From Granulibacter bethesdensis (GTDB lineage: Bacteria > Pseudomonadota > Alphaproteobacteria > Acetobacterales > Acetobacteraceae): a DNA stretch of 64,000 bases. The notes under the pieces were generated by a model, which was not told the DNA's origin, made no database searches, and saw only the letters and a program-made list of their open reading frames with translations. How positions within the stretch are numbered: position 1 is the first letter of the stretch; each line of letters begins with the position of its first letter. The stretch covers positions 1,499,493 to 1,563,492 of the forward strand of contig NZ_CP018192.1 of the NCBI RefSeq assembly GCF_001889525.1. Direction: 5' to 3'. Shown piece after piece: positions 1-64,000 of the stretch. The translations under genes and the position numbers were made by a program.

Positions 1-1
1 C

Positions 2-844
2 GAAATCCTTATGCTGCTGGTTCTGAAAGCCATTGCCAGCGCCATTTCCATCGGCTCCGGCTTTCGCGGCGGCTTGTTTTTTGCCTCCCTGTTTCTGGGG
101 GCGATGCTTGGCAAGGCTTTTGGCGCCCTGCTTCTCACCGTTTCCCTAGCATCGACACTCCCATCCACTGTCTTTGCGCTGGTTGGTATGGGTGCGCTGG
201 CCGTCGCTGTCGTAGGGGGACCGCTGACAATGAGTTTCCTTGTGCTGGAAACCACAAGTTCCTTGCCCATGACGGTGGCTGTGCTGGCAGGCACAGTGAT
301 TTCTTCCCTGACCGTGCGGCGGCTTTTTGGATATTCCTTCACGACGTGGCGCTTTCATCTGCGCGGAGAGGCAATCCGCAGCGCGGTGGATATCGGCTGG
401 ATGCGCAATCTGACCGTAGGCCGGATGATGCGCAAAGACATACGCACTGTCTGCGCCACCATGACACTCGACAGATTCAGACGTGACTACCCTCTCGGGT
501 CATCACACAGCATGATCGTGGTTGATGAGCAGAACCGCTATCTTGGCATGATTTTGCTGGCTGAAGCCCATGCCAGTGAAACAGACGCCGCTTGCATCGG
601 TGATCTGCTGCATTTCACACACACTGTTCTAACACCGGATATGACGGTGAAAAAGGCAATCGAAACCTTTGAAAAGGCCGAAGCGGATAGTCTGGCAGTC
701 GTGGAACAGCAACCCGACTGTCATCGCGACAGCCCCGGCACCGGAACAGTGCTGGGGCTGTTGACAGAGGCCTACGCCTTGCGGCGGTACAGTGAAGAGC
801 TCGATCAAAGAAGACGGGAACTGTCTGGCGGTATCACGATGTAA
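2..844 (+). CDS. ClC-type chloride channel/antiporter with C-terminal CBS domains (5' partial)
   Basis: The reading frame is open from the first bases of the window, so the start lies upstream. The visible part begins just before the conserved ClC selectivity-filter region GSGFRGGLFFASL, followed by GAMLG and further hydrophobic helices to about codon 115. The remaining ~150 codons look like a cytoplasmic CBS-domain pair (RMMRKDIRTVCATMTLDRF..., then TPDMTVKKAIETFEKA...). ClC proteins are homodimeric chloride channels or proton/chloride exchangers of the inner membrane, and CBS pairs often bind adenine nucleotides. It ends in TAA at 842-844. The next gene is on the other strand. Family assignment is good; channel versus exchanger cannot be decided because the gating-glutamate segment is outside the window. 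Confidence 0.85.
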   Translation, partial: EILMLLVLKAIASAISIGSGFRGGLFFASLFLGAMLGKAFGALLLTVSLASTLPSTVFALVGMGALAVAVVGGPLTMSFLVLETTSSLPMTVAVLAGTVISSLTVRRLFGYSFTTWRFHLRGEAIRSAVDIGWMRNLTVGRMMRKDIRTVCATMTLDRFRRDYPLGSSHSMIVVDEQNRYLGMILLAEAHASETDAACIGDLLHFTHTVLTPDMTVKKAIETFEKAEADSLAVVEQQPDCHRDSPGTGTVLGLLTEAYALRRYSEELDQRRRELSGGITM

Positions 845-889
845 GACACTTCCGCCATTACCAAGGCAGGCAAGCAGGAAAATGTGAGA

Positions 890-1363
890 TCAGGGATTCT
901 GGCGGCGTGCCAAAAGATCACGGATTTCAATCAGCAATGCTTCAGTGGGTGTCGGCACGACTTCTGCGGCAGGTTCTTCTGCCTGCTTCGCCTTGAAGCT
1001 GGACAGAGCTTTGACCAGCCAAAAAATCGCGAAACTGACGATCAGGAAATTGATGCAGTAATTCAGGAAGACGCCGACATTCAACGTCACGGCGCCCAGC
1101 CTCTGCGCCTCCGCCAGAGTGGCCGCATGCTCACCTTTCAGCGTGATGAAGATGTTGCTGAAGTCGATACCGCCCACCAGCAAGCCGATCAGAGGCATCA
1201 GCATGTCTTTCACAAGACTGTTGACGATTCCTGTGAAAGCGGCACCGATAATGATACCGACCGCAAGATCGACAACATTCCCACGCATGATGAAAGCCTG
1301 AAACTCCTCAACCCAAGCCGGTTTTTTGGCCAGACCGGAGGGAAGATTGAGTGGTGATGCCAT
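890..1363 (-). CDS. mscL: Large-conductance mechanosensitive channel MscL
   Basis: 157 residues, close to the usual 130-150. The N-terminal half has the highly conserved MscL block FIMRGNVVDLAVGIIIGAAF (about residues 23-42) and MLMPLIGLL, forming the pore helix. A periplasmic loop follows, then a second membrane helix (NYCINFLIVSFAIFWLV, about 103-119) and a charged C-terminal tail. MscL is a homopentameric inner-membrane tension valve that releases solutes on hypo-osmotic shock. The gene is monocistronic here, convergent with the ClC gene. The ATG choice puts the family-typical short amphipathic N-terminus in front of the first helix. Confidence 0.95.
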   Translation of the reverse strand: MASPLNLPSGLAKKPAWVEEFQAFIMRGNVVDLAVGIIIGAAFTGIVNSLVKDMLMPLIGLLVGGIDFSNIFITLKGEHAATLAEAQRLGAVTLNVGVFLNYCINFLIVSFAIFWLVKALSSFKAKQAEEPAAEVVPTPTEALLIEIRDLLARRQNP

Positions 1364-1502
1364 GCTTGGAACCCCTTCGTTTCTGTATTTGCGTCACCAA
1401 GAAGGGTGGAGTGATCAGAGCCAGTCAGGCAAGCGCTCATGACACAGGAAAAGCAATCCTCACGAAAACGCTATCGCTTTCCGTTCCATTCCTCTCACCG
1501 TC

Positions 1503-1937
1503 TCACACCGATCCAGCGACATAGGCGCGTAAACTGTCGACTTCATGTTCCTGCTGATTGATGCGAGCCGCGACAACGTCGCCGATACTGACAATGCCGA
1601 TAAGACGACCTTCTTCGACAACCGGAAGGTGACGGAACCGGCCTGTCGTCATTGTTTCCATGGCCGCCTCAACGGTCATGTCCGCGGACGCGGTACGAAT
1701 GCCACGCGTCATCATCTGCTCCGCGGTCAGCTCCAGCGCTTTGACACCGTAATTGGCCATCGCTCTCACCAGATCGCGTTCGCTGACGATGCCGCGTATC
1801 TCTCCCTCTGCGCCCAAAACGGGGACGGCACCGATGCGCTTGTCACTCAGCAGGACGGCGATGGCGGCAAATTCTGCCTTTGCCCCGACCGTTTCTACGG
1901 CATGTCCCTTATTTTTCAGAATAGTTCCAATAAGCAT
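1503..1937 (-). CDS. Tandem CBS-domain protein
   Basis: 144 residues consisting of almost nothing but a CBS pair (about residues 8-65 and 75-132), with IGAVPVLGAEGEIRGIVSER in the first domain and FRHLPVVEEGRLIGIVSIGD in the second. Stand-alone CBS pairs of this size are common in alphaproteobacteria and usually sense AMP/ATP or related ligands. The partner protein is not known from sequence. It starts at an ATG with a purine-rich stretch (GGGAGAACGTT) just upstream. The 160 bases upstream of it (1938-2099) hold no recognisable gene. Confidence 0.85.
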   Translation of the reverse strand: MLIGTILKNKGHAVETVGAKAEFAAIAVLLSDKRIGAVPVLGAEGEIRGIVSERDLVRAMANYGVKALELTAEQMMTRGIRTASADMTVEAAMETMTTGRFRHLPVVEEGRLIGIVSIGDVVAARINQQEHEVDSLRAYVAGSV

Positions 1938-2099
1938 GATAACGTTCTCCCTTGCATGAATGTTGTCTTCATTGCCATTTTCGAACGATCAGATCAGAGG
2001 GGATACTTCTGGCCTAATCTTGTTAAAAAACAATGGCAGATTATGAAACAATAATGCAAATATAAACGACAGGAAGAACGTTTAATACGCCATTCCCCA

Positions 2100-2729
2100 T
2101 CAGGATGCAGTGGCGATAAAGCTCTCCCGGCTGGAAATATGCCTCCACCACTTCCCGACAGGACCGCTGCTGAGAAACTCATCCCGGTGCGGTGATTTCT
2201 CGATATAGGCAAGAATCGGGGCCAAAAATAAGTCGGCCAGACTGACGGATTCACCTGCCAAATACGAACTGCTGCCCTTGATCCCGGCCAGAACGGAGAG
2301 AACCATGTGGCTCTTCTCGATAGCCTGACGATGCGCCTCGTCATTTTTTCCACCGATCAGTTCGGGGAAGAAATAATAACCCGACACGCCCACCAGTGGG
2401 TTATAGCCATATGAATCGATAATATTGATCACCATGTCCATACGGGCACGGTCTTTCAGATCCTCCGGGATCAGGGATGGACCGGGCAGAATGGCGTTCA
2501 GATAGCGTGTGATGGCTGCGGTCTCGATCACCCGGAACCCATCGATATCAACAACTGGCACCTTGCCGAACGGGTGCCGTTCCAGATGCTCCGGCTGCCT
2601 CGGTTCCCATTTCAGGACGTTGACCGGCACCTGTTCATAATCGGAGACATTTTTCTCGACAAAAAGCATTTTGACGGTTCGGACATACGTCGAACCGTCA
2701 AAACCCCACAGCACTATTTTAGCCACCAT
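2100..2729 (-). CDS. Glutathione S-transferase family protein
   Basis: 209 residues with the GST layout: an N-terminal thioredoxin-like domain (about 1-85; the cis-proline region reads GKVPVVDIDGFRVIETAAIT, with the E-T/S glutathione-contact motif) and an all-helical C-terminal domain (about 95-205; YLAGESVSLADLFLAP is the classic N-capping box region). Soluble cytoplasmic enzyme, probably conjugating or reducing with glutathione; the substrate is unknown. It begins MVAKIVLWGF. No operon partner: 100 bases separate it from pdxY, on the same strand upstream. Confidence 0.88.
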   Translation of the reverse strand: MVAKIVLWGFDGSTYVRTVKMLFVEKNVSDYEQVPVNVLKWEPRQPEHLERHPFGKVPVVDIDGFRVIETAAITRYLNAILPGPSLIPEDLKDRARMDMVINIIDSYGYNPLVGVSGYYFFPELIGGKNDEAHRQAIEKSHMVLSVLAGIKGSSSYLAGESVSLADLFLAPILAYIEKSPHRDEFLSSGPVGKWWRHISSRESFIATAS

Positions 2730-2840
2730 ACGCGTCGGTCCTCGCCTGCCAAAACCCGTATCCAGGATATCAGTCTTTACAAAGCGTCAGACGTATAAAA
2801 GATCATGCAGTAGAAAGCTTTTTTATCTACAATCATTCTA

Positions 2841-3719
2841 TCAGCATAACTGCGCTGAAAAGCATGTGGATGGCGTCAGAAACTCCTGACGGGCAGCCAC
2901 TGTCAGGATTTCCATGCTCCCCGCCTCTGCCGTCTGTTTCAGCAGGCCGTAAACGGAAGAAGCCGCTTTCTCCAAAGCCTGCCGGGCATCCCCGGTGTCC
3001 AGACGATGGAACAGGAAAAGGGCCGCGATCGCATCCCCTGCCCCATTGATGTTGACTGGCAGCAATGGGGTGCGCAGTAGATAAAACCGGCCATTTTCAT
3101 AGACCAGCATATCCAGCGATCCTGACGGTGTTTCCGCCACATGCAGGCTGGTGACTAATATGATGCGCGGCCCCTGCCGGATCATGCTCTCAGCCAGCGC
3201 CATCACTGCCGCACGCGCATCAGCCAGTGTGCGGCAGTGATGACCGGTCAGCCATTCCAGCTCGAACTGATTGGGAGTGAGAATATTGGCCGTCGGAACA
3301 GCCCTGTCCCGAAACAGCTCCGGCAGACCGGGGCGGACGAAAATACCCCGCCCCGTATCGCCGATCACAGGATCACAGCAGTAAAGAGCCTCCGGATTGG
3401 CCGCACGGACAGATGCGACCGCATCCAGAATGGCACCCCCGATCGCATCGGAACCCATATAGCCGGACAGAACAGCATCACAACGCGGCAGCACACCACG
3501 ATCAGCAATACCCTTCATCAGGGCAGCAATATCGCCGCCTCCGAAGACTTGTCCCGTCCAATCGCCATATCCGGTATGGTTGGAGAACTGGACCGTGTTC
3601 ACCGCCCATACCTCCGCCCCCAGCAATTGCAACGGAAAAACCGCACTTGCATTCCCGACATGGCCGTAACAAACCCAGGACTGGATCGACAGGATATTCA
3701 TGCCATCGGTTGTAAACAT
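2841..3719 (-). CDS. pdxY: Pyridoxal kinase PdxY
   Basis: 292 residues (or 286 from the second Met at 3701). Belongs to the PfkB/ribokinase-like PdxK/PdxY family. The N-terminus [19 protein letters not shown] and [17 protein letters not shown] are diagnostic, and the C-terminal anion-hole/catalytic motif [11 protein letters not shown] with the catalytic Asp is present. It phosphorylates pyridoxal with ATP in the B6 salvage pathway. Family alignment favours the start at 3701 (MNILSIQ), but the upstream ATG at 3719 has an AAGG two bases before it, so the start is open. Confidence 0.92.
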
Positions 3720-3872
3720 AACCTTGGATGAATGTCAGCCTGCGCCCCCTCCCGCGTGCTCCCTTGGCATAGCTCCGTCAATCATGGCGCATTCGCCCTA
3801 TCCATGCCCTGTTTTGGCCACATCCATCTGATGATTCGATCGCCCTGCGACAGAATCAGCCCTAAGGATAGC

Positions 3873-4388
3873 ATGATGGATCTTCTGATGACTCGGCGCT
3901 CCCGCGCTGCCTGGGGTTTTCTGGGGATGTTGAGCGCCTCTCCGGCCCTTGTAGCCCAGGATTCCAGAGCAGACAGTGCTGCCCCGCCTCAGCTGGCCGG
4001 GCAGCGGGTAGCTCCACAGCCTCAGTCTGCAGCAGGACATGCCTCTACCCGCGCAGAACGGCAACTGCAAAGTCTCTATAAGTCTCTTGCCATCACCCCA
4101 GCCCAGCAGCAGCCATGGGAGAACTTTGCCCGTGTCCTGCAGGACAATGCCGCAGCAATCGATCAAGCCTATGCCGCTGCCGCCAAACCAGAGGCAGGAA
4201 CCAATGCGCTGAGCCGCTTTCAGGCTTACAGACAGGTTCAAACAGTGCAGACAGATAATTTACGGCGACTGGAACCGGTCTTTACAGCGCTGTATCAAGC
4301 GCTGTCCCCTGCCCAGCAGAAAACGGCTGACCGGCTGTTTGAACAGAGGACCAAAGCCGCCCTGCGCTATGTCTCCACCCATCACTGA
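3873..4388 (+). CDS. Spy/CpxP-like periplasmic protein (LTxxQ-type)
   Basis: 171 residues from the ATG at 3873, which has an AAGGA ribosome-binding site 5 bases upstream. A longer frame open from 3732 lacks one. The N-terminus has arginines, then a hydrophobic stretch ending in a likely signal-peptide cleavage site (SPALVAQDS). The mature part is helical and Gln/Ala-rich, with SLAITPAQQQPWENFARVL and QALSPAQQKTADRLFEQ, resembling the two LTxxQ motifs of the Spy/CpxP family. These proteins are periplasmic chaperones or stress-signalling factors. Function here is inferred from the motif only. Confidence 0.65.
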   Translation: MMDLLMTRRSRAAWGFLGMLSASPALVAQDSRADSAAPPQLAGQRVAPQPQSAAGHASTRAERQLQSLYKSLAITPAQQQPWENFARVLQDNAAAIDQAYAAAAKPEAGTNALSRFQAYRQVQTVQTDNLRRLEPVFTALYQALSPAQQKTADRLFEQRTKAALRYVSTHH

Positions 4389-4537
4389 TTCTGCCTGGAA
4401 GCTGCATTCCGTCTGTAGCATGGCTTGAAGCCCCGTCGCGTGCGTAACAGTGATTGCGTTCAGGTGAATGGGTTTGCTATACGCGCGCCTTCAATGCGCC
4501 CGGTCGGCATCGGGCTGCCTCGCAAGGAGATAACCCG

Positions 4538-4765
4538 ATGAAGAGCGGTATCCACCCCGAATACCATGAGATCAACGTGATCATGACCGATGGCACGGAG
4601 TTCAAGACCCGTTCCTGCTATGGCCAGCCCGGCGAAACGCTGCGTCTGGATATTGATCCGAAATCCCACCCGGCCTGGACCGGCGTTCAGCGTATGCTCG
4701 ATACCGGGGGACAGGTTGCGAAGTTCAACAAGAAGTTTGCCGGTCTCGGCACGCGCCGCAAATAA
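4538..4765 (+). CDS. rpmE: 50S ribosomal protein L31
   Basis: 75 residues beginning [25 protein letters not shown] lies 8 bases upstream of the ATG, and the in-frame ATG at 4454 is therefore rejected. The protein lacks the four zinc-binding cysteines of the C+ form: the usual Cys-x-Cys is TDG and the Cys-x-x-Cys-His-Pro is DPKSHP. This is the ordinary state in many alphaproteobacteria. It is followed by an intrinsic terminator at 4794-4820. Confidence 0.96.
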
Positions 4766-4793
4766 GGGCCGCAAGCTTTCGAATGAAGCAGAA

Positions 4794-4820
4794 AGAGGGG
4801 CGCACAGCGCCTCTTTTTTT
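4794..4820 (+). terminator. Intrinsic terminator of rpmE
   Basis: AGAGG..CGC pairs with GCGCCTCT across a 3-base loop, with two bulged G, followed by a run of seven T. It separates rpmE from the downstream receptor transcription unit. Confidence 0.85.
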
Positions 4821-4831
4821 GTTGCGACGGA

Positions 4832-4869
4832 GTTATGTTGTAACATAACATGTCATGTTATAACATAAC
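4832..4869 (+). promoter_or_regulatory. Two tandem Zur-box-like palindromes
   Basis: Two 18-base inverted repeats with centres exactly 20 bases apart. Site 1 (4832-4849) is a perfect palindrome of arms GTTATGTT/AACATAAC around GT. Site 2 (4852-4869) has a perfect 12-base core ATGTTATAACAT and extended arms. The core matches the zinc-uptake regulator (Zur) box described for alphaproteobacteria (ATGTTATAACAT-like). They sit 45-82 bases before the start of a TonB-dependent receptor, which suggests zinc-repressed expression of that receptor. Confidence 0.7.
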
Positions 4870-4913
4870 AAAATATGTGCCCTTTGCGCAGCCGTCGAAG
4901 GATTACGCTTCCC

Positions 4914-7112
4914 ATGTCCCGCCTCGCCTTCTCGCCTCGTCTCACCATCCTGCTCAGTTCCCTTCTTCGGGGAGGCTCTGCCACCTTGCTCGGCAGCACG
5001 GTACTAGCAGGGGGATTATGCGGATTTGTCCACTTTGCCGAAGCGGCCGATCTGTCCTCGGCCGATGTCTCCCTGCCGCCACTTTCCGTGGTGTCCAATA
5101 CGCTTGATCAGGCGCGGAGCCAGATTCAGCCTTCTCTCGGCGCGACAACCTACCATTTCAGCCGGACCGCACTGGAAACCATCCCACAGGGAGATAATGC
5201 CCCGTTGCAGCAGGTGCTGCTGCAAGCCCCGGGCGTAGCGCAGGACAGTTTCGGCCAGATTCATATCCGCGGCGATCACGGGAATGTCCAGTATCGCCTC
5301 AACGGGGTGCAGTTGCCGGAAGGGCTGTCCGTGTTCGGGCAGGTGCTGGAAACACGCTTTGCGCACAGCCTGTCCCTGATCATGGGCGCTCTGCCGGCGC
5401 AATATGGCTTCCGGGAGGCCGGGGTCGTGGACATCGTGACCAAAAACGGCACCACCGATCCCGGCGGGCAGATCAGCGTTTATGGCGGTGCCCGCGATTA
5501 TTTCCAACCCAGCTTCGCTTATGGCGGTCGTAAAGGGGCCGTCGATTACTTCCTGACTGGTGACTACCTGCTGAACCGGGTGGGGATTGAAAACCCGACC
5601 GGCTCCTTCAATGCCATTCATGACCAGTCCAATCAGTGGCACGGCATGGCGCAGATTTCAGGTATCATCAACGATACCACCCGGATCAGCACGATTGTTG
5701 GATCATCCACGCAGCACTTCCAGATCCCGAACCGGCCCGGCCTGTTACCCTCCAGCGGATACAGCGTCAACGGGATTGATACCAGGGACAGCGCAACGCT
5801 CAATCAGCGTCAGCGCGAAATTACCAATTTCGCCATTCTGTCGCTGCAAAAGCACTATGATACGGTAGACATACAAAGCTCCGTCTTCACCCGTTACAGC
5901 AGCCTGTATTATGCGCCTGACCAGATTGGCGAATTGCTGTTCAACGGCTTTTCACAGTCGGCGGCGCGCGGTGTCACCTCCACTGGCGCGCAGACCGATG
6001 CAAGCTGGAAAATTTCGGACCATCATACAGTGCGCGGCGGGTTTCTGGCGACGATCGAGCGCGCAACCTTCCAGACCAGCAGCCAGGTTTTTGCCACGGA
6101 TGACAGCGGACAGGTTGCATCCGGTGCCTCACCCTACTCCATCTATCAGGCTGGCGGCAGAACTGGTGGCCTGTATGGTATCTATCTACAGGATGAGTGG
6201 AAAATTCTGCCACGCGTGACCATCAATTATGGCGCCCGTTTCGATGTGGTCGATGAATATACGCACGAAAATCAACTCAGTCCCCGTGTCAACATTGTCT
6301 GGATGCCGACGGACCGGACCTCGGTACATGCCGGCTACGCCCGCTATTTTACCCCACCGACTTTCGAGTTGCTCAGCACGGCCTCCATTGCCGCATTCCA
6401 GAACACCACAGCGGCGGCCCCTGGCGGCCTGCTCAACAACACGGTCAAGGCCGAGCGTGCCAATTACTTCGATATCGGCATCGACCAACAGTTCCTGCCC
6501 GGTTGGCGCGGTGGTGTTGACGGTTATTACAAGCAGGCCACCAACCTGCTGGATGAGGGCCAGTTCGGAGCACCGATCATCCTGACCTCGTTCAACTATG
6601 CGCGTGGCTATGTCGGCGGTGTCCAGTTCGATACCACCTTCGACCGTGGGCCATGGTCGGTCTACGCCAATGTTGCCTGGTCAAAGGCCATGGGCAAGGA
6701 CATCGTCTCGGCCCAGTTCAATTTCGATCCGGAGGAGCTGGAACAAATCAAAAACAGCTATATCCATCTGGATCACGATCAGCGTATCACCGCCTCGGCC
6801 GGAGCAGCCTATACGCTCTTTCAAGGCACACATCATCCGCTGCGCATGTCCGGCACGATGCTGTTCGGCAGCGGTTTGCGTTCCGATGGCGCAGTACCGA
6901 ACGGAAGCGCCCTGCCTCCTTACGGAACATTCAATTTTTCGGCTGTGCAGACGCTCGATCTGGGTTTCGGCAAAAGCACCCAGATAAGGCTTGATGTCAT
7001 CAACCTGTTCGACAGCACCTACATGCTGCGTGACGGCACCGGGGTCGGGGTTGGCGCACCGCAATACGGGCTGCGCCGAACGATCCTGGCAGGGCTGACA
7101 CAAAGATTCTGA
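4914..7112 (+). CDS. TonB-dependent outer-membrane receptor, probably zinc-regulated
   Basis: 732 residues from the ATG at 4914, with GAAGGA 12 bases upstream; an alternative ATG at 4875 would add 13 residues. An N-terminal signal segment ends near AEAADL. The plug domain follows (about 60-170: TIPQGDNAPLQQVLLQAPG, then IHIRGDHGNVQYRLNGVQLP and a GVVDIVTKNG end), then a long beta-barrel rich in Tyr/Asn/Ser. The last strand ends LAGLTQRF with the C-terminal Phe used by the BAM machinery. Such receptors import metal chelates or vitamins using TonB energy. The Zur-like boxes upstream point to zinc uptake (ZnuD-like role, inference); the substrate is not readable from the barrel. Confidence 0.9.
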   Translation: MSRLAFSPRLTILLSSLLRGGSATLLGSTVLAGGLCGFVHFAEAADLSSADVSLPPLSVVSNTLDQARSQIQPSLGATTYHFSRTALETIPQGDNAPLQQVLLQAPGVAQDSFGQIHIRGDHGNVQYRLNGVQLPEGLSVFGQVLETRFAHSLSLIMGALPAQYGFREAGVVDIVTKNGTTDPGGQISVYGGARDYFQPSFAYGGRKGAVDYFLTGDYLLNRVGIENPTGSFNAIHDQSNQWHGMAQISGIINDTTRISTIVGSSTQHFQIPNRPGLLPSSGYSVNGIDTRDSATLNQRQREITNFAILSLQKHYDTVDIQSSVFTRYSSLYYAPDQIGELLFNGFSQSAARGVTSTGAQTDASWKISDHHTVRGGFLATIERATFQTSSQVFATDDSGQVASGASPYSIYQAGGRTGGLYGIYLQDEWKILPRVTINYGARFDVVDEYTHENQLSPRVNIVWMPTDRTSVHAGYARYFTPPTFELLSTASIAAFQNTTAAAPGGLLNNTVKAERANYFDIGIDQQFLPGWRGGVDGYYKQATNLLDEGQFGAPIILTSFNYARGYVGGVQFDTTFDRGPWSVYANVAWSKAMGKDIVSAQFNFDPEELEQIKNSYIHLDHDQRITASAGAAYTLFQGTHHPLRMSGTMLFGSGLRSDGAVPNGSALPPYGTFNFSAVQTLDLGFGKSTQIRLDVINLFDSTYMLRDGTGVGVGAPQYGLRRTILAGLTQRF

Positions 7113-7133
7113 TTTACAGACCGGTTTTTTCCT

Positions 7134-7161
7134 CTTGAAACCGGTTCTGGTCTCGCTATCT
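7134..7161 (+). promoter_or_regulatory. RpoH (sigma-32) type promoter of hsp20
   Basis: CTTG at 7134 (extended CTTGAAA) is followed after 17 bases by GCTATCT at 7155-7161. This matches the alphaproteobacterial RpoH consensus CTTG-N17-CYTATNT at all but one base. It lies about 100 bases before a small heat-shock gene, as expected. The -35 overlaps an inverted repeat (ACCGGTTT/AAACCGGT) that may end the upstream receptor transcript. Confidence 0.75.
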
Positions 7162-7167
7162 CATAAC

Positions 7168-7259
7168 GCATCGGGATGCCCTTCCGGGGTCTCGATGCCA
7201 CTCAGGAACCGGCCTTATGGCGGTTCAGGTCTGTAACCTTGCTTAAGCAGGAGGTTGTT
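7168..7259 (+). promoter_or_regulatory. ROSE-like RNA thermometer in the hsp20 leader
   Basis: The leader folds into successive hairpins: GCATCG (7168-7173) with CGATGC (7193-7198); GAACCGGCC (7206-7214) with GGCGGTTC (7219-7226); and AACCTTGCT (7235-7243) with AGCAGGAGGTT (7246-7256). The last hairpin buries the AGGAGG ribosome-binding site, and its TTGCT faces the SD. The pairing of U(U/C)GCU with the SD next to bulged G is the signature of ROSE elements, which block translation of small heat-shock genes at low temperature and melt on heating. Confidence 0.7.
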
Positions 7260-7754
7260 ATGAATAGTTTTGATTTTGCTCCGCTGTTCCGCAGTGCGAT
7301 CGGCTTCGACAGGCTGGCGCATCTTGCCAATACTGTCTCCGGAAATGCCGATGTTTCATCCTATCCGCCCTACAATATCGAAAAATTGAGCGAGGACAGC
7401 TATCGCCTCACCATGGCGGTTGCAGGCTTTGAACCGACAGATCTCGATGTCATCGTGAAGGATAACGCCCTGGTTGTATCAGGCCACCCTTCCAACGAGC
7501 AGAAGGAAAGCGAAGTCCTTTACCGCGGCATCGCCGGCCGCGCATTTGAGCGCCGGTTTGTACTGGCCGATCATATGGTGGTCGATTCTGCCGATCTGAA
7601 GAACGGATTGTTGCATATCGGCCTCAAAAGAATTGTGCCGGAAAGTGCAAGGCCCAGAAAAATCGAGATCGGAACTTCTAAGGAACAGCAGGTCCTGACC
7701 CGGAGCGTTGCACAGGATAATGCAACACAAACTCAGAATGGGCAGGCAGCCTGA
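7260..7754 (+). CDS. Small heat-shock protein, Hsp20/IbpA family
   Basis: 164 residues from the ATG at 7260, directly behind AGGAGG. The N-terminus MNSFDFAPLFRSAIGFDRL resembles IbpA/HspA. The alpha-crystallin domain spans about 40-135 (YPPYNIEKLSEDSYRLTMAV, then AFERRFVLADHMVVDSADLKNGLLHIGL). The usual final I-x-I/V motif is not obvious, and the C-terminal tail is Gln-rich. ATP-independent holdase that binds unfolding proteins. Controlled by an RpoH-type promoter and a ROSE-like leader, and followed by a strong terminator. Confidence 0.93.
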   Translation: MNSFDFAPLFRSAIGFDRLAHLANTVSGNADVSSYPPYNIEKLSEDSYRLTMAVAGFEPTDLDVIVKDNALVVSGHPSNEQKESEVLYRGIAGRAFERRFVLADHMVVDSADLKNGLLHIGLKRIVPESARPRKIEIGTSKEQQVLTRSVAQDNATQTQNGQAA

Positions 7755-7801
7755 AGAACCGTTTTGACAAGATAAAAGCACCTTGGTGCCACGGACAGAA
7801 A

Positions 7802-7829
7802 GGGGGCTGGTTTAACCAGCCCCCTTTTT
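7802..7829 (+). terminator. Intrinsic terminator after hsp20
   Basis: GGGGGCTGGTT pairs with AACCAGCCCCC around a minimal loop, followed by TTTTTA. It is symmetrical enough to serve the convergent mgtC-like gene too. Confidence 0.88.
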
Positions 7830-7847
7830 ATCGCGCCAAGGTAGATA

Positions 7848-8648
7848 TCAGTCCCGTGTGCTGACTTCCCATCCAGCATGGAGCACCCCTGAACGGGTCA
7901 GCAGTTCTTCCATCATCTGATCCATTTCCTGCGGATTGACTGCAGTACTGACCAATTGCGCGACCAGCTCCCCGGTGTCATTCGGCCCCTTCCGCTCGTC
8001 AATCGATGCGGCACTGTATTTATGATCCTCAAGGAATTCAGCCAGCAGGTCGCGCGTTTGTGGAATCTCCGCAGCGGGACAGATCACCCTCACTTCATAA
8101 TGCGCTTCCGATGCCATTTCATTGAATGGAGTACGGTTGATGGCATTGGCCAGAGGACGCAGCAGCGTATTGCCGATCATGACGAACAACGTCAGCAGGG
8201 CAGCCTCAGCCACCATATCCGCTCCCGCACAACTACCAACCGCGGCCGAACACCAGAGGGTCGCAGCCGTGTTCAGGCCGCGAACATTCATCCCCTCCTT
8301 CATGATCACACCGGCGCCCAGAAAGCCGATACCGGAAACGACATAGGCGATGACACGCACAGCGCCTTCGGAACCTTCGATGCGCATGGCCAGATCGACG
8401 AAGGTAGCAGCACCGATGGAGACCAGCACATTGGTGCGCAGACCGGCGGTCCGCTGCCGGTATTGCCGCTCTGCCCCGATCAATGTCGCAAGCAGAAAGG
8501 CGGCTGTCAGGCTGATCGCCGTATCGGCATAGGATTGGGGATCAAAGGTCTCGATAAAACGCACGCTCAACCCTTTCCGTCTGATAACCGGGAGATGCAT
8601 GTCTGAGCATCCCCGTCCCATGGCCGAATTCCGGTGGAATCGGTGCAA
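7848..8648 (-). CDS. MgtC/SapB family membrane protein
   Basis: 266 residues if started at 8648. Starts at 8621 or 8600, or a TTG nearer to SVRFIETF, are equally possible, as no candidate has a strong ribosome-binding site. Residues ~45-165 form the MgtC domain with four hydrophobic helices and the family signatures LIGAERQYRQRTAGLRTNVLV, GIGFLGAGVIMKEG and VRGLNTAATLWCSAAVG. The C-terminal ~90 residues form a soluble ACT-like domain. MgtC proteins act at the inner membrane in low-magnesium and acid survival; the long form resembles the YhiD/SapB group. Monocistronic. Confidence 0.88.
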   Translation of the reverse strand: MHRFHRNSAMGRGCSDMHLPVIRRKGLSVRFIETFDPQSYADTAISLTAAFLLATLIGAERQYRQRTAGLRTNVLVSIGAATFVDLAMRIEGSEGAVRVIAYVVSGIGFLGAGVIMKEGMNVRGLNTAATLWCSAAVGSCAGADMVAEAALLTLFVMIGNTLLRPLANAINRTPFNEMASEAHYEVRVICPAAEIPQTRDLLAEFLEDHKYSAASIDERKGPNDTGELVAQLVSTAVNPQEMDQMMEELLTRSGVLHAGWEVSTRD

Positions 8649-8733
8649 GGCAAGTCGCGGCTCTGCATGGTGGATGGCAGCCGGTCAAGCACATTTCCGT
8701 GACAGAAGCTTTTCCGGTGGGATGCTCTGCCCG

Positions 8734-8934
8734 CTATGAGCCGTTTGGTCCAAGCCCTTTGAAAATCGCCTCGACACCGCCACGATGGGCTTCTCGACGG
8801 GCAATAGCCTGCTCAACCCGTAGAATCTCGGCTTTCAAGTGGACGATATAGTCCCGTAATTCATTGATCCCGAGCGGGTCGAGTATCAACGGCCATGAAC
8901 CGGTGGGAGGGTGGGGAAGATCATCATCCTGCAT
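8734..8934 (-). CDS. DUF1192 family small protein
   Basis: 66 residues from the ATG at 8934 (MQDDDLPHPPTG). A longer frame reaches 9060 but adds non-conserved residues. The core LGINELRDYIVHLKAEILRVEQAI and the C-terminal ...GGVEAIFKGLG match DUF1192, a short coiled-coil protein widespread in alphaproteobacteria. No function is established. Divergent from trcR, sharing a 200-base intergenic region. Confidence 0.8.
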   Translation of the reverse strand: MQDDDLPHPPTGSWPLILDPLGINELRDYIVHLKAEILRVEQAIARREAHRGGVEAIFKGLGPNGS

Positions 8935-9133
8935 CTGCTTATCCAATAGCCTGGGGTTTGAACGAAGCACCACGCGCCGGAAGAAATCATATGGAGAGAT
9001 CAGGTTTATGACACAGCCCGGCAACGGCAAGTCTTGACCCGGCATGGCGCTCAGGTCCATATGCCCGTCATCCCCTACTCATGAACTTTTTTCTGCCTGG
9101 TCACCGCGCGGCCGGGCGAGGTGATGAAACAGC

Positions 9134-9718
9134 ATGACTCTGCCATTGATGCCGAAAGCCACCGCGGTTTGGCTGATCGAAAAGACGGGTCTGACCTTCA
9201 CGCAGATCGCCGAATTTTGTGGCATGCACCCCCTGGAAGTGCAGGCGATTGCCGATGGCGAGGTGGCACAGGGGATTGTGGGATATGACCCCATCGCGAA
9301 TGGCCAGCTGACAGCCGCAGATATCAAGGCGTGCGAAGCTGATACCAGCCGCCACCTGAAACTGGCGCCATCCGCCATTACCTTGCAGAAGCGTTCAAAG
9401 GGTGCCCGCTACACCCCCGTGGCAAAGCGCAATGACCGCCCGGATGCGATCATTTTCCTGCTGCGCAACTATCCCCAGCTATCCGACGTGCAAATTGGCA
9501 AGCTGGTCGGCACCACCAAGGATACCATCCAGAAAATCCGTGACCGGACGCACTGGAACAGCGCCAATATCAAGCCGCGCGATCCGGTGATTCTGGGTCT
9601 GTGCAGCCAGACCGACCTGAATGCCATGGTTCAGCAAGCCAATGAGCGTCTGATGCGGGAAGGACAGGAAGTACCGCAGCCGCTTCAGATCGAAGATGAG
9701 GATAATACCCCGGTCTGA
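9134..9718 (+). CDS. trcR: Cell-cycle transcriptional regulator TrcR (DUF1013)
   Basis: 194 residues, start MTLPLMPKATAVWLIEKTGL, matching the strongly conserved DUF1013 proteins restricted to alphaproteobacteria. An N-terminal helix-turn-helix-like part (residues 10-45, LTFTQIAEFCGMHPLEVQAI) and a second one around 120-150 (LSDVQIGKLVGTTKDTIQKI) are visible. Homologues have been described as transcription factors linked to cell-cycle control and to RNA polymerase association. Monocistronic, followed by an inverted repeat. Confidence 0.88.
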   Translation: MTLPLMPKATAVWLIEKTGLTFTQIAEFCGMHPLEVQAIADGEVAQGIVGYDPIANGQLTAADIKACEADTSRHLKLAPSAITLQKRSKGARYTPVAKRNDRPDAIIFLLRNYPQLSDVQIGKLVGTTKDTIQKIRDRTHWNSANIKPRDPVILGLCSQTDLNAMVQQANERLMREGQEVPQPLQIEDEDNTPV

Positions 9719-9746
9719 TTGATAACCTGCTGGAAGACGACAATGC

Positions 9747-9778
9747 GGGCCGGATCAAGAATGATCCGGCCCGTCTTA
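9747..9778 (+). terminator. Probable terminator after trcR
   Basis: GGGCCGGATCA (9747-9757) pairs perfectly with TGATCCGGCCC (9762-9772) around a four-base loop. The T tract behind it is weak (GTCTTATG), so termination is likely but not certain. Confidence 0.55.
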
Positions 9779-9801
9779 TGTGCGGTGTATGATCCAGATG
9801 G

Positions 9802-9984
9802 TCAGGCCTGCTCTCCGTGATCCTGCTGAAGCCTGTCCAGCTCCTCCTTCAGTTTCAGCTTTTCCAGCTTGAGGCGCGTCAGAGTATCCTCATCGGGTCT
9901 GGGGCGGTTATCTTCCTGAGCGATCTTGTTTTCCAGGGCAGCATGACGGTCTCTCAGAGACTCAATCCGTCCAGTCAGGGACAT
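9802..9984 (-). CDS. YdcH-like DUF465 protein
   Basis: 60 residues from MSLTGRIESLRDRHAALENK (ATG at 9984); the longer open frame to 10056 is not supported. DUF465 proteins are short basic/acidic coiled coils (here LTRLKLEKLKLKEELDRLQ). Function unknown. It is divergent from a second DUF465 gene at 10199. Confidence 0.8.
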   Translation of the reverse strand: MSLTGRIESLRDRHAALENKIAQEDNRPRPDEDTLTRLKLEKLKLKEELDRLQQDHGEQA

Positions 9985-10198
9985 CCGCTTCCTCCATTCT
10001 GTGCTGTAACAGGCGGGGATTGAGCAGCCGTTCTGACGAACCCCGTCCTGCCTCATCCATCAAGCCTAGCCACAGCCCCTCGCCGCTGTCAGCCCCTTTG
10101 CCGCTTTTTACGCTCGACATTGCATCGGACCATTGCGAAGGAGGCCCAAGCGGGATAGAGGCATTCTCTTCCATTGCCCGAGAGTGTCATTTCAAGCC

Positions 10199-10402
10199 AT
10201 GCTGAAAGACCGTGACGCCCTGCTTCGCCAGCTGCATGAACTGCGTAGTGAGCATCGCGACCTCGATACCGTCATCAGCCGTCTGGCCGATCAGGGCGCA
10301 CTGGATCAGTTACAGCTTCAGCGACTGAAAAAACGTAAGCTGCTCATCAAGGACGAAGTAAGCCGTCTGGAAAGTAATCTCATCCCGGACAATATCGCCT
10401 GA
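10199..10402 (+). CDS. Second DUF465 (YdcH-like) protein
   Basis: 67 residues from the ATG at 10199 ([20 protein letters not shown]). Coiled-coil pattern and terminal [19 protein letters not shown] match DUF465. It ends 4 bases before purE, so it is very probably the first gene of a purE-purK transcript. Paralogue of the divergent gene at 9802-9984. Confidence 0.8.
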
Positions 10403-10406
10403 TCTT

Positions 10407-10928
10407 ATGAACGCCGTGCACAGTTCCTCCTCCCCGCTGGTCGGGATTATCATGGGCAGCCAGTCCGACTGGCCGACCATGGTGCATGCTGCCGAGACCC
10501 TGACCAAACTCGGTATCCCGCATGAAAAGCGCATCGTCTCCGCGCACCGAACGCCGGATAGGCTGGCTGATTATGCGCGTACGGCGTCCAGCCGGGGCCT
10601 GAAAGTCGTTATCGCCGGGGCTGGCGGAGCAGCCCATCTGCCCGGCATGTGCGCAGCATGGACGCGCCTGCCCGTTCTGGGCGTGCCGGTGGAATCACAC
10701 GCCCTGAAGGGCATGGACAGCCTGATGTCCATCGTTCAGATGCCTGGCGGCATTCCAGTCGGCACGCTGGCCATCGGCAAGGCCGGGGCCATCAACGCCG
10801 CTCTGCTGGCCGCCTCCATCCTCGCACTGTCCGACGCTGCCCTGGCGACGCGCCTCGATGAATGGAGGGCTGCCCAGACCGCATCGGTCACTGAAACAGT
10901 AGACGAAACAGCCTCTCTTCCGCGATAA
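10407..10928 (+). CDS. purE: N5-carboxyaminoimidazole ribonucleotide mutase PurE
   Basis: 173 residues. The class I PurE signatures [37 protein letters not shown] and [17 protein letters not shown] (N5-CAIR/CAIR binding, including the catalytic His of SAHRTP) are all present, as is the [22 protein letters not shown] region. Converts N5-CAIR to CAIR in purine synthesis. Coupled to purK nine bases downstream. Confidence 0.97.
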
Positions 10929-10937
10929 GCCTGCCCC

Positions 10938-12077
10938 ATGACAATTGCCCTTCCCCCCAATGCCACCATCGGCATCATCGGTGGCGGCCAGCTTGGCCGT
11001 ATGTCCGCCCTGGCGGCCGCTCGCCTTGGCTATCGCTGCCATATCCTGAGCGATGCACCGGATTCTCCCGCCATTCAGGTCTCTGCCGCACATACCATTG
11101 GGGCCTATGACGATCCGCAGGCCCTGCGCGCCTTTGCCAATGCTGTCGATGTGGTGACGTTCGAGTTCGAAAATGTCAGCGCCGAAGGGCTGGATCTGCT
11201 GGCTTCCCTGAAACCGGTCCATCCCTCCCCCACCATTCTGCGTATCAGTCAGGATCGTCTGGCGGAAAAGACCTTCCTGAACGATGCCGGCATCCCCACC
11301 GCGCCATGGCATGCCGTTACCAGCCGCGCCGAGCTGGATGAGGCTGTTACGGCGCTCGGTTATCCCTCTATCCTGAAAACCACTCGGCTTGGCTATGACG
11401 GCAAGGGGCAGGCACGGCTGAACCGGCCGGATGATCTGGATGAGGCGTGGGAGGCTCTGTCTCCACGCCCGCTGGTGTTGGAAGGCTTCGTAGATTTCGC
11501 GATGGAAATCAGTGTCGTCGTGGCCCGCAGTGCCTTCGGCACTATTTCCGCATTTGATACGGTGGAAAACCGCCATCGCCATCATATTCTTGACCTGACG
11601 CTTGCCCCTGCCCGCGTGCCGGAAGAAACAGCCCTGGCTGCCCAGACCATTGCCCGTAAAGTGGCAGAAGCGCTGGGGCTGATCGGCCTGTTAGCTGTCG
11701 AAATGTTCGTGGATGCGCAGGGGCGCGTGCTGGTGAACGAGATCGCGCCGAGGCCTCATAATTCCGGGCACTGGACCATGGATGCCTGCCCGGCCAGCCA
11801 GTTCGAGATGCATATCCGCGCCGTGGCTGGTCTGCCCCTTCCCCCGGCAATCCGCCATTCCGATGCCGTCATGCGCAATCTGGTGGGTCCGGAAGATATT
11901 GCGCTGTGGCCGGACATTCTCGCCACGCCCGGACTGATCCCGCATCTTTATGGCAAAGCCGAAGCCCGGCCGGGCCGCAAGATGGGGCATGTCAACCGAC
12001 TGTTCCCGCGCGGTGCCCTTCCCGGTGATCTGGGAATTGCGGATGCGCTGGGGAAAATGGCCAGAGAGGCGGAATAA
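10938..12077 (+). CDS. purK: 5-(carboxyamino)imidazole ribonucleotide synthase PurK
   Basis: 379 residues, ATP-grasp superfamily. N-terminal GIIGGGQLGRMSALAAARLG (nucleotide-binding loop), central ILKTTRLGYDGKGQARL (ATP-grasp) and LVNEIAPRPHNSGHWTMDAC (metal/substrate site) are diagnostic. Makes N5-CAIR from AIR, bicarbonate and ATP, the substrate of PurE encoded just upstream. Length is typical. Confidence 0.97.
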   Translation: MTIALPPNATIGIIGGGQLGRMSALAAARLGYRCHILSDAPDSPAIQVSAAHTIGAYDDPQALRAFANAVDVVTFEFENVSAEGLDLLASLKPVHPSPTILRISQDRLAEKTFLNDAGIPTAPWHAVTSRAELDEAVTALGYPSILKTTRLGYDGKGQARLNRPDDLDEAWEALSPRPLVLEGFVDFAMEISVVVARSAFGTISAFDTVENRHRHHILDLTLAPARVPEETALAAQTIARKVAEALGLIGLLAVEMFVDAQGRVLVNEIAPRPHNSGHWTMDACPASQFEMHIRAVAGLPLPPAIRHSDAVMRNLVGPEDIALWPDILATPGLIPHLYGKAEARPGRKMGHVNRLFPRGALPGDLGIADALGKMAREAE

Positions 12078-12272
12078 ACTTTTCCTTATTGAAAGAGACA
12101 CGTCTTTCTAACAGCGATTATCCTTCTGCTCCGGCAATGGGGCAACCGCTGTTTTCCTGTCCGATGTGGGCCAAATTCAGGGCCGCTCCTTGTCGAGGTA
12201 CAAGATCGGGTGCCACACTGGCATCAAAGGTCGGCCCGACATGGCTGACCAAGAAACGACAGGAAACGTGCT

Positions 12273-13487
12273 ATGGCGAAGATTGCGGTAAAAACGCCCC
12301 TCGTTGATCTCGACGGTGACGAGATGACCCGGATCATCTGGGGGTTCATCAAGCAAAAGCTGATCTTGCCGTATCTGGATATCACGCTCGAATCCTACGA
12401 TCTCAGCATCCAGAACCGTGATGCCACAGACGACGCCGTCACCGTGGACGCCGCCAACGCGATCAAGCGTCTGGGGGTTGGCGTCAAGTGTGCCACCATC
12501 ACGCCGGATGAAGCACGGGTAAAAGAATTCGGCCTCAAGAAAATGTGGCGCAGCCCAAACGGCACCATTCGCAATATCCTCGACGGCACGATTTTCCGTG
12601 AGCCGATTATCTGTGCCAATGTCCCGCGCCTGGTTCCGCATTGGAGCAAGCCGATCGTAGTCGGACGCCATGCCTATGGTGACATATACCGGGCTGCCGA
12701 ACTGACTGTGCCAGGGCCGGGAGAGGTCTCGTTGGTCTATCAGCCCGCCGATGGAGGACCAGCCCAGACGCTGGAAGTGCATCGCTTCACCGGTGAAGGC
12801 GTTGCCATGGGGATGCATAACACCCGCGCCTCCATCGAAGGCTTTGCCCGCGCGTCGTTCAATTACGGTCTGGCGCGAGGATACCCGGTCTATCTTTCGA
12901 CCAAGAACACGATCCTCAAATCCTATGACGGGATGTTCAAGGATATTTTCCAGACCATTTATATCAATGAGTTCCGGGAAAAATTCGAAAAGCGTAACCT
13001 CCATTACGAGCATCGGCTGATTGACGACATGGTTGCCAGCGCCCTGAAATGGACCGGCGGCTATGTCTGGGCCTGCAAGAACTACGATGGAGATGTGCAG
13101 AGCGATATCGTGGCACAGGGCTATGGTTCGCTCGGGCTGATGACCAGCGTATTGATGACGCCGGATGGCCAGACAGTGGAAAGCGAGGCTGCTCATGGAA
13201 CAGTCACGCGCCATTACCGGGAACACCAGCAGGGCCGTCCTACCTCCACCAACCCCATTGCCTCCATTTTCGCCTGGACACGCGGGTTGGCTTATCGTGG
13301 CAGGTTTGATCAGACCCCGGATGTGACGGGCTTTGCCGAAACGCTGGAGCGTGTCTGCATCGAAACTGTTGAATCAGGCATCATGACCAAGGATCTGGCT
13401 TTGCTGATCGACAAGACTCATCCTTGGGAAACCACGGAATCCTTCCTGAAAATTCTTGATGAGCGGCTGAAGAAGGCCATGGTCTGA
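12273..13487 (+). CDS. icd: NADP-dependent isocitrate dehydrogenase
   Basis: 404 residues of the eukaryote-like/alphaproteobacterial dimeric IDH subfamily ([32 protein letters not shown]-type N-terminus; catalytic YYDGLAYKS equivalent around [40 protein letters not shown] near the C-terminus). Oxidative decarboxylation of isocitrate to 2-oxoglutarate in the TCA cycle. SD AGGAAA lies about 9 bases before the ATG. The 195 bases upstream (12078-12272) contain no gene. Confidence 0.97.
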
Positions 13488-13528
13488 TCCTGACCTTCCC
13501 GGCAACCTCACAGACAGGAAAGAAAACG

Positions 13529-14350
13529 ATGCAAAGACGCGGCTTTCTGATGACCTCTCTAATAGGTAGCTTCAGCACGGCGGCCGGCGCAGCCCATGCC
13601 GACGCTATTCATACCAGCACAAATGGGATCATAGCCGGTGAGCAGCGCATCAAGGTAAGTGACGGAGAAATCCCCGCCTATGTTGCGTCTCCGAAGGGCA
13701 AGGGCCCCTTCCCGACCGTGCTGGTGATCGAGGAAATCTTTGGCGTGCACGAATATATCCGCGATGTCTGCCGCCGTCTGGCCCATGAAGGGTTTATGGC
13801 CGTCGCGCCGGAGCTGTATGCGCGTCTGGGCGATCTGTCGAAAATGAGCGACGTGCAGACCATTCTGCGCGACGTCATCAGCAAGGCGCCTGATGCCACT
13901 GTGTTCGATGATCTGGACCATGCCGCCGCCTGGGCTGCCATGCATGGTGGCAGCGCCGATAGGCTTGGCGTGATCGGTTTCTGCCGTGGTGGCCGTGATG
14001 TATGGCTGTATGCCACCCATAATCCGAAGCTAAAAGCAGCCGTCGCCTATTACGGCCCGGTCAAGACGGAGGATACCGCGATCCAGCCGCATTCTCCGCT
14101 AGATGTGGCAGATCAGCTGAAATGTCCTCTACTGGGCCTATATGGCGGCCAGGACAAGATGATCGACCCCGCCGACGTTCAGAAAGCCGCCGACAAGGCG
14201 ACAGCGGCCGGAAAGCGGGTGGAAATCGTCAATTACTACATGGCTGATCATGGTTTTCATGCTGATTACCGCCCAACCTATAACGAGGCGGTCGCCAAAA
14301 ATGCATGGGATCGCACCCTCGCCTGGTTCCGCGATCATGGCGTCCGATGA
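13529..14350 (+). CDS. Dienelactone hydrolase family protein, exported (Tat-like signal)
   Basis: 273 residues. The N-terminus MQRRGFLMTSLIGSFSTAAG looks like a short twin-arginine signal with cleavage near AHADA. The alpha/beta-hydrolase domain carries the DLH nucleophile elbow GVIGFCRGGRD (Cys nucleophile), an Asp around GGQDKMIDPAD and the final His in ADHGFHADYRP. Members hydrolyse dienelactone-like or other cyclic esters; the substrate here is unknown. Monocistronic, 41 bases after icd; AGGAAA precedes the ATG. Confidence 0.85.
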   Translation: MQRRGFLMTSLIGSFSTAAGAAHADAIHTSTNGIIAGEQRIKVSDGEIPAYVASPKGKGPFPTVLVIEEIFGVHEYIRDVCRRLAHEGFMAVAPELYARLGDLSKMSDVQTILRDVISKAPDATVFDDLDHAAAWAAMHGGSADRLGVIGFCRGGRDVWLYATHNPKLKAAVAYYGPVKTEDTAIQPHSPLDVADQLKCPLLGLYGGQDKMIDPADVQKAADKATAAGKRVEIVNYYMADHGFHADYRPTYNEAVAKNAWDRTLAWFRDHGVR

Positions 14351-14395
14351 CGCGATGACCGCGGAAGGGCGTATCATCGTAGCTTGCAATATGGA

Positions 14396-14590
14396 TTACG
14401 GTCGACGGCCAAAAGCCTGTTCAATTTTCTGATCCGTCTTATATTGGCTGAGCGCATAAACGGCCCAGATGGTGGCAGGCAGCCAACCGATCAGAGTGAT
14501 CTGAAGGATCAGGCAGACCACACCGGAAATGGGCCGACCAATAGTAAAAAAGGTCAACCAAGGCAGAATCAGAGCAATCAGCAGACGCAT
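14396..14590 (-). CDS. Pmp3/YqaE-type small membrane protein
   Basis: 64 residues starting MRLLIALILPWLTFFTIGRP at the ATG at 14590, which has GGAGA upstream; the frame is open to 14686 but that part is unlike the family. Two hydrophobic helices separated by a Gly-Arg-Pro turn, with LPATIWAVYAL near the end, are typical of the Pmp3/UPF0057 family. In other organisms these affect membrane potential and salt tolerance. Function here is unknown. Confidence 0.78.
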   Translation of the reverse strand: MRLLIALILPWLTFFTIGRPISGVVCLILQITLIGWLPATIWAVYALSQYKTDQKIEQAFGRRP

Positions 14591-14628
14591 GGTCCTATCT
14601 CCATAGCATGGATGTGATGATAGACGGA

Positions 14629-14659
14629 AAAAGCCGCCTCGGTCACCGAAGCGGCTTTT
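14629..14659 (-). terminator. Bidirectional terminator after alaS
   Basis: AAAAGCCGC (14629-14637) pairs with GCGGCTTTT (14651-14659), with an inner TCGGT/ACCGA stem, and has T/A runs on both flanks. It lies 27 bases beyond the alaS stop codon on the minus strand. Confidence 0.85.
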
Positions 14660-14686
14660 CTGTCGTTTCTTGAGCACGGGAAGCAA

Positions 14687-17329
14687 TCAAGCCGCCATAG
14701 CATCCCGCACGGCCTGCAAGGCCGCATCCGCCTGCGCGGCATCCGGTCCACCGGCCTGCGCCATACCCGGACGGCCGCCACCCCCTTTGCCACCCACGGC
14801 CGCACTGGCAGCCCGCACCAGCGTCACGGCATCAAAGCGGCTTGTCAGGTCGGCGGTTACACCGACCACGACGCTGGCCTTACCCTCCGCTGTGGAGACC
14901 AGTGCGACGACACCACTTTCCAATTGACGAGCGATGGCCTCGGCCAGACCCTTGAGTTCCTTGGGTGAAACATCACCCAGATTACGGGCGGCAAGCTTGA
15001 CCCCGCCGACTTCCTCGACCTTATCAGCACCACCACCGGTTGCCAGCTTGCGCTGGGCATCGGCCAGTTGTGCTTCCAGCTTCTTGCGTTCCTCCAGCAG
15101 GGAGGCAACGCGCGTTGTGACATCACCGGGCGCAACACGCAGCAGGGATGCGGTCTCCTGAAGGCGACGCTCAGCCTCGGCAATCTGGGCCAAAGCCGCT
15201 TCACCGGTCACCGCCTCGATCCGGCGCACCCCGGCACTGACGGCACTCTCACCCGTAATGCGGAACAGCCCGATATCGCCGGTACGCCCGACATGAGTGC
15301 CACCGCATAATTCAATGGAGTAAGCTGGCCTGCCCTCCTCCACCGGTGCCCCCATGGAAACGACGCGCACTTCGTCACCATATTTCTCACCGAACAACGC
15401 CATAGCTCCTTCGGCCACAGCCTGCTCCGGCGTCATCAGGCGGGTGGTGACCGGGCTGTTCTGGCGGATCAACGCGTTGACCTCCGCCTCCACCACAGCC
15501 AGATCGTCACGGGTGATCGGGGTGGGCTGACTGACATCGAAACGCAGGCGATCCGGCGCGTTCAGGCTGCCTTTCTGCGCTACATGCGCGCCGAGACGAC
15601 GACGCAGCGCCTCATGCAGCAGGTGGGTAGCGCTGTGATGGGCGCGGATGGCGCTGCGGCGCTGGTGATCGACCACCACCTCCACTGGCTGGCCAATCTG
15701 GGCCAGACCGCTTTCCACCCGGCCGAGATGCACGAAAACATCGCCGAGCTTCTTCTGCGTGTCGGAAATGATAATCTGCAACCCGTTGGGGCCGGTCATG
15801 ATGCCGGTATCACCAACCTGACCACCGCTTTCACCATAGAACGGGGTCTGGTTAAGCACCACGGCAACCTCGGTTCCGGCAGGCGCCGTCTCGGTCAGCG
15901 CTCCATTGGCAACCAGCGCTATGATTTCGGCTTCGGCTTTCTCCGTGGAGTAGCCCAGGAACTCGGTGCCACCGACGCGATCACGGATTTCAAACCACAC
16001 GCCTTCCTGAGCGGTATCACCAGAGCCGGACCAGGCGGCGCGGGCACGACGACGCTGCTCCGTCATGGCAGCATCAAACCCGGCTACATCGACAGCACGG
16101 CCCTGCTCACGCAGCGCATCCTGGGTCAGATCAAGTGGGAAACCATATGTGTCGTAGAGCTTGAACGCCACATCACCGCTGAGCGTATGGCCCTCCCCCA
16201 GCTTGCCGACCTCATCGGACAGCATGGCGAGACCACGATCAAGCATGGCCTTGAAACGGGTTTCCTCCAGCCGCAGTGTCTCGGTAATCAGGGACTGAGC
16301 CTGCACCAGCTCGCCATAAGCTGCTCCCATCTGCCGCACCAGCGCGGGCACCAGACGGTAGAGCAGTGGCTCGGTCATGCCCATCAGATGAGCATGGCGC
16401 ATGGCACGGCGCATGATACGACGCAGCACATAGCCCCGGCCCTCATTCGAGGGCAGCACGCCATCCGCCATCAGGAAGCTGGTGGAGCGGAGATGGTCGG
16501 CCACCACGCGGTGACTGGTCTTGTGGGGGCCATCCGGATCCTGCCCGGTGGCTTCGGCACTGGCGACGATCAGGGCGCGCAGCGTGTCGGTATCATAGTT
16601 ATCGTGCTTGCCTTGCAGCACAGCGGCCAGACGCTCCAGCCCCATGCCGGTATCGATGGAGGGGCGCGGCAGGTTCACACGCGTGCCGGGCGGCCCTTCC
16701 TCATACTGCATGAAGACCAGGTTCCAGATCTCGATAAACCGGTCACCATCTTCATCCGGGCTGCCCGGCGGGCCGCCGGGAATGGAAGGGCCATGATCAT
16801 AGAAGATTTCGGAACAGGGCCCGCACGGGCCGGTATCGCCCATACGCCAGAAATTATCAGAGGACGCGATACGGATGATGCGTTCTTCCGGCAATCCGGC
16901 GATGGATTTCCACAGCCGGGCCGCATCGTCATCATCCTGATAGACTGTAACCAGCAGCTTTTCGGCAGGAAGCCCGAACTCGCGCGTGACAACGTTCCAG
17001 GCATGGGTAATCGCCTGTTCCTTGAAATAATCGCCAAAGGAGAAATTCCCCAGCATTTCAAAGAAGGTATGATGCCGGGCGGTATAGCCGACATTATCGA
17101 GGTCGTTATGCTTCCCCCCGGCACGGACGCATTTCTGGGAGGTCGTGGCCCGGCTGTAAGGCCGCCTTTCCTGCCCTGTGAACACGTTCTTGAACTGCAC
17201 CATACCGCTGTTGACGAACAGCAGGGTGGGGTCGTTACGCGGCACGAGCGGAGAGCTGTCAACCACCTCATGCCCATTACGGGCGAAGTAGTTAAGGAAC
17301 GTAGCGCGGATATCGTTGCTGGTGGCCAT
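14687..17329 (-). CDS. alaS: Alanyl-tRNA synthetase
   Basis: 880 residues from [20 protein letters not shown] (ATG at 17329). An upstream in-frame extension to 17464 is not family-like. Class II aminoacylation domain ([35 protein letters not shown]), tRNA-recognition helices, the editing domain with the metal motif [14 protein letters not shown] and CGGTHV, and a C-terminal Ala-rich oligomerisation domain with [16 protein letters not shown] are all in order. Charges tRNA-Ala and hydrolyses mis-charged Ser/Gly-tRNA. It is the last core gene before the AT-rich conjugation island. Confidence 0.98.
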
Positions 17330-17632
17330 GCGACGATCGAGAACCTGATCATGAAGGGCGTCAGCCAACAATGGCATCAGCCGGATGAAAGGATGAACGC
17401 GCCAAGTAGCCCATGCAGGCAAATCGGTCCATCCCCGTGCAGGAAGAGAGGGGTGGGGCTCCACTTATTTGTAAGTGGAGGAACCAAATATGAGAGCAAG
17501 GAGAATGAGGGACTATCGGGACTGCTGTTAGTTTACTGCACAGGTCCAGCTTTGGGCACAATCCCGAATTTTTGTCTCATTATATCCGCTCTCCGGTCCG
17601 TCTGACTGACAGTTCCTTAAATTCTATGACAT

Positions 17633-17665
17633 TTGGTATACAAATCGAAATAGGTTATAAGCTAT
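17633..17665 (+). promoter_or_regulatory. Putative promoter and operator of the XRE gene
   Basis: TTGGTA (17633-17638), 17 bases, then TATAAG (17656-17661) form a plausible sigma-70 promoter. The -10 lies inside an 11-base element TTATAAGCTAT (17655-17665) that recurs exactly at 18136-18146 in front of trbB, suggesting a common operator. Confidence 0.4.
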
Positions 17666-17723
17666 GACTAGAGCAGGTTAGAATCCGGTGCCGTTAGGCT
17701 TATTGTCTTTGCTGCAACTTGCA

Positions 17724-17744
17724 CTGCCAAATATTATTTGGCAG
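17724..17744. repeat. Perfect inverted repeat before the XRE gene
   Basis: CTGCCAAAT and ATTTGGCAG flank a three-base centre. It could be a terminator-like hairpin (though without an adjacent T run) or a regulator site in the 5' leader of the XRE gene. The 17330-17723 stretch around it otherwise shows no gene; it marks the change from GC-rich core to AT-rich island. Confidence 0.5.
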
Positions 17745-17791
17745 TCATTTGAATAAAAAAACCTTTAGTAACAAAAGGTGCAGTGCATCAC

Positions 17792-18067
17792 ATGCCTTCA
17801 ACAAAATACAAATACATAGATGATAATCAAATATCAGCGCCATCAAATAATAAGCTGATCCCAAAAGAGCGCCAGATATTTGCCCGTAATTTGCAAGCAG
17901 CCAGGAAAGCGGCTCGCATTACTCAAGACGAAATGGGCAAGATTGCAGGAATGGCTCAGCCTTTTATATCTGAAATTGAGAATGCTAAAACTACCGTGAG
18001 CCTTGACAACGCCGCGAACTTGGCAGCAGCCGTGGGTCAGCCGCTTTATAAGCTCTTAACCCCCTAA
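17792..18067 (+). CDS. XRE-family helix-turn-helix regulator
   Basis: 91 residues from the ATG at 17792, or 94 from a GTG at 17783 that has AAGG at better spacing. The C-terminal two thirds is a Cro/CI-type HTH (RKAARITQDEMGKIAGMAQPFISEIENAKTT region, residues ~36-70), with the recognition helix at MAQPFISEIE. Its N-terminal 30 residues are polar and unlike anything I know. Probably the regulator of the trb operon that begins 120 bases downstream. Confidence 0.8.
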   Translation: MPSTKYKYIDDNQISAPSNNKLIPKERQIFARNLQAARKAARITQDEMGKIAGMAQPFISEIENAKTTVSLDNAANLAAAVGQPLYKLLTP

Positions 18068-18128
18068 GCCCTCATCACTTATAAATAGCTTTCGGCTGAA
18101 ACGCACCGGAAAGCCTGAATACTTTTAG

Positions 18129-18156
18129 TTGCTTATTATAAGCTATATCTGATAAA
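18129..18156 (+). promoter_or_regulatory. Putative trb operon promoter with operator
   Basis: A weak TTGCTT (18129) ... GATAAA (18151) pair with a 16-base spacer encloses a second exact copy of TTATAAGCTAT (18136-18146). It sits 35 bases before the trbB start and could be bound by the XRE protein encoded upstream. Confidence 0.35.
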
Positions 18157-18190
18157 ATGCCTCCCATAAACAGTGAGATTGGGAGGGCAT

Positions 18191-19165
18191 ATGGACGCTC
18201 CGCAATCAAACGGTTCACGGGTTGAGCACCAACGGCGGATCACGGAAAAGCTGACCCGGGAGTTAGGACACGAAGTCGTTGCGTTCCTGAACGATCCAAC
18301 CGTTATTGAAATTATGCTTAACCCTGACGGGTCGCTTTGGGTAGAGCAGTTAGGAAAGCCTATGCGCAAATTTGGGCGCATGGGGGCCGCCCAAGCTGAA
18401 TCGTTGATGGCGACGGTAGCTTCAACACTGCGAACACAAATCACAGTACACAATCCCATACTTGAATGTGAATTGCCGTTAGACGGCTCACGCTTTGAAG
18501 CTCTCATTCCGCCGCTTGTATCAGGGCCTACGTTCACGATCCGTAAAAAAGCCCTGTCCGTGTTTTCTCTGGAAAATTATGTTGACCAGGGAATCATGAC
18601 GAATGAGCAACGTATCGTCATTGAGCGCAGCGTATGCCAGCGGAAAAATATTCTTGTGGTAGGTGGTACTGGATCTGGCAAAACCACTCTGACGAACGCG
18701 ATTATTCGGCACATGTCGGACGTAGCCCCGGAGGATAGATTAGCAATCATTGAGGACACGGGCGAACTGCAATGCTCTGCGCCCAACGCAGTCCTTATGC
18801 GCGTCGTAGCACATGTCGATATGACCCGGCTGCTCAAGGCGACCATGCGTTTGCGGCCTGACCGCATCATTATTGGTGAAGTGCGCGATGGCGCTGCCCT
18901 CGCCCTGTTGAAGGCATGGAACACCGGCCATCCGGGAGGGATAGCTACCATTCACGCCAATTCGGCTTCCGCAGGATTGATCCGCATGGAGCAACTGGTA
19001 GCGGAAGCAACACAGGCTTCAATGCAGACACTGATTGCGGAAGCAATCAACCTTATCATCTTTATTGCAAAAGAGGGGCGTGGGAGAATTGTAAAAGATG
19101 TTATTATGATAATGGGTTATGATGGTGAAAATTACTTAATAAATCAAGGAAATATATACCAATGA
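18191..19165 (+). CDS. trbB: Conjugal transfer ATPase TrbB (VirB11 family)
   Basis: 324 residues from the ATG at 18191, with GGGAGGG immediately upstream; a GTG at 18173 is weaker. N-terminal domain ~1-130, then the VirB11-like secretion ATPase with Walker A GGTGSGKTTLTNA (about 155-167), the Asp box IIEDTGELQ, the RPDRIIIGEVRDGAALALLKA Walker B and His box GHPGGIATIHANSA. A hexameric cytoplasmic ATPase at the base of the type IV system. First gene of the trb operon; overlaps trbC by 4 bases (ATGA). Confidence 0.95.
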   Translation: MDAPQSNGSRVEHQRRITEKLTRELGHEVVAFLNDPTVIEIMLNPDGSLWVEQLGKPMRKFGRMGAAQAESLMATVASTLRTQITVHNPILECELPLDGSRFEALIPPLVSGPTFTIRKKALSVFSLENYVDQGIMTNEQRIVIERSVCQRKNILVVGGTGSGKTTLTNAIIRHMSDVAPEDRLAIIEDTGELQCSAPNAVLMRVVAHVDMTRLLKATMRLRPDRIIIGEVRDGAALALLKAWNTGHPGGIATIHANSASAGLIRMEQLVAEATQASMQTLIAEAINLIIFIAKEGRGRIVKDVIMIMGYDGENYLINQGNIYQ

Positions 19166-19608
19166 TTACCGTTAAATATATACGCAATTTTTTTCATTCT
19201 CCATCACTCTGGGTAATTTTGTCTTTTATTTTTATTGCCATTATTTTGTACTATGGCATATCTTATGCCCATGCAGCCGATACAAACGCCGCAAGTACAG
19301 GCGGCCTGCCGTGGGACACGCCCATTACGACGATCCGCAAAGATTTGTCCGGCCCAGTCGCATTCGCCTTTGCACTTGTCGGCATCTTCGCCACTGGCGC
19401 AACTTTGATTTGGGGTGGTGAAATCTCAGAATTCACCCGGCGTATGATGTATCTTGTTCTTGTTATCTGCATTCTCGTTTTCAGCAACACACTCCTGACC
19501 GGCAGCTTGTTCACTGGGGCCATGGTCCCGGCGTCAGGCCTTAGTATGAATAATACGAAGGCTAACGCTTTGGTTCATCACGTCCCCACGGAAATGGTTT
19601 GCAAATGA
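19162..19608 (+). CDS. trbC: Pilin/transfer protein TrbC (VirB2 family)
   Basis: 148 residues. A long N-terminal hydrophobic segment with cleavage site near YAHAADTN is followed by two further membrane helices (GPVAFAFALVGIFATGATLI and MYLVLVICILVFSNTLL). This is the organisation of TrbC/VirB2 pilins, which are processed and often cyclised. Overlaps trbB and trbD by ATGA junctions. Confidence 0.88.
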   Translation: MITVKYIRNFFHSPSLWVILSFIFIAIILYYGISYAHAADTNAASTGGLPWDTPITTIRKDLSGPVAFAFALVGIFATGATLIWGGEISEFTRRMMYLVLVICILVFSNTLLTGSLFTGAMVPASGLSMNNTKANALVHHVPTEMVCK

Positions 19609-19919
19609 GAAAGGAGGATACTTTACGACAAACAAGAATCCATCGCGCGCTGCATCGTCCACAACAGATATGGGGAGGAGAGCGAGAGCTGATGCTTTTC
19701 TCCATGCTCGTTGCGGGTGGCCTCATCATTGCAGCAATGAATATCGTCGTAACATTGATTGGTACCATTATGTGGCTGGCATGTGTTTATGGCCTTCGGA
19801 TGATGGCCAAGGCTGATCCGGTCATGTCCAAAGTGTACATGCGCCAACTGCGCTATCAGGAATACTACGCGCCGTTCTCTCGTCCGTGGCGAATTGACCG
19901 CACTAAACGGCGCAGTTAA
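19605..19919 (+). CDS. trbD: TrbD (VirB3 family)
   Basis: 104 residues from the ATG at 19605, overlapping the trbC stop. RIHRALHRPQQIWGGERELM is the conserved VirB3/TrbD N-terminus, followed by two close membrane helices (30-70) and a basic tail. Inner-membrane component paired with the TrbE ATPase. An AAGGAGG at 19611-19617 lies inside the gene but has no start behind it. Confidence 0.88.
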   Translation: MRKEDTLRQTRIHRALHRPQQIWGGERELMLFSMLVAGGLIIAAMNIVVTLIGTIMWLACVYGLRMMAKADPVMSKVYMRQLRYQEYYAPFSRPWRIDRTKRRS

Positions 19920-19933
19920 ATGAGGATTTTACG

Positions 19934-22432
19934 ATGCTTGCGCTACAACAATTCAGGAGCAAAGTTGCGGGCCTGCCTGATCTGCTGAACTATGCAGCCT
20001 TGATTGATGAAGGCATCATTCTCGGCAAAGATGGATCACTCATTGCTGGTTTTTTCTTCCGAGGCGATGACGCCGCTGTAGCAACAAACTCAGAACTCAA
20101 TTACTTGACCGCGATGGTCAATACCTATCTAGCTCGTTTTGGCGCTGGCTGGGCTATATGGATTGATGCCATTCGCATTGATTCGCCAGGTTATCCAGAA
20201 CCAGAAACTGCGCATTTCCTTGAGCCTATTTCAGCAATGATTGACGCTGAACGACGTGCGATGTTTGAGCAGGATGCTGCGCACTACGAAACTGAATATG
20301 CGATCATCGTGGAATACCTTCCGCCTTTATTGAGGGAATCCCGATTTAGCGAAATGGTCTATAATGATATTGAGGCCGACCATAGTGCGCCGCCGGGCAA
20401 CCGCCATCTTGAAGATTTCCAAAAACGGCTCCTTGATTTAGAGGATGGGCTTGGTGATCTGCTGCATATGCGGCGCATGAAAACATTACGGAGCGAGACA
20501 CCTGAGGGTGAAAGCTATGACTCCGACGAGTTGGTAAACTATCTACATTTCTGTCTTACTGGCGAAGCAATTGCTTTACGCATTCCGGATTGTCCGATGT
20601 ATCTGGATGCATGGTTGGGCTTTCCCGAACTCTGGCCAGGTGACATACCAAAGTTAGGGGAAAAGTTTTTTATGTGTGTAGCGATTGAGGGTTTTCCTGG
20701 TATGACAGAACCGGGAATGCTCGGCATGTTAGACGGCCTGCCGTTAGCTTATCGCTGGTCTTCTCGTTTTATTTTTCTTGAACAGCATGAAGCCGTGGCG
20801 GCACTCAACCGTTACCGGCTGAAGTGGCAACAAAAAGTACGTGGTTTCTGGTCACAAGTTATCAAAAGCCAAAAGGGCATGATAAATACCGATGCGCTCG
20901 GTATGGTCCACGAAAGCGAGGAGGCGATTAATGAGGCCAAATCTGACCTTGTCGCATACGGATATTACACACCTGTTATCGTCCTTATACATAAGAACAG
21001 GGCTTTTTTAGAAGAGCAGGCGCGCTATATAAAACGAGAGATAGAACGGCGTGGATTTTCGGCCCGCATTGAATCGGTGAATACCCTTGAGGCATGGCTT
21101 GGATCGCTGCCCGGTCATACCTATCCAAATATACGCCGTCCTTTGGTGCATACGCTGAATCTTGCAGATCTATTGCCTTTAGCAAGCATATGGCCAGGCG
21201 AGCGGGAGTGCCCCTGTAACTTCTACCCAGCAGGCTCCCCTCCACTGATGCAGACGGTTACAACGGGAGCAACGCCGTTTCGACTTAATCTTCATGTTGG
21301 CGACGTAGGCCATACGCTGGTTTTCGGACCGACAGGAGCAGGAAAGTCAACGCTTCTGGCAATGATACTTGTGCAAGCCCGCCGCTACTGCTCACGGCCT
21401 CAGCATGATGGCACGACGTTGCCTATGACAATTACGGCCTTTGATAAAGGACGTTCGCTCTATGCCCTATGCGCGGCCACAGGCGGCCGCCACTATGATA
21501 TTGGTTCAGACGACAGTCCAATAGCTGTCGCTCCCCTCACGGAAATTGATTCCGACTCAAATATGCTGTGGGCAGAGGAGTGGGTCGCGATCTGCTTTGA
21601 ATTGCAGGCCAATCGTGCGCCCTCGCCTCAACAAAAAGCGGAAATGCACCGGGCTATGAGACTACTCGCACAAGCACCACGTGAGAACAGATCCTTAACA
21701 GAGTTCGTGACAACTATACAGGATGATGAAATTCGCGCTGCTATCTCGCACTATACAATTAGTGGTGCAATGGGATATCTGCTGGACGGGCAGTCTGACA
21801 GGGTAGATTTATCTCCGTTTACCGTTTTTGAAATCGACGAATTGATGAAACTGGGCGATAAAAATGCTATTCCTGTACTCCTCTATCTTTTCAGGCGATT
21901 TGAGCAATCATTGAAAGGACAGCCGGCAATCCTTTCACTTGACGAAGCCTGGGTGATGCTGGGGCATCCGGTGTTCCGTGAACGCCTGCGTGAATGGCTT
22001 AAAGAATTGAGAAAGAAAAACTGCCTTGTTCTTCTGGCAACGCAGAGCCTATCTGACGCAGTTGGTTCTGGCCTTCTCGATGTTCTGCTTGAACAGTGCC
22101 CTACTAAAATTCTGCTTCCAAATAAAGAAGCTGATTTAAGGGGTACTAAAGATAATCCTGGCCCAGCTGATCTTTACCAAACATTCGGTCTTAATCAGCG
22201 GGAAATTGAATTACTGAAAAATGGCCAATATAAGCGACATTACTATTATAAATCATCACTCGGTCGTCGTCTATTCGAATTAGGATTAGGTCCGCTTGCC
22301 CTTAGTTTTGTAGCTGTATCAGATAAAGAATCTATCGCCGAGATTCAGCTTCTGCAAGAACTTCATGGAGTAGACTGGCCTTTGGTTTGGTTAGATCATA
22401 GGAGCGTCGATTATGAAAAATTTGTTCAGTAA
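19934..22432 (+). CDS. trbE: Conjugal transfer ATPase TrbE (VirB4 family)
   Basis: 832 residues, typical for VirB4/TrbE. An N-terminal CagE/TrbE domain (to ~400) is followed by the ATPase core with Walker A GPTGAGKSTLLAMIL (about residues 462-476) and Walker B PAILSLDEAWVML. Energises pilus biogenesis and substrate transfer at the inner membrane. An AGGATTTTACG stretch precedes the ATG. Its end overlaps trbJ by 20 bases. Confidence 0.95.
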   Translation: MLALQQFRSKVAGLPDLLNYAALIDEGIILGKDGSLIAGFFFRGDDAAVATNSELNYLTAMVNTYLARFGAGWAIWIDAIRIDSPGYPEPETAHFLEPISAMIDAERRAMFEQDAAHYETEYAIIVEYLPPLLRESRFSEMVYNDIEADHSAPPGNRHLEDFQKRLLDLEDGLGDLLHMRRMKTLRSETPEGESYDSDELVNYLHFCLTGEAIALRIPDCPMYLDAWLGFPELWPGDIPKLGEKFFMCVAIEGFPGMTEPGMLGMLDGLPLAYRWSSRFIFLEQHEAVAALNRYRLKWQQKVRGFWSQVIKSQKGMINTDALGMVHESEEAINEAKSDLVAYGYYTPVIVLIHKNRAFLEEQARYIKREIERRGFSARIESVNTLEAWLGSLPGHTYPNIRRPLVHTLNLADLLPLASIWPGERECPCNFYPAGSPPLMQTVTTGATPFRLNLHVGDVGHTLVFGPTGAGKSTLLAMILVQARRYCSRPQHDGTTLPMTITAFDKGRSLYALCAATGGRHYDIGSDDSPIAVAPLTEIDSDSNMLWAEEWVAICFELQANRAPSPQQKAEMHRAMRLLAQAPRENRSLTEFVTTIQDDEIRAAISHYTISGAMGYLLDGQSDRVDLSPFTVFEIDELMKLGDKNAIPVLLYLFRRFEQSLKGQPAILSLDEAWVMLGHPVFRERLREWLKELRKKNCLVLLATQSLSDAVGSGLLDVLLEQCPTKILLPNKEADLRGTKDNPGPADLYQTFGLNQREIELLKNGQYKRHYYYKSSLGRRLFELGLGPLALSFVAVSDKESIAEIQLLQELHGVDWPLVWLDHRSVDYEKFVQ

Positions 22433-23174
22433 AATTCTCTTTTTCAGGCTAATGATATTTTCTTTTGGTACTGCTTTGTTCGCCGGGGTCAACCCTGCGT
22501 ATGCCCAATGGGCAGTGACATGCGTAAACTGCTCAAACCTTTTATCGCAGATGTTACAGTATGGAAAAGAAGTAGAAACGGCAGCGATAAGCGCTCAACA
22601 ACTTGAAACACAAATCCAACAATATCAAAGTATGGTACGGCAAGGGCTTTCCCTTCCCCAAAGCCTTTTTTCTCAGATCACCAGTAACCTTGCTCAAATC
22701 CAAAGTCTCTACAATCAAAGTAGTGCAGTTGCAGGAAATATTGCAAACTTTGAAAATAATTTTTCTACAAAATTTCCAGGCTATAATACTTACCTGACAA
22801 ACAATGGGCAGAATCCTGCCTATGTCCAGGATTTTTATAAGCAATGGGCTCAAAATGGGCTTGATTCCAATAAAGCAGCCATGGGCGTAGCCGGAACAAA
22901 CGTGAACCAAATTCAAACGGAAGACTCACAGCTTGCATCTCTGATCAACCAATCTCAGTCAGCAGCAGGGCAATTGCAGGCTATTCAGGCTGCCAATCAA
23001 ATTGCTGCTCAGCAGGTGCAGCAAATGCAAAAATTGCGCGAGCTAGTAAATGCACAAATTCAGAATGAAGGCAATTATTATGCTCAGGCTATCCAGAGAC
23101 AAGCAATTGATGATGCTGCAACAGCAGCTTTCTACTCTGGCACCGTAAACAGGAGCGGAGCAAAAGGATATTAG
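22413..23174 (+). CDS. trbJ: TrbJ, P-type transfer periplasmic protein
   Basis: 253 residues with a signal peptide (cleavage near PAYAQW) and a Gln-rich, largely coiled-coil body (QQLETQIQQYQSMVRQGLSL...). It has CVNC at the mature N-terminus. This matches TrbJ, the VirB5 counterpart of P-type systems. Start overlaps the trbE 3' end. Confidence 0.85.
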   Translation: MKNLFSKILFFRLMIFSFGTALFAGVNPAYAQWAVTCVNCSNLLSQMLQYGKEVETAAISAQQLETQIQQYQSMVRQGLSLPQSLFSQITSNLAQIQSLYNQSSAVAGNIANFENNFSTKFPGYNTYLTNNGQNPAYVQDFYKQWAQNGLDSNKAAMGVAGTNVNQIQTEDSQLASLINQSQSAAGQLQAIQAANQIAAQQVQQMQKLRELVNAQIQNEGNYYAQAIQRQAIDDAATAAFYSGTVNRSGAKGY

Positions 23175-23177
23175 CCC

Positions 23178-24917
23178 ATGCAAATCAAGGCTGCTATTGA
23201 AATCATTATTCTGGTCGTGTTTACAGTGGTAGATATCCTAATCGCTCGCCAGATCGATAGCGGCCGTCGCGTTTCAGTCACAGTGAATAACCATGCTTTA
23301 GTAATATCCTCGGATAAGCAATTCTGCTCCCCTCAATCCACTACGAGTGATAGTTACAATATCATTAAGAAATCATTGGTGCTCATACTATTTGCTTTTG
23401 GCACAGTCCTGCTCTTTTCAGATGCTTCTCATGCTGCTGATCTCAGCAATCCGACACAGTCCTATCAAGGGCTGCTCGATTTGATCCAATCTGGTGCAAA
23501 TAGCTGGAACGCAAGACTACTCGGATATGCTAAAGACCTTTTCTGGTCACTTGCACTTATTCAACTGGTCTGGACATTTGCACCCCTTGTTCTCAAGGGT
23601 GCAGACATAGGAGAAATCGTTGGTGAACTATTATATTTTGTCATGATCATCGGCTTTTTCTATGCACTGTTAACTAACGCAGTTACATGGGCAACCGATA
23701 TTGTCAATTCTTTCCGGCATGCCGGTGCCGTGGCTGCTGGTGTGGGCCAGCAACTTGAACCTGGCAACATGTTCGGGTTTGCAGTTCAAATGGCAAAAAC
23801 CATTGGCGAAACGCGTACAGTGAATCCTCTCATCGCTGGAATGGTCTCTTTAGCGAGCGTCATCGTTTTATTATGCTTCTCCTTTATCTCCGCCTTTATG
23901 GGCGTTACGCTAGTTGAATCTTATATCGTCATTAATGCCTCCGTTTTTTTCTTAGGCTTTGGCGGCAGTCAATGGACCCGCGGATATGCGATGGCGATGG
24001 CGCGTTATGCGGTAGCTGTCGGTGCCAAACTATTTGTTTTGACTCTTCTGATAGGTATTATAATCCAGTCTGGTAATTCATGGGCAGCAGCCTACAGCCG
24101 TGACCAAGTGTCCATGTGGACAATGGTCGGATTATCCCTTGTTTGTGCCTACCTATCAAAACAAATCCCGGATCTAGTGCAAAGCATGATTTCTGGGTCA
24201 TCGATAGGCGACCTTTCTGTAGTTGGGGCCAGAGCTGCATTCACAGCCGCAACCGGAGGCGTCGGTAGCATCCCTCCTGTAGCAGGCGGAGTAGGCAAGG
24301 CTACAGAATTTGATGTTAACGCTGCTGGTCGCAACCTTGCCAACGCGATGGATTACTCCTTTGCCGAACATAGCAAAATATCTGGAATTATGAGCAGCAG
24401 TGAGAGCAGTTCAATTCAAACAGCTAGTTTGCTGTCACCACGTGTTGGCGGTTCAACACACATATCAAAATCCGATACTGGCTCGTTACCACAGAATAGA
24501 TCAAGACAGGGCGACAGTTATATATCACGCATTCCAGGTGCATCCTCAGGTATAAGCGCCCCCATTACAATAGTGGCAGATAATACACGAGCTGCCTCTG
24601 CGGCTCTTGACGGTGCTTCCGGCGGCAAAACTGGAACTCCTCAGTCATTCAGCCAGCAAACCTCTTCTGACTCACCATCTCGGCCAATCAGTATGGTGTT
24701 TGCTCGGTCTGCTTTGGCTAGAGCTGTGGGAGACACTGGCCTCTTATCTACGCTCTCTGTGCCTGGAATGGAACGTAATCACAAATTGACTCTCAGCCAA
24801 AGTCTACAAAACGGTGGGAATGGAGAGGGCAAAACATGGGTGCGCAATGACGCATTCCCATCATCAAAACCTGAAAACATGCTCCCGCCCACACCGGATC
24901 CGAAAGAAAAGACATGA
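23178..24917 (+). CDS. trbL: TrbL (VirB6 family) with an unusual N-terminal extension
   Basis: 579 residues. Residues ~1-65 hold a hydrophobic helix (IIILVVFTVVDILIARQI) plus a soluble stretch with a Cys. Only then comes what looks like the normal TrbL signal (KKSLVLILFAFGTVLLFSDASHA) and the polytopic core (LLDLIQSGANSWNARLLGYA, then at least five helices to ~residue 330). A long Ser/Gly/Pro-rich hydrophilic tail follows, normal for TrbL. The position is where trbK (entry exclusion) usually sits, and no separate trbK exists, so the extension may be a fused trbK remnant. Inner-membrane channel component. Confidence 0.88.
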   Translation: MQIKAAIEIIILVVFTVVDILIARQIDSGRRVSVTVNNHALVISSDKQFCSPQSTTSDSYNIIKKSLVLILFAFGTVLLFSDASHAADLSNPTQSYQGLLDLIQSGANSWNARLLGYAKDLFWSLALIQLVWTFAPLVLKGADIGEIVGELLYFVMIIGFFYALLTNAVTWATDIVNSFRHAGAVAAGVGQQLEPGNMFGFAVQMAKTIGETRTVNPLIAGMVSLASVIVLLCFSFISAFMGVTLVESYIVINASVFFLGFGGSQWTRGYAMAMARYAVAVGAKLFVLTLLIGIIIQSGNSWAAAYSRDQVSMWTMVGLSLVCAYLSKQIPDLVQSMISGSSIGDLSVVGARAAFTAATGGVGSIPPVAGGVGKATEFDVNAAGRNLANAMDYSFAEHSKISGIMSSSESSSIQTASLLSPRVGGSTHISKSDTGSLPQNRSRQGDSYISRIPGASSGISAPITIVADNTRAASAALDGASGGKTGTPQSFSQQTSSDSPSRPISMVFARSALARAVGDTGLLSTLSVPGMERNHKLTLSQSLQNGGNGEGKTWVRNDAFPSSKPENMLPPTPDPKEKT

Positions 24918-25180
24918 ACGGCAATATTATTATGAATATGATAGTTTTATTCTTATATAGAATTACTTTTTGCTTGCATTTAGCCGCGTTTAATTTTTGC
25001 TCATGTGGTAAAAATAAGGGCTTGGTATCTTATATGCCATGACGACGAGGGCGCGATTGGTTTCCCTTCACATCACCTGAACTGCTTATGGCCTATAATC
25101 GGCAGCAAGCAAAAATAAAAACAATTCTTCGAATTAAAGTATAATTTATATTATATAATATTATACTAAGCGGGGTTCAT
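24918..25180. other. AT-rich gap inside the trb cluster
   Basis: 263 bases without a recognisable gene between trbL and trbF. The last 50 bases are almost pure A/T (ATTATATAATATTATAC-like) and may carry a promoter for trbFGHI. I see no repeat or terminator. Confidence 0.4.
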
Positions 25181-25873
25181 ATGAAACGGCAAGTACCCGA
25201 TAAGAAAAAGACAGTTAATGCACCACTATCGCCTTATATCGCCGCGCGCCGTGAATGGAATGAGAGGTACGGCGAATATATAAAAAAAGCAAAAACGTGG
25301 CGTTTAACTGCTTTCTTCGCCTTAGGAATTGCATTCGTGGCGGTCGGAGGTTTGGTCTCAGTGTCCATGCAATCACGAGTGGTACCCTACATTGTGAGCC
25401 TGAACGGGCATAACGATGTAGTCCGTGTTGAACGTGCAGAAATTTTGAAGCAACCAGATTCAAATGTTATAGCGGCAGCGCTGGCAAATTGGGTCATTGG
25501 TGCGCGTACGATCTATACAGATGGCCAAGCCATGAAAAATCTTATTGACACAACGTATGCCATGACGCTGCCTCAGAGCGCCGCCTATCAGGCACTTGCT
25601 TCCTATCATCGAGAACACAACCCTTATATTCTTTCTTCATCAGAAAATATTTCTGTTCAAATTAATCTGGTTGTGCCTGTCTCTAATGAGTCTTGGGAGG
25701 TGGAATGGACTGAAACCACAAAGTCACCTTCTGGAAAAGTAATCAGCACCAAAGATTGGAAAGCAACCTTAACAATCTCGCTTGCACCGCCAACCGACCC
25801 GCAGCAAATCATGCTTAATCCTCTAGGAATTTACGTCAGGCAGTTCGCTTGGAGTAGTCGCCTGCCATCTTGA
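25181..25873 (+). CDS. trbF: TrbF (VirB8 family)
   Basis: 230 residues: a short cytoplasmic N-terminus (AARREWNERYGEYIKKAKTW, the conserved VirB8/TrbF box), one membrane helix (~45-65) and a periplasmic domain ending NPLGIYVRQFAWSSRLPS, which has the family NPxG-(I/L)xV motif. Scaffold of the inner-membrane complex. Confidence 0.92.
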   Translation: MKRQVPDKKKTVNAPLSPYIAARREWNERYGEYIKKAKTWRLTAFFALGIAFVAVGGLVSVSMQSRVVPYIVSLNGHNDVVRVERAEILKQPDSNVIAAALANWVIGARTIYTDGQAMKNLIDTTYAMTLPQSAAYQALASYHREHNPYILSSSENISVQINLVVPVSNESWEVEWTETTKSPSGKVISTKDWKATLTISLAPPTDPQQIMLNPLGIYVRQFAWSSRLPS

Positions 25874-25902
25874 TAAAAAGTTTACTTTCCAAGGTGAATG
25901 CA

Positions 25903-26901
25903 ATGAAAAATTGTAATAAAATGAGAATCTCTTCAGCTTGGGCCTCTATTTTTTTCTTGACTTTGCCAGCTCTTGCAATGGCTCAAAATACCATCCAACC
26001 GCCAGGAGAATCTATAAAGCTGACTCGCACACCGGCTAATAGTCCACCTACACCCTTTGCTCCTCTTCCTGCAGTGCCGTTCTTGTCATCAAATATAGTC
26101 CCGCTGACAGAAAAGGAAGCATATGGTCTCAAGCTCGCGGATGAATGGAAAAATCATCCCGACAGGCCACGGCGCGGCGGTGATGGAAGTGTAGTTTATC
26201 TTTATGGTGCAACCATGCCAGTGTTGATCTGCACGCCGCTTGAGGTCTGCTCAATCAGGCTTCAACCTGGTGAGATCGTTAATGACGTTCACACAGGTGA
26301 CATTGCTCGCTGGAGGATCAATCCAGCGACAAGCGGCAGCGGCGGAAGCACAACCACCTTTGTCGTCGTGAAGCCCACGGATTCTGGCCTGACGACTGAT
26401 CTGTTTATTACAACAACGCGTCGTAGCTACACCATCAAACTGGTCAGCGATCAACAACGATGGATACCAATTCTTTCGTTTGATTATCCTGATGACATTC
26501 AAGCCGCATGGGCATCCTATCATCAACGCGAAGGAGAAGCGCAGCAAGCTTCAGCAGCAAATTATGCGCGGAATACAATACCAGAAACCGGGCAAAATCT
26601 GGCCAACCTTGATTTCAGGTTTCGTTTATCAGGTGATAATCCCTCATGGACACCTTTGCGTGTCTACACTGATGGTTTAAAAACTTATATCCAATTTCCC
26701 CGCTCAGGTTTCCCCAATGGCGCACCCGCACTCGTGGCTCTTGGTGAAGGTGGTTGGTTCCATAGTGCACCTACAAAGCTGGTGAACTACCGGGTTGCGG
26801 GTGATCGCTACGTCGTAGACCAGTTACTACAACGTGCTGCCCTCATTACTGGCGTTGGCGGAGATCAACAACGCGTCATAATTACGTATGAGGGGAATTA
26901 A
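25903..26901 (+). CDS. trbG: TrbG (VirB9/CagX family)
   Basis: 332 residues from the ATG at 25903, preceded by AAGGTG; the frame is open from a TTG at 25870 that overlaps trbF. Signal peptide ending near LAMAQNT, then the CagX domain with YGATMPVLICTPLEVCSIRL, an IVNDVHTGDIARWRI segment and a C-terminal beta domain with TYIQFP. Outer-membrane-associated ring protein of the core complex with TrbH and TrbI. Confidence 0.9.
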   Translation: MKNCNKMRISSAWASIFFLTLPALAMAQNTIQPPGESIKLTRTPANSPPTPFAPLPAVPFLSSNIVPLTEKEAYGLKLADEWKNHPDRPRRGGDGSVVYLYGATMPVLICTPLEVCSIRLQPGEIVNDVHTGDIARWRINPATSGSGGSTTTFVVVKPTDSGLTTDLFITTTRRSYTIKLVSDQQRWIPILSFDYPDDIQAAWASYHQREGEAQQASAANYARNTIPETGQNLANLDFRFRLSGDNPSWTPLRVYTDGLKTYIQFPRSGFPNGAPALVALGEGGWFHSAPTKLVNYRVAGDRYVVDQLLQRAALITGVGGDQQRVIITYEGN

Positions 26902-26902
26902 C

Positions 26903-27370
26903 ATGAAAAAGCATTTTCTTATTTTTAGTATTCTCACAATATCAGCTTTGACCGGCTGTGCTACATTGCCGGATAGTAGCATGTCATACGTGTCAGAGAA
27001 GATTACCAACCCCTCGGATGCCAGCGTAATGGCGTATGACGCCGCCGATTATCTAACAACAGTGCTACCACCCGCACAGACAACCCTTATGCTTGATCCA
27101 CCGCAGTCGCTGCGTGGCAATATCCTGACGCCCGCCTTCGAAACAGCTTTGCGCACAAGAGGCTATGCGCTCGTGCAGCTGCCACAGTATCCATCACCTG
27201 TATCCAAGCAACCTCACGGTACACACCTGCGTTATTTGATATCTCCCCTCGATGCGGGCGTGTTGCTCCAATTGCAATATCAGGGCGTTGAAGCGGCACG
27301 TTTTTATTATCGTGATAAAAATGGTGCTTTGACATTCAATGCTCCGTTTACTGTTAGGGAGTCGCACTAA
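26903..27370 (+). CDS. trbH: TrbH-type conjugal transfer lipoprotein
   Basis: 155 residues from MKKHFLIFSILTISALTGCA; the lipobox LTGC puts the modified Cys at residue 19. The body (SDASVMAYDAADYLTTVLPPAQTTL and GNILTPAFETALRTRGYALVQ) resembles TrbH. VirB7-like role in anchoring the core complex to the outer membrane. It starts 1 base after the trbG stop and ends on the trbI start codon. Confidence 0.82.
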   Translation: MKKHFLIFSILTISALTGCATLPDSSMSYVSEKITNPSDASVMAYDAADYLTTVLPPAQTTLMLDPPQSLRGNILTPAFETALRTRGYALVQLPQYPSPVSKQPHGTHLRYLISPLDAGVLLQLQYQGVEAARFYYRDKNGALTFNAPFTVRESH

Positions 27371-28737
27371 TGGCTGAAGAAAAAAAACCGCCTGCCAGCA
27401 CAATAGGCCAACCTCCCGGTTTTCTTGTACCACCAACGCAAAGTCGGAGTGTACGCCGCCTTAACCACTTGCCATTATTCATTGTTGGCGTTTTTTGTCT
27501 GCTCGCTATTTTCTCGGTAGCCTACACTCTCTACCAGCGAGAAAAAGCAATGAACTACGTGGCAAAAGCGCCCATTGAATCTGGTGCGGTCGTTGCAAAA
27601 GCAACCCCACCCATCAACCCAAGTGATGCAGTACCCCCTACACCACCACCTCAGCATCAGCCGATAGTGCCTAAGATAGACCCGATCCAAACACAGACTA
27701 TGTCCGAAGAATATAAGGCAAGATTGGAGCTTATCCAACATATTACATCCCGCCGCGTCGATACCGAATTAGAAGCCCTTTCAGCAGCCAGCGATGTACA
27801 AGGTTTTACTAAAACTGCGACACAAAAAGCGGTTAATGAATCCACTCCTATGCCACGACCGCTTGGTGGCCTTCCAAGCGCTGATGCAATGCGTGCAGCC
27901 CAGGCAGGGAACATGGGTAGCCAGACAGATGGGTTTATGCCTATTGTTCCCCCTATCAATTATTCTGGCGGCATCAGCGGAAGCGGAATAGGTGGTTTTG
28001 GTGGACTTGCAAATAATCTTGGTGGTTTTGGTATTCTGCCAGGGTTGGGGAGCGGTCAGAACAATGACCAAAACCAGCAACGCGAAAAAAACGGATTTTT
28101 GTCTCAGAAAAGCGATGCTAACAGCCCCTATTTGCCTTACACGCGCACTGCACCTCTTTCCAATACCGAAGTGAAAGCAGGGACAGTAATTCCGGGTGTC
28201 ATGATTTCTGGCGTTGACTCCGACCTTCCAGGACAGATCATCGCTCAAGTCCGACAAAATGTGTATGATACCGCCACAGGTCGTTATCTGCTGATTCCAG
28301 CTGGAGCACGCTTGATCGGCAGCTATGACAGCAGAATCACCATGGGCCAAAGTCGCGTATTGGTCGGATGGAAACGAATTATTTATCCAGATGGCTCATC
28401 TGTTTCCCTTGATTTCATGCCCGGCACGGACCAAAGCGGCTATGCAGGCTTTAAAGATCAGGTGAATAACCACATGTGGAAAATTTTTGGTAATGCACTA
28501 CTGATGTCGGTCTTTTCAGCAGGTGTACAACTTTCTCAGCCACAAGCAACAAACGGACAAAATTTCAATAGTTCTCAGATTGTAGCAGGAATGCTCGGAC
28601 AACAATTGGCAGAGGCCGGCATTGTTATGGCTAATCGTGGCATGAACATTCAACCAACGCTCGAGATCAGGCCAGGTTACGAATTCAATATTATGGTGAC
28701 TAAAGATGTTATCTTACCACCATGGAACAGCAATTAA
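27370..28737 (+). CDS. trbI: TrbI (VirB10 family)
   Basis: 455 residues: a cytoplasmic N-terminus, one membrane helix (~35-57), a Pro-rich periplasmic linker (INPSDAVPPTPPPQHQPIVP), a Gly-rich region, then the VirB10 beta-barrel domain (KAGTVIPGVMISGVDSDLPG, RYLLIPAGARLIGSYDSRI, IYPDGSSVSLDFMPGTDQSG) and a C-terminal end RPGYEFNIMVTKDVILP. Spans inner and outer membranes and gates the channel. Last gene of the plus-strand trb operon. Confidence 0.95.
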   Translation: MAEEKKPPASTIGQPPGFLVPPTQSRSVRRLNHLPLFIVGVFCLLAIFSVAYTLYQREKAMNYVAKAPIESGAVVAKATPPINPSDAVPPTPPPQHQPIVPKIDPIQTQTMSEEYKARLELIQHITSRRVDTELEALSAASDVQGFTKTATQKAVNESTPMPRPLGGLPSADAMRAAQAGNMGSQTDGFMPIVPPINYSGGISGSGIGGFGGLANNLGGFGILPGLGSGQNNDQNQQREKNGFLSQKSDANSPYLPYTRTAPLSNTEVKAGTVIPGVMISGVDSDLPGQIIAQVRQNVYDTATGRYLLIPAGARLIGSYDSRITMGQSRVLVGWKRIIYPDGSSVSLDFMPGTDQSGYAGFKDQVNNHMWKIFGNALLMSVFSAGVQLSQPQATNGQNFNSSQIVAGMLGQQLAEAGIVMANRGMNIQPTLEIRPGYEFNIMVTKDVILPPWNSN

Positions 28738-28878
28738 AACCTCTCGGTGTTGCTCAGCTATACAAAAATATGTGGATTCCACTCGTCTTTCTTCATACCC
28801 GGATCCAAGGAAATGAGTGCATACAATGCCTGACGTGAGGCGGCCGCTTTCTTTGATAAGGATGACGGTGGGCATAAC

Positions 28879-29469
28879 CTACTTCTGCAGTACGGTTTCC
28901 TCATGACGGACATAGACAACAGTGTTAGCAGTATAGGGATTGATGATCTGCTGCCCATAAGATGAAGAGTCGTCTTTGTCTTGCTTTTTATTTTCCGCCG
29001 TGAACTGGCCGAATTTTGTCAGCAGAGACCCAGCAAAATATCGGGCGACATAGCCGTTTCTGAAACCGGAAATAAAATTGCCTGTATTGTAGGCTGACAG
29101 AGCTGCGCGCAATGCAATCTGCGGATCGATCATCTGTTCACGTCCAAATGTATAGAACTTCGTAAGAATTTGAGCACCTGCTGAAAGATTTTTGCATGGA
29201 ATGAACATATCGGAGATAGTGTAACCAAGTTTTGACAAATTTTTGTTGTTCACTTGCATTAGGCCAAGATCGACTGAATAGCCAGCCTTGATATAGGCTT
29301 TTGCAAGGGCAGTAGCGTCAACTATGTCACGCGGCTGTCGAGCAAGCTTTGTTCCGTTTACGTTGATAGCCAAAGGGTTTCCCTTGCTTTCCACCTGAAT
29401 GATGCTCTGAACCGTGCTTTGCGCGACGGTCGGTGCGCATGTTTGAATAAGTGCTGGATCAACAAACAT
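28879..29469 (-). CDS. Lytic transglycosylase (VirB1/TrbN-like)
   Basis: 196 residues with a goose-type/SLT fold: catalytic Glu in SIIQVESKGNPLAIN (about residue 27), VDLGLMQVNNKN and ALSAYNTGNFISG. No N-terminal signal peptide is evident, as in several VirB1-like proteins. Opens peptidoglycan for assembly of the secretion channel. Encoded convergently to trbI, just downstream of the traF-like gene on the same strand. The C-terminal 30 residues are polar. Confidence 0.88.
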   Translation of the reverse strand: MFVDPALIQTCAPTVAQSTVQSIIQVESKGNPLAINVNGTKLARQPRDIVDATALAKAYIKAGYSVDLGLMQVNNKNLSKLGYTISDMFIPCKNLSAGAQILTKFYTFGREQMIDPQIALRAALSAYNTGNFISGFRNGYVARYFAGSLLTKFGQFTAENKKQDKDDSSSYGQQIINPYTANTVVYVRHEETVLQK

Positions 29470-29486
29470 AATTCTTCCTCCTCTAT

Positions 29487-30065
29487 CTATATTCCGCCGC
29501 CTTGCAGCAGTGGACGTAGAGCTATGCTTTTGGTGTCACCATCAATTAAAATTGGTATAGCCTGCCCAAGAATGTTGGTGGTGGGTACAGGGCCAAAATA
29601 GCGACTGTCGAAACTACCTGGATCATAGCTGGAAATCAGCCAGACTTGCCCAGGCTTGACGGTATAGGTACCAGCAGGCCATGCGGGCATGTTTGCCAGC
29701 GGGGCGCTGTTTGGCAGGAGCATGCCATTGACCTCGATCAATCCTGCCGGGCGAATGATCACAGTATTACCTGCAACAGCCACCACCGGCTTTAGGAAGG
29801 GCTCGCTATCTGTGCCAAGGCAATTACCCGGGCCGATAAAGCCGTGTCTCAGCATAGCGATAACAACCCTCTGCGCGGGTGGACAGACAGACACCATTTC
29901 ACCTAGTCGAACGGATCCCGCTTCAATCCGGCTGATCAACCACAACCCACGTGGTGCGGAAGCGGTAATGTTGATACGTAATCCTGCGGAATACGAACCT
30001 CCGACTATGAGCGCGATTGTAGTTGTGACAATCCACGCGCCAGCGGCAAAGCGACGGGCGTTCAT
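29487..30065 (-). CDS. traF: TraF-like S26 signal peptidase of the transfer system
   Basis: 192 residues from MNARRFAAGAWIVTTTIALI (ATG at 30065); the frame stays open to 30194 but that part is not conserved. One membrane helix, then the S26 motifs: catalytic Ser in TASAPRGLWLI and Lys in FLKPVVAVAGNTVII; GQVWLISSYDPGSFDSRYFG is the third box. In P-type systems TraF matures and cyclises the TrbC pilin, fitting its place beside trb genes. Confidence 0.88.
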   Translation of the reverse strand: MNARRFAAGAWIVTTTIALIVGGSYSAGLRINITASAPRGLWLISRIEAGSVRLGEMVSVCPPAQRVVIAMLRHGFIGPGNCLGTDSEPFLKPVVAVAGNTVIIRPAGLIEVNGMLLPNSAPLANMPAWPAGTYTVKPGQVWLISSYDPGSFDSRYFGPVPTTNILGQAIPILIDGDTKSIALRPLLQGGGI

Positions 30066-30200
30066 TAGATAACAAAGCCTCCCACGGTCGTTGGCCCTTC
30101 TTAGTCCGTCTCGATCAGCTTGGTCGGCATTGGCGTGACAGGCACCCGATCTGTGGGCGGTGGAGCAATGCAAGACCGGACATAAAAAATGCATTGCTTG

Positions 30201-30296
30201 TCAGTAAAAATTAAGAGCGACCAGCGTTGCTACCAAGCCAAGAATGCCAAAGATTTGTGCACGCCCAACCACATAGTGTGATCTGTTATAGTTCAT
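30201..30296 (-). CDS. Possible 31-residue membrane peptide
   Basis: A tiny frame MNYNRSHYVVGRAQ... ending in a hydrophobic helix (IFGILGLVATLVALNFY), upstream of and on the same strand as traF. It has AAAAGG directly before the ATG, too close for a good ribosome-binding site. It could be a real small conjugation protein or the end of a decayed gene. I do not recognise it. Confidence 0.3.
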   Translation of the reverse strand: MNYNRSHYVVGRAQIFGILGLVATLVALNFY

Positions 30297-30773
30297 GCCT
30301 TTTATATTTTTATGAAGCGACATGTGTGATCGAGCACACCAGCCTGTCCAGCATTTCAGCGTAATATTTTTCCTACCATATTTCAGAACCAGAACTTCGC
30401 TGCTATCCTCTATTTTTCTGCAAGCTGGTTAACCAAAATGGCATACACCACGTATATTTAAACATATTATATAATATATATGTGATATTTTGTATATTAG
30501 AATTTATGGTTCTCATTCCATATAAAGACTTTGGGGAAGGCCCTTCAACAAGAGTTTGAGGAGATCTATTGGCAGCCTGGCAGGCCACAGAAAGCTGGGA
30601 CCGGCAAACTTCTTGTTTGGGAGCATACTACCAAGCATGCACCTTGCTGAACGGCCATGATCTTGACCGCTGCAAAGATCGGCTTTCTTGGCGTATGTGC
30701 TGACCAAATTGGATCAAGAAAACAGCAATGAAGATGGGTATTCGCTACACCAAGTGTCTAGGCTCGGGACTCA
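30297..30773. other. AT-rich non-coding boundary region
   Basis: About 480 bases after the transfer genes with no convincing gene. 30440-30500 is extremely A/T-rich. From ~30520 the sequence becomes GC-balanced and resembles degraded mobile DNA, but I cannot name it. Probably the ragged right end of the conjugation island. Confidence 0.4.
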
Positions 30774-31090
30774 TTAAATCATAGCCAGAACATGACGGCT
30801 GCTGCGATGAATATGCTTGAGAAGAAAGTATGCGCATCTGTCGTAACGAGTTCTGATACGCCGCCAATCCTTGAGTTTGACGAAGAGATTCTCGACCTTG
30901 TGGTCACTCATCTAACCTTTGCTGAGCAGCATGATGCTTGGCGCATCCTTCCATTGCAAGCCATGTTTGATGACGTAGACAATACTGCTGACGCCCCGGC
31001 GGTCATCAAGGCGGGGAAACCATGAGCCACGGGAAAATGCTGCGCGATCCACACCATCCGGCGCTCGCTCAGCAAAAAGAAATCAATCAT
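30774..31090 (-). pseudogene. IS5-family transposase relic with internal deletion and frameshift
   Basis: Reading the minus strand gives the N-terminal IS5-type opening FFLLSERRMVWIAQHFP, then after a frame change RLDDRRGVSSIVYVIKHG and LQWKDAP. After a stop codon it jumps directly to the C-terminal KVENLFVKLKDWRRIRTRYD and a hydrophobic end terminating at TAA (30774-30776). The whole catalytic centre between these blocks is missing. So this is a dead remnant of an IS1031/IS5-like element, with no intact ends recognised. Confidence 0.7.
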
Positions 31091-31325
31091 GCAGATCGAA
31101 CGTCCCCAGCGATATAGCTCCTTCACCAGAATGGCATCAATTTCACGGGCGTGGCTGATCGCCTTTCAACGCTCCACTCGATCCAGCCGGACGCCATAGC
31201 CTGTCTCCATGAAGATGCCTTACACTTCATAGCCTACGCGTTCAGCAAACTGCTTCAGCGCGTCCTTTTGCCGCTCGCAGGCCTGATCGACCGTGGAAAA
31301 CGGCGATAGATAACCGCACGCTTTC
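31091..31325 (-). pseudogene. Serine recombinase (resolvase/invertase) relic
   Basis: Minus-strand fragments in different frames read RAVIYRRF, STVDQACERQKDALKQFAER and VGYEV, then ETGYGVRLDRVER and REIDAILVKELYRWGRS. These are consecutive pieces of the N-terminal catalytic domain of serine recombinases (YxRVSTxDQ...ERQ...AGYEV...LDRVER...EIDAILVxELxRWGRS), interrupted by stops and frameshifts. The DNA-binding part is gone and the IS5 relic begins right where it stops, suggesting an old IS insertion. Confidence 0.6.
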
Positions 31326-31409
31326 CCAATTGAACCCTCCCGGACACACCACCTTGCAGCCCTTGATACACCGTGGTTCCGGGTCGTCCCAATATGACTA
31401 TAGGCTGTT

Positions 31410-32352
31410 CGGTACATCCCGCGAAGGCGGGAAACACGGCGATTAAGGTCGGCATCGGCTGACTGACTGCGGTTCATCCCCGCGCAGGCGGGGAACACGC
31501 TGGCCCAGACGCTGTCCCTGACGCTGGCCCCGGTTCATCCCCGCGCAGGCGGGGAACACCACCGCATCGAAGACCCTCACCGCATCGAGCGCGGTTCATC
31601 CCCGCGCAGGCGGGGAACACGCCGATGTGGGAGTGGGAACCGAGTGAAGCAACGGTTCATCCCCGCGCAGGCGGGGAACACAGAATCTGCATGATGTTCT
31701 GGGATGCCCGTCCCGGTTCATCCCCGCGCAGGCGGGGAACACCGCACCGTGCCACCAGCGTTGTACGCTTCAGTCGGTTCATCCCCGCGCAGGCGGGGAA
31801 CACCAGTAGAGCCGCAGCATCGCCACCAAGCGCATCGGTTCATCCCCGCGCAGGCGGGGAACACAAACAGGATCGATTTCCGCGATGTCGGAAAATCGGT
31901 TCATCCCCGCGCAGGCGGGGAACACGTCGCTGCACAATCGTTCCCCACGTTCCCTGACGGTTCATCCCCGCGCAGGCGGGGAACACCAGATCGAGGATAT
32001 CGGCCATATCGATCGTCCCGGTTCATCCCCGCGCAGGCGGGGAACACGCCCGGGATGTCAGCTGCCAGCGCAGCATGTCCGGTTCATCCCCGCGCAGGCG
32101 GGGAACACTTTCCGACATACAGCAGTTAGACTTACCTTCCCGGTTCATCCCCGCGCAGGCGGGGAACACCTGGCTATGCGAGGCCAGCCACGACAGGTAT
32201 TCGGTTCATCCCCGCGCAGGCGGGGAACACTTATAACCGCATATCAGATAATGGAGATGAATCGGTTCATCCCCGCGCAGGCGGGGAACACATTCTCCGG
32301 TCCGGTGTCGAAAAGCGCCTCTGCGGTTCATCCCCGCGCAGGCGGGGAACAC
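31410..32352 (-). CRISPR. CRISPR array 1, type I-E, 16 repeats and 15 spacers
   Basis: Fifteen identical 29-base repeats start every 61 bases from 31470 to 32324, separated by 32-base spacers. A sixteenth, degenerate 28-base copy at 31410-31437 marks the old (trailer) end. Read on the minus strand the repeat opens GTGTTCCCCGCC and has the stem CCCCGC/GCGGGG and the 3' handle ATGAACCG, i.e. a classic Cas6e-type repeat. The leader and newest spacers are on the right, next to cas2. All spacers are unique. Transcription is leftward from the leader. Confidence 0.98.
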
Positions 32353-32423
32353 TCTTCGTGTAAATTATTGATTCAAAATTGTTTTTACATTGTCAAAGAT
32401 CTTACCGACAGAAAAAGAGGTTT
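32353..32423 (-). promoter_or_regulatory. Leader of CRISPR array 1 with an IHF site
   Basis: 71 A/T-rich bases between array 1 and cas2. On the minus strand AATCAATAATTTA (32373-32361) fits the IHF consensus WATCAANNNNTTR perfectly and lies 8 bases from the first repeat, as known for type I-E adaptation. A TTGACA (32396-32391) may be the -35 of the crRNA promoter. Confidence 0.75.
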
Positions 32424-33654
<1,231 letters not shown>

Positions 33655-33658
<4 letters not shown>

Positions 33659-34338
33659 GCCCGCCGGATGATCATCAGACCGCATCCAAACGATTTCGCC
33701 CGTCCGAATCCCTGCGAAAGATTCATGAGAAAAAGCGCCGGGTCAGTCATTTCGAGATGACCCGAAAGATCGAGAATCCCGAGCTTCATCGCGTGGCGGT
33801 CCGTTGCCCCCGGACGTAGCAGCGACAATTGCCGATAATCCTCGGCAATCGCGGTGATAACTCTGAAGCCGCTTTTTTCTCCCTGCTGTTCCAGCCACGC
33901 CTTCCCTGCCAAGGAGGCGATTTCCATACGACGTTCTGCGCGCTCACTCTGTTCCAAAGCATCTATGGGCGCCTTGACGACGTCTTCCCGTTTGCCATCC
34001 CGTTTCATACGGGTCGCATTGGCGCGGAGCAGGAACTCAAGGCGGGCGCCGGGCGCGAGATCCGGTGCATAGGGCTTGATCCGATGCGGCTGGAAAAGAT
34101 CAGACTGGAGCGGCGGACGTGCAGAAAGCGTGAGGAAGCTGCCGTCCCGCTCCTCCCGCCAGAGGAAATCCCGTTTTCTTTCCTCGCTGTCAGCAAACAC
34201 CGACCAGAGTAGATGGTGCTGTGCGGACACCCGCTCTCCCGACGCCCGCCTCCCGGACTCCGAGGATTGCAGCAGTACGGCCAGAGCCCGTGCGGAAGGA
34301 TTTCGGGCCAGGCGGAGATGGCTGAAATAAAGTGTCAT
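33655..34338 (-). CDS. cas6e: Cas6e (CasE) crRNA endoribonuclease
   Basis: 227 residues from MTLYFSHLRLARNPSARALA (ATG at 34338, two bases from the cas5e stop). The N-terminal RRM-like fold, HHLLWSVFADSEERKRDFLW and the Gly-rich C-terminal loop LSQGFGRAKSFGCGLMIIRRA are typical; the His of the HHLLW segment is the probable catalytic residue. Cleaves the repeat hairpin of the pre-crRNA and stays bound in Cascade. Confidence 0.96.
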
Positions 34339-34339
34339 G

Positions 34340-35013
34340 TCAGCCTCCCGCCACGATGCTGACCGGACGCAGACCAACCCGCCGGGCGGCAAAATGCCAG
34401 CTGGTACGGTCCAGCGGAACGTCAGTCACGACCTCACCCTCCGGATCATCAGTAACAAGCAGGTGCGCTTGTACGGATGCTTTACGCCAAAGGGGAGCTT
34501 TCAGATGTTCCAGCGCCGCCTCCGCAGAAACCGCTTCGACAATCTTCGCCCCGGTCGGCGCGGCAAGCGGACATGATTTCCGTCCGAGATAAAGCGTGAA
34601 ATGCGGTTCCAGCAGCGACGCCGCAATCCTCTCCAACCCTGCGCCCCGCACCGCAATTCCGTAAAACACACTGGTCCGATAGTCGCGATGGGTGATGGTC
34701 GTGTTGGTTCTGCCGCGCGCGTCCCTCAAAGCTTCCGGTCGAGAGTTCGGGTTTTTCGCGGCAGCGGACGGAATTGTCTCAATGGTATGGTAATCACGCA
34801 CGAGCGCACCAGCATCGAAGATCGCCACATCGATCGACAGGACATCGAGCGCAGAAAAATCTCCGTCCCGTTCGATCCCGAGCGCGGCGCCCATCAGCCC
34901 GATGATCGCCGATCGGGTAGGCCATATGAGAGAACCTCGCCGCTCATGTCCTGCGAGTTCGCCCATCGAGCCCAGTGAGGCGGTCAGACCGAACACCAGA
35001 AAGGGCTGCTGCA

Positions 35014-35014
<1 letters not shown>
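34340..35014 (-). CDS. cas5: Cas5e (CasD) Cascade subunit
   Basis: 224 residues (ATG at 35014 overlapping the cas7e TGA). Opens MQQPFLVFGLTASLGSMGE and has RRGSLIWPTRSAIIGLMGAA and the C-terminal GRKSCPLAAPTGAK motif of type I-E Cas5. Caps the 5' handle of the crRNA. Confidence 0.96.
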
Positions 35015-36577
<1,563 letters not shown>

Positions 36578-36581
<4 letters not shown>

Positions 36582-38035
36582 GCGGCTTTCCTTTTCCCTT
36601 TTTCCGGCAGCGGAAGGCCAAGCGCCTTGAAAATCTCGCCACCCTGTTTTCCGTAGCCTGCAAGCGCCAGCCCCAGATATCGGCGGGCCTCTGTGATACG
36701 CCCGATTGCTTCCACTTCCCGCTGATTCAAGCCGGGAAGCGCCTTTGCATCGAACTGTCCAAGTGCTTGTCGGCGAAGATCAGCCAGCCAGGCATCCGCG
36801 GTGTCTTCGCCACGCTCAATCGCCTGAACATGAGTGAGGAATTTCGTTTCAGTCTGACGGAAAAACTCCTCACGCTCCGCTTCCCGCGCTTCGCCCTCCG
36901 CCAGAACAGGCGTAAGCGCATTACGCAGGGCCACCGCTACGGCATCAGCCGCCTGAATCAGGTCCACAATCCTGTATTCCGCTTCCTCGGGTATTGCTGA
37001 CAACCGGCGCTGACGTGAAAGAATGAAGTCACGAGGCTTCATATTATCCATCGACCAGCCAGCGACGAGGATGGAGCCTCCACCAATTCTTTCTTCCCGC
37101 AGGCACAATGCCAGTTCGGAGAGATCGCTCTCTTTTTCCTTGACCACCACACCAAGCCAGTTGCGATAGCCGAAATGGCCGACGCGAGGGTGTTTCGGCA
37201 GCCATTCCGTGCCGAGTTTCAGTCGATAATAGGGGCTGAGTGGATGTTTCCAGAGCGCATAATTCGTGCCCCACGGTTTCTGAATCACGCCGGTTACCAT
37301 CCCCTCATCATGGGTAAGACGCAGCCTGCGCGGCATTCCAAAAAAAGCCTCCGCTCCAAAAAGCGCACCATCTGGCGGAAGAGTCTTCTGTCCAGTGTCT
37401 GAAACACGGGTCGGCCGCATCCAGGGCAGAGTTTCCATTTTCGCGGAATATCCGCACGGCACATTCACCCAGACCAGATCCCACAGCATCCGCTCCGGAT
37501 CGACCAGCGTGACCATTGGTCCACCACCGCGCAGCGAGGTACGGTTTCCTCGACCGCCCGATGGGGCATCAGCCTGAAATGTGTAAAGCGCCATTGCCGC
37601 CATGGGAAAATCGAGACGGTCATACCGGCTGCGATGCACCATGACATCCGCGTTGTTGCCCGCTGTTTGTACCCCGGCGCTGTCGATGAACAGCATATCG
37701 ACAGAACTGGCTTCATCCGTGAAAGGCTCCAGATCCTGAAGGAAACGCGGCCCATCACCGACAAGGTTGAACGCCGGAGCGTAGGGTGCCAGCTTTTCTT
37801 GCAACCGTTGTGGGTCGGGATTGCGTCGTGCCTCCCAGTCCTCCCCGTCAACAGGAGGATCAGCGAGAAAAACCAGCCCGATCAGAAGTTCAAGGCAGGC
37901 GATATTGAGGTCAGGACGCGGCCAGTCGGGCTGCACCACATCCGGTTCCGCCATCTGCCAGGGTGCAATGACCCGTCGCGATCCATCTGCGCAAAGAACA
38001 GGAATCCATTGATCGTCAATGAGATTGAGAGACAC
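36578..38035 (-). CDS. cse1: Cse1 (CasA, Cas8e) PAM-recognition subunit
   Basis: 485 residues from a GTG at 38035 that has GGAGA 7 bases upstream and gives the family N-terminus VSLNLIDDQWIPVLC. An ATG at 38095 would add 20 atypical residues without a ribosome-binding site. TSLRGGGPMVTLV matches the CasA SGLRGG-PVTT block. Lacks the zinc-like Cys cluster of the E. coli protein. Large subunit recognising the PAM and recruiting Cas3. First gene of the cse1-cas2 operon, 230 bases downstream of a promoter that overlaps a crRNA-like target site. Confidence 0.94.
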
Positions 38036-38160
38036 GCAATGATCTCCGATTGCTGCGCCAGGTACGAAAATGTGCTCGAAGTAGAAATGTGACAAAGATG
38101 CTTCGTCGAAATTGCAAAAACCCCGGACACCGCATAATTGCGGCTACATAAAATGAGGGC

Positions 38161-38172
38161 TTATGCAGACAT
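38161..38172 (-). other. Three-codon mini-ORF with a good ribosome-binding site
   Basis: In the leader between the cse1 promoter and cse1, GGAAG (38184-38180) is followed after 7 bases by ATG TCT GCA TAA. About 20 bases further on a hairpin CCGCA/TGCGG (38143-38130) is followed at some distance by five T. This may be a regulatory leader ORF or the core of a CreT-like toxin RNA; nothing proves translation. Confidence 0.3.
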
Positions 38173-38272
38173 TTTATTACTTCCAACCAGAATTTTACTT
38201 AGTTGATTGAACGAAAACGGAATTTATATATTTAGCAGCCCCGATGGAGCCTCCTTTGTTGAGGCTGTTTTC

Positions 38273-38301
38273 GCTATAGGCCCTAACAAATTATATGTCA
38301 A
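38273..38301 (-). promoter_or_regulatory. Probable sigma-70 promoter of the cse1 operon
   Basis: TTGACA (38301-38296), a 17-base spacer, then TATAGC (38278-38273). The -35 is perfect and the spacing ideal. The -35 and spacer are overlapped by a 32-base protospacer-like site (38319-38288) with an AAG PAM (38322-38320). Confidence 0.7.
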
Positions 38302-38322
38302 CCACATTTAACCTAAGCACTT
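38288..38322 (-). promoter_or_regulatory. Protospacer-like target of the crRNA-like element
   Basis: AAG at 38322-38320 is followed by TGCTTAGGTTAAATGTG. Compared with the guide of the degenerate repeat unit upstream, 14 of the first 17 bases agree. The differences are at 6, 12 and 15, and the next mismatch is at 18. AAG is the canonical E. coli type I-E PAM. Cascade binding here would cover the -35 of the cse1 promoter. Confidence 0.65.
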
Positions 38323-38334
38323 AAATTTTGCTCA

Positions 38335-38423
38335 TTGCATATCCCCGCTCTGGCGGGGAACAAGTCTGCCCTACGGACATATCTAACCCAAGCACGGGCC
38401 ATCTCCGTTTTCACAGAGAAGCA
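38335..38423 (-). ncRNA. CreR/CreA-like crRNA-mimicking regulatory RNA (degenerate repeat-spacer-repeat)
   Basis: Minus strand, in order. Pseudo-repeat 1 (38423-38395) overlaps the cas3 stop, has the stem CTCTG/CGGAG and the handle ATGGCCCG (array 1: ATGAACCG). A 31-base pseudo-spacer (38394-38364) follows. Pseudo-repeat 2 (38363-38335) agrees with the array-1 repeat at 21 of 29 positions, including the full CCCCGC...GCGGGG stem. The guide begins TGCTTGGGTTAGAT and matches a site 75 bases downstream beside an AAG PAM. Known CreA/CreR RNAs share this layout and direct Cascade to repress a toxin or cas promoter without cleavage. No independent promoter is evident, so it may be processed from the cas3 transcript. 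Confidence 0.72.
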
Positions 38424-40909
38424 AACACAAGACCGCACTCCGCGTCATAATACAATCCATTACAAATGTTACCATTTTTATCGACGGGGCACAGCCTGAT
38501 CTGCGCGCGCTTCCACTCTGGCCAGTCTTTTGCGATCTTCATGATTTCCGGCGACGACTGATCAGGGAGTGGCAAGGCATCCAGCTTCTTACGGTGGGCA
38601 GAGACGTCGGACAGCGCCCAGGCATCCTCGCCTTCTCCTTCCGCCCACGGGACCAGACCGAGCCCCGTCCGGCGGGCCAGGCGCAGGACACGCACCTCTT
38701 CTCCCAGTCGGGTGGGATAGTTTACATCGTCATCGCCACGGCCTGCCTTGCGATAGCCATCCGTGAACTTCACGATATTATGCCAGGCCAGCCCCCTGTC
38801 GGCGCTGTCTTTGCCGTATTTATCCTGTTCCGCCTTCAGGAGAGCTTCCGGTACCGGCTCTGCATCCGCTCCATAGACTGCTTCAATCAGCGCGCGCTGA
38901 CGGTCCGGCGTCCCGATCTGTCCTTGTGTGAACAAGACGCGTGCGCTCCGCCAGACATCGGCAAGCGCGTAAACCCACGCGCCTTTTCCCAGCGTACCGT
39001 GCAGCCATCGTTCATCCTCAACCAGAGAGGGGTCCGGTGAGAGAACATACAGCACCGGCCCCGCAACCGGACGAACCGAGACCGGCCGGATATCCATATG
39101 TCGCCACAGACGCCCTGCCCGCTGGATCAGCGCCGCGATGGGCGCGATATCGGACACCATCACGTCAAAATCCAGATCGAGTGAAGACTCCAGAACCTGT
39201 GTTCCCACAAGGACGAAGCCTGCCCTGCCCTGACCGTTTTTCCCGACCCTTGCCAGAATCTCCACCTCGATCCGTTTGCGATCACACAAGGCGAAGCGGG
39301 CGTGAATAAGCCGGGCCTCCACACCTGCGGCCCGAAGGGCCTCGACAGCCTCGATTGCGTCATCCACCGCATTACGCACCCACACACAGGCCGCACCTTG
39401 CGCAGCCATTTTGGTCAGAAGCGTAACCGCATCAGCTGCCGTATCGAGTCTTTCAACCTTCACCGGCCCTTTCACCGGATAGTCTTCTGCCGGGAACTGC
39501 GTGATGGCCTCCCCTCCCGCAATAGTCAGGGCCGGATAGGCGGGATTGTCGGACGCCCCATCATAGGTCGCCAGCAACTTGCTGCGGAGGCTCATAGGCA
39601 GCGTCGCCGTCAGAAGAATTGCGGACCCACCCGCAGCCCGGTGCATTTTCAAAAGTGCCGTGAGTTCTTCTGCGATATATGCCTCTCCCATTTCATGGAC
39701 TTCATCGACGAGGAGAATCTTCGATGACAGGCCATAAATGCGTAATGTCTGAAACCGAACCGGCAGCACGGACAGCAATGCCTGATCAATCGTTCCTATT
39801 CCGACATCGGCCAGCAATGCGCGTCGGTTGCCCTCCGCCAGCCAATCCGAGGAGGTGATCTCTCCCGGTCCGCCGGTTCTGCTTCTCTGCACCAGATCGC
39901 GAAATGGCACCGATAGCCCGGCACGTCCATGCGCCAATGTTACAGAGGGATTGTCGAACATGCGTCCGACAATGCGCGAAGCGCGGTCAAACATGGCATC
40001 GGTCGTCGCCATTGTTGGCAGAGCATCAAACAAACCGCGTCCCTTCCCTGCCTGGCAGAAACGATGCACGAGGATAAGCGCCGCTTCCGTCTTCCCCGTC
40101 CCGGTTCCATCCTCCACAATCGCCAGTGTCGGCCCATCTGGCAGAGCGATGGTTGAGCAAGCCACCTGCATGGGGCGCAGCGCGAAATCGAACAGATCTC
40201 CCTCCCGCACCATGGTGCCAGCGATTCCCGCCTCGACGACGGCGCGGGCTGCAATGGCACGGGTCTGTTGCAGATAAGCGGCGAGGCTGTCCGCCTCTGT
40301 CTTTGGCGGGAACCATCCCAAATTGGACCCGACCCAGTCGGCTGCCGCGCAGAATCCTGCCAGCCACCAGGAGAGCGTTGTAGCTTCGACCAGTGTCAGC
40401 CCTTCGAGCGAGGCTGCCGGCCACAGATCAAAGAATACGTCCATCAGCCGCGCAGCCGGTTCACGACCTTCTCCAACACATTTCAATGCCCTGAAGAGTT
40501 CTCGTGACAAACGCGCTTCTGGTGGAAGAGCGCCGAGCATATGCTCCGACGGGCGCCCATGATGTCCGGCTATGGCTGCGTAGAGCATTTTCCGCACCAG
40601 CGGTGTTCCGCCAAGACGGGCTGCTATCCGCGCATCTTCAACATAGAACAGGGCTTCGCTGAGTTCCCAGTGACGGAACCCCGGTTGCGCCACACCTTCG
40701 TGAAGCATGGCGCGGAAGCTCTCACTGATCTTGCCGATATCATGGAGCCCCGCCAGCACAACCAGCGCATCGCGAAGGGGAGGTGCCATGCCGAATGGCT
40801 CAATCAGCCTTTCCGCCACCGCAGCAACATCAAGCATATGAAAGGCTGCCGGATGTTCAGGACCATCCGGAGTGGCCGAGCTTTTACCCGGCCAGTTTTT
40901 CCACTGCAT
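38411..40909 (-). CDS. cas3: Cas3 nuclease-helicase, type I-E
   Basis: 832 residues. HD nuclease domain first (LAGLHDIGKISESFRAMLHE, AIAGHHGRP), then an SF2 helicase with Walker A EDGTGTGKTEAALIL, the DEVHEMG box (DEVH rather than DEAH), SAILLTATLP and QRAGRLWRHMD. Recruited by Cascade to degrade target DNA. TGGAG lies 8 bases before the ATG. The stop codon sits in the loop of pseudo-repeat 1 of the crRNA-like element. Separated from cse1 by 375 bases, and from array 2 by 340 bases. Confidence 0.97.
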   Translation of the reverse strand: MQWKNWPGKSSATPDGPEHPAAFHMLDVAAVAERLIEPFGMAPPLRDALVVLAGLHDIGKISESFRAMLHEGVAQPGFRHWELSEALFYVEDARIAARLGGTPLVRKMLYAAIAGHHGRPSEHMLGALPPEARLSRELFRALKCVGEGREPAARLMDVFFDLWPAASLEGLTLVEATTLSWWLAGFCAAADWVGSNLGWFPPKTEADSLAAYLQQTRAIAARAVVEAGIAGTMVREGDLFDFALRPMQVACSTIALPDGPTLAIVEDGTGTGKTEAALILVHRFCQAGKGRGLFDALPTMATTDAMFDRASRIVGRMFDNPSVTLAHGRAGLSVPFRDLVQRSRTGGPGEITSSDWLAEGNRRALLADVGIGTIDQALLSVLPVRFQTLRIYGLSSKILLVDEVHEMGEAYIAEELTALLKMHRAAGGSAILLTATLPMSLRSKLLATYDGASDNPAYPALTIAGGEAITQFPAEDYPVKGPVKVERLDTAADAVTLLTKMAAQGAACVWVRNAVDDAIEAVEALRAAGVEARLIHARFALCDRKRIEVEILARVGKNGQGRAGFVLVGTQVLESSLDLDFDVMVSDIAPIAALIQRAGRLWRHMDIRPVSVRPVAGPVLYVLSPDPSLVEDERWLHGTLGKGAWVYALADVWRSARVLFTQGQIGTPDRQRALIEAVYGADAEPVPEALLKAEQDKYGKDSADRGLAWHNIVKFTDGYRKAGRGDDDVNYPTRLGEEVRVLRLARRTGLGLVPWAEGEGEDAWALSDVSAHRKKLDALPLPDQSSPEIMKIAKDWPEWKRAQIRLCPVDKNGNICNGLYYDAECGLVFASL

Positions 40910-41251
40910 TGCGCAGCTCCATCAACTTAACTGTCCGGAGATGTTTAATCTCATGGATAGGTAAAAATTACGAAACTATCACAGGCACTGGATTAAAAGG
41001 TGCTTCGGCAATCCAGGAGACAGCTTCTTAAATCTCAACATGGTTCATACGTAAAATGCCATACGGTCTAAAAACAGATCATGCACCACCCTCCACTTCG
41101 AGAAGGAGGCGGACTAAAGGTGCGTTGATATTAATAATTGCTCCGTCCTGAGCGAAGCTTGGAAAGCAGACCTTTCTCCGAGAGCTGATCAACTATTTTC
41201 CCGCCGTCTGGCGCCGCATGCTCAGGTCGGGCTGACCATATTCGATTTTCG
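40910..41251. other. Gap between cas3 and the trailer of array 2
   Basis: 342 bases without a gene. It should contain the cas3 promoter on the minus strand, but I cannot fix one with confidence. An inverted repeat CTGGATT/AATCCAG (about 40988-41016) and a handle-like ATGAACC (minus strand, ~41048-41042) are present. Confidence 0.4.
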
Positions 41252-42378
41252 GAACTATCCCCGCATACGCGGGGGAACCCAGCCAGCAGGCATTGGCGGA
41301 TCGTGTCGGCACGAACTATCCCCGCATACGCGGGGGAACCCCTCCGGATGCGCCGAAACCAGGACTGGTAAGAGGACTATCCCCGCATACGCGGGGGAAC
41401 CCGCATCGGATACCCGGGTCCATTCGTCCCACAGGGACTATCCCCGCATACGCGGGGGAACCCTAATGCGGCTCTGAATTCTGAGGCGGACTCAGGGACT
41501 ATCCCCGCATACGCGGGGGAACCTTCCGAACTGGTGGGGAACTGGTTCCGAACTGGGGACTATCCCCGCATACGCGGGGGAACCTCAAATGGCGGCCGTA
41601 TTACAGCGGCCCCATTTGGACTATCCCCGCATACGCGGGGGAACCGCCCTTCCACAGCCTCTGGAAATCGGGACCACAGGACTATCCCCGCATACGCGGG
41701 GGAACCCGCCTCATCCCATGCAATTTGGGGTGCACCCCAGGACTATCCCCGCATACGCGGGGGAACCGCCATCGCGTGGTACGACGGAGCGCGCACACGA
41801 GGACTATCCCCGCATACGCGGGGGAACCATCCCGGCGAGATGGATACGGCGCAGCCAGCGCGGACTATCCCCGCATACGCGGGGGAACCGCGCTGCCGCC
41901 CAGCAATCCCAGCGCCGCGCGGGGACTATCCCCGCATACGCGGGGGAACCCTGTCGCGTCTGGCGGAGGGCGCGGGGTTGCAGGGACTATCCCCGCATAC
42001 GCGGGGGAACCCCCTTCGCCCCACAGCCGAAACAATAATATCCGGGACTATCCCCGCATACGCGGGGGAACCCGGCAATAGAGCCGCAGGTAGGCGACGA
42101 GTGGAGGACTATCCCCGCATACGCGGGGGAACCGAGCACAAAGGGGCGGCGTAGATCGCTCCTACGGGACTATCCCCGCATACGCGGGGGAACCCAAAAG
42201 CGCGAATGCCGAGGATTTTCAGCGTATGGACTATCCCCGCATACGCGGGGGAACCCGTTTGATTGCCCGCAGAATCATGGCGCTGGCGCGGACTATCCCC
42301 GCATACGCGGGGGAACCCTGCCAATAATGCCGACGCGACCGCCGGGGATGGGACTATCCCCGCATACGCGGGGGAACC
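41252..42378 (-). CRISPR. CRISPR array 2, type I-E-like repeat, 19 repeats and 18 spacers
   Basis: Nineteen 28-base repeats with a 61-base period (33-base spacers). One spacer is 34 bases (42256-42289). The repeat differs from array 1: minus strand GGTTCCCCCGC, loop GTAT, GCGGGG, then ATAGTCC. The first two copies at the left end carry a G-to-A change in the flank (GAACTATCC), marking the old end. The newest end is on the right, next to an A/T-rich leader. The base preceding each repeat varies, so the repeat unit is 28, not 29. Confidence 0.97.
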
Positions 42379-42453
42379 TCTAGACCTTATGTTATTGATT
42401 TCAAAGATCAATCTCCATTTTCCATACTTTAAAAAAAATGCAAGCCGCCTTTT
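42379..42453 (-). promoter_or_regulatory. Leader of CRISPR array 2 with an IHF-like site
   Basis: A/T-rich. AATCAATAACATA (42400-42388, minus strand) fits the IHF consensus with one mismatch, 9 bases from the first repeat. It shares TTTGAAATCAATAA-like sequence with leader 1, so both arrays may accept spacers. Confidence 0.6.
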
Positions 42454-42843
42454 TCAGCGCCGATAAGGAAGGGGGAGGAGGAGGGAAAGCGGCACCTTGA
42501 TCAATCCCTGCTCCCCCGAAACAATGACCATGGTGGAAGGGGCAAAATCCGCAAACATCTCCCGGCATGCACCGCAAGGGGAGACAACGGCAATATGCTG
42601 ATCGGTTTCATCCTGTTTGGGATGACGGACGGCAACTACCGTTTCGATGTCAGCCGCCCCTTCCAGCTTGGCCCGGCCCAATGCAATCGCTTCTGCGCAA
42701 ATCTGCAAACGCCCCACCGTCGCGCCAAGATGAAGGCCAGTCCATATACGGCCATTGGCATCCCGCAAAGCAGCCGCCACCGTATGCCATAATGGGCGAT
42801 AATGCTGCCGCATGACGGCCCTCGCCACCTCAACCAGTTCCAT
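42454..42843 (-). CDS. Cytidine deaminase-like protein
   Basis: 129 residues with the zinc-deaminase motifs GRLQICAEAIALGRA (Cys-Ala-Glu with catalytic Glu) and SPCGACREMFADFAP (P-C-x-x-C). Size and motif fit cytidine deaminase/blasticidin-S-deaminase-type enzymes of pyrimidine salvage, though the C-terminal part is short. Cytoplasmic, tetrameric in the family. Located 73 bases after recA on the same strand. Confidence 0.85.
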   Translation of the reverse strand: MELVEVARAVMRQHYRPLWHTVAAALRDANGRIWTGLHLGATVGRLQICAEAIALGRAKLEGAADIETVVAVRHPKQDETDQHIAVVSPCGACREMFADFAPSTMVIVSGEQGLIKVPLSLLLPLPYRR

Positions 42844-42916
42844 GTCAGCCCGTTCCAGCGGGCAGGCTGCGGCATCAAGTCGTAACCCCGATGCCAGCCG
42901 CGTTTCTTCCTGTCTG

Positions 42917-43972
42917 TTACTCAGCCGTTTCCGCCTCCTCAGCGTCCGGTGTCGTGATCATTGCGTTCTGCACAGTACCAGACTGCTCCCTGATCCGGTT
43001 CTCGATCGCATCGGCGATCTCCGGATGGTCACGCAAAAACTGCTTCGCATTTTCCCGCCCTTGCCCAATGCGCTGGCTGTCATAGCTGTACCATGCACCG
43101 GATTTCTCTACCACATTGACCTTAACGCCAAGATCTATCAACTCACCGACCTTGCTGATACCTTCACCATAGATGATATCGAACTCTACCTGCCGGAAAG
43201 GCGGTGCCAGTTTGTTTTTCACCACTTTCACACGGGTTTGGTTGCCGATGACTTCTTCCTTGTCCTTCAGCTGCCCGATACGACGAATGTCGAAACGCAC
43301 CGACGCATAGAATTTCAGTGCATTACCGCCCGTTGTCGTTTCCGGGCTGCCGAACATCACACCGATTTTCATCCGGATCTGATTGAGGAAAATCAGTGTC
43401 GTATTGCTGCGATTCACAGAGCCGGTCAGCTTGCGCAAGGCCTGACTCATCAGACGGGCATGCAGACCGACATGACTGTCACCCATTTCACCTTCAAGCT
43501 CGGCCCGCGGCACCAGAGCCGCGACACTATCCACCACCAGCACGTCGATCGCGCCAGAGCGCACCAGTGTATCTGCGATTTCCAGTGCCTGTTCGCCGGC
43601 ATCCGGCTGGCTGATCAGGAGATTATCAACGTCCACACCCAGCTTGCGTGCATAAATCGGATCGAGCGCATGTTCTGCATCAACAAAAGCACATGTACCG
43701 CCACGTTTCTGCGCCTCCGCCACTGTATGCAGGGCGAGCGTAGTCTTTCCCGAGCTTTCAGGGCCATAAATCTCCACAATCCGTCCGCGTGGCATCCCCC
43801 CGATTCCAAGCGCGAGATCAAGCCCGAGCGAACCACTGGGAATCACTTCAATCTGCTCAGCGACATTGCGCGCGCCCATGCGCATGATCGAGCCTTTTCC
43901 GAAAGATCGTTCGATCTGTGCCAATGCGGCATCAAGCGCTTTATTCTTTTCCATACCCGGACATGTCCTCAT
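42917..43972 (-). CDS. recA: Recombinase RecA
   Basis: 351 residues. Walker [14 protein letters not shown] (about 64-76), Walker [22 protein letters not shown]2 loop [17 protein letters not shown] and typical C-terminus. Homologous recombination, SOS co-protease. An SOS box of the alphaproteobacterial kind lies ~95 bases upstream. Confidence 0.99.
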
Positions 43973-44065
43973 GCATAGCCGCGCCCAGCGGCCGATTCAC
44001 GCAGCGTCTTCAATCAGTTTAGCCCTGCAGGAAGCGCATCGAAAGACGCAGCCGTTCCTCTTTAT

Positions 44066-44080
44066 GTTCATAATATGTTC
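44066..44080 (-). promoter_or_regulatory. LexA (SOS) box of recA
   Basis: GTTC, 7 bases, GTTC (minus-strand GAAC-N7-GAAC), the direct-repeat LexA site typical of alphaproteobacteria, located in the recA upstream region. The rest of 43973-44308 shows no gene. Confidence 0.8.
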
Positions 44081-44308
44081 TAGTTATATGCCAATTGCAA
44101 GGCGTAACCCCAGCCCTTTCCATGATGCTGCAGGCGCGGTCACAGATCAGGATTCTTTTCGCCGCCGCGTAAAAATATCATGGCCGCCCCTCTGTCAGCG
44201 GGACCATTTTTCCTTGCAGTGAGGGGAATAGCACTCTATTGACCGCCGCCTTGGCCCAAGGGGACGATTCAGTCCAACCGGCCGTCTACTGGTAGGAAGG
44301 AGAATGCG

Positions 44309-44797
44309 ATGAACGCACTCAACCCGCTGGGGATGGTCTCGGAAAATCCGAGCGAAAACCAGAACGTGACTGAAGCCGCCGCCCAGGCCAATACGCAGAT
44401 TTCTGCGGCCGAAACGGAAGAGCGCAAAGATTATTTCGTGGAACGGGACGGCATGAAATTTGCCGGCACGCATCTTCTGGTCGATCTTTGGGGCGCCACC
44501 AATCTGGACGATCCCGGCATGATCGATGTAACCCTGCGTGAAGCCGCGGTGACGGCCGGTGCAACCATTCTGCACAGCCATTTCCATCATTTCACACCGA
44601 ATGGTGGCGTTTCTGGCGTGGTGGTGCTGGCGGAAAGCCACATCTCTATCCACACCTGGCCGGAGCGCAACTTCGCAGCTGTCGACATCTTCATGTGTGG
44701 CGCCTGTGACCCACACAAATCCATCCCGGTCCTGCGCGCCACATTCCAGCCGGAGCGCATCGATCTGGATGAGCAGCGTCGCGGACGCGTCGTCTAA
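44309..44797 (+). CDS. speD: S-adenosylmethionine decarboxylase proenzyme
   Basis: 162 residues, somewhat longer than class IB enzymes because of a polar ~45-residue N-terminal extension. AESHISIHTWPERNFAAVD contains the Glu-Ser self-cleavage site that produces the pyruvoyl group; DIFMCGACDPHKSI follows. Supplies decarboxylated SAM for spermidine synthesis by SpeE encoded next. AAGGAG precedes the ATG. Confidence 0.96.
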   Translation: MNALNPLGMVSENPSENQNVTEAAAQANTQISAAETEERKDYFVERDGMKFAGTHLLVDLWGATNLDDPGMIDVTLREAAVTAGATILHSHFHHFTPNGGVSGVVVLAESHISIHTWPERNFAAVDIFMCGACDPHKSIPVLRATFQPERIDLDEQRRGRVV

Positions 44798-44869
44798 GAA
44801 ATGTAACCTGACGCCTTTATGGTGTCATCGTTACACGCTATCTCATCCAGCGCACTGCACGACAAAAAA

Positions 44870-44906
44870 GGCGATCCAGAGGGCAACCTCCGGATCGCCT
44901 GATTTT
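44870..44906 (+). terminator. Terminator/attenuator-like hairpin between speD and speE
   Basis: GGCGATCC (44870-44877) pairs with GGATCGCC (44892-44899), with an inner GAGG/CCTC stem, followed by TGATTTTT. It lies only 14 bases before the speE start and ends in the speE ribosome-binding region. Confidence 0.7.
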
Positions 44907-44919
44907 TGGAGAACGCTTC

Positions 44920-45801
44920 ATGCCTGATCAAACCACCTCCTCTTCTGGCACCTGGATCGCTGAAACGCTGTATCCTGACTGGGGGCAGCAATTCCGCGTC
45001 GGCAAGGAGCTGGCACGCATCAAATCAGATTTTCAGGACATCGTGGTGTTCGAGAGCAATTCTCATGGCCGTGTCCTGCTGCTGGACGGTGTCGTGCAGA
45101 TCACTGAAGCCGATGAATTCGTCTATCAGGAAATGCTGACCCATGTGCCGCTGATCGCCCATGGCGCGGCCAAAAATGTGCTGATCATCGGCGCTGGTGA
45201 TGGCGGTGTGCTGCGCCGCGTGCTGGAACACAAAACCGTCGAACGCGCCGTCATGGTCGAAATTGACGGCGAAGTCATCCGTCTCAGCCGCGAGTTCATG
45301 CCAGGCATCAGTGGCAATGCATGGAACGATCCGCGGGCCGAGGTCATCGTGGGTGACGGCATCGATTATGTAAAAAAAGCCGCTGACGGCAGCTTCGATG
45401 TCATCATCGTCGACAGCACCGATCCGATCGGGGTGGGCGAAGTGCTGTTTACGGATGATTTCTATCAGAATGCAGCCCGTATCCTGACCGCCCGTGGTCT
45501 GATCGTGAACCAGTGCGGCGTGCCCTTCATGCAGGCTGATGAATTGCGTGAAACCAGCCTGCGTCGCCGCAATTTCTTCCCCCGCGTGGGTGCCTATGTC
45601 GCAGCGGTTCCAACCTATGTCGGCGGTTTCATGACTTTGGGCTTCGCCACTAAGGATGCAGATTTTACGCAAGCCGATCTGGAAACAGTGCGTGCCCGTA
45701 CTCAGACGGCAGGGATTGCCAACACACGCTACTGGACGCCGGAAGTGCATGTCGGCAGCTTCTATCTACCGCCCTACATTGCCGAGCAGCTTCCTGCCTG
45801 A
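44920..45801 (+). CDS. speE: Spermidine synthase
   Basis: 293 residues. ETLYPDWGQQFRVGKELARI, NVLIIGAGDGGVLRRVLEH (SAM-like pocket), VMVEIDGEVIRLSREF and IVDSTDPIGVGEVLFTDDFY (catalytic Asp) are conserved. Transfers aminopropyl from decarboxylated SAM to putrescine. Downstream of speD, but an attenuator-like hairpin intervenes. Confidence 0.97.
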   Translation: MPDQTTSSSGTWIAETLYPDWGQQFRVGKELARIKSDFQDIVVFESNSHGRVLLLDGVVQITEADEFVYQEMLTHVPLIAHGAAKNVLIIGAGDGGVLRRVLEHKTVERAVMVEIDGEVIRLSREFMPGISGNAWNDPRAEVIVGDGIDYVKKAADGSFDVIIVDSTDPIGVGEVLFTDDFYQNAARILTARGLIVNQCGVPFMQADELRETSLRRRNFFPRVGAYVAAVPTYVGGFMTLGFATKDADFTQADLETVRARTQTAGIANTRYWTPEVHVGSFYLPPYIAEQLPA

Positions 45802-45862
45802 TGATTCCGATACCGGGGGCGGAGGATACAAATCCGCCACCGGACCAGCTGACAAAAGGACG

Positions 45863-45893
45863 AAAAGGCCGCTCCTGGAAAGGGCGGCCTTTT
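45863..45893. terminator. Bidirectional terminator between speE and dksA
   Basis: AAAAGGCCGC pairs with GCGGCCTTTT around an 11-base loop; it serves the two convergent genes. Confidence 0.85.
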
Positions 45894-45934
45894 CTGATCA
45901 ACACACCTCACCCGTCAAGACGGGTAAAATGTGC

Positions 45935-46351
45935 TCAATCGTCGCGGTGAACTCGCTCCATGCGCTCATGCCGCTCCTGAGCTTCAAGCGACAGGGTGGC
46001 AATGGGACGGGCTTCCAGACGTTTCAGCCCGATCGGCTCGCCAGTTTCCTCGCAATACCCGTAGGTACCGCTCTCGATCCGCTGCATCGCCTGATCAATC
46101 TTGGAGATCAGCTTTCTGGCCCGGTCCCGGGTGCGCAGCTCAAGCGCACGATCCGTCTCCACACTGGCACGATCGGTAATATCGGCCTCGTGGATGCCGC
46201 CTTCGGAAAGGCTTGCCAGTGTATCGTCGGCTTCCCGGAGCAGATCGGCCCGCCAGCGTAACAATTTCTGTCGAAAATACTCAACATGAAGCGGGTTCAT
46301 GAATTCTTCGGCCTCGGAAGGCCTATAGTCCGGTGGAAGCGTCACCATCAT
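45935..46351 (-). CDS. dksA: DksA family RNA polymerase-binding regulator
   Basis: 138 residues: N-terminal helices, coiled coil with Asp-rich tip (GGIHEADITDRASVETDRAL), and a zinc-finger-like end with only one of four cysteines (GYCEETGEPIGLKRLEARPI). This cysteine-poor form is normal in many alphaproteobacteria. Acts through the RNA polymerase secondary channel with ppGpp. The full-length start MMVTLPPDYRPSEAEEFMNP matches the family. Confidence 0.93.
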   Translation of the reverse strand: MMVTLPPDYRPSEAEEFMNPLHVEYFRQKLLRWRADLLREADDTLASLSEGGIHEADITDRASVETDRALELRTRDRARKLISKIDQAMQRIESGTYGYCEETGEPIGLKRLEARPIATLSLEAQERHERMERVHRDD

Positions 46352-46692
46352 TTCGCTGCATCCCTGCGTGGCGATTCGGCGGGCTTATACAGGGGGTTTA
46401 CTCTCTCAACAAGAGCACCCCGCTCGCTCCTCCTTTTCACGCTTGAGAAACATTGCTGCCATATCAGAGTCGCTATGGTGGCGATGTTGTGTTTTACCTC
46501 GAACCAACTCATCTGTATCCTGAGACGGCGGCGAGCTTCTCCGTTTCCCAAAATCTGAGAATTCCGGTTTTCTGACCTGGATATCGCCGCCGTCGCCCCC
46601 CCATCCGCCATTGAGTATCTGCCTTATCCGACTCGTCGACTGGCAGATGCGGTCGCTGGAAAGCAGACCCGGGAGGGATATATAGTATTCCG
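46352..46692. other. Intergenic region between dksA and the glycosyltransferase gene
   Basis: About 340 bases containing divergent promoters presumably. An 87-codon frame on the minus strand touches the dksA start but has no recognisable protein character. No repeat or RNA motif seen. Confidence 0.35.
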
Positions 46693-47763
46693 ATGCATAT
46701 CTTTTTTATTCAGCCTGCAGCCACCGATCCGACCGCCGGCGGACACCGCTATAACCGTGAACTGATAGAAGCCCTTCAACAAAAAGGGCATTCAGTGACT
46801 GATATCACCCTGAAGGCCCGCTTTGTCCATAATGCCAAGGTGGCAGAAGAAGAAGCCGGACAGGTCTTTTCCACCCTGATGGCATCGTCCGGTCAGAACA
46901 GCCGCATCGTGATTGATGGCATGTCCCTGCCCGCTTTTCATCATCTCCCCTCCTCTGCCCTACGTTGTCTGACGCCACTGGTTCATCGTCCCGGTGCTGC
47001 GGGTCAGCGCGGCGATTGTCCGGGGCCTGACGCGAATGTCCAACAGGCGGAACAGACGGTTCTGTCAGCCGTCTCCCATGCCGTGGTGACACTTGAGCAG
47101 ACACGCGACCGCCTGATCAGGGAATATGGGGTGGCCGATGCGCAGATCAGCGTCGTGGAAAGCGGCTTTGCCGCCTATGCCCCCGCTTCCGGCACACGCA
47201 ACCGGGATAGCAGCAGCCCCTGCGAAATTCTCTCTGTCGGTACGCTCGTCAAACGGAAAGGATATGATGTCCTGCTGAAAGCCCTTGCGCGCCTGACAGA
47301 TCTCTCCTGGCACCTGACTATTACAGGCAATACACAGCGCGATCCGGCCTATGTGGAAGTGATCCGCGAACAGGCGGAGCAGGCAGGCCTTTCCTCCCGC
47401 GTGACGCTGCTCTCCTGCCCCGGACATGGCGCTTTGCAAACATTATGGGAGGCTGCTGATCTTTACGCTCAGGCATCATGGTGGGATGGACCGCTCTCGG
47501 CAGCCCTGCAATCGCTGCGGCGCGGTATTCCACTGGCCATCACAGCCTCGCAGGAGGCAGCAATGAAGCTGCCGCTGAATGCAGGTGCCCTTTGTGCCCC
47601 TGGTGATTACGAAACATTGTCCAAAGTGCTAAGGCGCCTGATCTTCGATGATTCACTTAGAAAATCCTACGCCACAGCGGCCTGGAATTTCGGCGCTGGA
47701 CTGCCGGGCTGGGATATGCAGGCACAGGCCTTTATCCATGCGCTGCCGCCGACGGGCTTTTGA
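46693..47763 (+). CDS. Glycosyltransferase family 4 protein
   Basis: 356 residues with two Rossmann-like halves: N-terminal GGHRYNRELIEALQQKGHSV and C-terminal ILSVGTLVKRKGYDVLLKAL, LTITGNTQRDPAYVEVIREQ and ALQTLWEAADLYAQASWWDG. The E-x7-E nucleotide-sugar motif of GT4 appears degenerate (DGPLSAALQSLRRG), so the donor specificity or activity is uncertain. Possible role in envelope sugar synthesis. Followed by a terminator. Confidence 0.8.
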   Translation: MHIFFIQPAATDPTAGGHRYNRELIEALQQKGHSVTDITLKARFVHNAKVAEEEAGQVFSTLMASSGQNSRIVIDGMSLPAFHHLPSSALRCLTPLVHRPGAAGQRGDCPGPDANVQQAEQTVLSAVSHAVVTLEQTRDRLIREYGVADAQISVVESGFAAYAPASGTRNRDSSSPCEILSVGTLVKRKGYDVLLKALARLTDLSWHLTITGNTQRDPAYVEVIREQAEQAGLSSRVTLLSCPGHGALQTLWEAADLYAQASWWDGPLSAALQSLRRGIPLAITASQEAAMKLPLNAGALCAPGDYETLSKVLRRLIFDDSLRKSYATAAWNFGAGLPGWDMQAQAFIHALPPTGF

Positions 47764-47787
47764 TTGAACCCATTCCTCATCAATGTA

Positions 47788-47816
47788 AAAAGGGCGCCCG
47801 CAAAAGGCGCCCTTTT
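47788..47816. terminator. Bidirectional terminator
   Basis: AAAAGGGCGCC pairs with GGCGCCCTTTT around a 7-base loop, between convergent genes. Confidence 0.88.
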
Positions 47817-47854
47817 CATCTGCGATCCTGATTAATCAGGATCGGTGAGATCGC

Positions 47855-49024
47855 TCAGTTCAGCGCCTCGGGATCGGAGGTTTCAAGAGCATCCAGCAGA
47901 TCACTGTCCTTCTTCAAATCCTCAACAGGTCTGGACGGCTTGCGACCGCGACGCGGCTTGGCCGCTGGAGTGTCCTTGGCCTGCGTTGCCGGAGCTTCTG
48001 CACTACGGCTCCTGCGTGGAGCGCGACGCACCGGAGTCAGCAGTTCGTCCTGAGTTTCCTCAACAACTGAAGCCGCACGCGTACGGCGCGGCTTCACCGC
48101 ACTGGTGACCTGACGGGCTGTAACGCGAGGAGTGCGGGTCATCCCGGTCGTAGCCTTCGTCGCACGCGGCGTGCGCGTGGCCGGTGCTTTTACGGCACGC
48201 GGCTTGCGGGTCACCGTACGGGTGCTTGCCGCCTTTGCCGTCCGGGCCGGTGTCGCAGCGCGGCGCGTAGCTGCCGGGGCACGGGCGGCAGTCGCACGGG
48301 GTTTGGTTGCACGGGTCGCTGGCGCCTTCGCCGCACGCGCTGTAGTCCGCGTGGTAGCTGCACGCGCTGACGTCGCCCTCTTCGCGGCAGGGGCTTTTTT
48401 CACGGCAGAGGTGGTGCGGGTTGTCTTGGCGCGCGTTGTTTTTGCACGCGCTGACGTGGCGCGTGGCGTGACAGCACGTGTCTTTTTAGTTGACGCCACC
48501 GTACGGCGGCTGGCCGTTGCGGTTTTGGCAGCAGGCTTGCGCGCGGTGGCACGGGTTGCTGTCGTTCTGGTGGCGGTGATGCGCTTTGTGGCGGGTGTGC
48601 GCTTGGTGGCTGCGGCCCGCTTTGTCGTGGTCTTGGCTACTGTTGCCCGGGTTGCAGGCTTACGTGTCGTCGCAGCAGTCTTACGTGTCGTTGTCTTGCT
48701 GGTCGCCGCACGGGTCGCCTTGACCGGCGTGGCCCGGGTTGCCGTTTTCCGGACAGATGCAGCCCCGGTCCTGGTGGAAGCTGCTCTTGTAGACGGTTTT
48801 TTGGAGGTGGCTTTGGTTGCAGTTTTTGTCGCCGTCTTTTTGGCAGCCGTGCTCCGCGTCGCTGTTTTGGCAGCTCCCCTCTTGGGGGCGGCGGTAGCCG
48901 CCGTGCTCCGGCGTGCGGTCGTGCTGCGCCGTGTCGTTACAGCCGCACTGCTGCGGCGGGTCGTTGAGCGCACGGCCATAGGTTGGGCGCGTGGCGTTCC
49001 ATTATGATCGTTATCATTACTCAC
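47855..49024 (-). CDS. Histone H1-like Lys/Arg/Ala/Thr-rich protein
   Basis: 389 residues from a GTG at 49024 (VSNDNDHNGTPRAQP) with GGGGAG 8 bases upstream; the ATG at 49078 is less likely. Almost entirely low-complexity repeats of A, T, K, R (e.g. TRATARKPAAKTATASRRTV), like bacterial histone H1-like nucleoid proteins. A short acidic C-terminal tail (DLKKDSDLLDALETSDPEAL) breaks the pattern and may be a folded or interaction element. Presumably binds DNA; no defined domain. Confidence 0.75.
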   Translation of the reverse strand: MSNDNDHNGTPRAQPMAVRSTTRRSSAAVTTRRSTTARRSTAATAAPKRGAAKTATRSTAAKKTATKTATKATSKKPSTRAASTRTGAASVRKTATRATPVKATRAATSKTTTRKTAATTRKPATRATVAKTTTKRAAATKRTPATKRITATRTTATRATARKPAAKTATASRRTVASTKKTRAVTPRATSARAKTTRAKTTRTTSAVKKAPAAKRATSARAATTRTTARAAKAPATRATKPRATAARAPAATRRAATPARTAKAASTRTVTRKPRAVKAPATRTPRATKATTGMTRTPRVTARQVTSAVKPRRTRAASVVEETQDELLTPVRRAPRRSRSAEAPATQAKDTPAAKPRRGRKPSRPVEDLKKDSDLLDALETSDPEALN

Positions 49025-49078
49025 CTGAGGAACTCCCCTTTCGGCCGAACCATTGGCCGGAAAAATCATGCTGATCAT

Positions 49079-49681
49079 GTAGTCTTATACGCGTATCGAA
49101 GTCGGAGGCCGGGAAAACTCAAGCTATGCTGATCAAGCCCCTCTTCGTCAGCCAAGCCTGCTGTATTCCGATTGCGTGTCAGGCTAAGGTGCAATGCATG
49201 AAGCACTTTTCTAACCTGCCGTGCCTTTTCTGCCTCTTACCGTTTCCCATGCTGACCGGCTTTCATGACGGATCCATCAAAATGATGGTATCATCTGAGA
49301 TAACATTTTCTTCTTTGAATGCCCCGGCAGCCGCCAGAACCAACACAAGACAGGTTCGGCAGCGAGTTACGATTCGGATGAATCGCTCGTCAAGCATTTC
49401 TCTTCGCTCTTTCGACCCGACCCTGTCAATAAAAACAACTGACAGCCAGTTCAGTTCCGCAATGTGCAAAGAGGCTTTTCTTTTTTGATTTTGCTTTTTT
49501 GCAGTCTTTAGAAAAGGAAATCTGATTCAGCCTTTTCCGGCAAATAAAATTCTTTGAGGAACACCCCATACAGTAACAGCCCCAGGACAACAGCAACCTG
49601 CCAGCCGATATGCGGAGAGTTGTATGCTCTGTCCTTTCATGCACAATTTCATCCAAAATCAATCTGGACTAAAAGAAGCGC
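49079..49681. other. 600-base intergenic region with no convincing gene
   Basis: Open frames of 60-120 codons exist on both strands (for example 49126-49488 plus and 49263-49469 minus) but none shows a recognisable protein. The region is locally A/T-rich with T runs (around 49480-49510). Confidence 0.4.
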
Positions 49682-50212
49682 ATGAGCGCAAAGCCAGACG
49701 ACACGCAACCGCCACAGGCCGCCTCCAAACGACTGGTGAAAGTCATTCTGGAGGGAGAAGCCCTGACCAGACTCTCGCCTTTACAGGAGATGGACCGCGC
49801 TCAAGCTGTCGCCGATCTGGAAGCCGAAAACGTGTTTTCACTTGAACGCCCGCTACCCGGTATGGCACCCGTCAGTGAACAAGGTCCCTATGTGCTTCAT
49901 CTGTCCATTCAGGAAGGACGTCTGATCTTCGATATCCGTCGACAGGATGATACCTTTCTGACCGTGCTGGCACTTGCGCTGGGACCGTTCCGCAGGCTCA
50001 TCAAGGACTATCATCTGCTGGTCGACAGCTATGTAAAGGCTGTGCAGGAAGCACGGGAAGCCAGAATTCAGGCGATTGATATGGGCCGGCGCGGCCTGCA
50101 CAATGAGGGGGCCGAGTTGATGCGCCACCGCCTGAATGGGAAGGTTTCAATCGACTTTGAAACGGCCCGCCGATTATTCACATTGGTATGCGTGCTGCAT
50201 CAGCGCATCTGA
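49682..50212 (+). CDS. UPF0262 family protein
   Basis: 176 residues. The block VLHLSIQEGRLIFDIRRQD, then LGPFRRLIKDYHLLVDSYVK and the ending TARRLFTLVCVLHQRI match UPF0262, a conserved alphaproteobacterial family of unknown function. Soluble. Upstream of mtnA by 80 bases, possibly cotranscribed. Confidence 0.82.
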   Translation: MSAKPDDTQPPQAASKRLVKVILEGEALTRLSPLQEMDRAQAVADLEAENVFSLERPLPGMAPVSEQGPYVLHLSIQEGRLIFDIRRQDDTFLTVLALALGPFRRLIKDYHLLVDSYVKAVQEAREARIQAIDMGRRGLHNEGAELMRHRLNGKVSIDFETARRLFTLVCVLHQRI

Positions 50213-50292
50213 AGAATAGAGTAAGGCGTTAACCCCGCAGCACACCCCGCTACGCTGCACCGATCACTGCCCTGTATTTCGAGGAACCGCAC

Positions 50293-51381
50293 ATGAAGAT
50301 TGATGGCACGCCTTACCGCAGCGTGTGGGTGGATGACGATGGATGGAGCGTCCGTATTATTGATCAGACTAAACTGCCCTGGAGCGTCGATCTGCTGCGG
50401 CTGTCACGGCTGGATCAGGTTGCTCACGCGATCCGGTCCATGCAGGTGCGGGGCGCACCGCTGATTGGAGCAGTTGCCGCATACGGGTTGTGCCTTGCGC
50501 TGCGCGACAATGCCACCACCGATGCCATGGAGCGCGCTGCGGCCCTGCTGGTGGAAACACGCCCCACTGCCGTCAACCTGCGCTGGGCCATTGATCGTAT
50601 GTTGGCCCGGCTGCGCACAACCTCAGAAGCCGATCGCGTCGCCATCGCCTATGATGAGGCCACCGCCATTGCCGATGAAGATGCAGCCCAGAACGAAGCC
50701 ATCGGCAGGCATGGTCTGGAACTGATCCGCGATCGTGTCCGTCCCGGACAACCCGTCAACATCCTGACCCACTGCAATGCCGGCTGGCTTGCCACTGTCG
50801 ATTGGGGAACTGCTCTCGCCCCCATTTACATGGCGCATGAGGAAGGCATCGACGTGCATGTATGGGTCGATGAAACCCGCCCCCGTAATCAGGGAGCACT
50901 GCTGACCGCTTTTGAACTCGGCAAACACGGTGTTCCATACACACTGATCTGCGATAATGCCGGTGGCCATCTGATGCAGCATGGCAAGGTTGATCTGTGC
51001 ATCACCGGCGCGGACCGTGTCACCCGTCACGGCGATGCCGCCAACAAGATCGGCACGTATCTGAAAGCACTGGCGGCAAAAGATAATGGCATACCCTTCT
51101 GGGTGGCACTGCCTTCTTCCACGCTTGACTGGTCGATCCGCGATGGCGTGAAGGGAATTGAGATCGAGGAACGTTCCGCTACCGAGGTCACGACCATGAG
51201 TGGTCGCGCCATGGATGGCAGTGTCATGACCATACGCATTACGCCGAAAGACAGCCCGGCCGCCAATCCCGCTTTCGATGTCACTCCGGCCCGGCTGTTG
51301 AGCGGATTGATCACCGAAAGAGGGCGCTGTGAGGCATCCGAAGAAGGGTTACTCGGCCTGTATCCGGAATATCGCGTCTGA
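50293..51381 (+). CDS. mtnA: S-methyl-5-thioribose-1-phosphate isomerase
   Basis: 362 residues of the eIF2B-like isomerase family: MQVRGAPLIGAVAAYGLCLA, NILTHCNAGWLATVDWGTAL (catalytic Cys), ETRPRNQGALLTAFELGKHG, ITGADRVTRHGDAANKIGTY (catalytic Asp). Converts MTR-1-P to MTRu-1-P in methionine salvage, which consumes the methylthioadenosine produced by spermidine synthesis (speE at 44.9 kb). Its TGA overlaps the next ATG. Confidence 0.95.
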   Translation: MKIDGTPYRSVWVDDDGWSVRIIDQTKLPWSVDLLRLSRLDQVAHAIRSMQVRGAPLIGAVAAYGLCLALRDNATTDAMERAAALLVETRPTAVNLRWAIDRMLARLRTTSEADRVAIAYDEATAIADEDAAQNEAIGRHGLELIRDRVRPGQPVNILTHCNAGWLATVDWGTALAPIYMAHEEGIDVHVWVDETRPRNQGALLTAFELGKHGVPYTLICDNAGGHLMQHGKVDLCITGADRVTRHGDAANKIGTYLKALAAKDNGIPFWVALPSSTLDWSIRDGVKGIEIEERSATEVTTMSGRAMDGSVMTIRITPKDSPAANPAFDVTPARLLSGLITERGRCEASEEGLLGLYPEYRV

Positions 51382-52232
51382 TGCGCGCCTCTGCCGGAGC
51401 CGCTTCTATAGCATGTCTCCTGATGCTGACAGCCTGCTCCTCCTCCAGATCGAGTTCTGGCAGAGGAGCAGGTTCATCGGCGACAGGGGCCTATACTGCC
51501 GCCAATGAGGCGCATGTACCCGATTTCGCACGCATGCATTTCGCTCCGTTCAACCGCGCCGATGCAATTGGTCTGGCTTCAGCAGAATGGCGTGCATTCG
51601 GCAGTGAAATTCATGACGAACCGCCAGGCGAGAATCCAGATATGCCGCCCATGCTGCGACCGGACCGGCAGCCCGGATTATGGGAGAAAGTCGGACTGTT
51701 CTGGTGGCTCGGGCAGGATGCCGATACCACCGAAAGCCTTTGGTCGGGGGCCTATACCAGCACAGGGACGCCACTGCCCGACAAGGATATTCATCCTTGG
51801 TCAGCCGCCTTTATTTCCTATGTCATGCGTATTGCCGGGGCAGGTGCACGGTTTCCGTATTCTGCCTCTCATTCCACCTATATCAATATCGCCAAACAGA
51901 TGGCGACCGGCGCGCAGAGCGGTTACGCCGTGATTGCCGAACGTCCGGGAGAATACGCACCGGTTCCCGGCGATCTGATCTGCACAGGGCGCGGCAAGGC
52001 AGAGCGTCTGACTTATGATTCTCTTCCGACTGGCGGCTTCCCCAGCCATTGCGACATCATTGTCGCTGCCCGTCCCGGAGAACTCTCTGTTATCGGGGGT
52101 AATGTCGCCTATTCCGTGTCCATGAAACACGTGCCGACCACACCATCCGGCATGATCGCCACACCGGACGGCCAGTCGGTTGACCCACGTTATCCATGGT
52201 TCGTCGTACTGCGCGTAACCTATGATCAATAA
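51381..52232 (+). CDS. DUF2272 domain lipoprotein
   Basis: 283 residues, overlapping mtnA by one base. Lipobox LLMLTACSSS (Cys about residue 19) and a Ser/Gly-rich linker precede a DUF2272 domain (EKVGLFWWLG, HPWSAAFISYVMRIAGAGARF, SHSTYINIAKQ, PGDLICTGRG, FPSHCDIIVA). The Cys/His pattern recalls CHAP/NlpC-like amidase folds, but catalysis is not shown. Likely envelope-located. Confidence 0.8.
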   Translation: MRASAGAASIACLLMLTACSSSRSSSGRGAGSSATGAYTAANEAHVPDFARMHFAPFNRADAIGLASAEWRAFGSEIHDEPPGENPDMPPMLRPDRQPGLWEKVGLFWWLGQDADTTESLWSGAYTSTGTPLPDKDIHPWSAAFISYVMRIAGAGARFPYSASHSTYINIAKQMATGAQSGYAVIAERPGEYAPVPGDLICTGRGKAERLTYDSLPTGGFPSHCDIIVAARPGELSVIGGNVAYSVSMKHVPTTPSGMIATPDGQSVDPRYPWFVVLRVTYDQ

Positions 52233-52275
52233 AGCATGATCAGCGGGCGGGAATCCCTCCCCGCCCGTTTTCACG

Positions 52276-52701
52276 TTAACGCTGCTGCCAGGGCAGATTT
52301 TCGGCTTTCCATCCGGCAGCAACACCACGATGGCCATTTGCATCGACCGGGCCTTCAAATCCTTCCGCTATATTATAGACATGCTCGTAACCGGCCTCCT
52401 TTGCAGCAATGGCAGCCGCCATGCTCCGGGCGCCGCTGCGGCAGAGAAAATAGATGTGATGTTCCGGCGTCAGCCCAGCCTGACGCAACTCATCGACGAA
52501 ACGCGGATTCACCTGCATCTGAGGATAAACCTGCCAGCTGATGAGAGCCGGCCTCTGCTGGACGGAAGAAAGATCGGGAATGCCGATAAACACCCATTCC
52601 ACATCTGTTCGCACATCCACCAGCCGTGCTTGGGGATCGGTTTTCAGGGCCGACCAGGCATCGACTACCGGGACATTATCCACCATGACTATCTTCTCCA
52701 T
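52276..52701 (-). CDS. Rhodanese-like domain protein
   Basis: 141 residues, single rhodanese domain with active-site loop FLCRSGARSMAAA (Cys about residue 89) and the CH2A-like VDVRTDVEWVFIGIPD. Typical sulfurtransferase for sulfur relay; the acceptor is unknown. Convergent with the DUF2272 gene and divergent from cysK. Confidence 0.9.
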   Translation of the reverse strand: MEKIVMVDNVPVVDAWSALKTDPQARLVDVRTDVEWVFIGIPDLSSVQQRPALISWQVYPQMQVNPRFVDELRQAGLTPEHHIYFLCRSGARSMAAAIAAKEAGYEHVYNIAEGFEGPVDANGHRGVAAGWKAENLPWQQR

Positions 52702-52869
52702 TCCGATAACTCCCGATCATCATCGGGAATTAACCTGATATGCGTCGTATCGCGATGCTTTTTGCCCGCTCTTTCTATAGGTATGAATCTACTGTTGTAA
52801 GAGGTGTCCAGCATATGGCCCCAAAATGCGCCTTATGAAGGAACACCCCGTTTCAGGAGAGTTTCGCTG

Positions 52870-53889
52870 ATGAGCATACCCTCTGCCTTTGCCGCTCCGC
52901 CCGTTGCCGCCTCAATGCTTCAGGCCATCGGCAACACGCCGCTGATCCGTCTGAACAGGGCATCGGACGCTACCGGCTGTGAAATCCTCGGCAAGGCTGA
53001 GTTCATGAATCCCGGCGGCTCCGTCAAGGATCGCGCGGCTCTGGCCATTATTCTGGATGCGGAAAAGCGCGGCCTGCTGACGCCCGGTCAGGATGGAATC
53101 ATCGTTGAGGGAACGGCAGGCAATACCGGCATTGGTCTTACTCTGGTCGGGCAGGCGCGTGGCTATCGTAGTGTGATCGTGATGCCGGAAACGCAGAGTC
53201 AGGAGAAAATCGACTATCTGCGCATGATCGGCGCTGATCTTCGGCTGGTTCCCGCCAAACCTTTCCGTGATCCCGGCAATTACGTGCATGTTTCCCGGCG
53301 TCTGGCCGAAGAAAACGGCTGGGTCTGGGCCAATCAGTTCGATAATCTGGCCAATCGGGAAGGCCATCGTGAAACCACAGGCCGCGAGATCTGGGAACAG
53401 ACAGGCGGCAAAGTTGATGCCTTCACCTGCTCTTGTGGTACAGGGGGAACGCTGGCTGGTGTGGCCCTTGCGCTGAAGGCCTTCAACCCGTCCATCCGTA
53501 TCACCTTGGCCGATCCTCATGGCAGTGGGTTGTATGGCTGGGTGAACTCCAACGATCTCTCGGTCGAGGGTAGCTCAGTCACCGAAGGAATCGGCCAGTC
53601 TCGTGTCACCGCCAATCTGGAAGATGTCCAGATCGACGATGCCGTCCGAATCAGCGATAACGATGCGCTGCGACAGGTTTATGACCTGCTGCGGGAGGAA
53701 GGGCTGTCCATCGGCGGCTCGGCAGGTCTGAATGTCGCTGCCGCGATCGAGGTTGCAAAGCGTCTCGGGCCGGGACACACCATTGTTACGATTCTTTGCG
53801 ATGGTGGCGCGCGCTATCAGTCTAAGCTGTTCAACCCTGCTTTCCTGACGGAAAAGAACCTGCCGGTGCCGGAATGGCTTGCGGCATAA
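52870..53889 (+). CDS. cysK: Cysteine synthase (PLP-dependent)
   Basis: 339 residues from the ATG at 52870 with AGGAG 9 bases upstream; the frame is open from 52804. IGNTPLIRLNRASD, the PLP-lysine block NPGGSVKDRAA, VEGTAGNTGIGLTLVGQARG (sulfate/substrate loop) and CGTGGTLAGVALALKAFNP (phosphate pocket) are conserved. Makes cysteine from O-acetylserine and sulfide. Length slightly above CysK because of an insertion around VNSNDLSVEGSSVTEGIGQS. Confidence 0.93.
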   Translation: MSIPSAFAAPPVAASMLQAIGNTPLIRLNRASDATGCEILGKAEFMNPGGSVKDRAALAIILDAEKRGLLTPGQDGIIVEGTAGNTGIGLTLVGQARGYRSVIVMPETQSQEKIDYLRMIGADLRLVPAKPFRDPGNYVHVSRRLAEENGWVWANQFDNLANREGHRETTGREIWEQTGGKVDAFTCSCGTGGTLAGVALALKAFNPSIRITLADPHGSGLYGWVNSNDLSVEGSSVTEGIGQSRVTANLEDVQIDDAVRISDNDALRQVYDLLREEGLSIGGSAGLNVAAAIEVAKRLGPGHTIVTILCDGGARYQSKLFNPAFLTEKNLPVPEWLAA

Positions 53890-53925
53890 AACGTCTGCTT
53901 TCACGACTGAAAACAGGCTGATCCA

Positions 53926-53961
53926 AAAACCGCCCGGCAGGAAATCTTGCCGGGCGGTTTT
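53926..53961. terminator. Bidirectional terminator
   Basis: AAAACCGCCCGGCA pairs with TGCCGGGCGGTTTT around an 8-base loop, between cysK and the convergent gene. Confidence 0.88.
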
Positions 53962-53969
53962 ATGCTTTT

Positions 53970-54515
53970 TCAGGGCTGGGCCGGTTTCGGCGGGTTTACC
54001 TTGAGACCAGGCGCAGGCGGCAGCTCCGTACGCTTCATGACCATTGTGCGCAGGCTGGCATCACCCGGATCCTGCAACTTCAGCATCTCACCATCTGCCG
54101 ATGGGACGAAGGTAAACTCATCATCCAGCTTGTCGGCATGAAGCTGGTACGCCCCGTTTTCCAGCGTCCACGGTCCCAGACTATGGGTGACATGATCCGC
54201 CGACCTGTCATTATTATCGCCTTTGTAAATCTGTTCCAGACGATACCAGGCCGGGCTGCCATCAGTGTGACGCATCAGGGTCAACACAAAGGTCTGCGTT
54301 TTGCAAACGGCAGTACAGGCGGTCGTGCCACTCCAGCGACCAAGCGGCTCGACCGGCAGCGGCTTTCCATCCGGGCCTTTTTTATTCAGTAATAACGGCG
54401 GCGGCGGAGCATTCCGATGCTCCTGAATTTTTACATAAGCAAATCCCGCGCCCAGAATCACCAGAGGAGGAACGGCAATACGCAATACACGCCGCCAGTC
54501 GATTTTGATCGTCAT
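53970..54515 (-). CDS. Membrane-anchored protein with NlpE-like domain
   Basis: 181 residues from MTIKIDWRRVLRIAVPPLVI (ATG at 54515). One N-terminal membrane helix, then a periplasmic domain: GRWSGTTACTAVCKTQTFVL with two Cys and repeated Trp/Gly suggests the N-terminal NlpE (copper-resistance-like) fold, which is a tentative match. An upstream in-frame ATG at 54524 is an alternative start. Confidence 0.5.
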   Translation of the reverse strand: MTIKIDWRRVLRIAVPPLVILGAGFAYVKIQEHRNAPPPPLLLNKKGPDGKPLPVEPLGRWSGTTACTAVCKTQTFVLTLMRHTDGSPAWYRLEQIYKGDNNDRSADHVTHSLGPWTLENGAYQLHADKLDDEFTFVPSADGEMLKLQDPGDASLRTMVMKRTELPPAPGLKVNPPKPAQP

Positions 54516-54709
54516 GAAACACATAGCCTCGATAAACAGGGCCTCGATAAACGCGGAAAGCACGCCTGCCTGACTGCTTACCAAGCACAGGGCATGGCGT
54601 CACGCCCGCCACCTCTCCTCCGCTCCTCCTTTATGCGTATAGATCGGCTTCCACGGCGATGGCCGATGCGCTACGCCTTAATCCGATTTCCGACAAGCGG
54701 AGCGAAGCC

Positions 54710-55681
54710 ATGGCCGAGACACCTACACATAGTGACCGTAACCTTGCACTGGAACTGGTGCGTGTTACGGAAGCGGCCGGACTGGCCGCCTCCCGCTGGA
54801 TGGGGCGGGGCGACAAGAACGCCGCCGATGGTGCAGCGGTCGAGGGCATGCGCAAGGCTTTCGACTCTGTTGCAATCAACGGCACCGTGGTCATCGGCGA
54901 AGGCGAAATGGACGAAGCGCCGATGCTGTATATCGGCGAGACCGTCGGTGCTGGCGGCCCCGCCATGGATATCGCGGTCGATCCGCTGGAAGGCACCACG
55001 CTGACCGCCAAGGGCGGCCCCAATGCCATGGCGGTGCTGGCGCTGGCCGAGGCCGGCAATTTTCTGCATGCCCCCGACATTTATATGGACAAGATCGCGG
55101 TCGGGCCGGGCCTGCCGGACGGGGTGGTTGATCTCGATAACTCTGTCGAAAGCAACCTGCGCAATCTGGCGAAAGCCAAGAAAATGGAGCTGTCCGATCT
55201 GGTCGTCTGCGTGCTGGATCGCGACCGGCACAAGGAAATCGTCGCCAAGGCACGTGAAGTTGGCAGCCGCATCATGATGATCAGCGATGGCGACGTATTC
55301 GGTGCCATGGCTGCTGCCATGCCCGATACCGGCATCGACATTTATCTCGGCTCCGGTGGTGCACCGGAAGGCGTTCTGGCAGCAGCGGCGCTTCGTTGTA
55401 TCGGGGGCCAGATGCAGGGGCGTCTGATGTATGAATCGCAGGAGCAGGAAGACCGCGCCCGCGCCATGGGCATCACCGATCCACGTCGCAAATACAGCGC
55501 CGAGGAAATGGCAAAGGGCGATGTCATGTTCGCCGCCACCGGCGTTACCGGCGGTCCGATGCTGCGTGGCGTGCGTATGTTCGCTGCCGGAGCGTATACG
55601 CATTCCGTGGTAATGCGCAGCAAGTCCGGCACCATTCGCTATGTCGAGGCCTATCACAACTTCAACACCAAGACTTGGTAA
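54710..55681 (+). CDS. glpX: Class II fructose-1,6-bisphosphatase GlpX
   Basis: 323 residues from the ATG at 54710 with GGAG at 9 bases; an ATG at 54659 adds 17 residues. RVTEAAGLAASRWMGRGDKN, GTVVIGEGEMDEAPMLYIGE, DIAVDPLEGTTLTAKGGPNA (metal/phosphate sites) and GSGGAPEGVLAAAALRC are diagnostic. Gluconeogenic hydrolysis of FBP to F6P. recJ starts just downstream. Confidence 0.96.
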   Translation: MAETPTHSDRNLALELVRVTEAAGLAASRWMGRGDKNAADGAAVEGMRKAFDSVAINGTVVIGEGEMDEAPMLYIGETVGAGGPAMDIAVDPLEGTTLTAKGGPNAMAVLALAEAGNFLHAPDIYMDKIAVGPGLPDGVVDLDNSVESNLRNLAKAKKMELSDLVVCVLDRDRHKEIVAKAREVGSRIMMISDGDVFGAMAAAMPDTGIDIYLGSGGAPEGVLAAAALRCIGGQMQGRLMYESQEQEDRARAMGITDPRRKYSAEEMAKGDVMFAATGVTGGPMLRGVRMFAAGAYTHSVVMRSKSGTIRYVEAYHNFNTKTW

Positions 55682-55691
55682 TACCCTGACC

Positions 55692-57536
55692 GTGCTCTCA
55701 TCCTCCGTTCTGCGCCCGGAAGCCTCCACCACTGTTACGGACGCTGTTCTTGGGGTGGAGCGGAGCCTGACCGGTCGTGCATGGCACTGGCGCATGCCCG
55801 CAGGGGCCGAGATTGCAGCCATAGAGCGGCTTGGGCTGGCTATTTCGCAGCGTCATGGGGTGAGCGATCTGCTGGGCCGTCTGATCGCGACACGCGGCAT
55901 CGGGATCGATCAGGCCGATACCTTCCTGCAACCGACCCTGCGCGCCCTGATGCCTGACCCTTCTGTTCTGGCGGGCATGGATCAGGCGGCTGCCCGCATT
56001 GCCGCCGCCATCATGGCCCAGGAGACCGTCGCCATTTTTGGCGATTACGATGTGGATGGCGCCTGCGGCACAACCCTGATGCTGACCGTACTGCGTGCCT
56101 GCGGCTGCCCGGTGCTGTATCACATCCCGGACCGGCTGAGGGAGGGATATGGCCCGAACGCCCCTGCCCTGCTGTCTCTGGTCGAGCGTGGTGCGAGCCT
56201 GATCATCTGCGTCGATTGCGGCACCGCGGCACAGACGGCGCTGTCAGCCGTCTCCGGCCGAGCCGATATTCTGGTGCTGGATCACCACAAAAGCGACACG
56301 CTGCCCCCTGCGGCTCTGGCCACCGTCAATCCGAACGGGCCTGATGATCGCTCCGGGCTGACCATGCTGTGTGCCACTGGCGTGGCGTTGCTGACCTGTG
56401 TAGCCACTTTTCGCCAGCTCCGGCGCGATGGCTGGCAGGGTTATGAAGGACCGGCTCCTGATCTGCTGGAGATGCTGGATCTGGTAGCTCTGGCGACCGT
56501 GTGTGACGTCATGCCGCTGACCGGGATCAACCGCGCCTTCGTCACGCAGGGACTGAAGGTGATGGATCGCCGCAACCGTATCGGAATTGCCGCCCTGCTG
56601 GAGGTGGCGCAGATGACAGGGCGGGTGACTGCCAGCACCTGCGGCTTCGTGCTGGGACCACGCATCAACGCAGCCGGGCGAATCGACAGCGCGGATATGG
56701 GGGTGCGGCTGCTGACCGCAACAGACCCGATTGCTGCCAGAGACATTGCCCAGGCACTCGATTCCGTGAACGAGCGCCGGCAGACTGTGGAATCCTCCAT
56801 CCTTGATGCCGCAGTCAGGGACGCAGAAGCACGGATCCAAGCAGGGGATGCCGCCATCGTCATTGGTGGCGAGGATTGGCATCCGGGCGTTGTCGGCATC
56901 ATTGCCGGAAGGTTGCGGGAGCGGTTCAATCGTCCAGCCTGTGTTGCGGGTTTGGCTGACGGACTGCTCAAGGGATCAGGACGCTCCGTCCCCGGAATCG
57001 ATCTGGGGGCTGCCATCATCGCCGCCCATCAGCACGGCCTGTTGCGCAGCGGTGGCGGCCATGCCATGGCGGCCGGGTTCGCACTCCCCCCTGAAAGCAT
57101 GCCCGCTTTCCGCACCTTTATAAATGAGCGTCTGGCCGCAGCGGCCTTGCTGCCCAAAGCCGCCGATCTGGCGCTTGATGCCAGCCTGGGTGCCGGGGCT
57201 GTCACTGTGGCCATGGCCGAGGAACTCGTCCAACTGGCACCGTTTGGAAACGGGAATGATGAACCGCTGCTCGTCCTGCCGCGACTGCGCTGCCGCAGAG
57301 CTGAGCGGATCGGGCGGGACGGCGGCACGATTCGTGCCTTTCTGGAGAGCGAATCCGGTCACACCATCAAGGCGCTGCTGTTCCGTGCCAAGCCAGAGGA
57401 TATGGCTGCACCGATTGCCGATATCCTGTTGAATCGTGAATTACGCCCACTTCATCTGGCCGGTTACCTGCGTGCCGAAACCTGGAACGGCACGACGAGC
57501 GCAAACTTTTGCATTTCTGATGCCGCGCTGGCTTGA
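55692..57536 (+). CDS. recJ: Single-stranded-DNA exonuclease RecJ
   Basis: 614 residues from a GTG at 55692, or 631 from an ATG at 55641 overlapping glpX. DHH motifs VAIFGDYDVDGACGTTLM, VDCGTAAQTALS, LDHHKSDT, plus VLGPRINAAGRIDSADMGVR and GGHAMAAGF of the DHHA1 domain. 5'-3' exonuclease in recombination and mismatch repair. The start is uncertain because neither candidate has a good ribosome-binding site. Confidence 0.94.
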   Translation: MLSSSVLRPEASTTVTDAVLGVERSLTGRAWHWRMPAGAEIAAIERLGLAISQRHGVSDLLGRLIATRGIGIDQADTFLQPTLRALMPDPSVLAGMDQAAARIAAAIMAQETVAIFGDYDVDGACGTTLMLTVLRACGCPVLYHIPDRLREGYGPNAPALLSLVERGASLIICVDCGTAAQTALSAVSGRADILVLDHHKSDTLPPAALATVNPNGPDDRSGLTMLCATGVALLTCVATFRQLRRDGWQGYEGPAPDLLEMLDLVALATVCDVMPLTGINRAFVTQGLKVMDRRNRIGIAALLEVAQMTGRVTASTCGFVLGPRINAAGRIDSADMGVRLLTATDPIAARDIAQALDSVNERRQTVESSILDAAVRDAEARIQAGDAAIVIGGEDWHPGVVGIIAGRLRERFNRPACVAGLADGLLKGSGRSVPGIDLGAAIIAAHQHGLLRSGGGHAMAAGFALPPESMPAFRTFINERLAAAALLPKAADLALDASLGAGAVTVAMAEELVQLAPFGNGNDEPLLVLPRLRCRRAERIGRDGGTIRAFLESESGHTIKALLFRAKPEDMAAPIADILLNRELRPLHLAGYLRAETWNGTTSANFCISDAALA

Positions 57537-57609
57537 CCGCCCGCTCAGCCTCGGGTAACCACCCGCCACGCCACCGCTTCCGGCCAGACCATCGGCCCGG
57601 TGAGACAGT

Positions 57610-57685
57610 GTCCCGTTCGTCTAGAGGCCTAGGACACCGCCCTTTCACGGCGGTAACAGGGGTTCGAATCCCCTACGGGACGCCA
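57610..57685 (+). tRNA. tRNA-Glu (anticodon UUC)
   Basis: A 76-base cloverleaf including encoded CCA: acceptor GTCCCGT/ACGGGAC, anticodon arm CCGCC-CTTTCAC-GGCGG with anticodon TTC, T arm AGGGG-TTCGAAT-CCCCT. The D arm contains TCTAGAGGCCTAGGA. Confidence 0.98.
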
Positions 57686-58069
57686 TTCAAATCATTGAAC
57701 ATTTTGAGTTATTTGTACATGGCGTAGAGGGTCATCTGACCATCTAAAACACCAATGCGCTGGCTACCTTCCCCCCAAATAATCTGGTTCAAACTTGTAA
57801 TAACCATACCTTGCTGTTGCGGGATGGATAGCAAGTCGGGCGACCGGACAGTGATCAGCTTCCGCCCCTGGTGAGGGTCACGCCGCCAGTTGCTGACGGC
57901 AATAAATGGCCCTCTCGTCAATAGATTGAGTCAGGGGATCGCATCGTGACTGATCAGGCAGCATACAGTCTGGAAACATTATGAAAAAAACTTTGCGGCT
58001 CGTCTGACCATCCGTAGTTTGATGCGTTGGTGGAAAAATTCCGTTTTCCGCTTTCAAGGGCAGTACACT
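57686..58069. other. Intergenic region after tRNA-Glu
   Basis: About 380 bases. A 70-codon minus-strand frame (57709-57921) is not recognisable. tRNA 3' ends are common integration sites, but I see no repeat of the tRNA end in the window. Confidence 0.35.
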
Positions 58070-58516
58070 ATGAATTCAGCCTGGCTCTATCCTCTGATTG
58101 TTATTGCCGGCGCATTACAGGCCTGGGGGCCGCCGATGAACGGTGCCCTGCGGGTTTCGCTGATCAATCCATGGCTAGCGAGCATTGTCTCCTTCCTGCC
58201 GATTCTCGCAGTCCTCCTGGTGCTTTGGCTGTGTATACCGAGGCCCATGCCAACCATTGATGGCATTGCCACCATGCCATGGTGGGCGCCTTTAGGTGGC
58301 CTGATCGGTGCCTTCGCCGTCGTGGCCGGGCTGATGTTCGTGGACAAGGTAGGGGCTGGAACTTTTGCGGGCCTGACCATCACTGCCAATATTCTGATGT
58401 CGCTCGCCATTGACCATTTCGGTCTGCTGCATGTGACTCCGCATACAATGTCACCGCTGCGGATGCTGGGGGCAGTCCTGATGGTCTCCGGCATTGCCCT
58501 GATCGCCAGATTTTAA
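58070..58516 (+). CDS. YdcZ/DUF606 family membrane protein (DMT superfamily)
   Basis: 148 residues from the ATG at 58070 (MNSAWLYPLIVIAGALQAWG), preceded by AAGGGCAG. Five hydrophobic helices; GPPMNGALRVSL and PWWAPLGGLIGAFAVV are typical of the YdcZ half-transporters, which work as dimers. Substrate unknown. Confidence 0.82.
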   Translation: MNSAWLYPLIVIAGALQAWGPPMNGALRVSLINPWLASIVSFLPILAVLLVLWLCIPRPMPTIDGIATMPWWAPLGGLIGAFAVVAGLMFVDKVGAGTFAGLTITANILMSLAIDHFGLLHVTPHTMSPLRMLGAVLMVSGIALIARF

Positions 58517-58668
58517 AGAGAAATTCTCTCTGCTTACAAATTCCGCTCAAACAAAATACTTTGATGCCAAATGTTTCATCACAAAACGCTTGAAATATTT
58601 CTCTGTCGAAAAATGATATCCTTGCTGCAGTGTATCAAAGCCGATGCCTGAGCAGGGAGTATCCATTG

Positions 58669-59901
58669 ATGCATGTGCCACGTATTCACTGGCTGCTGGA
58701 TCGTATCCTGACCCGGATCGTTCGGACCGGACATCTGGAAGTCCGCTTTTCTGACGGAGAGATCCGTCAATACGGGGCCGGTTCTTCTCCCTTGGCCTCT
58801 ATGGTGCTCCGTTCTCCTCAGGCGGAAAGGCGTCTGACCTTTAATCCCATGCTGGCTATGGGCGAGCTTTACATGGAAGGTGAACTGGAGACGCCGGGAT
58901 GCACAATCTATGATCTGCTGGATGTGCTGACGCGTGACTGTCTGAATACCGGACAGCCTTGGATCATGCGGCTGCTTAACATGCTACGCCAGGCACGAAA
59001 GCGGTTGGACCAGTTCAACCCCGCTGGCCGTTCGCGACGCAATGTCGCCCATCATTACGATCTGGACGGGCGGCTTTACGCACAGTTTCTGGATCAGGAC
59101 AGGCAATATTCCTGCGCCTATTTCCCAACCGGACAGGAAACGCTTGAAGAGGCGCAGTTCCTCAAGAAACGGCATATTGCTGCCAAGTTGAAGCTGGACC
59201 GCCCTGATCTGGATGTTCTGGAAATCGGGTCTGGCTGGGGCGGTATGGCACTGCATCTGGCCCGTAACCATGGCGCGCGCGTGACCGGACTGACCCTTTC
59301 TACCGAGCAGTTGGACGTTTCGCGTCAGCGCGCGGCAGAAGCCGGGCTGAGTGATCGTGTCCGCTTTGAACTCATGGATTACCGTGCATGGCGACAGCCG
59401 GCCGACCGCATCGTTTCAGTCGGTATGTTCGAGCATGTCGGCATTGGCCACTACCAGACATTTTTTGAGACCATACGTGACAGGCTCAGACCGGATGGTA
59501 TCGCCCTGATTCACGCAATCGGTCGCGCCGAGGGTCCGGGCGCCACCAATCCATGGATCGCAAAATATATTTTTCCCGGCGGATATTCTCCGGCCCTGTC
59601 GGAAGTGCTGCCTGCGGTGGAAAAATCCGCATTATGGACGACCGATATTGAAATCCTGAGGCTTCATTATGCACTGACCCTCTCGCACTGGCGTCAGCGT
59701 TTTCAGGAGGCGAGGCCGACTATTACCTCGCTGTATGACGAGCGTTTCTCACGGATGTTCGAGTTTTATCTGGCCGGATGCGAACTTGCTTTCAGAAATA
59801 TGGGGCATATTGTCTGGCAATTGCAGGTCTCGAAATCCCTGACCGCTCTTCCGCTGACACGCGATTATATGTTCGAGGCGGAACGGCAGGCAGAAGGGTG
59901 A
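58669..59901 (+). CDS. cfa: Cyclopropane-fatty-acyl-phospholipid synthase family
   Basis: 410 residues from MHVPRIHWLLDRILTRIVRT (ATG at 58669). The N-terminal lipid-binding part has AMGELYMEGELETPGCTIYD; the C-terminal methyltransferase part has VLEIGSGWGGMALHLARNHG (SAM motif I), GLTLSTEQ, FEHVG and KYIFPGG. Adds a methylene bridge to unsaturated acyl chains, important for acid tolerance. Confidence 0.93.
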   Translation: MHVPRIHWLLDRILTRIVRTGHLEVRFSDGEIRQYGAGSSPLASMVLRSPQAERRLTFNPMLAMGELYMEGELETPGCTIYDLLDVLTRDCLNTGQPWIMRLLNMLRQARKRLDQFNPAGRSRRNVAHHYDLDGRLYAQFLDQDRQYSCAYFPTGQETLEEAQFLKKRHIAAKLKLDRPDLDVLEIGSGWGGMALHLARNHGARVTGLTLSTEQLDVSRQRAAEAGLSDRVRFELMDYRAWRQPADRIVSVGMFEHVGIGHYQTFFETIRDRLRPDGIALIHAIGRAEGPGATNPWIAKYIFPGGYSPALSEVLPAVEKSALWTTDIEILRLHYALTLSHWRQRFQEARPTITSLYDERFSRMFEFYLAGCELAFRNMGHIVWQLQVSKSLTALPLTRDYMFEAERQAEG

Positions 59902-59928
59902 AGACCGCGCCTGCAGGCAACAGAAAGC

Positions 59929-60402
59929 TTACCAGCCAAAGCTACGATAATATGGGCCACCCCAACCCCATTGCTGCCAGCCAAAACCGGGATAACCCCA
60001 CCCCCATGGAACCCCGCCCCAGCCCCAGCCGCGATAATAAGGATATGCCACCCCCCAACCGCCACCAAAGGTGGCTCCGAATACGGTGGCTGCGGCAATG
60101 GTCGATGCCAGATAAGGAGACTCATATCCACCATAGGCCGGTGGATAAGCGGGCGGGTAAGCTGTGCCATATACAGGGACAGAGGCCGGTTGAGGCTGAG
60201 CAGAGGGACTACCCCCCGCCCCGGTCACAACGCCTTTGCCTGCCTCCGGGCCCGTGGTTTGCGCCACGCCCGGCATGGGCACATAAACACCATTATATCC
60301 GAATGAATCATAGGTGCAGCCCACCAGCAACCCTGACAGCATCAGGGCCAATATCGGCGTGATCGGAACCGCCTTTCTGCGCCACTGCTGCAAGACCGGC
60401 AT
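59929..60402 (-). CDS. Gly/Tyr/Trp-rich lipoprotein
   Basis: 157 residues. Signal peptide with lipobox GLLVGC (Cys about 29), a Ser/Pro/Gln linker, then AYPPAYPPAYGGYESPYLAS and an extremely aromatic, glycine-rich end (repeats of GWGWGG and YPYYRG type). I do not recognise a defined family; such tails are common in outer-membrane lipoproteins of acetic acid bacteria. Confidence 0.75.
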   Translation of the reverse strand: MPVLQQWRRKAVPITPILALMLSGLLVGCTYDSFGYNGVYVPMPGVAQTTGPEAGKGVVTGAGGSPSAQPQPASVPVYGTAYPPAYPPAYGGYESPYLASTIAAATVFGATFGGGWGVAYPYYRGWGWGGVPWGWGYPGFGWQQWGWGGPYYRSFGW

Positions 60403-60670
60403 GACAGCATCTTTCCTCTTTGCCTGCGTGCAGCCATGCTACCCGGTCAGCCCATCATAAGCGACTTACTGATTGGACATGCATTTTCCTGTTGCATGTG
60501 TTGATTCGCCTGCATCAATGCTCCTGAGGCCACAAAACGATATAGGCCGCGGGCGCTTGCGGCTATGGCGGGCATGCGGGGCAGAACTTCAAAAACTTGA
60601 TACACTTTCTTCTGCAAGCCGTTGTATCTACTAGCGCTTGTCAGTGATCCAAGCATTTCTGGACGGGTTT

Positions 60671-61663
60671 ATGATCTCACGGTTGGCTCGCTTCTTTCTT
60701 CTCATAGGGCTGACCGTGCCAGGTGCGGTGAGTCGCCCCTCAACCGCACAGGCCGAGGGACTCGCTTTTGTCATCAACAGCAACGACGCAACCATCAGCC
60801 TGATCGACATCACCAGCCGTCAGGAAGTGAAGCGCATCCCTGTTCTGCGGGAGCCGCATCATATGGCGCTCACACCAGATGAAAAATCGCTGCTGGTCGG
60901 GGATACGACCGGTAATACGATGTTCTTCCTCGATCCCCTGACCGGGGCAGAGCAGAAGCGTATCGTTTTCAGCGATCCATACCAGATCCAGTTCAGTCCG
61001 GATGGGCGTTGGCTGGTGTCTGCCGCGCTCGCCCGTGACCAGATCGACATCTATGACGGGCACAGCTTCAAGCTGCTGCACCGTATTCAGGCGCCCTCCA
61101 TGCCGAGCCACATCAATTTCACGCCGGACAGCAAGGTCGCCTTCGTCTCCCTTCAGAAAACCAGCAAGGTCATAGCCTTCAGCCCTGAGACGGGTAAAAT
61201 CCTGTGGGAGCAGAAATCAGGCCGCACCCCCGCCGGGGTGCTTTATCTGAACGGCAAGCTGCTGGTCGGTGATATGGGCGAGGACACTATCGCCGTCATG
61301 GACCCGGTCACCGGAAAGCTGGAACGCAAGATCCGCACCGGAAAGGGAGCCCATAACCTGTTTCTCTCCCCTGATGGCAAGGTTCTGTACGTCTGCAACC
61401 GCGTGGGCGGCACCATTAGCCTGCTCGACCCCTCAACCCTGACAGTGAAGAAGGAATTCGTCATTCCTGGCGGCCCGGATGATCTGGATTTCGCCCCAGA
61501 TGGATCCATCTGGGCGACACGCCGCTGGGCCCATACAGTGGCCATCATCAATCCGAAAGATGGCAGCTTCACCACGATCCCGACTGGTCGTTCGCCGCAT
61601 GGAATCTGGCTTAATACGCATCTGGCCGCTCCCGTTCGATCCTCCTCCACCCGCGCACCATAA
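60671..61663 (+). CDS. YVTN-type beta-propeller periplasmic protein
   Basis: 330 residues from the ATG at 60671; a TTG at 60638 is in frame. Signal peptide ending near STAQAEG, then seven-blade-like repeats (FVINSNDATISLIDITSRQE, LTPDEKSLLVGDTTGNTMF, FSPDGRWLVSAALARDQIDI, LSPDGKVLYVCNRVGGTISL, FAPDGSIWATRRW). Family members bind proteins or ligands or act as electron-transfer accessories; no catalytic role assigned. Confidence 0.85.
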   Translation: MISRLARFFLLIGLTVPGAVSRPSTAQAEGLAFVINSNDATISLIDITSRQEVKRIPVLREPHHMALTPDEKSLLVGDTTGNTMFFLDPLTGAEQKRIVFSDPYQIQFSPDGRWLVSAALARDQIDIYDGHSFKLLHRIQAPSMPSHINFTPDSKVAFVSLQKTSKVIAFSPETGKILWEQKSGRTPAGVLYLNGKLLVGDMGEDTIAVMDPVTGKLERKIRTGKGAHNLFLSPDGKVLYVCNRVGGTISLLDPSTLTVKKEFVIPGGPDDLDFAPDGSIWATRRWAHTVAIINPKDGSFTTIPTGRSPHGIWLNTHLAAPVRSSSTRAP

Positions 61664-61684
61664 AAAGCGATCACAGGTTTATCG

Positions 61685-62629
61685 ATGTTCGACCCCTTTG
61701 ACAGCGCAGCAGGCTGGCTTCAGGAACATTTGCTGATTCCCCTGCTCTGGCAGTTCAATCTGATCGAATGGGAGGATGTATCCTACGGATGGGCGTTGAT
61801 CGCCATGTATGGGGTGGCACAGGTCATTCTGATGTATGCCATCTGCGTCCCTCTGGAAAAATGGCGGCCGGTCGAAAGATGGGAAAATAATCGCGCCGTG
61901 CTGACCGATGTGCTCTACACTGTTATCTCGCGCGTCGGTGTGCTGCCACTGGTCAGCTTTGTCGGGTTTTATCAGGTACAGGTGCTGCTCAATGGTTGGC
62001 TGACCGATCATGGTTACGTGCCCCCCACACTGGAGCGGTTCATCCCATCCCTGACGGGCCATCCCTATGTAACCTTTGCGATCTATGCGCTGATTCTGGA
62101 TTGTGCCGATTACTGGCGACATCGGCTTAGTCATCAGTTCCGCTGGTGGTGGGCGCTTCATTCTTTGCATCATGCCCAGCGACAGATGACCTTCTGGTCC
62201 GATGACCGTAATCATCTGCTGGATGATTTCATCTCCGCACTCTGGTTTGGAGCCATCGCACTGATGATCGGCGTGCCGCCCCTTCAGTTTCCACTGCTGG
62301 TGCTGCTGCTTCGCCTGATCGAGAGTTTAGCGCATGCCAATGCACGGATCAGCTTCGGTCGCATCGGGGATAGGCTGCTGATCTCACCGCGCTTTCATCG
62401 TGCCCATCACGGGATTCTCGCCGCGGGACAAAGAAGCTGCAATTATGGGGCGGTTTTTCCCTACTGGGACATGCTGTTCGGTACAGCGGATTTCAGCCGC
62501 GTCTACGTGCTTACCGGCGATCCATCCGGTGAGGAGGCATTGCATACTGGCACCTATGTTCAGCAGCAAATGGCTGGATTACGTCGCTTCATCGGCTCCC
62601 TGCGAAAGAAAAAGCCCCAACCTTCCTGA
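61685..62629 (+). CDS. Sterol desaturase/fatty acid hydroxylase family protein
   Basis: 314 residues with at least four membrane helices and the di-iron histidine boxes HRLSH (about 142), WALHSLHHAQR and FHRAHHGILA. Integral-membrane oxygenase, perhaps acting on lipids or hopanoids (inference). 22 bases after the beta-propeller gene, so probably cotranscribed. Confidence 0.88.
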   Translation: MFDPFDSAAGWLQEHLLIPLLWQFNLIEWEDVSYGWALIAMYGVAQVILMYAICVPLEKWRPVERWENNRAVLTDVLYTVISRVGVLPLVSFVGFYQVQVLLNGWLTDHGYVPPTLERFIPSLTGHPYVTFAIYALILDCADYWRHRLSHQFRWWWALHSLHHAQRQMTFWSDDRNHLLDDFISALWFGAIALMIGVPPLQFPLLVLLLRLIESLAHANARISFGRIGDRLLISPRFHRAHHGILAAGQRSCNYGAVFPYWDMLFGTADFSRVYVLTGDPSGEEALHTGTYVQQQMAGLRRFIGSLRKKKPQPS

Positions 62630-62683
62630 GCATTTTGTTCATCAGGAAAAGCGGGCGGCCCTGACAAGACCGCCCTGTCCCAG

Positions 62684-63157
62684 TTATTTCGCCTTTTTGG
62701 CAATACCAGCCAGACCACCTTCATAAATACCAGCGATCACCTTGGCTGCTTCCGCATCCGATGCACCCTTGGCATCGAAATGCCCGACCCATGCCACTTC
62801 CGAGCCACCCTTGGCAGGAGTTACGCTGATGGTGGATTTGTAATTAGCCACCGGCAGCGGGCTTTCCTGAATCGTGTAGGTGTAGGATTTTTTTGCATCA
62901 TTGCGGTCAACCTGCTGCTCCACGATGGTTCCACCACCTTTCAGCGACAAGGTACGCTGCTCAGCACCAGCCACATCGACCAGCTCGCATTTGGTCACGG
63001 CCGGATGCCATGTGGCGATGCCACAGAATTTGCCGATCGTGCTCCATACTTTTGCGGGTGACGCGGCAATATGGACCGACTTGGTAACATCCACGGCCAA
63101 AGCCGGGGTGGCAATAAGGGAGGCCAGCACAGCAGGCACCACGACATGCTTTAACAT
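62684..63157 (-). CDS. Exported SRPBCC (START-like) protein
   Basis: 157 residues: signal peptide (ATPALAVDV), then an SRPBCC lipid-pocket domain (IAASPAKVWSTIGKFCGIAT, HPAVTKCELVDVAG, EVAWVGHFDAKGASDAEAAK). Homologues bind hydrophobic ligands or act as polyketide cyclase-like proteins; the ligand is unknown. The inverted repeat GGGCGG/CCGCCC at 62653-62676 may end the neighbouring transcripts. Confidence 0.82.
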   Translation of the reverse strand: MLKHVVVPAVLASLIATPALAVDVTKSVHIAASPAKVWSTIGKFCGIATWHPAVTKCELVDVAGAEQRTLSLKGGGTIVEQQVDRNDAKKSYTYTIQESPLPVANYKSTISVTPAKGGSEVAWVGHFDAKGASDAEAAKVIAGIYEGGLAGIAKKAK

Positions 63158-63511
63158 TCAACGTCCTCCAGACATTTTTTTGACCTCGACCGGAACGGTC
63201 ATGGCGCAACCCTTCTGGGCTGACTTGGTGGTAGCATGGACCGTATCATTACGGTTTCAAAGTGTAAAAATCGTGCCATTTATAAAGCCTGCCGGAGAGT
63301 CATTGAAGCCCCGCCATCCTGATGAGCCTGACTAGGCGACTTAAAAAATAAAACTTTCAGATCACTGAGCACTGGCGCTTCTTATATTAAGAAGAAAATT
63401 AAAATAACTATGCACCCAATAAAAAAACCCGCCAAAAAATTGACGGGTTTATCAGAGTTCAGTGGGCTGATCATTAGATCAGCCCTAGTAATTAACCTTA
63501 TGCCACAAGCA
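63158..63511. other. Intergenic region with one terminator
   Basis: 350 bases between two minus-strand genes; only a terminator for the Hint gene (63423-63450) is evident. An 85-codon plus-strand overlap frame is a shadow. Confidence 0.45.
63423..63450 (-). terminator. Terminator of the Hint-domain gene
   Basis: On the minus strand AAACCCGTCAA pairs imperfectly with TTGGCGGGTTT around a T-rich loop, followed by more T. Confidence 0.8.
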
Positions 63512-64000
63512 TCAGGCACTCAGAGCAAGCCTCTTCATCTCTTGATAAGCTTCATGCTCCATCAGCCGCATGCGAATGGTTTCTAGTTGTCTTCCATCTT
63601 CTACACGTGTTGCGCAGTAGCGTGCAGCAGCCACACCGTTCCGCTTCCTTCCACGAGCTTTCACCTTCGCAGCACCTTTTCCAGTATAAGTATGTGCATT
63701 GTGGAACATGTTCCGGTTGTTGTCCTCCACATAGCTTTCAGACGCAGCCCCCTCGGCAAACACCACATCATGCGTATCCAGCTCGATATGCACGTAGCTC
63801 ACTGTCTCCACATGCTGTTCCTGAACGATGGAAACACCGTTCACCAGACGACCGGCCGGAACCAGAACGCCATCGATGAACATCGCATGGAGCGGGGAGA
63901 CCTGCAGATCCCGCTTCGGCAGAACCCCGTCCAAAGCCCCCTGACGGATACGAACCGGCAGCACATCACGACGACCCTGGATAAAGCGACCATTGTAGCT
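63512..64000 (-). CDS. Hint-domain (Hedgehog/intein-type) protein, C-terminal part
   Basis: Open to the window edge, so the N-terminus is missing; 162 codons visible, running to a stop at 63512. VLPKRDLQVSPLHAMFIDGV with LVPAGRLVNG, then VSYVHIELDTHDVVFAEGAA and ESYVEDNNRNMF is the Hint_2 pattern: the SPLHAMF His and the ELDTHD block are typical of the C-terminal half. Such proteins are numerous in Acetobacteraceae; whether it self-cleaves cannot be judged without the N-terminal Cys. Confidence 0.8.
   Translation of the reverse strand, partial: SYNGRFIQGRRDVLPVRIRQGALDGVLPKRDLQVSPLHAMFIDGVLVPAGRLVNGVSIVQEQHVETVSYVHIELDTHDVVFAEGAASESYVEDNNRNMFHNAHTYTGKGAAKVKARGRKRNGVAAARYCATRVEDGRQLETIRMRLMEHEAYQEMKRLALSA

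Follow-up and report, generated by a model that had tools for sequence, protein, structure and literature searches.

Among the described systems in which a crRNA-like RNA acts within its own CRISPR-Cas locus, CreR and CreTA come closest to the locus presented here. CreR, the cas-regulating RNA of Liu et al. (2023, Cell Host Microbe, as cited in PMC12737573), is described as a crRNA-like RNA that lies next to cas genes and can pair, to a limited extent, with a promoter of the same locus (PMC12737573, PMC13131331), and autorepression by CreR has been reported for types I-B, I-E and V-A (PMC13131331). The CreTA modules of Haloarcula hispanica and Halobacterium hubeiense (type I-B) are likewise placed in the cas locus and have two divergent repeats, a seed at positions 1-5 and 7-11, dispensable positions 6 and 12, and a PAM beside the target (PMC8501985); bacterial modules were predicted in the same source already in 2021. 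In Acinetobacter (type I-F), a bacterial crRNA-like RNA guides Cascade to repress a promoter of the CRISPR-Cas locus (PMC10097628). CreTA of Citrobacter rodentium occupies the cas3-casA gap of a type I-E locus, with ATG as a canonical PAM and a partly complementary site near a promoter; its CreA lies on the opposite strand, and a 96-bp toxin ORF is proven to be translated (PMC12055562). A 2025 review still treats it as a question whether such mechanisms are widespread outside type I-B (PMC12737573), and searches of the open-licence PMC literature yielded no report of such modules in Acetobacteraceae or Rhodobacteraceae.

The window, as we call the whole 64,000-nt stretch of Granulibacter bethesdensis DNA analysed here, holds a module with features of all these systems in the gap between cas3 and cse1 of a type I-E locus. 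It shares with CreR the traits named above and differs in that its promoter lies 284 nt before cse1, the link to which we infer. It also agrees with the haloarchaeal CreTA in the listed features, differing in its type and in having no recognisable mini-ORF with AGA or AUA codons, which some relatives possess. It resembles CreTA of C. rodentium in type, gap, canonical PAM and partial complementarity near a promoter, and Acinetobacter CreTA in the kind of RNA and the probable role of Cascade; unlike in C. rodentium, the guide is encoded on the cas strand and no toxin was found.

Organization of the cas3-cse1 gap

The genome containing the window has 2.69 Mb, and the genus is represented by three genomes of ~2.7 Mb. 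The type I-E gene set on the minus strand is complete (Table 1), and the cas6e region (33655-34392) scores above the cut-off of TIGR01907, so a gene for the RNA-processing enzyme is present. A second cas3-like gene, 33% identical, is located elsewhere in the genome (L006, G000:C1:1918514-1920676).

Outside the arrays, a two-repeat mini-CRISPR at 38335-38423 shares bases with the cas3 stop codon. Along the minus strand the order is psiR1, guide, psiR2, AAG, a guide-like site and TTGACA-N17-TATAGC, and every element of the repeat-spacer-repeat unit was located where the preliminary description had placed it. Both repeats form hairpins better than expected from their composition, with z values of -3.6 for psiR1 (0 of 200 shuffles equally good) and -3.45 for psiR2 (2 of 200). 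The latter had been described as carrying the complete stem of array 1, which is correct for the stem, common to both, while the loop differs from the array-1 repeat at 2 of 21 nt (counted by hand). When the 89-nt RNA is folded in silico, the seed is base-paired with the handle, and such pairing could impede the seed if the predicted fold holds true in the cell. For the guide RNA itself, the promoter scan listed no minus-strand promoter as far as 38500.

Table 1. Features of the cas3-cse1 gap and its surroundings (window coordinates)
Feature	Coordinates	Strand	Remarks
CRISPR array 1	31476..32360	-	repeat GTGTTCCCCGCCTGCGCGGGGATGAACCG; repeat handle ATGAACCG
cse2, cas7e, cas5e, cas6e, cas1e, cas2e	32424..36581	-	in operon order
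cse1	36578..38035	-	GTG 38035 is the likely start; listed ORF begins at TTG 38095
Weak candidate minigene ATG TCT GCA TAA	38161..38172	-	not reported by the strong-SD search
Short hairpin	38248..38266	-	directly 3' of the promoter; z -1.9; 10 of 200 shuffles equally good
Promoter-like TTGACA-N17-TATAGC	38273..38301	-	TTGACA (-35) 38296-38301, inside the target; TATAGC 38273-38278
Target	38288..38319	-	paired with guide positions 1-5, 7-11, 13, 14, 16, 17
PAM AAG	38320..38322	-	adjoins the target
psiR2, second repeat	38335..38363	-	stem CCCCGC/GCGGGG, as in array 1
Guide, 31 nt	38364..38394	-	begins TGCTTGGGTTAGAT
psiR1, first degenerate repeat	38395..38423	-	stem CTCTG/CGGAG; handle ATGGCCCG at 38395-38402
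cas3 stop codon	38411-38413	-	inside psiR1
cas3	38411..40909	-	cas3_core and cas3_HD models
Second CRISPR array	41247-42378		other side of cas3; different repeat GGACTATCCCCGCATACGCGGGGGAACC (+ strand)

Pairing between guide and target

The match initially noticed between the guide and a site 75 nt downstream, with 14 of the first 17 positions in agreement, proved exact base by base: mismatches fall at positions 6, 12 and 15, then at 18, so that all ten seed positions (1-5 and 7-11) are paired, and the AAG expected as a PAM is present. The 317 nt downstream contain 20 PAM-like sites, and a shuffled guide matched the complete seed at any of them in a single trial out of 200,000. The 2.69-Mb genome contains the pattern TGCTTNGGTTANAT, with 12 fixed bases, exactly twice, in the guide and in the target, and its reversed control once. 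The overlap of the target with the -35 element of TTGACA-N17-TATAGC, also claimed beforehand, agrees in its coordinates, but the -10 of this candidate promoter (TATAGC) has only 4 of 6 consensus bases and the promoter was not listed by the scan, which reported no minus-strand promoter in 37950-38500.

Modules in the gaps of related genomes

A census of 133 cas3-cse1 gaps, mostly alphaproteobacterial and 127 of them scannable by length, combined 53 of 54 family matches with 80 loci from named genomes, these being the best 80 of 561 confirmed. The family matches came from a strong cas3 match in 54 of 397 family genomes, with G193 omitted because of a contig end. Candidates needed a handle of at least 6/8 and a hairpin, and a target was a downstream site with a seed of at least 9/10 and a canonical PAM, so that position 6 and positions 12 onward played no part in detection. 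Since some genomes are present twice (L139 = L019, L142 = L020, several Bombella loci), the 57 repeat-like candidates include duplicates. A target accompanied 27 of these 57, where shuffled guides lead to an expectation of 0.045; displacing the guide by 1-6 nt gave 0-2 targets per shift. The remaining 30 include remnants as well as sequences resembling chance handles. Loci with a seed of 8/10 (L023, L028, L029, L038 and the plasmid locus L148) were excluded from the counts, while L003, L027, L090 and L094, which fail the PAM, handle or stem filter of the 27, were added for the counts given below over 28 and 31 modules.

The mismatch profile was drawn up from 25 modules, leaving out L139 and L058 (whose guide equals that of L053). 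Mismatches are frequent at position 6 (17 modules) and position 12 (18), and rare at positions 13 and 14 (1 and 2). The preliminary description had argued that differences at 6, 12 and 18 are free, and in these relatives only the first two positions stand out; position 18 is not special, and the argument from it is weak because pairing is mostly gone from there onward (mismatch in 18 of 25 at position 18 and in 14-20 of 25 at positions 19-24). A search free of any PAM requirement returned 26 sites, 21 preceded by AAG, 4 by ATG and 1 by ATT, and in 18 of 28 modules the target start has a TTGACA-like hexamer no more than 60 nt away, compared with 2.9 in shuffles. Guide and target also change together between loci: L080 and L084 differ by a double change at position 11, and L042, L045 and L051 have TCTTG at positions 1-5 in common while positions 7-11 change jointly on both sides.

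Modules were also observed on plasmids with I-E genes, namely L145 (Paracoccus aestuarii), with a mini-ORF, and L147 (Frigidibacter mobilis, typed as conjugative) and L151 (Roseomonas marmotae), both in a short CreR-like form. The Frigidibacter mobilis plasmid pcai42C has a site with PAM AAA and a seed of 9/10. At L021 the target, as seen by eye, belongs to an extended and perfect inverted repeat, which may thus offer two target sites in opposite orientation.

Covariation and weakened elements in the sister species

Sister species L003, whose cas3 is 96% identical to that of the window, has the guide TGTTTGGGTTAGAG and the target TGTTTAGGTTAGAT, again with a seed of 10/10; in guide and target alike, position 3 carries T where the window has C, and the mismatch at position 6 is retained. 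Under neutral simulation at 15-24% divergence, 10/10 survives in 4.6-0.7% of the runs. Most segments of the gap are 73-80% identical between the two, and with 82% for the guide and 76% for the target these are conserved no better than their surroundings, so it is the pairing, rather than the sequence, that has been kept. The 58 nt preceding the cse1 start (38036-38093) are 95% identical (55/58), much more than elsewhere in the gap. Within the genus this comparison covers two species; together with the double changes and the census of other relatives, it indicates that the pairing has probably been kept by selection. Independent change of guide and promoter in related genomes, which the preliminary description had named as evidence against itself, was not what these gaps presented: the two sides changed together, within the genus and between other loci, and did not refute it.

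Several elements are weaker in L003, namely the PAM (AAA), the handle ATGGTCCA (ending in A), the psiR1 stem (a mismatch) and the hexamers (TTGAAA and TATGGC), and the hairpin after the promoter (38248-38266) is lost. The distance from target to cse1 is ~282 nt.

Possible outputs of the targeted promoter

Cse1 probably begins 284 nt after the start of the target in the window, so that 'cse1 promoter' is a tentative designation. Where a cse1 start could be located (30 modules), 6 modules have distances of 77-127 nt and 24 have 231-548 nt. In the short class, such as L105 (Paracoccus binzhouensis) and L119 (Aureimonas altamirensis), there is little room, so the target could hardly belong to anything but a cse1 promoter. 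The window falls into the long class, where the mini-ORFs of relatives occur. These CreT-like mini-ORFs comprise 2-9 codons and are preceded by a strong ribosome-binding site. Of 31 modules, 12 carry a strong-SD mini-ORF after the target (11 of 29 once duplicates are removed, 0 of the 6 short ones), compared with 1.04 in shuffles. Examples are ATG AAG TAA in L017, ATG GGT CTG ATA TAA in L090, ATG GGT CCG ATA TAA in L092, ATG TGG TTC ATG CTC CGC AGA AGA TGA in L019 and GTG CTA AAA ATA CCC TAG on the Paracoccus aestuarii plasmid. L087, L089, L090, L092, L094 and L110, mostly Rhodobacteraceae, have a strong GGAGGTT.. SD and, behind it, an ORF of four codons (ATG and three variable ones, then a stop), and these ORFs are candidate minigene toxins. 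The AGA pairs of relatives resemble the CreT of H. hispanica, and AUA that of H. hubeiense (PMC8501985). Other relatives have putative mini-ORFs without AGA or AUA codons; in the 28 long ORFs of the window, AGA and AUA amount to 3.8 and 5.5 per thousand codons, respectively.

The foremost alternative to a toxin-less regulator, conceivable if unlikely, is that the module of the window is a CreTA with a cryptic toxin, in which a small toxic RNA or a minigene is expressed from the targeted promoter once Cascade is lost. The distance class, the recurrence of mini-ORFs in it, the short hairpin 3' of the promoter, present also in relatives, and L017 of the sister clade, where the same handle ATGGCCCG accompanies a toxin-like minigene behind a strong SD, would all agree with it. 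On the other hand, neither the window nor L003 has a strong-SD mini-ORF after the target. The only candidate for a CreT mini-ORF in the window is the weak one in Table 1, whose ATG is ATA in L003, where the hairpin is also lost, and the downstream stretch has no convincing counterpart among the downstream regions of relatives (best L080, z 4.6, heavily gapped).

Autoregulation of cse1, with the operon itself as the output, appears evenly balanced. It is supported by the six relatives with a target 77-127 nt from cse1 and by the lack of a strong-SD mini-ORF in the window and L003, and no minus-strand terminator was listed between the targeted promoter and cse1; the membership of the window in the long-distance class, which comprises 24 of the 30 modules, the poor -10 and the absence of the promoter from the scan count against it.

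History of the module

The cas3 tree comprised 49 rows of the window's clade, with L074 and L119 omitted for lack of a usable ORF. The window and L003 group with Acetobacter lambici in a clade whose sister is a Bombella-type genus (g33); most sequences around them are of Rhodobacteraceae type, and the presence of the module changes at least 13 times on this tree. By cas3 identity A. lambici reaches 80% and others up to 65% among the best 80 of 561 genome-contig matches. Besides L003, neither the search of 397 family genomes (E up to 1e-100) nor that of 391 relatives (E up to 1e-200) found a cas3 with more than 62% identity, and plasmids yielded none above 60%. A. lambici (L063) retains psiR1 and a homologous guide, and a search of its gap for the target found none. 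Remnants with a psiR1-like repeat and no identifiable target were seen in L014, L081 and L085; that of L014 abuts the cse1 start codon.

The comparison suggests a CreTA ancestor whose toxin was lost in the lineage of the window, and repeated gain of the module may be an alternative history. That the module is a decaying relic, paired by descent and no longer regulating, seems improbable. The weakened PAM, handle, stem and promoter of L003, the lost target of A. lambici and the remnants elsewhere fit decay, but the seed is complete in both species in spite of the double change, and all elements of the window are intact. Self-targeting spacers do exist, yet an ordinary one is contradicted by the mismatch pattern and the covariation, and a chance match by the shuffles of the window's guide and the census, so that with the PAM and the recurrence at the same place either origin is extremely improbable.

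Discussion

We infer a chain of transcription, processing, binding and repression that ends, most likely, at the Cascade operon starting with cse1. The transcript of the mini-array would be cleaved by Cas6e at the two degenerate repeats, and the processed guide would be loaded into type I-E Cascade and brought to the promoter site that lies 75 nt downstream next to AAG. There Cascade would cover the -35 region and block transcription, and Cas3 would not cut, as most of the pairing is confined to the seed. Since the guide matches the promoter at the positions that matter most, Cascade probably sits there and represses without cutting. With cse1 as the output, this would be a negative feedback sensing free Cascade.

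A crRNA-like guide of the CreA/CreR kind, acting through repression without cutting, is highly probable on the strength of the sequence comparisons. Partial matching suited to repression by Cascade, as originally proposed, is strongly supported by the relatives, and so is the crRNA-like nature of the guide; as to the output, they give a divided picture, with both toxin-like and direct-cse1 layouts in this gap. The explanation as a whole, which joins guide-directed repression and cse1 feedback in a toxin-less CreTA derivative, we consider rather probable; besides the points raised against the cse1 output, the weaker elements of L003, the unexceptional conservation of its guide and target, the handle-seed pairing in the predicted fold and the loss of the target in A. 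lambici speak against it.

More tentatively, and slightly short of an even chance, alphaproteobacterial type I-E loci could have in their cas3-cse1 gap a hot spot for a single, rapidly evolving guide/target cassette. This would flip between a pure cas autorepressor and an addiction module with a minigene of 2-9 codons as its toxin, preceded by a very strong ribosome-binding site, and the window would hold a naturally detoxified CreTA that has turned, or is turning, into a CreR. The locus would add a comparatively well-supported natural case of type I-E Cascade acting as a programmable repressor, and the relatives display the pairing rule, with positions 1-5 and 7-11 kept and positions 6 and 12 free, from evolution alone, without experiment. 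As toxin-like, toxin-less and remnant forms occur in the same gap, the transition from addiction module to regulator becomes a question that can be asked, and if a detoxified CreTA has indeed given rise to a CreR, this conversion would be traceable in living genomes.
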